Shown here: in pieces, positions 1 through 64,000 of the stretch
Numbering within the stretch: the first letter of the stretch is position 1
Layout of the letters: every line of letters begins with the position of its first letter
Program-made: the position numbers and the translations under genes
The notes under the pieces: model-generated
Databases searched by the model: none
What the model saw: the letters and a program-made list of their open reading frames with translations, nothing else
What the model was told of the DNA's origin: nothing
Source of the DNA: Datnioides undecimradiatus
Lineage: Eukaryota > Chordata > Actinopteri > Lobotiformes > Datnioididae
Direction of reading: 5' to 3'
Assembly (NCBI GenBank): GCA_008933995.1
Contig: WARS01000012.1
Location: 2,666,001 to 2,730,000, forward strand
Length of the DNA: 64,000 nt

Positions 1-1395
1 AGCGGTGGCTTCAGTGATTAGCATTATTGCAGCCGTGGCGCTCGTTTTACACTATTTGAGCAATGCATATTACAGCCTTGGCACCACTAGGCAACAGAAT
101 ATTGCCCTTAAGCCTAGCTACTTTCACTAAGGGTGCAGGTAATAAGCAAAATTGGCTTGACTGGCTAGCTAGCTCGTTAGCAGTCTCCCGGAATTCATCA
201 AATTATAGTCTCGATTCATGGCGTCTCTGCGTCAGGTTGGATTAATCCTTACACCTCTATGTACACGTACGCGGGGCCTCTAATCGACATTACGACCATG
301 AATAAGCTCAAATGACATAAGTGCTTGACATGTCACAAACATAAACAACACGCATCTTTGCCCATGTGATATTATGAGAGACACCTTATCAGGTTATCAG
401 TTTACTTACGGCGTGTCATCTTGTTGCCCATATTGTCACTTTAGCGGCGGTGCTGCTGCCTTCATGTGCTTTTTGTAAACTTTAACTCCGAAAAAAAATC
501 AAATTTGTTGTGTATTGAAGTGTTTTAATGAGTCAAAAACAAATCTGTCATTAATTTTGTCTTTTTTTTGATATATGCAACACTGATAACACTGGCATTG
601 AAGAATATTCATGCAAAGATTGGGAGTTATTATTTCTATAACAGTACAACTAAGAGAAACTCTTCTAGTTTTGCATCCCCTGGGGATTTTGTAGCGTTAT
701 TGTAGTGGGTTTGCATCTTATAGCGATGTTTATATGCAGTGACAATGTAACTGTATGTCTCACCTTAACAACTCTGACACATTTACTGCTTCATTAAATG
801 GTCTGAAATATATACGTCACAACATTTCCTGCCTCAATTAAATGCAGCACTTTCTATGGACTCGTGTTTTTTCAAGTTTCTGTATATTCTAGCCTGGAAG
901 TCTGACATCTTTGACAGAAGCCTGGACTTCTGTCTTTTTAGGCTAGGTGACATCATGTATATACTGATTTTGTTGATGTGCACTGGAAAATATGACTTGA
1001 TTATATCCCTGTCTTCAATTTATTTATCTAACAAAATCATAACATTATGGTTATGGTCTCACATGCTATGAGAATCTGTGCACACACAGCTACTTGTTTG
1101 ATTTGCTTACTTCATACAATTACCCAGTTTATAAATGGTATTGGTATGATATTTAACCCCATTCTCTTGTAAAACAAAAGCTCACAGCTTTCTTCACATT
1201 TACTCAAATACACATTCTGATTCTAGTGTGGTTCAGCTATAGCAGCAAACCTGTTAGGTAGTTGCTTAATGGTATGATAAAAACATGTGTAGAACAGTAT
1301 GTTGCTCGGTCAGTTTATTGAATACTAGCTTGGTTTTACTACGTGAGTTGGGAATGTGATGAGTGGTTGCATTAGACATATATTATATGATATAT

Positions 1396-1439
<44 letters not shown>

Positions 1440-1881
1440 TGGAAAATGTTGTACAATCCTGGTCACTGAGGTATACCCCTTTAATTTAATGTCAGAAATT
1501 CTACATTTAAGGAAACTGTAATGTGAAGAATATATTAAGAGCTTAATTTAACTACGGGGGGTGTGTTGTGTTTTTTTTTTTTTTGTTTGTTTATTTTTGA
1601 GGACAGTTAGTGGTGTTGTTGTTGTACTGTATTATATTAGATTGTGTTTCCTATATTAATACCTCTCAAACAGAGTCAGTCGAAACCAGATTAAAACTAA
1701 ATATTATCTTTGTGAAGGTGTCATTTATAACTGAGCTGTTTGAATACCGTTTGATTTTATCTGTGTACCCTAACAAAGTGGCCACTGAGTGTATTGGTTG
1801 GACTTGCTCCCACAGGCTAATGCTTTACAGTGATCTGATACAGTGAAGTGATCAGTCGTTTGTTTCTTTTTTCTGCTGCAG
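1..1881 (+). other. 3' part of MTA3 intron 1
   Basis: No exon encoding the usual MTA N-terminus (MAANMYRVG) is found here, so exon 1 lies before the window. Bases 1-420 are less AT-rich and contain several TAGC/GCTA words (for example about 164-180), similar to the region after the ppm1b first exon, which may mean the mta3 promoter is close. A (TA)n microsatellite lies at 1402-1436. The polypyrimidine tract and acceptor for exon 2 are at 1860-1881. Confidence 0.6.
1402..1436. repeat. (TA)n microsatellite
   Basis: About 17 uninterrupted TA units in MTA3 intron 1. Confidence 0.95.
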
Positions 1882-4800
1882 ATTATGTATTTTTTGAAAA
1901 CTCATCCAGTAACCCCTACCTGATCCGCCGGATAGAAGAACTCAACAAGGTAATGAGGTGTTTGCGTGTCATTTTTGCGTGAGTTAATTCTTTTTTAAGC
2001 CTGAGGGTGAATAGCTAGAATTCCTCTTTGTCACTGTCTCCGCCCACTCTTTGTAATGCTCTATGTGTATGCATTTTGTGACCAAAAGTGTTTGTAATAT
2101 GATGGAGCCCGACAGGTGTTCCATGATCTCCTAACGGCCGTTGATATCTCAGGACACACCTGTCGGAGTGCATGTGTAAGCCAGGAAGACTATTTTAATG
2201 AATATTGCAGGAGCTCAGATAACTTTGGGTTAAAGATCAGTTAATGTTGTTTTTTGCAACATGATCTCATGTTTTTTTTGCCATTAATTGATCAGTTGTA
2301 GGGTTACCTGTTTTCCGGGAGCGTTTCATTGTTAAACACAGACCAAAACTAACATGATATTTGTTTAAATACTATACAGACCTCTTTGACAGGCGAGTAA
2401 AAACAGCTTTTCCTGTGTTGCATTTGCACTAAGATTCTTTGATAAATTCGTGTCCTTATCAAATGGTGTGGGTGAGAATATGTCAGATTAGGTCAGTATC
2501 ACCCTGAAAAAACATACTGTGGCTATACATCATAAAATAAAGACAGGGTGATCAAGGGGGTGTACAGAATATCAGGAACTCCCTGTTGCATGATGCAATG
2601 TGAAACACTCGGCCTGCAACAGATACTGCCTCAGTGGTGAGGCTGAAACAAAACGGTAGATTCAACTTGATACATTTTTTATGGTCATTATTTTCTTGTG
2701 TTTGTAGCTCTTAGTGTGTTGCATTATATTGCAATATGTTGTGAGTTTTTTACGTTACTTTTTCCGATTCCTTCACATAAACACTAGTATTAAAACACTG
2801 ACTCTCACTTACAGGCTCCCTTGAAAAGGAGCTGAAGTTGGAAGCAGTTTTCTCGTACCCCCCACATCCATTCATTCTCCATCAGTCACAGCATTTAATA
2901 GTAGTTGAGCCTTCAAGCCTGTTGGCCTAATTATGCAGTGAGACAATCAATCAATCATTTGATCAAAAGCGCCGTTGCTGCCCTGGTCAGCCTGTCATAG
3001 CAGCATAGCTTGACGAGCACACAAAGGAGCCAGGTCTCTTGGGAAATTAGAGGTTTGTGCAGGGAGGTGTTGCCACCACTTTTCAGTCAACCTGGATCCC
3101 TGTGCATTCTCTGTTTCAGACCGCCAGTGGGAATGTGGAGGCCAAGGTGGTTTGTTTCTACAGACGGAGAGACATCTCCCACAGCCTCATCCAGCTCGCA
3201 GACAAACATGCAAGTGAGTAGTAACCCTTGTCACGTATTCAGACTAACCACTTTTTGTTTAGGTGTTACAGTCCCTGTCAGGAAATCCAGTGGTGTTAAA
3301 GCAAATGCAGTTTTCTGACAATCTGTTTATTATAAACTGAACTCACTTGTAGAACTTAAACATTTAATTGATTCATCAGTCAACAGATAATTTTGGGCAA
3401 TTTGGACTATAATGGATTTTTTTGTTTGTTTTTAATCAAAAATGCAGAACAGTTGCTGTTTAAGTTTACAAATGTGAAGACATGCAGCTTTTCTCTGTTG
3501 TGCATTGTTGAACATTGCTGTTTTTGATTATGCGTTAGACAAACAATTTGATCTGAAATTCTATAGAGCAACAACAAATTCATGAATCATGCAGAGAAAA
3601 TCTACAGATAAATGGAGAGAAAATGATCTGCTGATGTGAAGATTGGGCATTACAGAGTCAGTCTGAAACTGCATGGTTGTCAGGGGCATTTGTATTTTCG
3701 GCTGTCTCTCAGTGAGGGAAAATGTCATTACAGGCTTTCTGCTGCATGTCAGTCAGGCAGAGATCTCCAGCTGTGTTTCCACTCAGCACCTCCCTCGTAC
3801 ATTGTAACGTTTACTGTCAATGCGATGCTTTCTTTATTTATGGAGACCCGACTGCAGTACAACCATTTACAGTAGTCACATAAATAGACGCTATGGTGAT
3901 ATTCATATTTATACATCACATTTATTTTTCAATTACTCATTACTGGGAGGGAGACTGTGACTGTATAATGAGAAGAAGGAAGGAAAGCAAAGTGTTGTTA
4001 TCACAACAACACCTGTTCTGTGTGGGAAGCCTTCTACCTGTTTGCCAGTGATGTTTCACTTTGTGCTTTGGTTGGAATAAATCAAATTATTGACCATTTG
4101 CTGGAAATTTAAAACTCCACTCTGCCAAAGCAAACTTACAACTTTGAGGAGGACGATAGAGATGAGGAGACCCAGTGACGAAAGTTTACATGACTGAGAT
4201 TCAGCACATGACAAGGAAGGACAGGAATGTACTGTGTGGCTAAATACTATCTCTATTGCACTACTCCTCTGTGTGGTCGGAGCATTTGTGGAAAAACATA
4301 AAGCATCCTTAAGCACCAAAATATAAACCATACAATATGCAGGAACATATGCATTCATCGCAGTACGGAGCCAATTCCACAAGCTATTTGGAGTCAGTCG
4401 TCTCCCAGCTGGTCAGCAGAAGAGACGGAAACAACAGTAAAATTTAACACTGCCTACCACACTGGAAAAAAAGAATTCACACAATTTATGTCTCAGATTA
4501 GTTCAGGGGGAAAACAAAAGGACAGTCAGTTTACAGAAATAAAACAGAATGTGCAGAGTTTGTAGGAGTCAAAGCTGAAATGTCTTACTTATTACCAGAC
4601 TACTGATCAACAAGTCAACCTACAAAAATATCAACGTGTTGCCCTATATTAGTTCTACATTTGAGTAAGAAGAAGGGTGTTTATAGTTGAGTTATGCTCA
4701 GCTCTGTTAGCAAAATCTGCATCCATTCTGTCTGTCATGCTAATTAATCATTGTGGCCCAGATCAAACAACAGCTGTGGGCTAAACATGAGCTCTGCAGG

Positions 4801-7800
4801 AGAGCTGACAGGGTCCAAATCCCTAAAGCATACACTGTCCAACCTACCTGTAATGTTATCAAGCCAGGAAGTAGATTTCATTTTATCTCCCAATTTGCCA
4901 CTGAGGTTGCTCCTGAGAGATTAATTAAATTATGTTTTGGAAAAAAAAAACAGCCAAAAACTACATTTCATCATAACTCAGCATAACTCAACTTACCCTT
5001 TCTACCTCGCAATACTGGAATGCATATATCTACTCATCCACTGACAAAGGCCTGAAAAATGTCAGCATCTTGTTGTGAAAGCCTCTAAATTAGCAACCAG
5101 TGGCTAAGCACAGTGACAAATTAGAGGGACTTCCTGTAGCTGCCTACCAGTGATGGTGTGAAAGCATCAGCAGACGCAAAAAAAAAAACCCCTTTCATCT
5201 GCTGTTTTTACACAGCAGTTACATCTCTGATGTATCAGTGGAGGACAAACCAGAAAGTAGAGGAGATGGTTTTCTGTTAGATAGAAGAAAGACCAGCAAC
5301 ATATGTTGGGCTCCAAGATCTGAACAGAGCAGTCTGAGTGGACTGTCAAGAGGTCAGTATGCTTCATCAGAAGTGCTTGTTTAACGGTCTACAGCATCTG
5401 AAACCCCCCACACACATTTCCAATGTTAAAATTTGTGGGAAACAAGAGAAAACGAGCGCACCCCCATGAACTCTCCTGAAAAAAGATGGTCCAAAAGTGT
5501 TGTTTACATTTGTATGATTCATCACATCTCACTTCACTCTGACAGTTTTTCGCCGCGCCTTTAAGTGTTTAGAACAACTGTCAACTTTTGTCATCTGACT
5601 TGATCAAAAGGACTATTTTGTTTTGAGCGTACGCCAGCCTTAAGGGTTCAGCTGTGTGGCTGCAGTGTTGGGTTACGCTGTAGAAACAGTGCCTATGACG
5701 CGTTCGACCACGTGGGAAATAGTTGTTCTGAACGGCCACACTGGAAGGTTGCTGTCATTGAGAGATAGAGGAGATGCTAAATCGTGTAATCGTGTCAACA
5801 GCGGCACACATTCTCAGACACTCCCTCTGTCTTGGAAGAATTCAAAGTGTTGCACTCTGTTATCCACATAAAATATGACAGAAATAGTTGTGTTAAGAAT
5901 GAAAAAGGAGATCCACAGAGAGAGAAGCTTCTCACCTCCACACAGCTGGCCCGTCACAGTGTGAAGTGGGTGTGAGATTGTCAGCTTCACAAAATTACAG
6001 AAAGGTGTGTTGGGGGGGGGGGGGTTCCAAAGCTGTTTCATCAGTCAGCAAGCACTTCTGAAGGAGCATGCTGATAGTTTCATGTGTTATATATGTTGAG
6101 ACAGTAGAAATTGGACATCTAGAACATTTTTTTAGGGGTGTGACACTTTTCTTGTGACACCAGACACCAGACCAAGAAACCAACTGTTGTAATTATACGC
6201 GGTTGCAGACGGCAGATTACCTTTATTTATAGTACCGTAGTATATGGCTGCACGGTGTAACGGTGATTTAAACTGTTTGTCTGCTGTTTGGCAATATGTG
6301 CTGACTCAGCTGCAGGAAGCTAGTCCAGTATTTATGGATGAACACTGTGTTCTCAAAATTACATTCCTAGTAATAGTCCCGAGCTTAATAACTTTGTTGC
6401 ACTTAATGGATGGGACGAATCGTTTTCACCAGCCCTTCTGGTTTAGATCTGACATTTGCGCAGTTATGAGATTGTCAAGTCGTTCTATATGAAATTTAAA
6501 AGATAAATGGAAACATTGGGCAGAAACCATTTGTGACTTTCTGTTGGTCTGTGATTTATCTGCCAAGATTGTTTTTTTTTTTTAATGCTACCTGCCTTTT
6601 TGACACATTTTTAAACTCATTTACATGTTTTCTGATTGTAATTTTCTCCCCTGTGTGTGCTTCCCGCAGAGGAGTTGGAAGAAGAGAAGGAGAACCCGAC
6701 AGAGACAGAGCTAACAGAAAAACAGAAACACCAGCTTCGCCACAGAGAGCTCTTCCTCTCCCGGCAGTACGAGAGTCTACCCGCCACACACATCAGGTAG
6801 TGCACAAAGACTCGCACACCTCATCATCGGCAGGCAGTGCCCTTGGATAGTCACTCATCCACCCGTGAACAGATGAAATTGAGCTCTGCTTACTTCCTGC
6901 ATCTGTGTTTTACATGTTTTGTGTCCCCTTCTTCTCTCCCTATTAGGGGGAAGTGCAGTGTTGCATTATTGAACGAGACTGAAGCTGTTCTTTCGTACCT
7001 TGACAAGGAGGTGAGTCAGAGAAAAGAGCTTGATTTGTCATCCCTCACTGTTTTTTTTTTCTTGTTGAAGATTGTGTCTTAGCAGGTCTGGTCATGCGTT
7101 TTAAGCTTTTTTAAATGTTGGATGTGAAAAACTGTGACAGAGATCTAGGGCTGTAACTGATTATTGTAAATAATTACTGCCATCATTGATCACCCAGTTG
7201 TTTTCTGCCTACCTAAGGAATGCCATGAAATTAAAAGTTTAAGGCTCAGATATGTACTAGTAGTAATTGAGTTTGTCGTCAGTCAGTTGATTGTTGTGTT
7301 TTCTTCAGGATACGTTCTTCTACTCGCTGGTGTACGACCCAACACAGAAGACCCTTCTAGCTGACAAAGGAGAGATCAGAGTGGGGCCGCGCTTTCAGGC
7401 AGACGTACCTGAAATGCTACAAGAGGGTCAGTCAGAACTGGGCATTATTCACTCATCCTGTGATTTTATTTATTGAGACCTCTCTTGTGTATGTGTGTGT
7501 GTGTCAGTGTGTGATTGGTTTTAAAAGGTTTGCGGTGGGGAAAAGTTGTACTTCATTTTGTCTTCATTGTAAAAGTAGAATAATCTGGCGTTAAAGCACA
7601 TGACTGACTCGCTTTTGTCCATGCGTGACATGAACAATGAATCACATTCTTTTGTGGTTGACCTCTTTAACACATGCAGCTTGAAGGTTTCCGCAAATTT
7701 TCTATTTAAGGGTCCAAAATGAAGAGTCACTCAGCTGACTGATGGGAAAAATTGAATTGTTTTCCTGCTCATGTAAGCTAAGGATGTAAGAAATCCACAT

Positions 7801-9846
7801 CTAGCATGCTCATTGGAGATTTGGGAGTTTTAATTTAGCAGCTTTCTATGTCTGAAAGCATGTGTTTGAAGCTGCAGACCTGCAGGTTTGAAATTCAGAG
7901 GTGTGTTTGAAGTATTTGGGAAAAAACCCAAATGACTGTTCAGTTCCTGCACCTTCTTGCTGTGTGTGAGCTGCTGTCTCTGCGTTTCCTGCAGGTGAGC
8001 CAGATGACAGGGACCAGTCCAAGTTAGAAGAGAAGCTGTGGGATCCAGAGTGTCCACTCACCAACAAACAGATAGACCAATTCCTAGTGGTGGCACGGTA
8101 AGACCTTTGACCTTTGCCCTGTTGACCTTATGACCCCCTAACCAAACTGACTAGGCAGAGCGTTGCATACAGCCATATGAATTTGATTCCTTGATTCAAT
8201 TGCCATTATTTATTGATATTGTTGGTGGATGATAAATATAATTGCAGTAATACATGCACACTGTTGCCATTGTTTAAGTGAGTTATTACAGAAAGGCAGA
8301 CAAATGTATAATTATGTTATAATCAGGTTAAAAATGAATCTTACTGTGTTTTTAACATATATATTCTGTGTGGTTGTCCGTTTATGTTTGCATTTATTCA
8401 GGGCGGTCGGGACCTTTGCTCGAGCGTTGGACTGCAGCAGTTCAGTTAGACAGCCGAGCTTACATATGAGCGCAGCTGCGGCCTCACGAGATATCACACT
8501 GGTGATTTGAACACACGCTCACCCCCGCAAATACCTGACTGTGTCTTTAATGACACATTTTAAACCACGTTCTCCGTTGCCTGTTGGTTGCAGTTCCACG
8601 CTATGGACACGCTGCATCGTCATAACTACGACCTGTCCAGTGCGCTGAGTGTACTGGTCCCAGCAGGTGGCCCCGTGCTCTGCAGGGATGAGATGGAGGA
8701 GTGGAGCGCCTCGGAAGCCGCCATGTTCGAAGAGGCTCTAGAGAAATACGGCAAAGACTTCAACGACATTCGACAAGACTTTGTAAGTGTGCGTTCATAA
8801 CTGCGAGTCCAGCTTGTGTTACGTCAAGTCCGTCTGGATTATTTGGGTGTCGGTCATTAATGTTTTGTTTGAAGCATTATCGTCCACCATGTTTCTACTA
8901 AACAAATGAGCAAGATCCAAAGCGAGTTACAGCTTAGCTTTAAATTTGGGTAATCTTTTTTCCCACAGACAGAATAATAAGGTTTGTTTATTAGGAGGTG
9001 GAACAAGAAGAACAAGACAAACATGCTGCATTTCTCATTGTCCAGGTTCCTTTCAGTTGAGTAATTCAATATTTAGTTTGAAGAGTAACTGGACCACTAA
9101 ATCCACTTGACGGTCACCTGCACGTTGTTTAAACATAATATGCTTTTATTGTAGAACTGAGATGTGGCTGTTTGTTTCACTCTTAATGGTGAGCTGCAGC
9201 TGTTGTCAGCTTGAGCTCACATGTTAAAATGGTGACGAAGCTTCGTGTTGGAGAAGAGTTCACTTCACAGGCGCCTGTGTATGTTCAGTTGAAAGACCTG
9301 CGTTTTTGTAGCATTTTGGAAGCAAACTGTGACTTTTTAAGCTAATCAGAAAACTGATGGACAGTGGAGAAGTTTGATTAGGCTGCAGATGAGATTTACA
9401 AAGTTTCTAAGATATTTGAATACTTTTTCCACCTCAGTGAAAGCTTAATTCATCGTAGTCTGCATGAATTTAAGATGATCGCACTCACACAGACACACAC
9501 ACACTGCTCTGCAAAGGACAAAATTACCAAATTTAACGTCCGTCTTTGAGCCTTTTATGGGATGACTATTTGATTCTATTGAACTTTTCTTCCCACCATC
9601 TACCTCTTCTGTACAATAAAGGCAGGATAAGGGTGTATGCGGTGGCACCAGGTGCTCATGAATACTTATTAAATGTGTGAATCACTGTGTGTGTCTTTGT
9701 GAGAGTGTGTTTTCGGCTGGGGCCAAGAACCAAGCAAAGCCGGTAGCTTTCAGCTTCTGTGGTCACGATGCCTCTCGCTCATGAATATACATGAAGGCTT
9801 TCGCACCCAGATGGCAAGAACATGAGATATTAATATCATTAATTTG

Positions 9847-9898
<52 letters not shown>

Positions 9899-12800
9899 GT
9901 CCCTCCCTCCCTCTCTGCCCCCACGTCCTCCACACTACTTCATTCTTTCCTCCCGTGAAGCTGCCCTGGAAGTCTCTGACTAGTATCATAGAGTACTACT
10001 ACATGTGGAAGACCACAGACAGATATGTGCAACAGGTGAGACCTATTTGGGATTTTTGAAACAATTAAATAAATACTTCATATATTTTAAAATCTTTACA
10101 GCATTTCTGTTTGGAGAGTCTAAAGATATATTTTTAGCATTTTTTAAAAATATATTTAGGTGAAAGGCTCTAAAAACCTCTGGAGTTCAGTTTGTTTACA
10201 TTCAACGTTGCATACTAAAATCCATTGTGTGCATACTTGAAGCTAACTTAGTATATAATTTGCATAGCTTTTCCAAGTTTGTAAGGTTCATTTAATAATT
10301 TTTCTTCATCGCACTTATTTTGCATATTTCTTAGTCATGTTCTTTAAGCTGTACTTTTAGACCTTTATAGGCCACTGCAATGCAAATGGGAACTCCAGTG
10401 ATTTAGTATTGCAGTTCCATAAAGTTGGAGGCCTCTTCAGAGACAGATATAAAAAAAAAAAGAAATGGTCGAGATTGATGCAGCAGGAGCGCAAAAGTTG
10501 TTCCCTGCCTGTTAAACACAGTTTTCTGTGAAACCCCATGCAGCTGTGAGTAATGCAGGTTTTCCACCAAGACAGTTTGTCATTTAGCATCATCAGAGGG
10601 CATTTTACAGCTGTTGACAAATAGAACTATGTTTTTAAGTGTTAAGTTGGCAATGTAAATGTTTCACTGGAGTGAAATGAATTTAAAATGCATGAAAAAC
10701 TGCTAACTTCAAATAAATAGCAAGGTAAATGTTATCTGTCAGAGAAGAGGCGACTTCTGTTAAGAGAATGAGCCAAATATGTAACAAGACACCTTTTCCA
10801 CTACGCTGTAAAGATTTAAGTGAAAGGTGTAACAAAGAATGGAAACGCTGAATGTGAAATGCACTGACACATTCAATGATTATCTTTGTAATCCTGCAGC
10901 TCTGTTTTCTTCCCGTCAGAGTTAATTTCAAAATGTGTCAATTAACTGTCTGAGAAGATTTTTATGAAAGACAACAGCTGATTTCTTTTATTATTGCTTC
11001 AATATGCTGTGTTTCTCTCTGAGCAGAAGAGACTGAAGGCAGCAGAGGCAGAGAGCAAACTGAAGCAGGTTTATATCCCCACATAGTAAGTCACTTCATT
11101 CCACTTTTATAGACGTTAGCATCGTCATTGTACCGGTGGCTGCAAGATAATCATTGTTTTATGCATTATTCATACATTTTGCGCAGTGCAACTGCAGACA
11201 GTCTCTAAATCTCTCTCTTAGATGTTAAATCTCTTCTTTTGCTTCTCTCTGACAGTAACAAGCCCAACCCCAACCAGATCTCAATGACCAATGGCAAGAT
11301 GGCAACAGTGAATGGAGCAGGTCCTGGGGCCTACCACGCAGCGGGCGGGGGCAGAGCCTGCGAGAGTTGCTATAGTGAGTTTTGCGTATGTGTGGAATGG
11401 AAATTAAATCAATGTACGATCACCAAAGAAGAAAGAAACCAGTTTGTTCTTCACTAGTTTTTCTCTCTGTAACTTTTTCTTTCATTTAACTTTCACCATT
11501 ACTGCCTATCTGCTTATTTATCATGACAACTGTCAACAATCAATATCTCTCCTTGACTCTGTTCCTAAAAGCAAAATTTGAACCTACATTGCGACTTGGG
11601 CTAACAAGCAGTTTCTTTGGTTAGTATTGTTACTTTGATTAGTTGTCAGAGAATGAAATTTTCATCCCAACTTCACAAGGTGATATTGTCGAAGTGCTTG
11701 TTTTGTCTGAACAACAGTCCAACCCAGCCAGATATTGACTTTACAATATTATGATGCAAGAAAGAAAAAGAAAATGTAGATTAGCTAAACTCACTCTCAC
11801 AGCCATATTCCTACATTAACCCTGCCTCAGTGTGGGACCACAGACCCACCTTTTTAATTACCTGCATAACTAATAATAAAAAGATGATTTGTCCAAAAAT
11901 CTCTTTGAACTTCAGTTAAAAAAATAAATAGAATAAATAAAATCTAAGCCTCTGACCTTACAATACATACTTGTGCGGACAGAGTTGATACTGTTAAAGT
12001 CTCTAATTATACAAATTTCATTATTCAGTAGCAGACATCCAGCGAGACATGGTCTGCAGTGTGGACATTGATTAAATCATTTAGAAAGAGACTTGAGACA
12101 GTGGCAGAGACATCAATATGCTGAGTGTGTTTAGACCAGTTCTCTCCAGTGACGCTTCTCATCTTCATTAATGCCTTTCGCACGTTCACAGCCATGCAGT
12201 CGGCCCAGTGGTACTCATGGGGGCCTCCGAACATGCAGTGCCGCCTGTGCGTTTCCTGCTGGATGTACTGGAAGAAGTACGGAGGCCTGAAGATGCCAAG
12301 CAGAGCAGAGGGCCCAGAGGAGAGGACCTCCCCCAGTCCAGCAAGCAATGTAAGCTCAGTCAGGAGGCACATATGCACAGCACATGGGATGCAGTGGGGA
12401 GGAAAGGTGATCTGGGGAAATGAAAGTGTCTGCAGTTCTTCTTCACATGCTAAAAGACTCCTAACCTCAGAACTTGTTCCACACAACTACAGCTCTGTAG
12501 GATTTAACCTTATATGCAGCATAATGTGCTGTTTTAAGCTGTCAGATTCAATTATTCAGTAGATACAAAACTTGTGTACTGTATCACTTGTATTAGTGTT
12601 TAATAAATTCATATTTCTATGTGCCGATTTATTCTTAGGTGAGAAGGTTTTTTCATGCTTACACCTGGCTTCACTGTAGTTAACTATTATTTCTGCTGGT
12701 TTAAATAATGTTTTCAAGGAAATTATACAAATTGATGTTGCTATGTTTGGTCCGATTTGAATAAGAGGCATTACAAAGGACCAAACTGTACCTGTGTCTG

Positions 12801-15800
12801 TGCTGGATAAACCTCTTTCACTTTTTGGACTTTGACAGATTTCGACTTGTCATAGCAGCAAAAGTACTGGTGTAATTAACAGTATAAATGATAGCTCGGT
12901 GTAATTGAAGTGTCTCAGTTAAGTGATCGTAAGCCAACGTGCACAACCTCCAGAACCCTCGTACCATCTGAAATAAATGGAATACACCAGCAGCCATTTT
13001 TATTAAAGTTATCAGTTATACCATCCTGTCATGGAGAAAGGCCTGGTGTAGCCAATCTCTGTTTCAATGGCCTTCCTTTTACAATCTTTTGCAGTCTAAT
13101 ACTACAACCCCGCAAGAAGTCCTTTATAATGTAAAATGTTTCAATTCTAATGTCTTTTTTAATAACAAGTGCAGATTCAACTTTATAATGATTTTGGAGG
13201 CTGCAGTGCATTGTTCACTGACATGAACAGGGAGCAACAAATATTTAGTGATGCCCATCAGAGGCACCACAAACTGCCTCTAGAATGATCATACAGTTGA
13301 GTTGATGCCTCACTCAAATTATTTCAGCAAAAACATAAAATATAACCTTTATGAAGGTAGGACTGCTTCATTTGAATACTACTTTTAGCTAGTGTACCTA
13401 ACTAATTGGAAAAGTGGCATATCATGCATGTTGATGCATATAGTTTTGTGTTCAAAATGCACGTCATCTAGAGACTTCTGTGTTTAGATAAAACATAAAC
13501 ACAAATCTCTTATACAAAGTAAAAAAGCTGTTCTGTTGGCAGAAATTGGTGCGTTCTTGTAGCTCATCTTTACAACTAATTGAGAAAGTAGGTTCTCTGA
13601 GCATTTAAAACGGTTTTCAATCCTCTGACATAATTTTTAATGAGCTTTATTGAATAAAACTGTATTCACTGGCCTCTTCTCTGCCCCTCTTTCCTTTCCA
13701 GGAGCCTCGCTCACGGAATCACGGTCCCCGCCAGTCCAACCACATGGTGCCGATGCGAAACAGCGGCAGCCCCAAATCCTCCATGAAGACCAAGCAGGCT
13801 TTCCTGCTGCAGGCCACCCGCCTCACCAAGCTGGCCCGGCACATGTGCCGTGACATCATCAGGCTGCGCCGTGCCGCGCGCCGGCCCTTTGTCCCCATTA
13901 ACTGTGGGGCCATAAAGGCAGAGTGTAAGAGCTCTTTCAATTCCTCCTAACTTCTGCCACATGGACACACACACACACACACACACCTGCAGACAAAACA
14001 CAACATAAGCAGACACACACTGACACGCAACACACTCGCCACCCTTCCTCAACCCAACTGCCCCACCATCAGCCCCCCCATCTCTGCTCATCTTTGCCCC
14101 CCCCCCGTCTGTCTCTCTTTCTGTTTTTATTATTATTGTTATTATTATTTTGGTTTTGTATTCTCCCACCCCCTGTTTCCAATAAAGACTGCCTGTCCTC
14201 ATAACTATGAGTTTTGATCATCTTTTCATTTGTGTTTTTTATTTTTTTATTTATTTTGTTCCTTTATCTCTTATGGTTCTTAGTCACTGTGAACTGAAAG
14301 CCATTGTTGCAGTTACACACAAAGATCTATTGGTTAATCAGGGCTATTCTACATGAGCACGCCTGCACACAGCAACTGATTTCGCTCCTGTCATTAACAA
14401 GTAGACTGTAACAGGATCCAGTAGAACTCATTATCTAGTCTGAGCCGTATATTTGCTGAATTTAGATGTAGAGAAAATGTATTTTGCTAAGAGAAGCTCT
14501 ATTTTGCACAGCGCCCCCCCCCCGGCCCCAGCGCTCTGTGCAGTCACGGCTGAACGAGTTGTCTGCGCCACGAATGTTCATTGTAAATGCTGAACCTCAG
14601 CTTCAGTGTGTCTGCCGTCACCATTTTCTCACACTTTTGCTCCTTTCTGCACGCACATTTTCATGCTTTTAATCGTGTGTTTTTGTGAGTGTATTTAGAC
14701 AATGAATTGTGTTTTCGGTTGATAACGAGCTTTAGACTGATGAAACTTGAAAGAAAAGAGGTTGAAGCTAAAGTGACGACCTTTTTTAATAGTCTGGTAC
14801 AAAGAATAACTAGCTGCTCTTGACCTCTTTGCTGCTGGCTGCATCTCACACTGTAGATTGGGAGTCATCAACTGGACCATGTCCTCTTGGATGGTCCCTC
14901 TCCATACCATCCACTCAGCTGTTCCCTTGTGTTCAGATCATGCAATATTCATATGAATCCATCATGTTGCCTCTTGTAAATCCCGCAGACAGGATTTGCC
15001 ATTCAGAGCCATTCCTCCCCTCCATTTTGCCTCCCCGTTCTTCATTTTCTAACAACTGTTGCAATATTCTCATCTCCTACCTCTTTTTTGCTCTTTTTCT
15101 TTCATCACTGTGTGAGTGTGAGAGTAGACCTCCAATAAAGTCGCACCTGAAAGCATCTCTTCCGAGTCCTTGTGCTTCATGTGTCCCGTGTTATCTGTCC
15201 ATCAACTCCACCACACTCAGAGGAACCATAAAGGCACGCCTCCCGCCCCTTACCCAGCATGGACTCAACCTTCAGTGCCTGCTGTCATTATACCTTCATA
15301 CTGGAATGTATGTGTGTTTACAGTATTTTTTTGTTGTTGTTTGTGTGTGCATGTGAGCATGTACTTATATCAGAGTGCATGTGGAAGAGATTATTCTTTT
15401 GTGGACATGCCATCCCTGAACGTAAGTAACCACATTAACACCTCAGTGATTTGCTCACGTGTATTGACTCCTGCATCCTGTGCTGCATCCATTTTAAACA
15501 AGATAAGAGGTCATCTTCATTTACATAAGACGTCCATGTTCACATCATAAACAGGTCACCTTTATCAACAGTCAGAGCTGATCTAATACATATTTATTCT
15601 GACTGATTCTGCGCAAATGTTAAACAGTATTTAGTATTCATGAACAGTCTGTATCTCAGCAGATATAGAGCGACATCATACAGTCTGAGAGGCACTGCAC
15701 TGCTTTGTAAACTGTGTGTATGTGTGTTTGGTTTAGACATGTTAAGGGTGTCCGAAGGGCAGGGGACTCGCCTACCCAAAACCAGAGCCGCCCAGAGGAG

Positions 15801-18800
15801 CACTCTGACCAGTGTTCTGCAGTTTCTAGGTAAAATCCACACACATATTAAGTGTTTGAGCAGAAATATGTGATTGATTTTGTTCGACTGTGCAGGAAAA
15901 ACCAAAGAAATATGAGAAGAAATTATTCAGATGGTCTATGTGAGCCAGTTGATACAGCTCCACTGTGGTGTCTCTTCCAGAGTCCCGTCCTGCAGCCCAC
16001 ACCCCTCGCTCCCACCGCACCCCAGGCCTGCAGACACCTCCCCCTCGACGCCTCCTCTCCTCTCTCCCACACGGCCCCCACGGCATGCTGGGAAAACGCA
16101 GCTACCATCACCACAGCAGGGCTGAGCCGGACAGGCGCTCAGGTACACATACGGGCACTAATTACACAAATGTTGTTATGACTTTTTTTCCAATAAGACT
16201 GTTATTGCTTAACTTAATCCTGTCTGGAAGCAGAGTCATTATTTGTTTTAGATCAGTTTAAACCCCCTCAAAAAAATTGGAAAATTTGTCCATTCCTGCT
16301 TTTAAATAAGTTAGCTCTGATGTGAATTAACCTTGGGGACCAAACAGTGTTGATATCCAATGCTCTTGTCATCCTTTTGCTTGATAAAATCAAATTAGTG
16401 GAGATACACCCGGAGTTGATAACCTTTTCTGCCATTTCTTATCTAAACTAGCTCGTTGGAGAGAATGACAACTAATTCTAATGAAAACGAATCAGCAGAT
16501 GGGGGTCATTTGGATAATTTGGATGATTCAACTTCAGTCTGACACTTTGTTTTTTATTGGTAACTTCACTATTTTTACTGAAATTGAAACACAGTCATTT
16601 GTTGCACCACTTGTAACTAGGAAAAGTTATAAACCAATCAATAATATTCACACGTGACAGATTCCCTCATGCATACTTTGCATTTTTCCCTTCTTTTTTC
16701 ACAGAGAACCCAGGCACAACAGGTGGACCCCTCATGGTAGGTGCCTCATCTAAAATACTGAGTATAACTGCATCATCGTTTATTGCAATAAAGTTATATC
16801 TAATTGTCTTTTTGCAGCATAACGGCCGCAACAACAGCAGTGGAAACACCCGGGGCGGAGTGATGATTCGCAAAAGGCGCCCCAACTGGATCGATGCCCC
16901 TGATGACAGCTTCTTCCTTGTCACCCGGGAGACCAGGTAAGCAAAGGTGACCCTTTTCTAACCTCTGAGTGGCTGACTGTGTGTATGTGTGTGTGTGTAA
17001 AGGGAAAGCAAGTGATGCTGAGAGCCCAGTGACAGCAGATTAGATGAACTGATCTGTGACAGAAAAGGACAATTAGTGTGTTATTTTTGTCCTGTGGTGA
17101 CCTCAGACAGCCGTGTGGCGCACACACACACACAAATAGATACACTATATATATGTGGCTAAATTCATAGAAACCCATTCAGTTGAAACAGAGTGGCATC
17201 CTGGGAAGCTTGCCAAGTCTTGTTGTCATTATCTAGGGGTGCAAATGGTAAAATTATGAATAATTTAAAAAATGATTTGAATTGTTTATTTTCATCATAA
17301 TACCAAAATGGCTCCTGCAGCTAAGAAACAATGTTAAAGCACCACTTTTTACAAACTACATTGAGATATTTTTTGGGCAGTTGTGCAACCCTCTCACTCT
17401 CTAGCCTAAGCAGTTGCAGTGTGGTTACCCCAGCAAGGGTCTGCTCTTTGCTTTGGTGAATGTAGGATTTAGAGGCAGCTTAAAAATCAGATCAGTATTA
17501 GAGGATGGTGTTTCAACACAGCCTGATAGTCACTGCAGGGCTTAATGATAGATTGAAATGTAATTTAATATCAGATCAGTAATGACCTTTAATAAGAATA
17601 CTCACTTACATTATAATTAAACAGGTTACCATACATAAAATGTGAAAAATCCAGAAAATCACATTTAATAGATGGGAGGTGTTGGAGGAACTCTCACTTG
17701 TGATCTCTATTTTTAAATCTCTGGCCTGAACTGAACAACACTGAGTTGGTTTTTTTTTTTAAGGTTTTGAAGTTTGGCCTTCAGATTTTATTGAGTATTT
17801 TTCACTGGTGCCTCACTGCCAGCATTTAATTATCACTGTGTAGAATTCAACTTATTTTTAACCATGCTAGCCATGTGGCTGTAATGATCGCAATCGGTAT
17901 TGATGATGAAGAGCTTTTGGATGGATCCAATGAAGTTCTGCTGAGATGTTCATGGTGTCCAATGATGGGTGAAGCAACAAAACTTTATAATAGTCTCTCT
18001 AATACTTTGTGTTCATTTCTACAAAAATGTTGACTGTAACAAACATGGTACCTGTCAAACATCAACCTGTTATCATGCTGGTATTAGTATTTATCTTAAA
18101 GCACTGCTGTGTCAAAGAGAGGGCTGACAGAGCTGCTAGCACAGTGTTAGGCATTTGTAGAGATACTATCTATTCCAGACTGATTCGAATGAAATTATAG
18201 GCAGATTTAATGATGCATTCAAATATAAATGAAGGTCCTGTTAGGTGAAAGATTGGGCACAGAAGCAGAACAAAGATAAGGCAGCAGTAGCTAAAAGTTA
18301 AAAGGCAAAGACAAGATAAATACTTGCAACTGTAGCGTGGCAATAGCATTGGTACAACACTGTAGAACTCAACAAAACATATATTCTACTGGAGCTTCAT
18401 ACGTGCATGAGGTTTGGAGGTAGATCAGCAGCAACAGAGAGCCACGCCCAGGCAGACACACACACACACACACACACAGTCAAAAAGGACAAACAAGAAA
18501 CAGTAGGAATGAGTAAGAGGTACATTCGGGATAATAACAATTAAATTAAATTAGTTAGCTCCTCCATAAACAGCTCTTCACAAATTGTGATGGCTCAGCA
18601 TCCTCCAGTAATTTACTTCTCATTGACCGATGCAGGCTGGTATTGATTTTTTTTTTAATCTTGTTAACAAATAACTTTCCTAAGACTGCAGTGCAGGTAT
18701 CATATTTAAAAAAGAGTGGCTGTTAAAATAAAATACAGATCCAAACGTCTCAAGAACACAAACAGTAGATAACTAACATTCATGATCATATTCCGCAGTC

Positions 18801-21800
18801 CAGAAATTTTCATAGACATTATTGAACATACTGTTGAATAAACATAAAAAAAAAACCAGTTTCTTTTTATTTTTCCTCACACATACCGTACGTAGACTCG
18901 CACTCTCTCACACACTCATATGCACATAATGAGTCAATGTTTGCATGTCTGCATGTGAGGGAGAAAGATGTTCTTCCATTAAGCCTGTGTCTAAATGAGC
19001 CATGGCACCCGGCCCGCACAGCCGCCCTCCGACCGTCGGGGCTAAAATTAGAGCAGCTAACTGGTGCAGATGGGCCAGTGAGGAGCCAGGCACCGCTGGG
19101 CCTTGAGTGGAAATATCATTAGCACATTAACCATGGCTGCACATGTATGGATCACTCACTTAGCACCGAGATCACGATGGCAATGTGTTTGTGTCTGAGA
19201 GAGATGGAATTGTTCTGAATACTTTTCCCTCACTGGCCCTTAATGTAGAGACATTTAATACTTTTGTGAATAAAAGACATTAATAGATCTGCTCCAAAAG
19301 GCGGCTGCTGATGAGAAATGATCGGAAGTTTTATTTTCTCCCCTTCCCGGTCTCTTTATCCCACTCTTTGTCTCTCAGAGTGATGAACAACGCAGTGTGC
19401 CACAGAGCAATGAGAAGGATCGGGGAAGCGAGAGAGAAAATAGAGACAGAGACCAAAATATACGTGGTGGATTAACACTTTTCGTAGCACAGCTAACACA
19501 TAAAACCTGATGATGACACTGATGGCACAACAAAGCTCGTTTCTCTTGAATGTGGGTGAATATATATCATTATTATTATTATTCACTACACATATTTAAT
19601 GACTTTGGAGATTAGGCTTAAAAAAAGATAAATGTTATATTTTAGGAGAGAATAAATTTGAAAGTTAAACTAGTGTTGTAAGTTTCTCAGATGTTTCATT
19701 TAAAGATAGCTGTTAGAAACACAAGACAAGATAAAATCAACAAACATTTCATTTTTTCACAAAAATCAATTTGTTCTTTCTCGTCCCATTACAGTGCGTC
19801 TGACCTCCCGGGTTGGGAACCACTGGAATAAACAGCCCAGCTGTATTTAAAGTATTTAAAACCACTGTTTTTTCATCGATGCATTGGTATAAAACATTGT
19901 TCTGCAGGATGTTTACTTTTTCCATTTGATTCCTACTAAATGCAATGCAGGTAGGCCTACTTATAAAGGACAATTTCACTGTGAAGTATTGCTGCTTTTA
20001 CTAGAGGAGAGTTGGATTTGGACAAAGCAATAACAGGACTAAGAATGACAAATGGGAAGCATTAGGAAACAGAAGTGAAACAGAAGTGCAAATGAGACAG
20101 CTTGATATGTTTGAGCATGGATTTACGTGTTTGCTCTTCTTCTCCCGACGGCCAGCTGAACAGACAAACAGCAGGGATTTTGATAATGTGCCACCAGAGC
20201 CAAATCTCCTCCATTCTACTCCTGTTCATATTCTGCTCTAACTCTAACTCACAATATGCGTGCCATGCTATGTAATAATCAATAGTCTCGGGGCTCATTG
20301 TACGTAAAAGGCGAGTGTGTAGAAGCACGACCGCTGCACACTCTTGCAGACACATCTACTGTACTCCGATGTGCGGGAACATAATGTACGCAGAGTCATC
20401 ATGAGAGCTCTAGCACTCATTTTATCAACAGCGGGGATCTGGAGGGAACTGATGTGTTTTCCAGTTCACAATACGGGAGAAAAACACTGTGATGCTGCAG
20501 AAATAAGTAGAAGAAAATGAGTGCTTATCAAGAGGCTTTGCTGTTTTTCTTGATGGGCCTAAAGGGAAACATGAGCAATCACCCAAACATTGTGGTTATG
20601 CATCTCACATTTGTCTCTGAATGAATTCCATTAGTGCTGTGTCCAACATTTGTAAGTGTGCCCGATCGTCGTGGTCGCTGTGGGCTGTTATCAGAGACTT
20701 CCTGCCACAGCACAAAGCCCACTGCAGTCTGGAAATTACCACCCGAGCTTCTTTATAAGCCTGAAAATCCTCCAGAGATGTACCTCTCTCTCTTACCTCA
20801 CAACAGACATATTTGTGTTACTAACTCTATTTCCACCTTAATACATTTTGTACTTTAGTGAATTCTACTGAAAGGAGAAAAAGTAGTTGTCTCAGAATGC
20901 TTTCTTGAAAGCCTGTAACCTCAGCTGTCCTTAAACTGATCTTTTCTGCTACGTTATGTTTCTAAGTTTCTTCATCTTATTAATCTTTGTGTTGAATGCA
21001 TCATTTGTTGCTGGTGAGGCTTTTCACTCAACACCTCATGTAAAGCTGTTCTTCTTGGTGATGGATAGGTAAACTGCTAAAAACAAAATCACTGAAAACA
21101 CTTTTGTGAACAAAAACAAATTGATTTACCTATTTCCTGTTGCATGTATCACTGTCAAACTGTTAATAGAATACATGACAAATTAGCTGTCTCATAAAAC
21201 ACACAGTCCAGAGCCAGTTTTATCATTCTTTCAATGCGTTTGCATCCTTTTGACTGCAGGCTGTTGCTGCCTCACTGGAGTATGCACAGTAAAGTAAGGA
21301 GCCCATAGGTGGTTGCAATAATGAGAAGGAGCTAGAAGTACTCGAACATAAAGCCTGTGGTCAGCTACGTATAAATAATGCATTCATGCTAGCATTATCT
21401 GCGAGTTTCGATACTGTAAATGCTGAAATGTAAAGACCCAGTCATGAAATGCTCGCTATGAATGCAGTTTGAGCTGTTTTGTTTTAATATTGAAAACTCA
21501 GTCATGACATTTTAAACACGTTTCATGAAGAATGAAACTCAGGCTTCCCCTATGAGCATTGAAAAAAAAATAGTCTCAGCATCTCTAAAGACTTCCTGGT
21601 TAAAATAAACATTAAACAATACACACAAGAAATATTAATCAATCAAATCTAAACTTAACAAAACTTAACAAACTAGAAAACTGTGCATCTACAACAAATT
21701 GTAGCTGAGTTGAGACACAAATTAATCAGAATGTGTAAAATGTCATCATTATTATTCTCTCCATGTGCACGCAGAACCAGCAGTTGAGTCCAAGATAATC

Positions 21801-22752
21801 AAGACAAAGTGACAATTAGCCGACAACTACAGTTTCATAAAACAAAATAACTATCCTTTTACTTTGGTTAAAGCTGCTGCAGTTAAAATTTCCAATGCAC
21901 CAAACTGATATGTGTAATGTGGTTGCCTGTTCATTATATTGGTTTTACAGTTTGCAAACTGTACTCATTTGAAACCTTATTTACAAAACAAACCAGACAG
22001 CTGTTTTTTCTGGTAAACCTTCTGTACACTACCTCCTCAGCAACAAAACGTAGTGACTAGCTGGTCAGCAGAGCAAAGTATCTAGCAGCTAAAGGGCCAG
22101 ATATTCTTCTCAGAAGGTGGTGGAGACAAAAACAGAACTAAAAGAGTGTGTATACCGGCCAAATGCACAACTCCAAATGCCTCCAGAAGAGTGCTAATGT
22201 TGCTCCGCATCTACTGAATGTGAATAGGCCATAACAACCGTCTGTACAGTGATTATACATTAATGTTGAGTTTAGAGCAAAAAAACAATTGATGCTGCTT
22301 AAACGTCTTAAATTACAGATTAACTCTGAATGACTTTAATAACTTCTCATCTATGTTGGCTTAAAAATTGAGAATAAAAATTATTTCTTGACTTTGTGAG
22401 CAATAATTGGGTTTTACAGTGAGTATTTTTTCTACCACTTGACTGTCACTACTAACAAGTACTGCTTCCAGCTTCAAGACTTCCAGTAATCTGGATTAAT
22501 TTGGATTTTTAATTTTTCTTTTAATTTCATCCGTGTCTTTTCTTCTACACTTATGTCCTGTCTTGTCTCCACCGCTTCAGGAGGGCCAGACGGCTGCTGT
22601 CCCGCTCCCAGCTGAGACACGCTTGCCGGCAGCCATGTGAGCAGATCACCCTTCGCAGGGTCTCCCAGGGCCCACCGCAAGGGCTCGTCCTTGCTCCTCC
22701 ACACCCTCACCCCAGCCTAAGGATGCGAGGCCCCATCGTCATCCACGACTGA
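1882..22752 (+). CDS. mta3: MTA3, NuRD-complex metastasis-associated protein (long form, exons 2-19; exon 1 lies upstream)
   Basis: Scaffold subunit of the nuclear NuRD deacetylase complex: recruits HDAC1/2 through ELM2-SANT and RBBP4/7 through basic C-terminal motifs (family knowledge). Coding exons, all AG..GT with matching phases: 1882-1949, 3120-3213, 6670-6796, 6947-7010, 7309-7426, 7995-8097, 8402-8501, 8594-8782, 9961-10035, 11027-11085, 11256-11374, 12192-12349, 13702-13924, 15737-15829, 15981-16142, 16705-16736, 16818-16936, 22581-22752. The first codon is split (G|AT); if exon 1 encodes the usual nine residues, the protein is about 700 aa. BAH runs to about 147, ELM2 148-258, SANT 265-317; a GATA-type finger has Cys377/380/398/401 (CX2CX17CX2C); an RBBP-binding-type RRAARRP lies near 490-496; WIDAPDD is at 628-634; the C-terminus is PIVIHD. 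Assignment to MTA3 rather than MTA1/2 rests on [51 protein letters not shown] and the LSPSP-like linker. Exon 15 is the least conserved placement. No frameshift or premature stop is seen. Confidence 0.95.
3214..6669 (+). other. MTA3 intron 3
   Basis: 3.46 kb intron between the A|AG halves of Lys64. It holds a G run at 6012-6024. Short open frames here lack any recognised similarity. Confidence 0.8.
8783..9960 (+). other. MTA3 intron 9, with long (GT)n next to exon 10
   Basis: The (GT)23 tract at 9851-9896 sits about 65 bases before the exon 10 acceptor, close to where a branch point would lie. Bases 9715-9845 form a complex, low-repeat stretch that could be a conserved element. Confidence 0.7.
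9851..9896. repeat. (GT)n microsatellite
   Basis: Uninterrupted GT dinucleotides; open frames of alternating Val/Cys or Thr/His on either strand here are artefacts. Confidence 0.95.
10036..11026 (+). other. MTA3 intron 10
   Basis: AT-rich intron within the segment encoding the end of SANT and the following basic helix. Nothing else recognised. Confidence 0.8.
12350..13701 (+). other. MTA3 intron 13
   Basis: AT-rich intron after the zinc-finger exon. Nothing else recognised. Confidence 0.8.
13702..13950 (+). CDS. mta3: MTA3 short isoform: exon 14 read-through terminus
   Basis: If the exon 14 donor (T|GTAAGA at 13924/13925) is not used, the frame continues TGT AAG AGC... and ends CKSSFNSS-stop at 13948-13950, giving about 516 aa. 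The same bases therefore serve as a codon pair and as a splice donor. Human MTA3 has a short isoform of about 515 aa that ends the same way (Cys-Lys then a few residues; established knowledge recalled, not checked). The long form instead joins T to AC of exon 15, changing Cys509 to Tyr. A poly(A) signal follows 230 bases downstream, so a complete alternative terminal exon is present. The short form keeps BAH, ELM2, SANT, the zinc finger and the RRAARRP motif but lacks the MTA1-like tail. Confidence 0.8.
   Translation, partial: EPRSRNHGPRQSNHMVPMRNSGSPKSSMKTKQAFLLQATRLTKLARHMCRDIIRLRRAARRPFVPINCGAIKAECKSSFNSS
13951..14205 (+). other. mta3: 3'UTR of the MTA3 short isoform
   Basis: CA repeat at about 13965-13986, C-rich tract at 14098-14107, then AATAAA at 14181-14186. 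The cleavage site is inferred at 14200-14210. The sequence is otherwise noncoding. Confidence 0.65.
14181..14186 (+). promoter_or_regulatory. Poly(A) signal AATAAA for short MTA3 transcript
   Basis: Canonical hexamer 231 bases after the read-through stop, followed by a T/G-rich stretch (14208-14235) of the kind expected downstream of a cleavage site. Confidence 0.7.
14206..15736 (+). other. MTA3 intron 14, part downstream of the short 3'UTR
   Basis: Contains a C run at 14513-14523 and pyrimidine-rich DNA around 15000-15250. Open frames of up to 178 codons (14820-15356) show no recognisable domain and are not called. Confidence 0.6.
16937..22580 (+). other. MTA3 intron 18 (5.6 kb), with possible conserved noncoding segments
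   Basis: The largest intron of the gene seen here, with a (CA)n at 18456-18478. Two stretches, about 18,900-19,540 and 20,130-20,800, have balanced composition and high word complexity unlike the flanking AT-rich DNA, and resemble conserved noncoding elements. That reading is inference without alignment. Confidence 0.5.
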
Positions 22753-23192
22753 TTGGACCCTCTCACCTCTGCATACACTAACAGATTCACACCTATTCCC
22801 ACATTAACCCCAAAACTTTGCTTTTAGTCCCTAAAATACCGTCATAAACACTTAAACAAGCTATCTAACTGTTTGGCAACAGAAGGATGTGATGCAATAG
22901 AAACATACACCTGATCTGACTGCAAGTGCTGCCTGTCTTTAATCCCCTGGGAAGTATGTGTACATACTGTAATGGAGTGCATGTGAGCATGTGGCAGAGT
23001 GTGTGTGTGTGTGTGTGTTTGTGTGTTTGTGTGGGCAATCATGCCGACAACATGACGTGTGAGAGTGAGAGGGGATGTCGATGTGTGCTGTTTTTTCATT
23101 TTTATGGATGGACATAACGACGGAACTTTGTGTGACCTTTGTGTTGATGGTGAATTGTTGTGAAGTTTAATCAGTTTGTACAAAGTTATTTT

Positions 23193-23252
23193 GGGAGGGG
23201 GTTGGGTGGGGGCATGGGGCTGAATTCGGGTTGTGATGGGTGGGTGGGTGGG
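23193..23252 (+). other. Two adjacent G-quadruplex motifs in MTA3 3'UTR
   Basis: Four G-tracts of at least three with loops of 1-2 bases at 23193-23212, then GGGTGGGTGGGTGGG at 23238-23252. Both are on the sense strand, so they could fold in the mRNA. Confidence 0.75.
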
Positions 23253-23884
23253 TTATCACAATTGCGTGGACTGTGGTTCTTTTAACATTGGAGAAGAGGC
23301 AAGTGTCCCAATGCTGACGTTAAAAAAGAAAATGCACTATACGAAGACTGAAGTAGCGGCCTTTTAAAGAAATGGCTGCTTTAAATTACCCACAGTTTTT
23401 CATGTTGTCCTTGAAGTTTAAATTAACGAGCTGGAGCTGGCCTTGAAGAATGATAACCTGGAGGCATTATTATACAAACCTTATATAATGCTACACAAAA
23501 AGCTGTCAGTTACTCATGACAAATCTGCAGGGGAAAATGTAATAAGGCAAAGAAACAGAGAGCCAGCTTACATCAAAACAGCATAAGCCTCCCTCATGAA
23601 CCTGTGTATAATATATTGTATATCTCATTACAGCACTGTAAATCTACTCATCCTATTTCTATGGCCGACTGTACCTACCTAGCCCTAACATGGGTACTAA
23701 AGCACTTCCTTTGCAGCAGAAAAGGGCATGAATATGTCATATTTTCCTGAAGGCTGCGATGTGCCTGCAACATTTTGAGGCAAAAAGATGGGCAACTTCG
23801 CCAGCAGCTATTTGTTAACTTGTATTTTCCTCATTGCATCTAATCTTTGCAGGCAAACAGTCAAGTTTATCCTGTTTCCAGACA

Positions 23885-23887
<3 letters not shown>

Positions 23888-23940
<53 letters not shown>
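23888..23940. repeat. (CT)n microsatellite
   Basis: Uninterrupted CT tract of about 53 bases within the presumed MTA3 3'UTR. Confidence 0.95.
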
Positions 23941-23942
<2 letters not shown>

Positions 23943-24177
23943 CGCTGCATGACAATATTGCCAGAGGGCGTTGCCTCAGAAATTTGCCAGGTTAACTCAT
24001 CAAGCCTTCAGGTGTGTTTGGTTATGAGTTTTAAATCTGGCATCGCCACCGCATGTCTTTGAGGTGAGAGCCTCTGCTGACCGATTTGGTCACATGATTT
24101 CTTCTCTTTCATTCAGAATGTTTATGTTAGTGTTTCCTGTATGTCATGTGTTGACTTATGAATATGCTGAAAATAAT

Positions 24178-24183
24178 AATAAA
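24178..24183 (+). promoter_or_regulatory. Candidate poly(A) signal of long MTA3 transcript
   Basis: AATAAA in an AATAATAATAAA context about 1.43 kb after the stop. It is the clearest signal found after exon 19, but its use is inferred. Confidence 0.4.
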
Positions 24184-24200
24184 AAAAAATACAACAACAA

Positions 24201-25307
24201 CACAATGCTGGATGATGGTGTCCAGTCTCAGTGAATCATTTGGTGGTGTTATATTCTGACAGCCTGCCCTGTCTCCCAGCCACCTACTCTGTCTCTCTGT
24301 CTCTTTTTGTGTTGCTCTTGAGCGGGAGTGTAATAGATGATGCACACTGTGGCCTGTGTGCAGATGTTGTAAAATACCCTCACAAAATATGGCAATTTGA
24401 CACAGTGATGAGAAATGAGGAGGGCTCTCAGAACATAAATCATGTTCTTGGAGGCTTACAGCCTGCCTCAAGGTACTGTGTGTGTGTGTGTGTGTGTGTG
24501 TGACAGAGAGAGAGAGAGAGAGAGAGAAAGACAGTTTTTTTTTATGCTTGCAGCTTTACAGTATTTTCTATGCAGTCTAATTCCCACTCCAGTGAAAATC
24601 AGGAACAGAGGCAGAATATGAACATTTAAATTGAGTCTCTAGGAGAAGACAACCCTGAACAAATTTAACATGTTCACCAAGTTATCTGTAATAGCTGCAC
24701 ATATTAGTAAAAAAAAAGACTTTTAGACAACATAGATGCCAAACGCCTAAACATCCCACCTATATGTGATCATTGAACATGTCATTGCAAACGAGAGTAA
24801 AAGCCTCCAGCCAAGATCCAAAATCATGTATATAGCAACATATTAATCCCTATGGATTGAGCATTTAAGATATAAATGATTTAAGATCATTTAAGATATA
24901 AATGAGATATAATTTATGTAGCATTGCGTTGTAAAAGTTATCAGTGCGAATTGAAAATCATTACTTTGAAAAAAAGTGTCTCGTTAAAATTTTTAACATT
25001 TAACCTAACATTTAGAGAAAATTATCTCTATTGTTTTTGGCAACAAGGACAAGGACCGAAACACTTGTCGTAATTGCTCTGGGAAGTCGGAGCTCTCTGA
25101 GAGGTCCTTGAATGCAGCACTGTAATCGGCTCATTGTAAGCTGTTGGACTCAGTGACCAGCAGTCTTCTGGGAAGTTCTCATCCACTCCACACTATATCC
25201 ATCACCAAATTGTTCAAAAAACAAAAATAAGTTAAAATCCAAAGCACTTGTTCTTCACGCGCACACGTTTCTTTCTTAAACTGACTTCCTGTCCGCGCTA
25301 TGCCGGA
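24201..25307. other. Intergenic DNA upstream of tRNA-Ile
   Basis: Contains (GT)n at about 24478-24502 followed by (GA)n at 24505-24528, and an 18-bp direct repeat at 24862-24879 and 24888-24905. The stretch 24,310-24,475 is complex and could be a conserved element. No gene seen. Confidence 0.6.
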
Positions 25308-25401
25308 GCTCCAGTGGCGCAATCGGTTAGCGCGCGGTACTTATATGACAGTATTCAGCAGAGCGATGCCGAGGTTGTGAGTTCGAGCCTCACCTGGAGC
25401 A
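25308..25401 (+). tRNA. tRNA-Ile (anticodon UAU) with 20-nt intron
   Basis: A 7-bp acceptor stem (GCTCCAG with CTGGAGC at 25394-25400) and discriminator A25401. D-arm GCGC..GCGC. Anticodon stem CGGTA (25335-25339) with TGCCG (25367-25371). Anticodon TAT at 25342-25344. A 20-nt intron at 25346-25365 follows A37. T-arm GTGAG-TTCGAGC-CTCAC. Box A and box B cores are present in the D- and T-arms. CCA is not encoded, as is normal for nuclear tRNAs. Vertebrate tRNA-Ile(UAU) genes characteristically carry an intron at this place. The mature tRNA reads AUA codons. All stems pair, and a T5 terminator follows, so it is probably functional rather than a SINE relic. Confidence 0.94.
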
Positions 25402-25404
25402 GAG

Positions 25405-25409
25405 TTTTT
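25405..25409 (+). terminator. RNA polymerase III terminator (T5) of tRNA-Ile
   Basis: Run of five T starting four bases after the discriminator base. Confidence 0.85.
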
Positions 25410-26447
25410 AGACTAACCCTCACCTGGTATCGGCAGGTATACCCCTGAGCCGAGTCAGAGGGGACTTCCTGACATATGCCGACATGACGTCACATGGTAA
25501 TCCCCCTCCATATCAGCGGTGGCATAGTCTGGTGCAAGACAAAAACCACGTTAACATGAGGAATTGTCTATCAACAATATGTTTGATAATTTGTCTCGTC
25601 AAAACAAAACAATAAAGCAACTCCTTTGACGTTAAATTAATCAATCACAATATAAAAATAAACTGGTGTATGATCAAAAACACCGCAAAGAGCCTTGTTA
25701 AACTTTTTGTGAACAGTACTTGTCTTTATGGTGTTGGATATGGCCTGGCTATTAACTCTTGAGTAGCCTGTGTCTTTCCAGCAAATTTGACATATTTGTA
25801 TTTTTAGGTTAGATAATTTTCATCCGTGTAAATTAAGCGTCTACATACCTTATATGTGCACACTTGCTTTCCTTTCATTGCACCCTGACAGGCATTGAAT
25901 TGTATCACTTTAAACTTAGCAAAGTAGCATACAAGTTAAGAAACATGACGCCAACAAAGAAACAAACAACTGGTTGAACTCATAACTCCTTAACTGCTAG
26001 CTATATAAGATTTCTTGTCATTTCTATTTTGTGAATTCAGTTTATAATGTATCTCAACGGTGAAAATGGTGTATTTGTCTTTGTTGTAATATCAGCAATA
26101 ATAATTATAATCTTTTTTTTCAGTAACTGTCTTTGAAGAACTTTATCATTTCTTAGGTCTAAGTAAAAACTGCAACAATCAGTCAGATAAAATCCCTCCT
26201 AACAGCACGTCAGCACCTTCACAACCGTCACTAACCACAGTCATCAACTATCCTGTGTTTTTCTTCCTGAACAACATGAAAACGAACACATCAGTGCCAA
26301 AGAGTTTTATTTCAAATATACTCTGCCTTCGTCCTCTCAGGTAAGTCGTCCAGCAGCGTGCCCTGTCGGTCTACGATTGGGACTGCGATTCTGTTGTGAA
26401 AACAGATTTTTACCACTAGAGGGCGGTGCAACCGCATCAGCCAAAGC

Positions 26448-26450
<3 letters not shown>

Positions 26451-26495
<45 letters not shown>

Positions 26496-26542
26496 TGTGT
26501 GTGTATGTGTGTGTATGTGTGTGTATGTGTGTGTGTGTGTGT
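26451..26542. repeat. Compound (GA)n(GT)n microsatellite
   Basis: GA dinucleotides 26451-26493 followed directly by GT/GTAT units to about 26542. Confidence 0.95.
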
Positions 26543-27569
26543 CTAAACATGCCTTTCTGACTAAAGAGGTGCCTTTATCTTTTTAAAGAAAACAGATGAG
26601 TTGACAGGTGCAGTTTGGCAGAGCAGTGTGTCATTAATCCACCTCTGATCATTCTTATAATCGTTTTTTTCGCAATCCTATTTGCATTTTAAATCCTGCT
26701 ACTCAGAATGAAATGTACTTCAGCACACACAACACATACATACGCACACACACCTTTTTTTAAAGAGCCTGTGCATACTTCTCAATATTTGAAAAGTAAC
26801 ATCTGTGTTACTGAAGACCTTTCCCATCAACCATCAATCTTTGTAGACATGATTTATTACACTGTTACATGCTGAATACACTGTATCTGAATCCTTGTAT
26901 GTGTATGTGCTTTGTGTGACTGTTTGTGTGCAGGTCTGTCACTCTAAGCGCTTTAAAGCTGGGAATGAACAAGCAGAAGATTGCTGTAATGATGTGACCC
27001 AGATGTCCCGGGAGCAGATCCTCCAGGCTGAAAATGAGAGTGGAGATCAGGGCCTTGTTCCTACAGTCACCCCCACCTCCTTCCCTCCCTCCTACTTTCT
27101 ATCCAGCCAGAGACACAATCTCAGAGTATTTAGCAGCAGGGAATATGTGTGTATGTATGCATGTTAGTAAATGTGTGTATATCATTTAAGGGAATGTGTG
27201 CATGTGTTGTTGGCATCTGTGTTTGCGTGTGTGTGTGTGTGTGCTTAAGCTCATCCTGATCTATGTAAACACAAGAGATCAGATTTTGGAGTGTGTGCCA
27301 CTTGTTCTTGGTGCTCCGGATTAGACGTAACAGTTTTTTAATTTACTCTCCTCAGCTGCCTTCATAAGATGCTAATGCTGAGCATCGCACCACCAAAGAA
27401 CCCCCGCCGACCTTCCTCCACAACTCCCCCTCCGCTTCCCTCTTCCTCCTCTCCCCCTTCTCACCCATACCATGAGGTGTCCAGGTGGCTGAACAATTAC
27501 ACACACCACCCTGACAGTAGGCTCAGCGGGCCACTTTCCTCAATGAGAAGCTTGGCAGTAGGAGAATAA

Positions 27570-27571
<2 letters not shown>

Positions 27572-27615
<44 letters not shown>
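27572..27615. repeat. (GT)n microsatellite
   Basis: Uninterrupted GT dinucleotides, about 22 units. Confidence 0.95.
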
Positions 27616-27618
<3 letters not shown>

Positions 27619-30099
27619 GATTGAGGGGAAAAGGGGACAAAAGACAGAGAGTTTAATATTTGGGATAAGCTGTGATTGAACATCCTGATCAGAGCAGAAT
27701 GATCAAATTCTGCCAGTGATAATCCCCCATCTTGGAAAATTAAATACCACTCTGCCATGGCTCTTCTGCACAGTGACACTCTCTGCAACATGCTCACACA
27801 CATACACATTAATATGACCTGTATCTCATAACCCTGGTTGGTTCCTTGGAGAACTGTTCTGATATCTGATGAGTTTTTCATTAATAAGACACAAGTCTAA
27901 TCCTGAGGGAGAAACACAAAATGACAACGGATAAGCCCTGCTTACCCCTAACACACACACACACACACACACACTATAACTCTGATCCACTGATACTCTA
28001 TCTAACTAAACATCTATATGCACCTTTAAACTTGTTTTTATGCTTAATCTCTCCACCCAAGTTGTATTCAGTGCAGTGAAACATCATCTTAATTCATACT
28101 CAAAGATGTGGTGTGACAGATGGTTTATAATACTGCAATGCCCGTGAGCCCAGGTCAATATTGCTGCAGAGGAGAAGACACACAGTTGAATATTCTCAAC
28201 ATGTTTTGCTCCTGTTCACCACCAGTGGTGCACATGACAGTATTTTAAGCTCTGTGAATGGGTGTTTCTTGCTGAAATGGAACTTGAGGTTTGTAGTAGC
28301 TTTAATGTACGCAGACTTGTATCTTTAACTTTGCATCAAGAACAATATTTTCAAATCGCTCACATTTTGCACTGATGGATGAATCTCGTGCCCATCCAAG
28401 CTTTGAAACCCTCCATCTGTGAGTCATGTTACATTGGCTGTGGAGAACATGAATAAGAATTGAATAAGAACCAGTGACTCCTGAAATATCTCCTCCCACA
28501 TCCCAAATATATTCTTCATTCTTTAAATAAGGGGCACATATTTTGTTATGTTGTTTCAAATGAGATTCTCACCCTGAGACCAGGCATGTACTAATCATGT
28601 CTTACGGAGAACTACCAGATCTGACGGAAACCCTTGACTGGTTTTAGATTTGACAACTTTTATTTCAAGGAAAAACTTTCTCTTTTAGAACAGGCAGTCT
28701 GAAATTGATGACTCTGGTTTCAGATTGAACTTTGTACAGTTTCTTGCAGGTACTTGATTAACCTGGGGCAAAAATGAGCTGCTGGCCTCCAGTTAACATC
28801 CCTGATTTTCCTATTATCTGTTCAATATGTATAATTTTCTGTGCTGAAATACTTCCCACAAAGACTTCTGTGGTCATAAGGAAAGTTCCTTGCTGTGTTG
28901 ACTGGTAATAAAACCTTTGGTGCCATGTGATTTTGTTTTTATTGCAAATGTTTGCTGTGGCTTGAGCTGAGCTTCTAGTGCCTCCTTCCTCTACTGGCTT
29001 TGACTAGGTGACGAAATTGGAGTTCCTCTCTAAAAAGTTTAGTATAGTGGAGAGTGGGAGTAATAATTACCATCCCATGTGACATTCCCAAAGGTGTGAT
29101 CAAGAAAGAAAAAAACAGAGTAATTTTCTTTTGTCATATGCAGAAAAAGAAAATGCGTTGCACAGTAATGCAGGGGTCAATGTTCAAGAGTTTGTCCCAG
29201 ACAAGGTGTAACTGCATGGTAAAAACCAGATAAGGAGTACAGAATATTGTACAATAAAGAGGAAATTTTTGCACAGTACAATCAAGACTACACGCGCAGT
29301 GCATAGTTTAGTTTTTAGAGGTGGGTAGTTTTAGAAATAAGTGAAATCTGACAAAATAAACAGATAGAAAAACATAAGGTATCATGAATTAGACTGGAGA
29401 TGATACAGTCAATCACATGTATGCAAACAGAACAAGTTGCTATGCACAAATGGGGCAGCAACTATCCCCTAGTTAAAGCAAAGCTGGCCCACATTCGGCC
29501 TAATTGAGAAATATCTTTAAGAGTGATTTCAATTTGATTAAGAATAGATCCTTGGATGTGAATGCATTTAGATAAATGATAATAGCTTGCTGTGCCTTGA
29601 TAGTAAGATTAACCCAATTTGTCTACTTGTAATTTCTGCTTAATAAGATTTCTATCTCTGTGAGGTGATTTTTATCATGCTTGATTTAGTTTCTAAACAA
29701 CATATGGGCTTCAGTGAGCGGCTGAAAATTCATAGTTATGTGTGCTTTCTTAAAACAGCACAGCTTTCGGCGAAATATAGTAAAATAGAACAATTCTTTC
29801 TTCTGTTCCCTGTTCTTCATTCAATGCTGTGCTGGAATTAGGTTGCGCTTGTTATTTACTCCGGGACAATCTTGCCAGTGTATGTGGTAATGTGCAACCC
29901 TGTAAAGGCTGATGATAATTAAACATTTCACCAGTGCCACCTTTATTCAATCTATAGCTCGAATGGTGGCTGCAAGGTTGCGGTCAAAAGACACCTGCCG
30001 CAAACTTTAACGTTGACTGTTCAAGACTGACTCCGCCTATCAGGACAAGCTTCGGTGTACGCTGAAACTGGTTACAAGTGTATTCTACTGATCCACTGC

Positions 30100-30400
30100 G
30101 TCACAGAACTTCGGTAATAGACCAATGAAAATATAGTTTTGGACAGGGGCAGAGCTAATTGACAGAGAAGACAGCCAATTAATCAACGTTTCGCCTTACC
30201 GTTGTAACCAATCACCAAGCATATGCCAAAAATAACACCTCCTCTTGTTCAGCACCCAAAGTCGAAGGATAGCTCTGGCCTTTCAATTGAAGAAAGTGCT
30301 AGATTTGTCAGTGTTGTATAATATAACCAATTCTCAGTGTCCATATTTGTTTTGGAACGATCGGAATTGTCTTCATTTAATGTGAGCGACAGAACTGGCG
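30100..30400 (+). promoter_or_regulatory. Presumed ppm1b promoter
   Basis: CCAAT-box words occur around 30122, 30174 and 30207 within 100 bases, and CG dinucleotides are commoner than in the flanks. No TATA box is obvious at a fixed distance. The start site is inferred to lie between about 30,230 and 30,480, upstream of the first splice donor at 30,630. Confidence 0.5.
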
Positions 30401-30629
30401 TCAAACATGCGTAAAAATCAACGCTGTCCAAGCAGGGAACCACCGAGAAAGGAATTATCGCCGCTGTTCTGAGGCCAATCTCGATTATTTTTGTCAAATA
30501 AGGAAACATAACATAGCTAGCTAGCTAACGTTAGCTCAGTAGATAGCTAGGTTACCGACATATCTTCACACAAAGGCAGAATCCAGCAGATAATCAAGAT
30601 TGGATCTACATTCGCAGCAGCAGGAAAAC
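30400..30629 (+). other. ppm1b: Noncoding first exon of ppm1b (5' boundary unknown)
   Basis: Ends at a strong donor AAC|GTAAGT (30630). Mammalian PPM1B also begins with a noncoding exon spliced to the large exon bearing the ATG. No other convincing donor with promoter-like context lies between the tRNA and the coding exon. The 5' end cannot be fixed from sequence alone. Confidence 0.5.
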
Positions 30630-33600
30630 GTAAGTAGCATGCTAGTGTGTGCGCTAACGTCATTAGCTTGAGTTTGACAAGCTGGGGAAATGCGTTGGCT
30701 CCAACGACAGCTAACTGTTAAGTTAACATTAGCAAGCCAGCTAATGTTAGCTCACATCAACACACTAGCAAACTAGGCCTTTCCGTGGAGGGACCAGTGT
30801 TAGGTGGAATTGAGTTCAGCATGTGGTCAGTGGATTGGTATTTAACACAGAAACGCATCTCCAAAAACAGTCGGTTCATGCAACATTAATCATGTTGTGC
30901 AATAACGTTAGCGTACAAACAGACCGTTGCCAGAATAAAACCTGATCCCTCATCTGAAGTTTCAAACTCGGCTACCGCCAACGATGGCAAGCCAATTCTG
31001 AATGAAGTACATTTAAAGTAATGCCAGTGTTAATAGTCAAACGACACATTGGCCTCCAGTGCTTAGTCTGGTCCCAAGCGAGCTAATCTAGCACGGTGTA
31101 GCGTTAGGCAACACTAGCTATAACTAGCTAATGACAGCTTAGCGGACTTTGTCATATGGGTGTCAATGTTCAGCAATGTGATGTTAGCTTGGCACTGTAA
31201 TGATATTTCTAACGATATAACATTATTCTTGGACAAGCAAATGTTCCCAAACCAGTAATTAATTAATTTTATTAAGTAGCTTTACAGCGACATCAAAGCA
31301 ACGAGTTAACCGTCGATATGTGTTAAACAGAAACGCATGCGGTGGCAGTTGGATAGCTGTTGAATGTTGTGTTGTGTATGCTGTGACCTTAGAGGGTAAT
31401 TATATCCACAAGCCCTTGTTTTTCCGTGAAATCTGCCACTAACTTTACACATGAAATGTCGTCTAAGCAGATTACACTTAATGTTTGTCAGAAACTGATA
31501 AAGTGTTTATGACCAGTCATGTTTCACTGCGGCAACAGCACTGCATCTCCCTACACTTTTACGATTTTCTCCCAAAATACCTAAATTTTGTTAACGTACT
31601 TGGTATTTACCAATACATAGTCCAAATCATATATTGAATGATGCTCAGTATGTGTTTTCGAACTAAAATAACGCCAATAAACTATGCTAACAAAACACTG
31701 CAACTTAAAATCATATAAACAAATAGTTTGCTACTATTATGGTAGTTTAAACTGTATTCATTGTTTTGATATCAACTGGTCACGTACAATGGCAATTATA
31801 CAAGTATGTAGTTTATGTCATGTCGCAGTTGATTTATGGTATGGCAAAGTCAGCTGCTATACACCGATATATTTATTTCTTTGTATTATATTCATATATT
31901 GCACACATTCCAAGCTGTGATCAAGAGGAGCATGTCTGTAGGAAGGTATATAAGAAGCTGTTCAAAATGTACAGGGTTTGCCTTGAGCATAAAAATGGGC
32001 TTGGTTCAGAACTTCTAACTTTGCTTTCGTTACACAGCCATACAGGCTTTTGTGAGCATGTGATCTACCAAATGTGATAAGTAATAAGACTATATTAATT
32101 TAAGGGTTGGGTTTCAGTGAGCCATTGCTGTTTTTTTCTTTCATGTTTTTAGAGCAATCAGTGCCAAAATAGTGACTCCTGTTGAACCTTGCGTACTGTG
32201 CTCTTCATAGATATTTTAGAAAAATGACCTGTGTCTGATGTGCTCAGTTAGGTAAGTCATCATTAGCAACAGCTTAGATTGGTAAAAACACTTCTAAATC
32301 ATCTGCAGAATTTTCTTGACAGTATTGCAATCGGACTTTCTCAAAGTTTTCGTGCAATCAGGGCTAATTCCTCGTTCCAATCACTCCAAACAAGTGTCTC
32401 CCCTTGGGTTTCGGAATGATAAGTTCACTGTGAATTGCCTTTAATAATGTATAGGCACCCCACCAGCACTATAGAAAGTTATCTTCCAACTTATAATGTA
32501 TATCTCTCCCCATTCCATGCACAGAAAATATTTATGAAGATTTTATGGTGAGCATAAATCTGTTACAGTGTGTGAGTGGGCCAAATTCGCTATCTGTTTT
32601 TATTCTTCTGACAGTTTGTGAATTTTATATGATCTTTGATGATGAACCATTCAAGATTGCCTGACTACATTGCAGGCTTATGGTAAATTCACATTTCAGC
32701 GTCAATTTTTCAGTGTGCAGAGTTCAAATGTAACCCGACAGGCACCCTACTCACCTTCTCCAGTATATCAGATTGCGATAAGGTGCACAGGTGACCAGTA
32801 TATGACATCACTTGGTGTTGGGCTTGTGCCCTGCCAGCCAGATACGGGAGGAGTTCAATAGCAGATAATCTTATCTGAGTCAGCAGTCACTGTGTAAAGA
32901 CTGAGGAGCAGATGAAACACAGTGTCAGTGGGAGACTGAGACAGTCAACGAGCTTATTTTAGAGTTTGACAAGATATTAAAGGCCTTGGCTGTGCTCTGA
33001 AGGAATTGTAGGCGTCACAAGGTGCTTTAAAAGTATAGGAGACCACACTGGTCCTCTATAATGGGAAAGAAATTACACTGGTTCATTGACCATTACTGTG
33101 AATTGTTTCACAGTTTTCAGTGGAAGAAAATCAGTTTCGACTTCAGCGTTCTCATGTGCGTACTAAAATGATTGACTTAACACAGTCAGAAGTAGATATC
33201 AGCAATGCAACTCGGTAGCACTGAGCCATATAGAAATGACAAAATAAGGGCCAAATTTGCTAATAGTGTTGAGGCCCTGACATTAAGTGCTATGTCTTCA
33301 TTAAGCGGTCATGTTATTTATACACAAGAGAAAAAGATTGTTTGTTTGATGGACCTTTTTAATTTTTGCTTTTTTGAAGATTAAATATTTGTTTATGTAT
33401 TTTCTTTTTCATGTTTCCAACCTCTAAATCAGCTTTTCTTGATGGTCTGTGATGGTAAAGTGATTATCTTTGGGTTGTAGACTGTTAAATGGACAAACCA
33501 GACAACTGGAGACCTTTCTGCAAAGTTGGTTGATCAATCATTAATGAAATTTATTGCAGTTTTCAGACCTTATATATGGTTATTTTTAAAACACAAGTCA

Positions 33601-36600
33601 ATTGAATTTCTGAGTGTAAGGAAGTTTTAGGAAGCTGCTGCCAGGACCATAGTAGAGAAGTTTCTTTTCAGGATGTCAAGATTAACTGATTGGTCAGTCA
33701 TCACAAAGTTATTGATTAAATGCTGCATTTGTAAAGTCAATAAAAATGGCAAGGTTTCTAGTTTCAGCTTCTTAGGCAAGGAATAATCGATTCATTAAAA
33801 ATATAGATTCACTGTTAAAGAAAATAACCATTAGTTGCAGCACCAATTGCTTTTCTTTGCTTGTGTTACCACCTCTGACTTTGAGAGTGTCACTATGATG
33901 AGGTTGTATAGATTCTCTTGATTGGTCATCTGCACATTGTGCACTTTGATGCATTTGTCACTAGGATCTGCAGAAATTTGCCAGTGGCATCATTGGCCTA
34001 GTTTTGAAAGTACAGATGAACTTGTCAAGGGTCACTTTTATCCATGAGCTTTGTGTTTTAGAGGAGCATTTGTTGTCAACTCGCAGTCAAAGGGAAAATT
34101 TTATTGTCGGTAAGAGGAAAAAAAATGCCTGAGACCAGGTAGTACTGGAATGATTTTCATTGACTGGTATGATTCAGGAGTTGTATGGCCAACCCTGGAA
34201 GCAGTGTGCAGCTGATTAGTGCACAAAGGGGAGATGAAGAAATGGAGGGTCAATAAAGTGTGTTAAAGTACTCCATGTTGTATGCGTCCACCTTTTGTTC
34301 AGGGTGTAATGAAAGAAATGTAAAGAGGAAAGCCAGGCAATATCAGAGCTTAACTAACATAAAATTTGAAATGGTTTCAACAGTTTTGATAAAAAGACAG
34401 ATTTAAATATGAATTTCAGGCATGCAAATAGGTACAGCTGAAAGATGTGGCTTTAAAAGTTATTGCTGTTAACAGGGAACAGGGAACCAATTACACAACA
34501 AGACATGTTCCAGTTCAGGTTTGCCGTGTCAGAGCCACCGCATGGTAGAGCTCGAGTCGACTCTACACGTTTCCATTGTCAAAAGCTGTTCAGTGTGTGT
34601 ATGTTGACTGTAAATGATCGAGTCAGTTACCAAATTTGACTGAGCTGTACCCGTGTAGTCCTCACTCAGTATCACCCAGGTCCCATATCACGTAATCATG
34701 TCATCATTAGGTATAAATGGTGTAATGCTATGGCAATGTTATGGATACTCAGATTAACTTGGTACATTTTTGTGCTTGTTGACCATCATATGTTGAGGTG
34801 ACAACTTGTTTCGTTGACTCTGTTATCACAAAACAAGCAAAGGAGTTGACAAGTACTTCCTGGATGCTTTATAATTTGTTCTGAGTCAACACTGTATAAT
34901 TTAGAGGAGAGAGGGCTTCTGATTTGGGTCACTTTTAGCAGGACACATGTCCAGTATATTGTAATTATCACACTCCACTGTTTCTTTTCAGTTCATAATG
35001 TGGGATTGTTCATTTCTTGTGTGCTCTTTTTGATTTTAAATTAATCCCATGTAGGTGTCTGAGTGAGGGACAATCGTGCCACTGTGTAAAAGTTCACAAA
35101 CTTTTACATTTACATTTTTTGTCTACCTGGTATTCACACTGAATGACCATTTTATTTATATAGTAAACCATTTTCCCTAGATCTACAACTCTGTTGCTCC
35201 AACCTGTCAGGAGTGACAGAAATGTCCGTACACTCTGACATTATAGACGATGTGTTGCACTCTCAAGTGCCGAAGCCATAAGTGGAACTAAACATATATT
35301 CTGCGATGGTTGAGTTAATCACAGTCTGTGGTCGACCACTCTGACAGATGAATTTAGTTTAAGTGAGTGTGGGGGTCATTCAAAGAACTAGAGGCTTTGG
35401 GAAAGAACCTTAACATACTGCTTCTGTCTGATGTCCACAGGTGAATTCTTGGATCTTTGTTGAATCTTGAATCTCCTATAAGACTGTCATCTAATTTCAC
35501 AAATACCGAACCCAGGCCCGGCATTGTATTACTTTGCAACCTCTTCAGTTTGTCTGTCCAAATTAGGGTCTGTAACAAATGGCATATAAGCAAACATTTT
35601 CTTATTTATCCTGGTGACTACTCATGTTTCATTACCTGTATGGACATTTGTCATCTTAAAGGCTCAGTTTCTCTGGTTTGGCATTTAGTTTTGGCTTCTT
35701 TAGCCTGTTGGAAGTACATCCCAGCACAAACTAGCTTTTGAACACATTTCAGTTTGCAAGCACAAGCAACAAAAAAGCACCTTAATACAACAAAATGCCT
35801 GTGGTGGTGTATGAAGCCATGTGGAGGATGCAGCTAAGCAGTGTCTTAGAGCTCGATGGCTAAGTACAACTGAAATTACAATTTGTTTATTTAAAGACAG
35901 TTTAGTGATTTAATCAGTCAAGACAGAGGAAAGGTTAACTACCTAAGAAACCAAGAAGAGCCCAAGTTTAATTTAGCCAAGACAAATTACTGAGTCAGTT
36001 AAAAAGATTTGTCAAAGGCTATGCTTGGCTGACCTCAGCACTATTTGCAGAAGGCAGCAGGCTGGCTAGCATATAAACTAATCCAGCAAACTCATAATGC
36101 TAGACAAATATTCATGGACAGGCTGTCATCATTGTATGGTTTTGCATAACAAACAGGTATCGTCACCTGCCTTATTGCCCCCCCTGTAAGGGCTCTTATT
36201 GGCTCAGTTGTGTTCCTAGCCGTGACAACCGTCATTCACAAAAGCAGAACAAAGCCAATTTGTAATACTCTGGAAAAAATTGTCACGTAGGTATCATCTC
36301 AATAGTGTGGAAGACTTGAAATGTCTTAAATTACATTATCTTATTGTAAGGGCTTAAGTAAAAAAAAACAACAAACAAACCCAGATTTGTTTCAAACTGT
36401 AATCACGTCAACATTGAGTAAATAACACCCCAAGCTGCTTTTGCTCCAATTATCACATCATCTGTAGAGTCAGGCGTGAATGTACAGGGAGAGTGTATTA
36501 CAACATATGTATTGATGTGTTCTTATGGATAATGCTGGGAGCTGTGCGTTAACCTTGCTTCCAGGGTAGCATTAACTGTTTTGTGTGAGTGTGAGTGTGC

Positions 36601-36831
36601 CTGATCTCAGAGCAGCACACAGGCTCTCTGCAGCATTATGTAATCCCCAACCTTCCACTTCCCTCTTTGTAGCCAGTAGTTTTTGGCAGACATGTGCGAC
36701 TTAGCATGAGGGGGTGTTGGTTTCGACCTGTGGTTACAGGACGGGTGACAGCAATTTTGAAGGGGTTAAGTGGTTGAGAGTTCCTGGTTTCAGTCTGATG
36801 TCTCAATGTAGATCATTCCAGGGGTTTTTCT

Positions 36832-36873
<42 letters not shown>

Positions 36874-39800
36874 CAAGCAGTCTATTGTGCCGTTGTTAGC
36901 CACAGCCAAATTTCATAGTATATGCATGTGTTCTTGCAGCCTGCATGTCTCCTTTCAGGGTCTGGCTGCTGCGACTGCATTAATGGATGGATGATGCAAC
37001 TCCCCTTTCCTCTCTCTACCAGGCGGCTGTGTATGTGTGTGTCTTTTAGAGTGAGCAAGTGAGAGAGAGAAAGAGACATAGAGAGGGGGGATGTCGCTGA
37101 ATGAAGCTTAGCCTGGATGTTTGCCCTGCAGGGTGGGTGGTTGCTAGGCAATAACAGTGTGTTTGTTTTATTTTTAGAGAGAATCACTGCTGGTGAACAC
37201 AACAGATTTCTCTTTCTCTTACACACACACACATGAAAACATGTTTTCTTACCATACATGAACATAGACCTGGCTACCTGTGAGTGGCAGTAGCTGGAGG
37301 TGAGAGCTTAATAGAGGGAATTCCATGGAGTCCATACAGTCATGAAGCAGTAAAGCAATAGAAATGTGAATGGCGTGGCCCACTGCCCCACCCTAGACAT
37401 GAAATCTAAACCGGCCTGGTATATTTATAGAGCTACTTTTTCTTGCACATTGACTATGACACTGCACACATGCGCAGAGCAGATACAAACACACACACAC
37501 ACGTTCTTCTGAAACCAGCTGTAGTCACTCCTTGCATGTACCAGCCTTTTTTGGGCACATGCCTGTCATGCCGTGTGTGTGCTCATGTGGGAGGTAATGC
37601 AGAGCGAGAAATCAATATGTTGGGGTGGGGGGGAGGGCAGGCTTGGGGTGCTTCTGATTTATATTGCTTTTTATTGATTTCAAGTTCTCATGAGTGCTAC
37701 ACCTACCAAGCAATACATACTGTAAGTTGGCTCCGTACTGCAGCGCTGACATTTGGGTCAGAATTGATTGGTATGATGGGAAAATATAGGCGGTGCAGGT
37801 CAGAAATGCCAGAGATATGTTGTAAGGCAGTTTTGAAGACTATGACTATGGCCAGTGAAAGGACAAGGAGGTCAGTTAAGAAGCAAGTAAATTAAAAATA
37901 AAAATATCTGACATAAAGAACAAAATGAGTAATGATAAAAACGGTATTCAGACTTTAAGGATCCAAGGGCTATTTATTCAACACGTTTTTCAAACATTTC
38001 CGCATTTCATAATTGCTTCTCTCAGCAACTAAATCCTTTGTGTCTCTTTATCTGTGGAGTGGATTCTCTTCCCTTTATTCCTCTTTAAATGAGTACAGAG
38101 CATTTTGTATTATTATCCAGTGAAACGGGCTCCATTAGCTCCATTAGCTTGTAGCATGCTATGACAGATTCCCAGTAACAGACCAAACCAGCACTCGGAT
38201 CAACTTTAGAAAGCAACGTCATCCAGCAAGGCTTAGCAACCAGTGGCTTTGGCCAGTGCTGTGACAACTTTCCACAGCAGTAAAATTTTGGCATCTCATA
38301 AACTCATGGATCTGTTACTCAAACTGGACGTCTGGGATTGTAACTTATTGTCTGACCACTACCTGAACCTAGACTGTTTTCGCTTAGAATGCCCACTTAC
38401 AAAACAAGGACGCCGTCGACCTGAGACTGCATGAACTTTTGCTTTGTTTTGGTTAGAATGAATGTTTAATGGGAGCTTCAGTAGAGGCAGAGACCAAAAA
38501 CTAACACTTAAAGGCAAATTTCATTCCCATTCAGCTCTTGGCAGGTGAGTATTTCAGGCCCTGCTGACTCAGTACTGTCACACTCTATATTCTGCCAACA
38601 AGTTAACTAATAGCATTAGTTACCTTGTGCTCAGAGTGAAAGCGGCTCTGTGTGCTCAAAGAAGCTTTACTGCTGCAGTGTAATCCTCAACTCTGTGGTT
38701 CCTCCTCTGCTATCTCTGTCTTGTTGTCAGGATCTCTGGCTCTCACCATCCATTGAGTAATTAAAAGCACTCTGTAATCATAGTATGAAGCAGCCTACTG
38801 AACTACTGACACCAAAAACCAGTGATTTACACAGGGATTTATAGCTCCAAGGATATTATTATAGACAATGGAATAGTATGTGATCTTTTATAGACAGAGA
38901 AATCACTTTTGCCTCAGTCCCATTTGTAATGTTTTAAACATTGAGTTGAAAACTTACTGGTGATCGACAATAAAAGCTCCTTGTGATCGCCAATCACCTT
39001 CTGTATTTTACTTGACTGTTTATTTCATGTTATTTTATGTAAATCATAAAAAAAACACACAAAATTGAGTTAACTATAGTATTATGGTAACGTAACAGAA
39101 TTAACTAAGCTTAACTTTAAGAATGACTGAGCACTAATGTTACCTGTAATCTTATTTTAACCAAACCCGTCCAGATTTTTCAGGCCACAACAATATCACT
39201 ATTGGCAAGTTTCACTTTCAGTTTGACTGATAGGCAGTTTATTTAAATAATCGATAATAAATGCAATTTTTAGGGTGCTTTCATACCTACCACCTGTTTG
39301 GATTAGTTAAAGCAGGCTCAGCTCAGTTTTCAGGGCTAGTCCACTTAATTTGTGATGATGGGAAAGCTGCAACTAGAAACCTAATGTGGACTAAGCAGCC
39401 AAGCCAAGACCACCAGATAAAGTTGGTCTTGTTACACTGTCAGGTGGTGTGTTGTGTGGTTTGTCTACTTTCATGGCACAAACTAAACATATAACACGGT
39501 TTTATGGTTATAGATATGTCATTTAGCATTATTTCATCAGATAAAGTACTAATAAACCCATCATTAACTATTCAGGAAGCAATATTATAATTGATCTATG
39601 TAACCGATTTGCAGTCTCGTGATACAAATAAAGGTTGTTTTCAGTTATCTCTTTGTGAGCCCCTTGTGACATCATTGAAAACATTAAAAAAGGTGCTTTC
39701 CCAACTTCTGTCTGTCACCAAAAAGCACCTGTAAAGATAAAAACAAAAACAAGATACAAACAAAGAGACATTTTAAATATGAAAAATCAAATTGTCAGTG

Positions 39801-39977
39801 CACCTTGATGGACAAACTATTGTGATCTTTCTACATGACATGTACACAGACTTATAATTGTCCAATTCTGACTTTTTTACAGTATGTTGATGGTACAGGA
39901 GCGCATTAAGATGCCCTCACTGCTGATGGTGTAACAGTTCCTTTTCTGTTTCTTCTCTTTTCTTGATTAATCTGCAG
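30630..39977 (+). other. ppm1b intron 1 (9.3 kb)
   Basis: The first 600 bases are dense in TAGC/GCTA/GTTAAC words, including a perfect 10-bp inverted repeat at 30724-30733 and 30740-30749. Also holds (GT)n at 36837-36870 and a short CA tract near 37490. The acceptor is at 39976-39977, with an alternative AG at 39986-39987. No internal gene recognised. Confidence 0.6.
36837..36870. repeat. (GT)n microsatellite
   Basis: About 17 GT units in ppm1b intron 1. Confidence 0.95.
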
Positions 39978-39989
39978 CTGTAGGCAGTA

Positions 39990-42900
39990 ATGGGTGCATT
40001 CCTGGATAAGCCGAAGACAGAGAAGCATAGTGCCCATGGGGAAGGTAATGGACTGCGCTATGGCTTGAGCTCCATGCAGGGCTGGCGGGTAGAGATGGAG
40101 GACGCTCACACAGCTGTGGTGGGCCTCCCCCATGGACTCGCCGACTGGTCCTTCTTTGCTGTCTACGATGGTCACGCAGGCTCCCGGGTGGCCAACTACT
40201 GCTCCGGCCACTTGCTGGAACACATCTTGTCAGGAGGGGCTGACTTCAGTTCAGGATCTGGCTCCGTTGAAGGTGTGAAAGACGGCATCCGCTCGGGCTT
40301 CCTGAACATTGATGAGTACATGCGCAGCTTCTCTGACCTGCGGCAGGGCCTGGACCGCAGCGGATCAACAGCCGTGTGCGTGTTGCTCAGCCCGACCCAC
40401 CTCTACTTCATTAACTGCGGTGACTCGCGGGCCGTGCTAAGTCGAGACAACAAGGTGGGCTTCTCCACCCAGGACCACAAGCCCTGCAACCCCCGTGAAA
40501 AGGAGCGCATCCAGAACGCTGGCGGCTCAGTCATGATCCAGAGGGTAAACGGCTCCCTGGCTGTGTCCCGGGCCCTCGGGGACTACGACTACAAATGTGT
40601 GGATGGTAAGGGCCCCACGGAGCAGCTGGTGAGCCCTGAACCTGAGGTGTGTGTGTTGGAGCGGGTCGCCGAAGGAGATGAGTTTGTGGTGCTGGCATGT
40701 GATGGAATCTGGGATGTCATGTCCAACGAGGAGCTGTGTGAGTTTGTCCGCTCACGACTCCTGGTGTGTGATGATCTGGAGAAGGTCTGTAACTCAGTGG
40801 TGGACACCTGTCTGCACAAGGTAAGCTTCTTTTTTCACTTGATTGTGCATTTGAGTTGAGTGTCCACATAGTGAACTGCTTTTAAACTACTCTTGCATAA
40901 TTTAACTTAACTTAAATAGTTGACTGAAGGGACTGACTGCTGTAAAAGGGATCATTCTGGTTTGTAACAATATCCTGGTGATATTGATTTAATATTTGAA
41001 GTAAATCACACATTTTCTCTGTCATCCTGGTTACTGCAACACAAATTAAAGTCATCAAGTCTTCACTTTGACCAATTTATGGGTAAAGTGGGTGTAGTGA
41101 GGATCCTTGCTTCTACATATTCTACATATAATATCACATCTTCAAGAACAAATCTGCCTGTATTCTTCTCTAAATTCAAGTAATGATTAATGAAACTTAA
41201 AGCTGCAGGAGGCTCTTTCAGCATGCCGCATTCCTCGTAGGGCCCACTCTCCACACTGGTGGTCTAAGCACAATTCTGATCCCTCTCATGTCCATCTCAA
41301 AAACACCCCACATCCCTTTTGTGCTTTGTGGCCCCATGGTGGAGCGCCCTAGGTTTCGGAGGCACATGCAATGCTGTGTAACAGCAGGATTAGAAGATGG
41401 CTCAGACGTCCTCTTCATCTTGTTCAGCAGATCCTCAATCTTCTGGGATGTGTGCGCCACATTACTGAACTGTAATGGGGTAACACTAATTACATTGCAA
41501 ATGACATTTGAAGTGCTCGTCTTAAGCTTCATGGCTAGTGTAAAACACACGCACACACTCAAAAGTTATCCCCCACTGTTTGTCATCATGTTTTTTTGCC
41601 ACTTGTCGATGTGAGCACCATGACATCAAACATAATGTGTCAATGTGAAGCCAGGATGTGTTCGAACAGGTTTTATACTACACACCATTGACAAAATTCA
41701 TTATTCATGGAAAATTATAATGCAATAAAATTGCAGACTGCTGCTTTGACATTTCACAGTGAGAGATCAGATAAATCAGAGCAATAATGCATCATTGCTT
41801 TCAAATTTATCTTTGCCCATTGGCCTTTTCAGCAATTGATCCTGGAAAAAGCAAGAATCACACCTTAACTGAACCCACCCACCAATCCTATCTTGGACTT
41901 TTGCCTTCCCTGTATCACTTATTTTGTGTCTAGATTACTCCAGGAACCAGCAAGTGCAGAGCAGCCTAGTTATTTTTACCTTACTGGATGGCTTATCTCA
42001 AATATCAGCCACACTCTGTCATAAAGCTTTATCCTGCCTGTAACTGTGTGTCCTATAGATGCAGAATAATATGTAGCCAGTGATCAGGCTATGGCTTCAA
42101 CCAGCCTCTGGTTAATTTCTAGGGCTTCAACCAGGGGCTGGTTGGGCCTTTCACATTCCCTTCAGATTTATTACACAGTAAATGTATTTATTACACATTA
42201 AATGAGTGAATAAGTTCCATAAAAGCTTTGGAGCTGAATTGATTAGTTGATTAAAAGAGTGTTAGTCGACCAATATGTTGATAATTGATTAATGGTTTTC
42301 AAGCAGAAATGTTCTTTGTAGCTTTTCTTTTAGGATTTTCAGGTGTTTTTGTCCTATTTTGAAAAACATAATGGAGCTTGGTTGTTTTTCCAACATTTTT
42401 GAACATTGTTGAGTTGAAGAAGAGCTTTAGCTTGTCTGCCGTTGTCTCCAAATCACAACTCTTTATAATCCCTGCAGCATCACTGATCAAAGCAGTGCTT
42501 ACTGCAAAGACGACATGTCAAGTTTTCATGTAAGCAAACAAAGCTTCTGTTCACGTTCGGCGTTACCCACCAAAACTCATTGTTATATATCCTTGAGGTC
42601 TAACAAACATGTTGAATACATCTCCTCATAAAACATTTATAAGGCTCAGCTTCTGTTGTTGTTGTTGCTGATGTTTACATTTTGTGACCTGCATTGTTTA
42701 CATTGAGGTCAGCTGATAAATGACAAAAAGTGCTCAAAATATGTTTTGAAACGGTGTCACTTTTCCAGAGAGCAGTGAATAGTTTATTATTCCACTCTAA
42801 CGTGCCACATGTCCTGCTCAGTATATTTCTTGCCCCCAGCTCTTTAAAAACTTCATTTAATTTCTGTTTGTGTAAATCTCAAAACTCTCCAGTGATGATG

Positions 42901-45900
42901 AATGAACAGTCAGGTTATAATGTCTAATCTGTGTGAATGCCAGCTCCTTTCACCTGTTAGTTCCATCATCGCCAATCTTGTGCACTGTAATGTTTGGATG
43001 AAAAGCAGCTGCAGGAATTGTTGAAATGTAAAAGACAGCATGTGAATGTTGCCTGTTTTAAAACCTTTTTCGGGACTCAGTGTTTTTTTTCCCCTGCTGC
43101 CGAAAGGTGACTGACCGCTGTCTGGTTGGTTAACATTTATATTGACGAGAGAAGTCTTAAATTCATTTTAAATAAAACAATCACGATCACGAAGCCGCCC
43201 GGTGATCTTTATGCTTTAATGTTTAAAACAATTTTTGCTTCAGTTGAAAAAGAACTTTCCCTGCACAGTTAACGGTCACCAAATCTACCATATGTGCGAT
43301 CTAGATTTCATTTTACTCTTTGTTCTGTGTCTCCCTGTCTTCGTTCCTGCAGGGGAGCAGGGACAACATGAGCGTGGTGCTGGTGTGTTTACCCGGCGCT
43401 CCCAAGATCTCAGAGGAGGCTGTGAAGAAAGAAGAGGAATTGGATAAATACTTGGAGACCCGTGTCGAGGGTTAGCACATGCAACACGTTTATACACACA
43501 CACACACACACACACACCTTTATACTTAAAACCTCATATACACAGGTACACAGTAACTGTTTTCTGAGAAATAAACTTTTTTTTTAACTTCATCAAACAT
43601 TTCAACAATCACAGGCTAGTGTGCTGTATTTGAAACCAATTATAAACATTTAGCAGTTCAGTGCAAAATGCCTGTACCGTTCTCTGGGCCCGAACCGTCC
43701 ATTTCGATGCCTCCGTTTTTTAGAAAGGTTAAGTGAAACAAGTGGCCGCATACTGTGCTCAGTTTCTGTGGACATAACCAGGACAAAATAAACGTTCTTT
43801 ACGTAGTACAAATATTTGAAATCAGTCTGCTGCACTGTGCTGAAAATGGTGGAGCTGACTATGAGGGATTTCTCAGCCTGTGCAAAAGAAGGTGGTGGCT
43901 CGAATGCTAAATCTCGATGTATAATTTACAACAAGTTTGCCTCAGTATTAACATAACCTCACAAAGCTGTTGTCCTCTTTGTGTTTGCGTGTAGAGCTAC
44001 TGGGAAACTGTGGGGAGGCTGGAGTCCCTGACCTGGTGTCTGTCCTGAGGAGCATTGCCTCAGAGAACATCCCCAACCTTCCACCTGGAGGAGGCCTGGC
44101 CAGCAAGTAAATACACAGCATGCAACAATACATTTTATACACACAGAACATACTAAAAAGTATTTTCAGACTTCACTGCACGCATACACACGCACACGTA
44201 TATTGTTAATGCGCAGAAATTGTTAGATTTCATTATTTATTACCAAGAAATAGAATTGTAACGTGCACACAAGTCACTAGTAACAATAACCTTATTTGTA
44301 AGGCACCTTTCTTAACATAGTTACATAGTACTTTAAAAAGGATTACTCAGTTTGTCTATAAAATTTAAGAAAATGGTGAAAAATGCCACCTGCAAGCAGT
44401 TTAAAACTAAAATATATTAAGTTTAGGATCAAATATGTCATAGAAAAGCAGCTTCTCCTCACATTTAAGATCGTGACAGTTTTTGTGAGAATTTCCTATT
44501 TCCCGTTGTCTTACATCCTAATAGAGAGAAAAACTTGAAATGTCCCCCTGGCAATGCCCTAATAGGCAATTTGTGAAGGGTTTTGTGTTTTATGCAGACA
44601 TAGTCATAATGTGCAGCTCTGGTTACTGTGAGCTATGCATGTTCCAACACAAAGTTGCATACACTCCAACCCAGGCAGCGCATGTGCACTTAAAAGCCTA
44701 CAAACAAGAAGTTAACACTCCTCAAAGCACGTAAATGTACACATTTGTAATAGGAAACGTCTTCATGCATGAATAGCGGATACTCAAGTATTCATCTTTC
44801 CATTAAGGTGTTAATCAATATACATTTGGAAAGGATGAACAGAGGCTGTTTGTGTAGGGAGTTGTTCTCTCGACTAAACAGCAAGCTCTGCTGTTTGTGT
44901 GATTACAGACGGAGCGTGATCGAGGCAGTGTACAACAAGTTGAACCCTCACAGAGAAGAGGAAGGGGTGAGTTGATCACTCTCTAAACCCCTCACCTCTC
45001 CAACCTTTCACCCCACCCTCACCCCCGCCCCTCCATCATCAACATGAAATCAAATAAACACACACCAGCCCAGACAAGAACACTCTTTTTGTGCCTGTGT
45101 GTGTGTGTGTGAATGAGAGAGAAGTGTGAAAGATGGCGGAGGGCCGACTTGACAGAATAACCTTGTCGAGCTCAGCTGAAAAGCATCACAGCCCCTGTGC
45201 GGTCAATTTAATTTATGTATTTATCACTGAACTCGGATGTACAGGAGGACCTCAGTAAACCTCTTGTTAAACCAGCGAAAGCTAGCGATGACTCCATTGA
45301 CCTGAATTGACAGTTTTATAGAACTAGAGCATCGGAAGTGACTGCAGGCCTTTGAGCTGAAATCTGTTCGATGTTCAGAGCAGAATATTTTAGTTGTGTG
45401 CAATAAATAGCATTTTATAAGCAGGCTCCTAAACATGTTTTGAGACATTTTTAAAAAAAAAAAGAAGTGCTTGGACTCTTTTTTTTGTCTCCTTAACTTA
45501 AAAAATATATAAAAACAGGATCTGCGAACAGAAAAACTTTCTCAGCACATGGCTGTGAAAACAAGTGAATCGACAATAAGAAAAGAATACGTTTTTGAGT
45601 GCAGGAAGACTTTTAAAGATAAAGTTAAATACATTTTACACAATGCTGGTAAAAAGAATATGGCCGAGGTGTACAGAGTGAGTAAAATGTGTCCACATAG
45701 CAGCGGGGTTTCATTGTCAGTATCATTGTGACAGACAATCACTCCAAATCTGTCAAATAGTCTCCATTCTAAAGTCTCAATCGGGTGAAAAATTTGAACT
45801 ATAGGATAATATAGAGCCCTGGAAAATCTGCTTTAGGGTTGGGTTTTTTAAATAACTAAGCCCACTTTGCGTTCCAGAAAAAGTTCGATTTGGGGGATGA

Positions 45901-47104
45901 AAAATATTCAGTAAGAAAATATTCAAAATGTATTTATTTAAAAACAACAACAAATTATTATTATTTTTTATTTGAAAATAAAGTCGGTTCAATGGTTCAT
46001 GCTGGATTGGCTCAATCAACTTGTTTTGATTTATCTTTTTAGTGAAACATTGAAAATCATTGCTCAGTGTATTTAAAAAATGTAAATCTAAGCCATTGTC
46101 AAGACTTGTTGAGCAGTACAGATGCATACAGTCATACAAGAACGTATATCAGGAGACGTAAGTGAAATTCACCCGATTATATAAAGAGTTTCTCACAACT
46201 TTAACTGAATTTATAGAGAATATAAATCCCCTACACAGCACTGGAAAAATGCACCCAGAATTAAATTCCAGATTGTCAATTGGGGCTTAGTTTATTATTT
46301 TATATATATTTATAAAAAAACATGAACATGCTGTATCCTCTTCATTCTGAAGCAGAGATCAATGTTAGGTTTGAAACAGCCTTGAAGGGTGTGAGTGCGT
46401 GCGTGTGTATGTGAGTGCGTGTGTGCGTGAGGCACACAAGTATGTTTATCATATTAATATCAGTGAAGTTTTGACTTGCAAGCTCTTTTCTCTGGGCTGT
46501 GTGGGTGCTGAACACCACCCCCAACCCCCACCCCTCTCTGTTACACCATACAGCGAATATCACAAAGGGTTGTTGGTCACAGGGTCAGAGGTAGAGTTTG
46601 CATGGGCCCGTTCAACTGGTGCAAGAATGTCTCTTGACATCGTCACGCTAGTGTGTGGTAGATATTTGTGCGACAATGATGTGAGTACTGTGCCGCTGTT
46701 TGTTAGATGTGTGTGTGTGTGTGTGTGTGTCTGACCACGGAGCGTGGCTGCAGAGTCTGACCCCTGGCGTGTCACCTCAGGCCTGTGCGGGGGGAGAGGA
46801 GGAGAGTGAGGAGGGAGGTGGCAGCACGGCGGCTCATCTGCTGGAGGCTCTGCGGCAGTTCCGCCTGCACCACCGGGGGCAATACCGTACGGTGCTGGAG
46901 GAGTCCCTGGCCGCCTATCACCTGCGGGGGGAGAGCACTGCCGAAGGAGCAGGGGAGGGCAGGACCTACGACGATGACAACGATGGCCAGGAGCAGCCCG
47001 CCTCCCCTCCCTCTCCCCCCTCGCCCCCGCCCTCACCCACCACTGCAGAGCCGGAGGCCAGCCAAGATGCGCCCGCCCCTGCGTCCAATCCCTCCTCCGA
47101 CTGA
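39990..47104 (+). CDS. ppm1b: PPM1B, Mg2+/Mn2+-dependent protein phosphatase 1B (PP2C-beta), long isoform
   Basis: Metal-dependent Ser/Thr phosphatase of the PP2C family that acts on stress and NF-kB pathway kinases (family knowledge). Coding exons: 39990-40820, 43353-43470, 43995-44106, 44909-44966, 46781-47104, giving 480 aa (human PPM1B is about 479). The start MGAFLDKP carries the N-myristoylation-type Gly2 of PPM1A/B. PP2C motifs: Arg33 and Glu37-Asp38 in [10 protein letters not shown], Asp60-Gly61 in [34 protein letters not shown], and Asp281 in GSRDNMS (first codons of the second coding exon). After the catalytic domain come [20 protein letters not shown] and the PPM1B-specific [22 protein letters not shown] block, which separates it from PPM1A. 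The tail is acidic, then Pro/Ser-rich (about 440-475) and more low-complexity than I recall for the mammalian protein. Nothing is truncated. Confidence 0.97.
40821..43352 (+). other. ppm1b intron 2
   Basis: 2.5 kb. Holds twin AACCAG-N3-CTGGTT hairpins at 42099-42113 and 42129-42143. An open minus-strand frame at 41218-41562 matches no family I know. Confidence 0.75.
43471..43994 (+). other. ppm1b intron 3
   Basis: Short intron with a (CA)n tract at 43493-43518; otherwise unremarkable. Confidence 0.85.
44107..44908 (+). other. ppm1b intron 4
   Basis: AT-rich intron splitting the Lys codon AA|A; nothing else seen. Confidence 0.85.
44967..46780 (+). other. ppm1b intron 5
   Basis: AT-rich, with (GT)n at 46709-46730 shortly before the acceptor at 46779-46780. 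The open frame that runs into the exon from 46700 is intron read-through. Confidence 0.8.
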
Positions 47105-47777
47105 GCACCCTGCCCGCATAACCAACCCCTCTAACCCCAGAGCTCTAGCCAGATGTGCTTTGACCTCTCCTCCTCTTTCCCTCGTCACAGAACTTGAATG
47201 GACATACCAGCCACTTCTATCAATAGTCTGCCATAAGCATTCCTGAATATTTTAGTAAAGCATTGGAAATGAAAATGGCCCCTCTGTCTGTTCAAGTTCT
47301 GTCTCTGAGCCACATGTATACCCTCCACCTAATCAGAACTCTTCTTTTCTGTGTGCGCGTTTTCCCCCCTGTGCTCTCACCACCTTGGCTTGGACCCCCC
47401 CAAACTTTCCAGCCACTTTAACAATGTGATCACTCAGACTAATGTTTACAATAGAAAACAACCAATAACAAATGATTATTATTACATGCAAAAGTGGCTG
47501 GTGAAGCAAAAATGAACCTCGCACTCCATGTCCTACACTTAGCAGTATTGGCTTCTGGCTGATTTCCCACTTGACCCCCCCCCCAACCCCACCTTCCTTC
47601 CCTCCCCTTTAGCCTCACCCCCGCTCCTGCTTACAGTGGATGAACTGACACAGAACAGGAAAGGAGACACTCTGAACTGCAGCTGTGTTCAACACACTGT
47701 GCTGTCTCCAGGCCAACTCCACCTACAGACTCAGAACACACTCTTTTGCGTATTTGTATGTATGTATGTATGTTTTG

Positions 47778-47781
<4 letters not shown>

Positions 47782-47822
<41 letters not shown>
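47782..47822. repeat. (GT)n microsatellite
   Basis: About 20 GT units downstream of the long ppm1b stop, preceded by TATG repeats. Confidence 0.95.
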
Positions 47823-47823
<1 letters not shown>

Positions 47824-49079
47824 TGCCTGCATGAGTTTGGGTGACAGAGCAAGAGCCCTATCATCACTACTGAAATTTGTGTTTTTGGTGGTGGGTGATA
47901 CTTTTAGCCCATTTATCAGCATGCCTGGCAAACTTAGGTTGCTTAAAGCAGTCTGGGTACTGAAAAACCGGGCAGTTAACTCAGAGGGACACGTGTAGGT
48001 GGGTTGTTGGGTCTTTTACTTGCAGTTTGAGCTTCATTTCATTTAAATCATTCCCTGACCACATGTACCTAACTCTACATCACCACGTGTGTTTGCACGC
48101 TGCCACCAGATTTATTCCTGCTTGTTGATGGAAATGTGTCAGTAAACAAACTGGTACCAGGTGACCAAAAGGGCCATAAAATGGCTAAAATAAGACAAGG
48201 AATCAATAACCGTGCTGGCATCCCTAAAAGGCCATAATGTTCATTACACTCCAGAGACAAAAATTATGAGATGGTTGAAAAGAGATTCAGTTTTCTTCTT
48301 CGGCTGTATCTTGCTCTACATTGCACCACAACAAATGACTTTTCTCTGTCGGTGTCAGCTGTAAACTGCTGTTGGCAGCTCACGTCACAGCTTCTGTAGA
48401 CGTAGTCCTGTTGGGGAATGTCTCATGCACTATGAGAGAGACTGTCACAGATAGTGCCAGAGAAAAGCTCAGGGATGTTGCTGTGCTCTGCACTTAATTA
48501 GGGCTGTGGTGATTAACGTGACATACATTTGCTTAAAGAACAAGTTGGTCTTCAACCTTGAGCTTCTCTTATGAAACTGAGAAACCTCAGTTTGAAAACT
48601 TGTCTGTTAAAGTCTCCTCTTTGTATTACTTGTTGATCTTTGTTTTCAGTTGTGAAGTCAGCTCATCACTGTCTCTTGTGGCCATTGCAGTAGAAATACC
48701 CACTACATTTGTTATCCTTACCAACTATCGAGTATTGGTGGGTGTTTTCCACCTTTGGGCCTCAGGGAGACAGTAATGAAACCATTATTGCTTATCACAC
48801 CACAGTAGGGCGGAGAAGACCCCGCTGTGAATTAACCTGGACAAGTGACACAAATGTAATATTTGAGCTTTTCTCAGAAGTGTTTTTCTTTTTCTTTTAC
48901 ACAAGTAAAGAAACTGGTTTGATAAAAACACTGATCCCCATCCTAAAGTGCAGCACACCATCTGAACTTTTCTGTTGAACCATCCAGAGGGAGTCCCAAC
49001 CTTGGCTACTGTTAGTATATTAATACCGATGTTTTCATGGTGAAATGCCTTTATGCTTGTTAACAACTACTGGATTTTA

Positions 49080-49240
49080 AATGCTAATAAAACATGTTAG
49101 CATAGTAACGCTAGCTGTTTTTAGCTGAATACTGACGCCATCATTGGTAGCATGCTGTTGTTAGCATTCATCTCAAAGCTCCGCTGAGCTTAAGTGCAGC
49201 TATTCTGACTTATTCCATCTTATTACAGATTAAGGTTGAG
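49080..49240. repeat. Degenerate copy of a dispersed TTAGCATGCTAAC-type repeat
   Basis: Words such as CATGTTAGCATAG, GTAGCATGCTGTTGTTAGC and CATCTCAAAGCTCCGCTGAGC in this order resemble a high-copy teleost interspersed repeat that I recall. Further related words (TTAACATGCTAGCATGC) occur at about 49530-49560. The family name is not assigned; boundaries are approximate. Confidence 0.5.
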
Positions 49241-50807
49241 CTCAGTCGAACTGTTCACAGCTCAGCCTGAAGTTTAACATGAACTAGAACGAGTTACTGT
49301 AGTTACAATCAACCATCTTCCTTTAGGCAACAACGTGGCCTCTCTCTTGGCGATACCCTAAGGCTGACGTACTCATGCCAAACATGTTAGTATGACTACA
49401 ATTAATGTGCTAGCACATGTGTAAACAAGTTTTGCAAGTTAACATGCTGACAGTTAACATGTATCATTATAGTATTCAGCATCTAGTGTGAAGTGTTTGT
49501 CATGATAATTTGCCAGTAAGGTAAAGTTTATTTGGTTAACATGCTAGCATGCTATGTTATCATTCATATTTATGGTTGGCAAGAGTGCCATCAGTAGATT
49601 GAGAGTTATTCTGTCATGAACTGAAGGGTGAGATAAGCAGCGGCAATACTGACACGATGATGGCGCGAGTTTTAGAACTGAGACAGGTGTTTTCTTCCAA
49701 ATAGCAGTTCATCCAGTAGTTGTTCAAATGTTAAACTTTTAAGTGTTAAATACGGTGTTAATGTCTCATACAAAATATTTCATTCCTCAGAGGCCATGAC
49801 TGTACAAACAACTCGGTCTGAAACTCTTACATTATTGTCAAAGCTTGAATCTGCAGTGTTGATTACTCTCCTTTGAAAGCAGGTAGATGGAGGTTATTGT
49901 AAGTCTGTATAATGACCAGTACCCAGTGAATCTGGTAATGCATGCACTGCACTTATCTTTTCAATATAGGGCACTTAACAATCGAAGGGGAGGTTACGCT
50001 AAACACTGTGTGTATGTGTGTTTGTGTATGTATGAGTTGTATTTGTATGCGATTACGTTGGGCATAATCAGTCCCACACGGTTTAAAATTACAAATGAAC
50101 AAATAAAAATGATTTCAGGTATAATGCTATGATTTGTGTCAAGTGTATACTGTGATGTTAGTGTACAGCTGTGTTTCCTGTCTTCTGTCTTGCACCAAAG
50201 CAGGAAAAAGTCCTATTGGAATGAGTTTTATGTCAGAAAACTCTCGATGTGGTGGCATTTAACACAGGGCCATACCAAACATTTAATGTGTCAATGTTTT
50301 TGTGTAGGCTGTGGAGTTTTTTGGGAACTGCTCGAGCAGGAAATAAATCCTCACCTTCCTCGCCCTCCTCCATCAGCTTTTAGCTCCATCCTTGATGTGT
50401 AATTTTCATCTGAGCTGCTTAAAGACATTTGAGTCTGTCCTCCAATAGCAGCTCTACGGTTTGAAAGCTCAAAATAAACGCTGCATTGCATGAGCTGGCG
50501 GCGACGTGCGGAGTGGAGCTGCATGTAGGCTATAGGGGCTCTCTTCTTTTCTCCCCGTTTTTCAGTCTGACAGTTGGCCTTGTGATTCTCCGCAAGGTGA
50601 GTCATCAGAGGTCTGGTTGTGCTAACGTACAGGCCGTGCAGGGGAATCTTTCACAATCACTCGCTCAATTTGAGTAGATAAGAGGTCAAAATGGGACATT
50701 GGTGGCATCAGAAGCAGTATGTTACCTTCTGTGTGCAGTGAAAGACGCATCTGCAACACGCTAACGCACACCCCTCTCTCCATCTCTTTTCCTGTCTCGT
50801 CAACCAG

Positions 50808-50837
50808 AGTGCCGGTGAGCTGGAAGACCCCTGGTAG
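50808..50837 (+). CDS. ppm1b: PPM1B alternative last coding exon (short isoform)
   Basis: A pyrimidine-rich tract and acceptor CAACCAG end at 50807. The phase-0 frame then reads SAGELEDPW and stops at TAG 50835-50837. Joined to exon 44909-44966, also phase 0, it gives a 382-aa protein. I recall that a mammalian PPM1B short isoform of about 387 aa ends in a closely similar GDLEDPW tail. This form lacks the [13 protein letters not shown] block and the Pro-rich tail. It lies 3.7 kb beyond the long-form stop, so the two isoforms must use different terminal exons and poly(A) sites. Confidence 0.8.
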   Translation, partial: SAGELEDPW

Positions 50838-51871
50838 CCGCGGCAACGACCCCTGTCTCCTCCTGGTGATCGGTGCATCCGCCCAAAAGGAGGAGCGTCT
50901 CTCCATTGCGCCATGTCTTTCTCCACTAAAAGAGGACATGTGGTGTGTGTTGGAGTGCGTGAGTGTGCGTATGTCGGTTGTGCGTGCGTGCGTGTGTGTG
51001 TGTTTGTTTGTTTGCAGCAGTGGGACAAAGACGACAATGACAACAACTACACGCACACACACACGCATACTGCTTTAAACCTGGAGGAAAACAAAATCAC
51101 TTTTCAGAAATGTTGAGATTTTATGAACTGAAGCATTGTGATGGTAGAGATGATTGATTTTTACCATTGAGGTGTTTTTTTTTTTTCTTTTCTTGAATGT
51201 TGACATTGAACACCTGACTTCACATTGACATGAGGACCTATTGTGTGTGTGTGTGTGTGTGTCTGTGTCTGTGTGTGAGAGCGGGAGAGAGAGGGAGAGA
51301 GATTGGGTGTGTAAGGGAGAGTTTGTGTGTGAGAGTGTTTGGAGGAGGGCCAAGAGAAGACAGATGGTGGATAAAGACTTTGTATGTAATTGTTCTTCTC
51401 CTGGACTTTTTTTTTTTTGTGCTCCTCGGTCTGATAAATGCCTAACACTTTTGCTTCCCCCTCTTAAAAGACTCACACACACACACACACGCACACACAC
51501 ACACTCTCTCCACACACACAGACACACCAAAACCATAACCCCCCCCCCCCCCCACTTCCACTTGTGCACGTATGTGATGTGCCACCTTCGCAGGGCACTG
51601 CATGAGGACTTTGGTTCAACATGTACAGCTACATGGTCTTCTAGTCAAACCGGATGGACAGCCATTGGTTAAGACTGACTGAACCCGAAGGACCTCAGCT
51701 CTCTGATTGGCTCCTGCCTTGTGAGAAGTGGAAATGATTTGGATTTTTTTTTCCTTTCTTTCTTTTTTTTGTTGATACTATTAGGATGATGACGATGATA
51801 ATCATGATGGGGAAATGGGAGGTTATCTAGTTCGCTGAAGAGCTGAGTGCAAGTTGGGACTCATGGAGGCA

Positions 51872-51892
51872 GGGTGGTGGGTTGGGCGGGGG
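51872..51892 (+). other. G-quadruplex motif in ppm1b short-isoform 3'UTR
   Basis: Four tracts of at least three G (51872-51874, 51879-51881, 51884-51886, 51888-51892) with loops of four, two and one bases on the sense strand. Confidence 0.65.
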
Positions 51893-52243
51893 AAGGCAAG
51901 ACGGGGTGGCTGTTGTATCACTGGTTGGACTTCCTGTTGGAGGAAGGTTAGGGTAGGAGGGTGGTGGGCCAAATGGGTTTCCTCACCTCCCTACCCCACC
52001 AACGTGGTTGGAAGTACACATGACGGTGGACTGTCCTGACAGTGGAAAGGTTTTTTTTTTTTGTTGTTGTTTTTTTTTTTTTTTTTTTTAATGTTGTCCA
52101 TGAGGTTACTAGCTGCTCGCTATGTAGAGTGAGTGAACTCCCTGTTTTAACCCTGTTCCTGGTTCTCAGACTGCATTGGTAATGTTTGTATTGCTGTTGT
52201 TTGATTGCACTCACATTTGATTACAGAAAGCGTCTATATATGA

Positions 52244-52249
52244 AATAAA
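52244..52249 (+). promoter_or_regulatory. Poly(A) signal AATAAA of ppm1b
   Basis: Canonical hexamer 1.4 kb after the alternative stop, followed within 30 bases by GT-rich DNA (GTGGTGGCTG), typical of a cleavage site. Confidence 0.7.
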
Positions 52250-54659
52250 ATACCTGCCAAGGATCCAGTGGTGGCTGCGTATTTTAATGAGAGAGGTTGT
52301 CTCTTTTCTGGATGTTTGTGTACGTCTGTGTGGCCTTGGCTAAGTTGTGCATACCTGTGTAAATCTGCTGCTGTCTACATTCTCCTCTTTCAGTGGCCTG
52401 TATACTTGCTGAGGGGTGAATGGGTTAGCCCACCGTCTTCACTCAGGTTTTCAGGTCTCACAAAGTTGATTCACTTTCAGCTGGTGCCATGGTAGAACGG
52501 GCTGCACAGCTAACGCACTCTTAACAGGCAGTGTTGAAATGTAATGTAAAGTGTTTTCGCTCAAGTACTATACTTGTACTTTAGTTATATATATAGTTTA
52601 AATTGAGCCCCATCCCAACCACTACAAATGTGAATTTGATTATGTATAATAAGCTAATAACAGCCACATAGGTCAATTTTTTACATTGACTGTTTCCTTT
52701 TAATACTTCTAAGTACTGTTTTCTGATTATACTTAAACAACATTTTGGTTCAGGGCTCTAACTTGAAATGGTGTATTTTAAAGTGTGCTATTAGTTCATT
52801 ACCACAGGAAATGATTTGAATTCTTCTCTAACGCTGGTAGAAGGTTAACATCAGAACATCAGAGCATCAGATCACATCACAAACAGATCACCAGAAAAAC
52901 TGACTCATAGTTTTTGCAGGATTTCAACTGACATAAGTAGGCTTTCAAGTTTACAATAAAGTGACAAGTAAGGTTAGTACAATCACTTTATTGTTTGGGG
53001 CTTTCCATGTCTTTCTAAACTGAGGCGTAGTTTACCACACTGCACAATCACGGCTGCATTAAGCTTTTTCCATTCACTGCAGCATGTCTGCATTTCATCG
53101 CTGCAGCTCAGAACAACAAGAGATATCTTTGCAATGATAAGTGATAGTAAAAAGTATAACCACTGTTTTCTTTAATTAGAAAAAAAAGTCCACACTTAAA
53201 GTGAGATCCAAGTAAACTGTAAATGCAGCATTTCACTCCGAGACTGCATCAGCCTAAACCTTCTTCTCCTCTCCACTCTGGCTGCAGTAACAGTCTTTTG
53301 TTACTTGTAAGAATTTACATTCATCAAAAAATACTATGTATATCACTGAAAAGTTTGAAACTGCATTTAATCGATTCACCACAACTATTTATGGCCTTAC
53401 AGCCATGCAGTGATTTTTTTTTTTTCTTCTGTTTCCATGCTAAAAAAAACAGAAAATCCGGGGCTGATATCATTGTTCAATCAGACACTTGCTATTTCAT
53501 GGTGGGTTTGGTGTGGTTGCTTGTAACTGAAAATAACTTTCACATGAACTGGATTGGAAAACCCATAGTTAACTGCAGTTTTTGATAACCGGCTTAGTAA
53601 CAACAGTTAATGGGAATACAAAAACAGCCTAAGTTAAACCTGCTTCTTAAGTCACGCACCAGGGCAGACTAAAAAAGTCATTTTGAAAGCTTCCACCTAC
53701 ATGATTTCCACATTCAACTGTCTCTGCTAGTTTTGTTTCAGTGTCGTGAGTTTGTGGGACCGTTTCAAGTTTTGGTGAGGTTGTAGTAAAGATACCGAAG
53801 TCCTACCATCTCCAGATAACCTAATCTGTGGAGGAGAAACCTTTTCTGTAGGCAAGCAAGATACATAATCGTTGAAATTTTGAAAAATAACAAAGCAAAT
53901 TGGTAGAATGATTAAAATAGAAAAAAAAAATAATATAAAGTGTGCTGTGTGTAATTGTAGAAGATGAGACTGCAAGATGACATCGGGTAGCCAGAGTACA
54001 TACTCCACATACACAATGTACAAAATGCAAAAATAAGGAGTGAGTCAGCCAGAATGAAAACAGGAAGATGTTAGCTAGTTACAGACGTGAACTGACGCAC
54101 AGGCTCTCCAGGCTTGTTCATTGATTTATACAGGATAAACTGGCACAAAATGTCAGTTCAATTACATATGAACAGGTTTAATGTGTCCACAACCTGTTGA
54201 CTAAATATAAATATTCCAGGTTTTTACCGTATTTATTGTGCATAACTCTGAGCCACTTTAGTAAAGCATCAGTTATTGACAAATATATTGCAATAAACTG
54301 CACTTTGCATCAACCTCTGAACATTAAACCAGTCTCTGGAGGTATTTAACTTAAAGGCCCTGTGTTACACCCACACAGGTGATTTCACTTGACTTGGCTG
54401 ATTAGATGTTCCCTCAGGACTGTGTGGGAGTGTACAGACTGTGGCTGACTTAACATCATCCTTGCTCTCTTAGCTTTGTTTCACCCGTTGAGGCGGGAAA
54501 AATATCACCTCTATCATTCACTTCTGTACAAAAAAGTACTGGTGTCATCACAGCAAAGCTTTAATCAAGCAGTAAATAAAAACACCCTTTCAAGTGTACA
54601 TAGCCTTTAAGCTTTGACCGCTGAGTTCATGCTTTTGCTATCTATCTAGCTGTCTGTCA

Positions 54660-55215
54660 TGATCTGTGCTAAATGCTAACATCAGCCTGCTTCTGTAACA
54701 GTGCCAACATGCTAATGTTTCCCAGTTCTCACCCTTGTTTACTATATTTGTTTAGCGTACTAGCATGCTAACCTTTACTTGCACTAAAGACAAATATACA
54801 GATAATGCTAATGGAAATATCCTTTGCTTTTTAAGTATTTGAACTCTTACCAACAAACTGCTTGAAATCTGAGCATTGTGACTGAGGCCAACAGTCACTT
54901 TGCTTGTACATTGCTTTGTCAGTAAGAACACATCCTAGCATATCCTCTTCTACAGGTGTTTGTCATGTATGTGAAAACAAAGATTATCAAAGTCAGCAGA
55001 ATTCATCCTTGGGTTGCAGTTAATGTGTGAACCATATTTCAGGTCGATCTTCTCAGTATATGTTGAGGCATTTTACTAAAATCACAAATTTCTACCTCAC
55101 GGTGGTGCTAGAAAGAAGTCAGGGCATCATCAAAGCAATTTTGTGTCATCCTCTCAGGAGTATGGATGTCTGAACTTTTTATGGAAATCCATCCAGTTTC
55201 ATAATTTAGTCTTTG
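54660..55215 (+). repeat. Dispersed repeat copy, plus orientation
   Basis: Ordered words ACATGCTAATGTTT, TAGCATGCTAACC, AATTCATCCT, CTCACGGTGGTGCTAGA, AAGTCAGGGCATCA, CATCCTCTCAGGAG and GGAAATCCATCCAG follow a teleost interspersed repeat that I recall (GGTGGCGCTAGA...ATCCATCCAA blocks). It is diverged, with no terminal repeats seen. Family name not assigned. Confidence 0.6.
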
Positions 55216-55668
55216 CCATACCGGTTAGGCCGATTTTAAGCGACTTTCCCATCCACGGATAAATCCATGTGCATCTCTAAAACAGTTTTCACAAGATTTG
55301 GCACACAGGCCTGCTGGGAGCCATGTAGTAGATTTTGTTAGTTACTCTGTAATTCCTAGAAAACAATCTAAACATCAAAATTATCCAACTGATTAAAAAA
55401 AGATTCTGCTTCTGACCACCAAACAGTATGAATTTCAGTTGAATCCAGAGTGCCTTTCAAAGATATTTTGATTAATGATTGCATGTGCTGCATTGACACA
55501 ACATGCACACGCACACACATCCCTGTCTAATCTGTCACTCTATCATAATTTGATCATAATCCCTAATCATAATCACATTGTATCTTAAAGGTGTTCTCAA
55601 TCTGGACTGGGATTATGGGATTGCAGAGCATGTGTGTTACAGTGTGAATGAGCAGTCCAAATATATTG

Positions 55669-55670
<2 letters not shown>

Positions 55671-55715
<45 letters not shown>
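55671..55715. repeat. (GT)n microsatellite
   Basis: About 22 GT units, with a G run (55732-55741) just downstream. Confidence 0.95.
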
Positions 55716-55716
<1 letters not shown>

Positions 55717-56033
55717 ACGTTTTTGTTTTTTTGGGGGGGGGGCATGGGTGAATTTAATTTGATGATGGTGGGGTACATAGTGCACCCTCTCACTGATTCA
55801 CCCATTGAATCCACTCTAAGCCTGATATTACAAAACAATAGACACTGACCTGTTAAAATGTGTTTGCACCCCTCATCTTTAATCTCTTTCACTTTAATTT
55901 GTTTTTGTAGAAATACATGACATAAAGAAAACAAGATTAATATAAGAAACACAGCCTCTTTGGTTTTTGTTGAACAGTCACATTTCTCAGGTCTGTCTGT
56001 CAGTCAGTTGTTCAATCCACCTTTTCTAACCTG

Positions 56034-57005
56034 ACTGAAATGTCTCAACAGCCGTTGGATGGATTTATTTATTATCTATTTACTGTGGATATTTGTGGTA
56101 CACACTGTAGTGATTTTTTGATATTGCATTAACAATGAGTCGATTTTCTCCAGTGAATTATCTCTGCATCACCAGTGGGGTCAAAAGTACTCTACGAATA
56201 TTTACCTACAAGTTAAAGTTCTGCATTAATAATGAAATTCAAGTTGAAGTAAGTAAAGCATTGAAGGTAAAACAACTCATTATGTAGAGCTCCTTTGCTG
56301 CATTAGTGTTACATTGTGTACTGCTTTGTTTGTGACACATGGTATGAGACAAGGCAGAAAAAGCTTCAGCTCTGTAAATACTTTTAAAACCAAATTTAAA
56401 AATCTGCTAAAAGCTACACAAACTCATAACGCTCTACATTTTATCTCACGGTCAGATTCTTGTTTCTAATTTTACAACCATTCAAGGTGCATGCACTACA
56501 GGGCATTCAGCTCCCTTACCAGATGGTCCTTGACTTCCAGGGTGCTCTCACAGTGTGGTTTCTTAATGTGCAAGTGACAATCTTAAAGGGGATGGCGGCC
56601 AAATTTAAAACAGGTTACGGTTTTTGTTTTTTATCAGAGTAGTCTGAAAACACCTTGATGGTCACACCCTTGGTCCCCAGAGGACGACGCTCACTATTCT
56701 CAGTGATCTTGTAACTTTTGCTTTAGTGCTGCTGTGGAATTCATATCTGTGGCTTTGAGGGATATTTCTTGACAGATAATGTTTGGATTGACATGAAGCT
56801 TGGTTCAAACATTCATTGTGAGGATGAATCTCGCTGACTTTTTATCTACTGGTATCGTCAGGTAAAACATTTAATCTGAGCAATGCTTTGGTTTATAACC
56901 AAATACCATCAAAGTAGGCTGATTTCTGTCAGCATCAGCTGTATCTAATGTCTAAATGCAAAATAATTAGAAAGCAAACAGTTGCATGCTAACATGCTAA
57001 ACTAA
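56034..57005 (-). repeat. Dispersed repeat copy, minus orientation (interrupted)
   Basis: Same family as the copy at 54660 but reversed: TCTCAACAGCCGTTGGATGG at 56042, GGTCCCCAGAGGAC at about 56671, GGATTGACATGAAG, CTTTGGTTTATAACCAAATA, CATCAGCTGTA and ATGCTAACATGCTAAAC at the right end. The segment 56110-56665 fits poorly and may be an insertion or an unrelated spacer. Confidence 0.6.
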
Positions 57006-60000
57006 GATGGAGAACAATTATGTAAGAAGCATGCAAACATTCTCATTATGAACATATTCTCATTATGAGTCAATGGCATTGAAACACATTTGAGATCTCC
57101 AGCTGAGAGTTCCTCTGGCCTCTTTCATTTTTACATTTTCTTCTCTTATTTGAATCGATTTTTCTGTGAAACCCTCAGAGCTTCTCAGGCCACATCCTCT
57201 AACCTGGACCTGTTTGAAAAGCTGCAGCTGCTTCAGAAATTCAATTTACAGGCCACATACGCTGTGACACCAAACCTGCCCTGTGTTACGATCTTTATAA
57301 AATATGTTTGTATTTATTGCAGCTGTATTAAGCATTGTGTTTATTCCTCACCCTCCCGAAAGGGCAGTGAAGGTGTTCAGTGGCAGTGGTCGTTGTGGTC
57401 TCGCCATCTCAAGGTCATTCGACCCCAACGCACAAAGAACGTGTCCCAATAGAAAAACCAGCAGTTGAATTGCTTATCAGCGAATAAAACGCTAGTGGTC
57501 TCACTCGCTCTCCTCACTCCTCGTTTGTTTCTCTTCTTCTTTTTCTTTTTTTTTTGACCTGCTCCTGTGCTTTCACTCAGGTTCTTCTTCTTCCATCCAC
57601 TCTTGTCTTCTTGTAGCAGCTGTAACCTCGGGGTGAAAGAAATGGTGTGACCAAGTGGCTCTGTGCTGGCATCACGTTTCAAACAAGACACCTCTCCTCT
57701 GAATGAGATTTTTTTTCTATGGCTCCAAATGAGAGCTCAAAGGAGCGCAATTTTCATACACGGTGAAATATAATATACTGATGGCCGCTTGAAATCTGTG
57801 TGGCCGTGTGGCTGAGCCTGAGTGATGCCTCTGCATGTTGTGTGTCTCAGCATATGATTTTGAGTGGAGTAATTTAGCAGATGAGCGTGTGGCCATTGTT
57901 AGAGGGATAATCTGGCTCTTGCTGCTCAGATAGGTTAACATGCAGCAGATTAGACCAGATTACCCCCAACCACACCAGACAGGACAGGGGCTGTAACCTC
58001 CCTCCCTCTCCCTCCCTCTCTCTCCCTACTTCTGAGCTGACCCTCCCCTCTTTGCCTTCCTCCTCTTTTCACTCATTCTGACCCCAACTTCATCCTCTCT
58101 TGTTTTTTTATTCCTCCATCCTTGTCCCACTTTTTTCTTTTATCCATTTCATCAGGCTTTCCCTTATTCTAGCTCCTACACCACATATTCCCGCCATCCA
58201 ATTTCAGGCCTATGGTGTAGATACACATACACATCTATTTTGTCCAGGCCAAAAATGCAGTCTGATGTCGTTTCCTGTTACTAGTCCTTGTATTATTATC
58301 AATAACTTAAAAACATTAAAAACATCAATTTGTATCAAACAGAGCCATTACTATTATCAAATATACAGTAAGGCCAACCTCCTATAAATTACAATGTATA
58401 GTAGTATTTCTATATAATAATTGATATATCCTCTGATATTATACCTCCATGTATTTAAACAGGTCACAATCATGGGATTAAGAAGGATGAACATGTACAG
58501 TGGAAAATTAATTGAACTTAACATGAATGACTGAATTTATCACTGTGTCATTCATACCAGCTTGACTTTTTTGGTTTGGTTCATTTCTCTCATGTATATA
58601 TTCACAAATTCAATTCAGCATTTGAAAAAAAAAAAAACAATCTCGAGTAGAATAAAACTGAAGCATGAAATAGGATTTTAATAATAGAAAATAATAAAAT
58701 AAAATAAATAATTTGTTTCCAAAACTCACCACAAACTCATACTGGATCCAGAAACGCACAAAAAGTACAATCAAGCCAGTCTGAATCATTTTTAGACCTT
58801 TATTATAGAACAATTTAAATCACTGACAAAACATTTATTTTACAAAACAAGAAATGTAAATAAAAATAAAAATACTCTTATATTCACTGAGAAAATTTAG
58901 ATTTGTGATAAGTGAACATTAACTGGCAGGCAGTCTGTAGTTAACAGTTAAAAGATTTTGATTTATTTATGTTGTGTGATCTGACAGTACTGTGCCTGTA
59001 TTGTTTAGTGTGCACGTACAATACAAAGTATTTTTGTATTTTCAGTGTTTGCTTCTCAGGTGATTGACATTTTTAATTAATCACTGATTGATATAAATCT
59101 TTTTATAAAATTGAATAATCAGAAGGTAGTACAACTGTCTGATCCCCTTGTTAAATCTCATTAAGTCTAAATAAAAATTAATTGCAGATGTAGATGATGT
59201 AGAACTTTAATCAGACTCGAACTCTCCATTTCCTTTACTTTGGGGAAAGTGTTTCATTCTCTTAACCCACTGTGTGAATGTGTGTAACTGGAGGGTGTTA
59301 ATATGTATTGTGTGTGAGTGTGTGCGTTTGTTTCTTTACATCTGTATGACCTTGCATCTCAGCCAACGTTTGTTCAGACTCCAGCTGTTTGTATTTTTGG
59401 CTGCTGGGGTTTGTTTGCTGGACAGCTGCCGTGTTTGTGTCATTCAAGCTATTAATGAAAAACAGCGCAAGTGGTGAGAGATGACACTGACAAAACACGG
59501 GATAATGATGTAATTACTGCCTCAACATCTGGCCTAGAAAGCAGCGTAGCACACAGGAGGGGAATTATTAGTCAAATTATCTGATTATCTGATTATTTTG
59601 TTTATTCATCTGTTGGCAAGGTGTTTGTGCTTTTACATCTGTGCATATCACCCATCTGCCATGCGTCGACGCCCATGTTGTTTGTGTGTCACAAACCTGG
59701 TTAGGGTGTTTACACGTGTATTTTTGAAAGTGAATTCTCTCTGAAACATACTCACACAGCTGGACTCACGGCTCACCAATACAAGTAGCGGGATTAACGT
59801 GGAGGTTTAGGGTTACAAACCAATCAGGGGCCAGGATTAGTTGTCCGGGTACAGTTACTTGAGTACCTGTCGTCCTCAGCCTTTTTTGACAGAGGTCAAC
59901 ATGTGGTCAAACGATGACCACACACACTTAAACGTCCTACATTTGGATTAACGTTTATATCACAATGAGTAAGACCAACAGTATGTGACTTTCTTTTATT

Positions 60001-62160
60001 AATCAATGTATCTTCATTAGAGGTCAGAATAAAATGACTATCACCTTACGGCCATTATGGCTAGTTAGTGAGCTTTAGATGGTACTGGTGTGCAGGTTTT
60101 GTTCCCTTCAAACAGAAAGCTAGCTGTTTTCCCTGCTAAACTAACCGTCTCATGGCTGAAGCTTCATATTCATCATTATCATAATTTTTGTGAATTTATT
60201 TTTCTGGTACGTTTTGGCATCAGGTTAGTAGATAATGGACAAACACGGAGTCCTCCCACTCTCTCCACATCCTAATTCATCCATCTCTCTCGTTCTGCCA
60301 CAGTTTACCCCCCTCCACCCATCCCCTTCCTGTTTTTTGGGGTACCATTGTGCACCAAACTCTCCTGGAGCCCTGTAAGAGCACAAAAGCACAACAAAGA
60401 CTCAGGAAGTGATTAGTGGCTTAACGAGGAGGCAGCTTTGTGGGGATTTTGGGGGGGCTGTACGGCCTCTTCCAATGAGATTTCGGTGAGGGGGTTAAAG
60501 TTTCAGGGCTTAAGAGGTCAGTGTTAAGTTGTGGAGGTCAGTGGAGAGGTTAATTAGGAGCCGGGCTTTTGTTTACGAGGGATAAGGAGATGCAGAGGCG
60601 ATTCACTTTATATCCTCGCTGGGTATCTCCAGCCACCCTGGAAGTGTCATCCACCCGCATTTAGCTGCTTTCTCTGCTCCTCCCTGCTAATTGTCCTGTC
60701 GCTGAAAGGAGATGTAGCTGAATTAACTTAATTGTCACCATTACGACACACTCGCACCACCCTCATCACACACACCGAGTATGTTTCCTTCAAGTGTGTT
60801 TGGTGTGTCCTTCCTGCTTCAATTGGAAGAATGTCTTTTCAACTTGGAGGAGCCCTGGCCATGACTGTCACTCAGAGACTGCGTACTGTGTGTTTGTCCA
60901 TTGTTCTGCTGTTAAAACACACACACAGATAGAAACATGCTGCGATCCTGTGTGGACTCAAGCATCTGAAGCAGAGCAGAATGAGTTGTTCGATGTGAAT
61001 GCATGTGTGGGATGAAGAGAAACAGAAACATACACTAATGCAGATTTCTCGTGCACAAGATACGCCTGCAAAACCCCTTTAAATGTCTGTCATTTAACTT
61101 TGAGAATATGTTCATTGAATCGGATCTCTGTCTGAATTGTTTGTTTTCTTCTGAATAACCAATCCATCAAGCATTGACCTCATGTTACACTGTCAGACTC
61201 CCAACAGACAGGCTACATTAACCTCTACTAGCACAGCACACCTAAACCTCCAATACAACGGATGCTGATCTGGTTGCATTTTGGGTAATGAAAGCACCAG
61301 GTTTTAACAAGGACAGTGTGAAACAAAAACAAGGTTTTGCTGCTTCAACATTGATAAAAATTTGTTTAACCTCTGAAGGTGTTGTAGATAATACTAAACC
61401 AGTGGCTTGTAATGTCCTCATTATGTTACAGAGTTGATTTTAAGATCCTACTCATTAACTTTAAAAGCCCAGTTGCAGATTGTGTATTTTAGTTTCTGAG
61501 GTCCTTGGGCAGAAACATGTTAGCTAGTTTTAGCTAGTTTTAAGACTGAAGACTAAAGTGGACAGAGCTTTTGTTGTTTGGTCATGTCATTGTGCATAGA
61601 TGTGCCTGATGAACATAACACTTACAAAATCAGTATTAAAACTTGATTTGATTGTTCCACTTTCCTACAGTTTGCATTGAATATTGATACAGTTTCCCTT
61701 AGTTTATTCTTATGATTCAACTTTAATTTTTCTGTGCTCACCTCACATTTCTCAGTATTTTGTCCTTTGGGTCTTGCAGTGATAGTTTGATTTTTTCCCT
61801 ATATAAATAAACCTTATCATCATTACTATAAAGGTTATTTGATTTGGAGAGATTACCAGGACGAGCATGAATCCTGTGGATCATCTGGAGTGAAAAACTG
61901 GCACACAACTCCTCAGAACACCTTGTGGGGACATCTGTCTGTTGGGGTAATTGGCATTAACCCCTTTGAGCTGGGTGACCCCCTTTTTCACGCCCAGCAC
62001 ATCAGCACTGCAGCTCACATTTGGAACAATGTGTTAGTGTGTGTGACAAAAACAAAGTGAGATGACCGATAAAGGTATAAAAGTGGGTGTTTGGTTGCTT
62101 TGGTGCATTTTTTTCCTTTGTTGAACCCTAAAATATCAGTTTGTATATCCATATTTCACT

Positions 62161-62187
62161 CACACACACACACACACACACACACAC
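62161..62187. repeat. (CA)n microsatellite
   Basis: About 13 uninterrupted CA units. Confidence 0.95.
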
Positions 62188-63239
62188 CAGTCTAACTCTA
62201 CATGAAGGGTGCCACACTCCAAAGCATATGGCCGAGGGCAACCAAAATGTGTTAATGCTGATTGAATATGCTGCTCTATTAGACTAATGTTAGCAGGCTG
62301 TATATGCCCAGTGCTAATCCAAGGTAACAGAATGGAGCTGGAGCACAGATTATCTCTGAACTTATGGATATTAGAGAATAGGAAAGTGATTAGAAAGTGA
62401 TTAGAGTGGCGGGAGAGACCACTTAGAGAAACATACGCTTTCAGGTCTGGGTGAGATTTTCAATCACACCGTCCACATTACTGCTATTAATGATGCAAGC
62501 GGCTTACCAGCAGGACTACGGAGGTTATGAGATTTAGCTGATAGCAGACAGTGATGTCAATTCAATTTAGTTTCAAGATGCTTTCTCCTTATGTTTCTCT
62601 GTTTTTTATGGACATGAACCTTAATCAGAATCACAGTCTTTTTTCTTTTTTTTTGCTTAGGGGGCTGAATGGACTTCTTTTTTTGGTTATTATCATTTAT
62701 TTATTTGATTAAGGAAGTCACAATAACATTATCTGAGTTTGTATTCACACGTGATGCTTTGCTTTGCTTATACAGCACTACATCCATTTTCAAGGGAAAG
62801 ATACAGAGAGCTTTACATGGTTGAATCAGGACTACAAAGAGGCAAATTAAATAAGAAAATTAAAAATAATACAGACAATAAACAATAAAGCCACCACTTT
62901 AATAATAACACTACACATGTTTGAATTAAAATAGTGTTCAGGCGTTATTTTGAAAATTAATGTAGGAAGTCAGTTATTTTTTTAAACATACAACCACATG
63001 ATATTTATTTAGATATAATAATATTAATCAGCAGATGATATATAGTCATGTGGATATGTTTTCACTGTATTATACTGATCTAAAATAATAATAAATGAGT
63101 AACTGGAAAGCAAATCATGATTTTGGAGCCTTGAGGTTACTGTGTATGTATCAGTTTCACTTCGCCTCACTTCATAGCTCTGGAAAAAAGAACAGTTAGA
63201 GGACACTGGGGTTTTTATACTTTATAGATATTTTTGTCA

Positions 63240-63525
63240 ATTTGTTTGTTTCCGGTTTTGTGGAAGTGCATGCAATAGAAAGGCAGCTCAGATGGGACTT
63301 AATGTGTCCAGCCTGCGCTCAAAAGGAAGGAGATAAATCCTCTGTGTTTGATTGACAGTGCTGCCATGACAACACCACATCAGCTCCAGTGTGTCCAATC
63401 AGGAGTCAGATTCATGGTCCCTCCCTGACTCCCAGGTGAGCTAAAGAGTCAGACTTCAGCAGATTTCTGACAGACTGTTTAAGAGAAACACCTTGCCTTC
63501 TCTCTGAAGCCACTCTATCATCCAG
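63240..63525 (+). promoter_or_regulatory. Proximal promoter/5'UTR of the SIX gene
   Basis: Contains a perfect PBX-MEIS composite word TGATTGACAG at 63349-63358, GATAAATCC (63332-63340) resembling a bicoid/OTX-class site, and CCAAT at 63395-63399. The transcription start is not determined. Confidence 0.45.
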
Positions 63526-64000
63526 ATGGTGTTCAGATCACCGCTCGACTTTTTCTCAGCCTCCCGTATCCTCCTGCCCCACTTAGCGGATGGGCCCCCT
63601 ATATTGTCCCGCACCAGGTCCCCAGAGGACTCTCCCTCCGCCTGTCCTCCCCTGGCACTCCCTGGACTGTGTTTCTCTGCGGCGCAGATCGCCAGCGTCT
63701 GCGAGACTTTGGAGGAGACCGGAGACATCGAGCGGCTGGCCCGTTTCCTCTGGTCACTCCCGGTGACCGCAGACGGCCGCGACTCCATCTCTGAGCACGA
63801 GTCCGTGCAGCGGGCTCGCGCCGTGGTGGCCTACCACACGGGGAGTTTCCGCGAGCTTTATCACATTCTGGAGACGCACCGCTTTACGCGTGCTTCGCAC
63901 GGTAAACTGCAAGCAATGTGGCTCGAAGCACACTACCGGGAGGCGGAGAAGCTCCGGGGTCGACCGCTCGGACCAGTCGACAAGTACCGTGTGAGGAAGA
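63526..64000 (+). CDS. SIX3-class homeobox transcription factor, N-terminal part (six7 or divergent six3 duplicate), cut by window end
   Basis: Open frame of 158 codons running off the window. It starts [17 protein letters not shown], matching the SIX3-type N-terminus (MVFRSPL...LPNFAD) rather than SIX6, which starts directly at MFQLP. The SIX domain begins at about residue 51 ([20 protein letters not shown]) and ends with [14 protein letters not shown] at the window edge, where the homeodomain would begin. SIX3/6 proteins bind DNA through the homeodomain and recruit Groucho/TLE through the SIX domain to pattern forebrain and eye (family knowledge). Unlike canonical SIX3 it lacks the FQLPTLNFSPEQ block ([10 protein letters not shown] here), has SEHES for NKHES, and carries several changes in a domain that is nearly invariant in true six3 genes; its N-terminal linker is short. 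That points to six7 or a fast-evolving six3 paralogue. The start is the only ATG in frame upstream of the conserved N-terminus. Confidence 0.9.

Follow-up and report, generated by a model that had tools for sequence, protein, structure and literature searches.

A candidate composite terminal exon at the R1 exon of mta3 in the fish Datnioides undecimradiatus

The stretch of DNA analyzed here (the window; 64,000 nt from Datnioides undecimradiatus) carries an mta3 gene on the + strand, running from exon 2 at 1882 to the last coding exon at 22581-22752. The exon in which the R1 domain begins is preceded by 12 exons and followed by five, with AG/GT ends and compatible phases in a single frame. Pattern searches of the window for exon 1 gave no match, and this exon may lie outside it. 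Judged by its sequence the gene is mta3: the MTA domains are present and, in a comparison of MTA3 with MTA1, are closer to MTA3. A preliminary description of the window had already called the gene MTA3, and several features bear this out. Placed at 13771 in exon 14, the reverse primer printed for zebrafish mta3 (PMC4038851) differs at 1 of its 20 bases, the next best placement having 6 mismatches; the forward primer has at least 6 mismatches at every placement in the window. The BAH domain is without the extended loop of MTA1, and the downstream neighbor is a ppm1b-like exon (39984-40859; PPM1B 518.7 bits vs 479.4 for protein phosphatase 1A, PPM1A). At least three MTA_R1 matches were found in the same genome, mta3 included, and the two besides it look like mta1 and mta2. 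Searches for relatives of the R1 exon returned 19 pattern stretches in viral contigs and 121 in genome contigs, none of which was confirmed, as expected for a vertebrate gene. Elsewhere in the window, a tRNA gene match (25308-25401; Rfam RF00005, 55.3 bits) lies 2.6 kb past the mta3 stop codon, and a SIX-family homeobox gene at 63508-64000 is cut by the window end, its sole PDB match being a SIX1 chimera.

An approximate human MTA3 sequence, used as a query, matched 13 exons of the gene and gave no match to the exons at 15737, 16705, 16818, and 22581; these four are supported by their splice sites, their reading frame, and the MTA1 alignment. We take the human protein to have 594 aa, with a branch point at residue 509 and an exon 1 coding 10 residues, and its short form to carry a tail that starts with Cys-Lys and holds Asn-Ser. 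A text search of the literature for the letters of that tail gave no match. The 594 aa agree with the length printed for MTA3 in the literature.

The features at and behind exon 14 are as follows:
13702-13924, + strand: mta3 exon (exon 14); codes for the opening part of the R1 RBBP4-binding domain, which the MTA1 alignment equates with contact regions A and B
13925-13930, + strand: 5' splice donor GTAAGA after T, with 5/9 matches to CAG|GTAAGT
13924-13950, + strand: read-through tail CKSSFNSS and stop TAA (13948-13950) in the unspliced reading
13951-14200, + strand: putative 3' UTR of the short mRNA, with a predicted end
14181-14186, + strand: candidate intronic poly(A) signal AATAAA, identified from the sequence, at +256 in an intron of 1812 nt
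14195-14246, + strand: U-rich stretch scored as the downstream element, best-20 score 16.0
15134-15139, + strand: second AATAAA of the same intron, at +1209, with a weaker context (score 11.5)

The last base of exon 14 is the T at 13924, followed by GT at 13925-13926 in the context GAG TGT, so that the same letters serve as donor and as codons. The preliminary description had placed T|GTAAGA at 13924, with a Cys-Lys read-through, a stop 24 bases on, and an AATAAA 230 bases further, and its coordinates hold: the stop TAA is at 13948 and the AATAAA at 14181, which begins 233 nt from the first base of the stop. Joining 13924 to 15737 turns the interrupted codon into TAC (Tyr). Among the 17 donors of the gene, this one and the donor at 11374 share the lowest match to the consensus. 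The predicted short Mta3 has 506 aa without exon 1, or approximately 516 aa with an exon 1 of 10 residues, the size assumed for human. The overlap of donor and codons is itself already known, and in mouse ES cells it has been edited on purpose.

Five exons continue the long form:
15737-15829, + strand: next exon; completes the Tyr codon and supplies the remainder of R1, aligned to region C and helix H4
15981-16142, + strand: exon supported by splice sites, frame, the human MTA3 query, and MTA1 alignment
16705-16736, + strand: predicted exon, based on its splice sites and reading frame
16818-16936, + strand: exon with NWIDAPDD...TRETR, the start of a stretch homologous to R2
22581-22752, + strand: last coding exon, with the rest of the R2-homologous stretch, the C-terminus PIVIHD, and stop TGA

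The branch point falls inside the R1 domain. Exon 14 with its read-through tail matches positions 1-53 of the 78 in the Pfam MTA_R1 profile (E 2.3e-26), and the spliced form, exon 14 joined to the exon at 15737, matches positions 1-78. Alignment to PDB MTA1 places the junction residue at MTA1 512, past the PYxPI loop, which the eLife structure paper gives as MTA1 499-503. In the MTA1-R1:RBBP4 crystal structure, residues 519-528 are disordered, and both they and helix H4 lie past residue 512. The eLife paper names seven contact residues, and counted by eye the fish R1 keeps six of them, the one change being Tyr to Phe. The predicted short form would thus retain all or almost all of contact regions A and B and would be without region C. 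We infer that an R1 trimmed in this way may affect RBBP4 binding.

At the far end of the long form, the fish Mta3 C-terminus aligns to MTA1 442-710 with an E-value of 5.8e-40, and the R2-like stretch shares 26 of 48 residues with MTA1 R2. Searched alone, the R2 peptide chain 4pby reached fish Mta3 at E 0.0037, above the default cut-off of 0.001. Four of the seven MTA1 contact residues (A, R, P, I) are kept in the R2-like stretch, counted by eye, and the R2 of fish mta2 likewise keeps four of seven by the same count. The eLife structure paper states that R2 is absent from the MTA3 of any species and credits MTA2 with R2; Burgold et al. 2019 (PMC6576150) cites that statement for Mta3. At the level of homology the fish mta3 exons, as predicted, disagree with the printed absence, and they call in question its extension to all species. 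No description of R2 in fish MTA3 was found in the literature searched on R1/R2 and fish. No R2 exon of mta1 was found in the approximately 14 kb read past its R1 exon, and a whole-genome search with MTA1 R2 gave four matches, two of them mta3, and is insensitive, since it missed the R2 of mta2.

The AATAAA at 14181 has a downstream U/G-rich score of 16.0, which is reached by 3 of the 139 AATAAAs on both strands of the window, itself included, and the T count behind it is the highest of the 139. GT-type triplets behind it are unremarkable, as many being found at 32 of the 139, and so is the UGUA upstream, which 60 of the 139 have. Three of the 17 mta3 donors are followed by an intronic AATAAA no more than 250 nt from the read-through stop, and among these three 13924 has the best downstream score (16.0 vs 12.0 or less). 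In the introns after 10035 and 12349 the AATAAAs are nearer to the read-through stops than in the exon 14 intron, and the intron after 7010 has an ATTAAA 150 nt on. One good poly(A) site among 17 introns is not very surprising and is not proof by itself. Within the predicted short-form 3' UTR there are also C runs at 14073-14079 and 14097-14106, and a CA repeat at 13965-13986, 41 nt past the donor, which we take to be a possible hnRNP L site. This CA-rich stretch is behind nearly all of 105 genome matches, and with 27 CA or TG runs of at least 12 bases in the window such repeats are common here; any role of the repeat or of the C runs is speculative.

The mta1 and mta2 genes of the same genome provide a control at the equivalent intron. 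The mta1 donor, AGAAT|GTAAGG, reads through as CKDKIPLILVT*, and that of mta2, GAGT|GTATGT, as CMCTRASAIHLL*, starting Cys-Met; for each of these two genes splicing also yields a Cys codon. Across the three paralogues the read-through therefore begins with Cys in all three and with Cys-Lys in two, and stops after 8 to 12 residues. The intron of mta3 has 1812 nt and two AATAAAs vs 130 and 166 nt for those of mta1 and mta2, in which neither AATAAA nor ATTAAA was found, short introns also leaving less room for one. As far as these sequences go, it is the poly(A) context, and not the early stop or the Cys-Lys, that sets mta3 apart. Cys-Lys carries no evidential weight, because T|GTAAG necessarily reads TGT-AAG and mta1 has it too, and it was dropped as a sign of conservation. 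The mta1-like gene lies at C466:11206500-11225000.

A short MTA3 arising at this site is on record for mouse. According to Burgold et al. 2019 (PMC6576150), mouse Mta3 exon 14 has an alternate donor at GAA TGT, and from the RNA-seq viewed there the short isoform was judged predominant in ES cells. The preliminary description had proposed a short MTA3 end at this position, and the mouse thus makes one. A study of mouse atherosclerosis (PMC11672872) gives variant 3 (NM_001171053) a 1542-bp CDS and a 93-bp 3' UTR; variant 1 has the spliced end there, with a CDS printed as 1757 bp, a figure that is not a multiple of three. That study terms the donor cryptic and the event cryptic splicing, and it reports no alternative polyadenylation. 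For human, a review (PMC12827195) puts MTA3 at 515 aa and mentions a shorter isoform, MTA3s, with elevated expression. A length of 515 aa would imply a 7-residue human tail if the 594-aa sequence branches at residue 509. The claim that the human short form is of similar length to that of the fish stands, at 515 aa printed vs approximately 516 predicted; the same Cys-Lys start, which had been read as conservation, does not, being forced by the donor and present in mta1. The label 'MTA3S' in PMC3686714 was considered as a short isoform and rejected, as it refers to siRNAs. A review table names MTA3 as one of the genes that CPSF1, a poly(A) factor, affects in breast cancer, and specifies no site. 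No intronic or premature poly(A) site of MTA3 was among the literature matches listed, and remaining papers or supplements may hold one.

The sequence elements and the identity of the gene are established for the fish, and the donor and the short isoform have been established by others in mouse. An in-frame stop shortly past the donor and an intronic poly(A) signal with a downstream element, the sequence marks of a composite terminal exon, are both present. We consider it probable, at roughly 0.78, that the region is such an exon and the fish copy of the event known in mouse, with presumed use in fish. The alternative that all of this is chance, with an ordinary constitutive donor before a long intron, an unused fish AATAAA, and a mammalian short isoform that arose separately, gains from the base rates, as a stop within 8 residues is found at 39% of + strand positions of the window and an AATAAA within 257 nt at 22%. 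The forced Cys-Lys and the two other mta3 introns with an AATAAA nearer to the stop point the same way. By themselves the stop and the hexamer are indeed close to chance expectation; the poly(A) context taken whole is less so. Few other AATAAAs match the downstream score, and it is in this very intron of Mta3 that the mouse short isoform ends. We therefore regard chance as unlikely. Simple retention of the intron, with the unspliced RNA kept or degraded, a distal end used, and the site at 14181 idle, would suit a donor among the weakest of the 17 and sits poorly with the good poly(A) context at +256 of the intron; we think it very improbable.

On the composite terminal exon reading, recognition of the donor 13924|13925 by U1 would lead to the long Mta3 of approximately 700 aa. 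Where splicing is slow, cleavage and polyadenylation behind the AATAAA at 14181 would end the mRNA in the intron and yield the short Mta3 with its tail CKSSFNSS, and we infer that splicing and intronic polyadenylation compete kinetically. The short protein would keep the BAH, ELM2, SANT, and GATA domains with R1 regions A and B, and would lack the R1 helix H4 together with the entire C-terminus, the R2-like stretch included. We expect such a protein still to associate with HDAC1/2 and to bind no more than one RBBP4/7. A wider proposal, which we hold to be possible and somewhat doubtful, is that a splice-or-polyadenylate switch at the MTA3 R1 exon has been kept since the bony-vertebrate ancestor; fish would still toggle between a form with R1 and the R2-like end and a trimmed-R1 scaffold, thereby setting the number of RBBP4/7 copies per NuRD, and mammals would later have lost the R2 end. 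The MTA3 product is a scaffold in a gene-silencing complex, and the fish gene can probably make both a short and a long protein. If the short ending is used in fish, it would be an old regulated gene ending and not a mammalian feature, and zebrafish would offer a simple test of the role of the short form in NuRD.

The closest known system is the mouse Mta3 short isoform, as described in the two mouse papers cited above. In both species the donor overlaps Glu-Cys codons (GAA TGT in mouse, GAG TGT in fish), the stop lies in the same exon, and the long form arises by splicing at that donor. The predicted fish 3' UTR of the short form has approximately 250 nt vs 93 bp in mouse, so the two poly(A) sites need not be homologous, and the fish long form, unlike mouse Mta3, would continue to an R2-like C-terminus. 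The human MTA3s of PMC12827195 (515 aa in the text cited) is near-identical in length to the predicted fish short form. MTA1s, described in PMC4244562 and PMC4841774, is likewise a short MTA form with an altered C-terminus; it differs in that the cut lies between SANT and GATA, is followed by a 33-residue extension, and leaves the protein without R1 and R2. This kind of gene ending has thus already been described in mouse, and what is new here is the fish instance, the paralogue control, and the R2-like exons. With intronic polyadenylation at composite terminal exons in general, a subject of the atlas PMC5928244 among others, fish mta3 shares the donor, the early in-frame stop, and the intronic poly(A) signal, and it would be a further case of that class.
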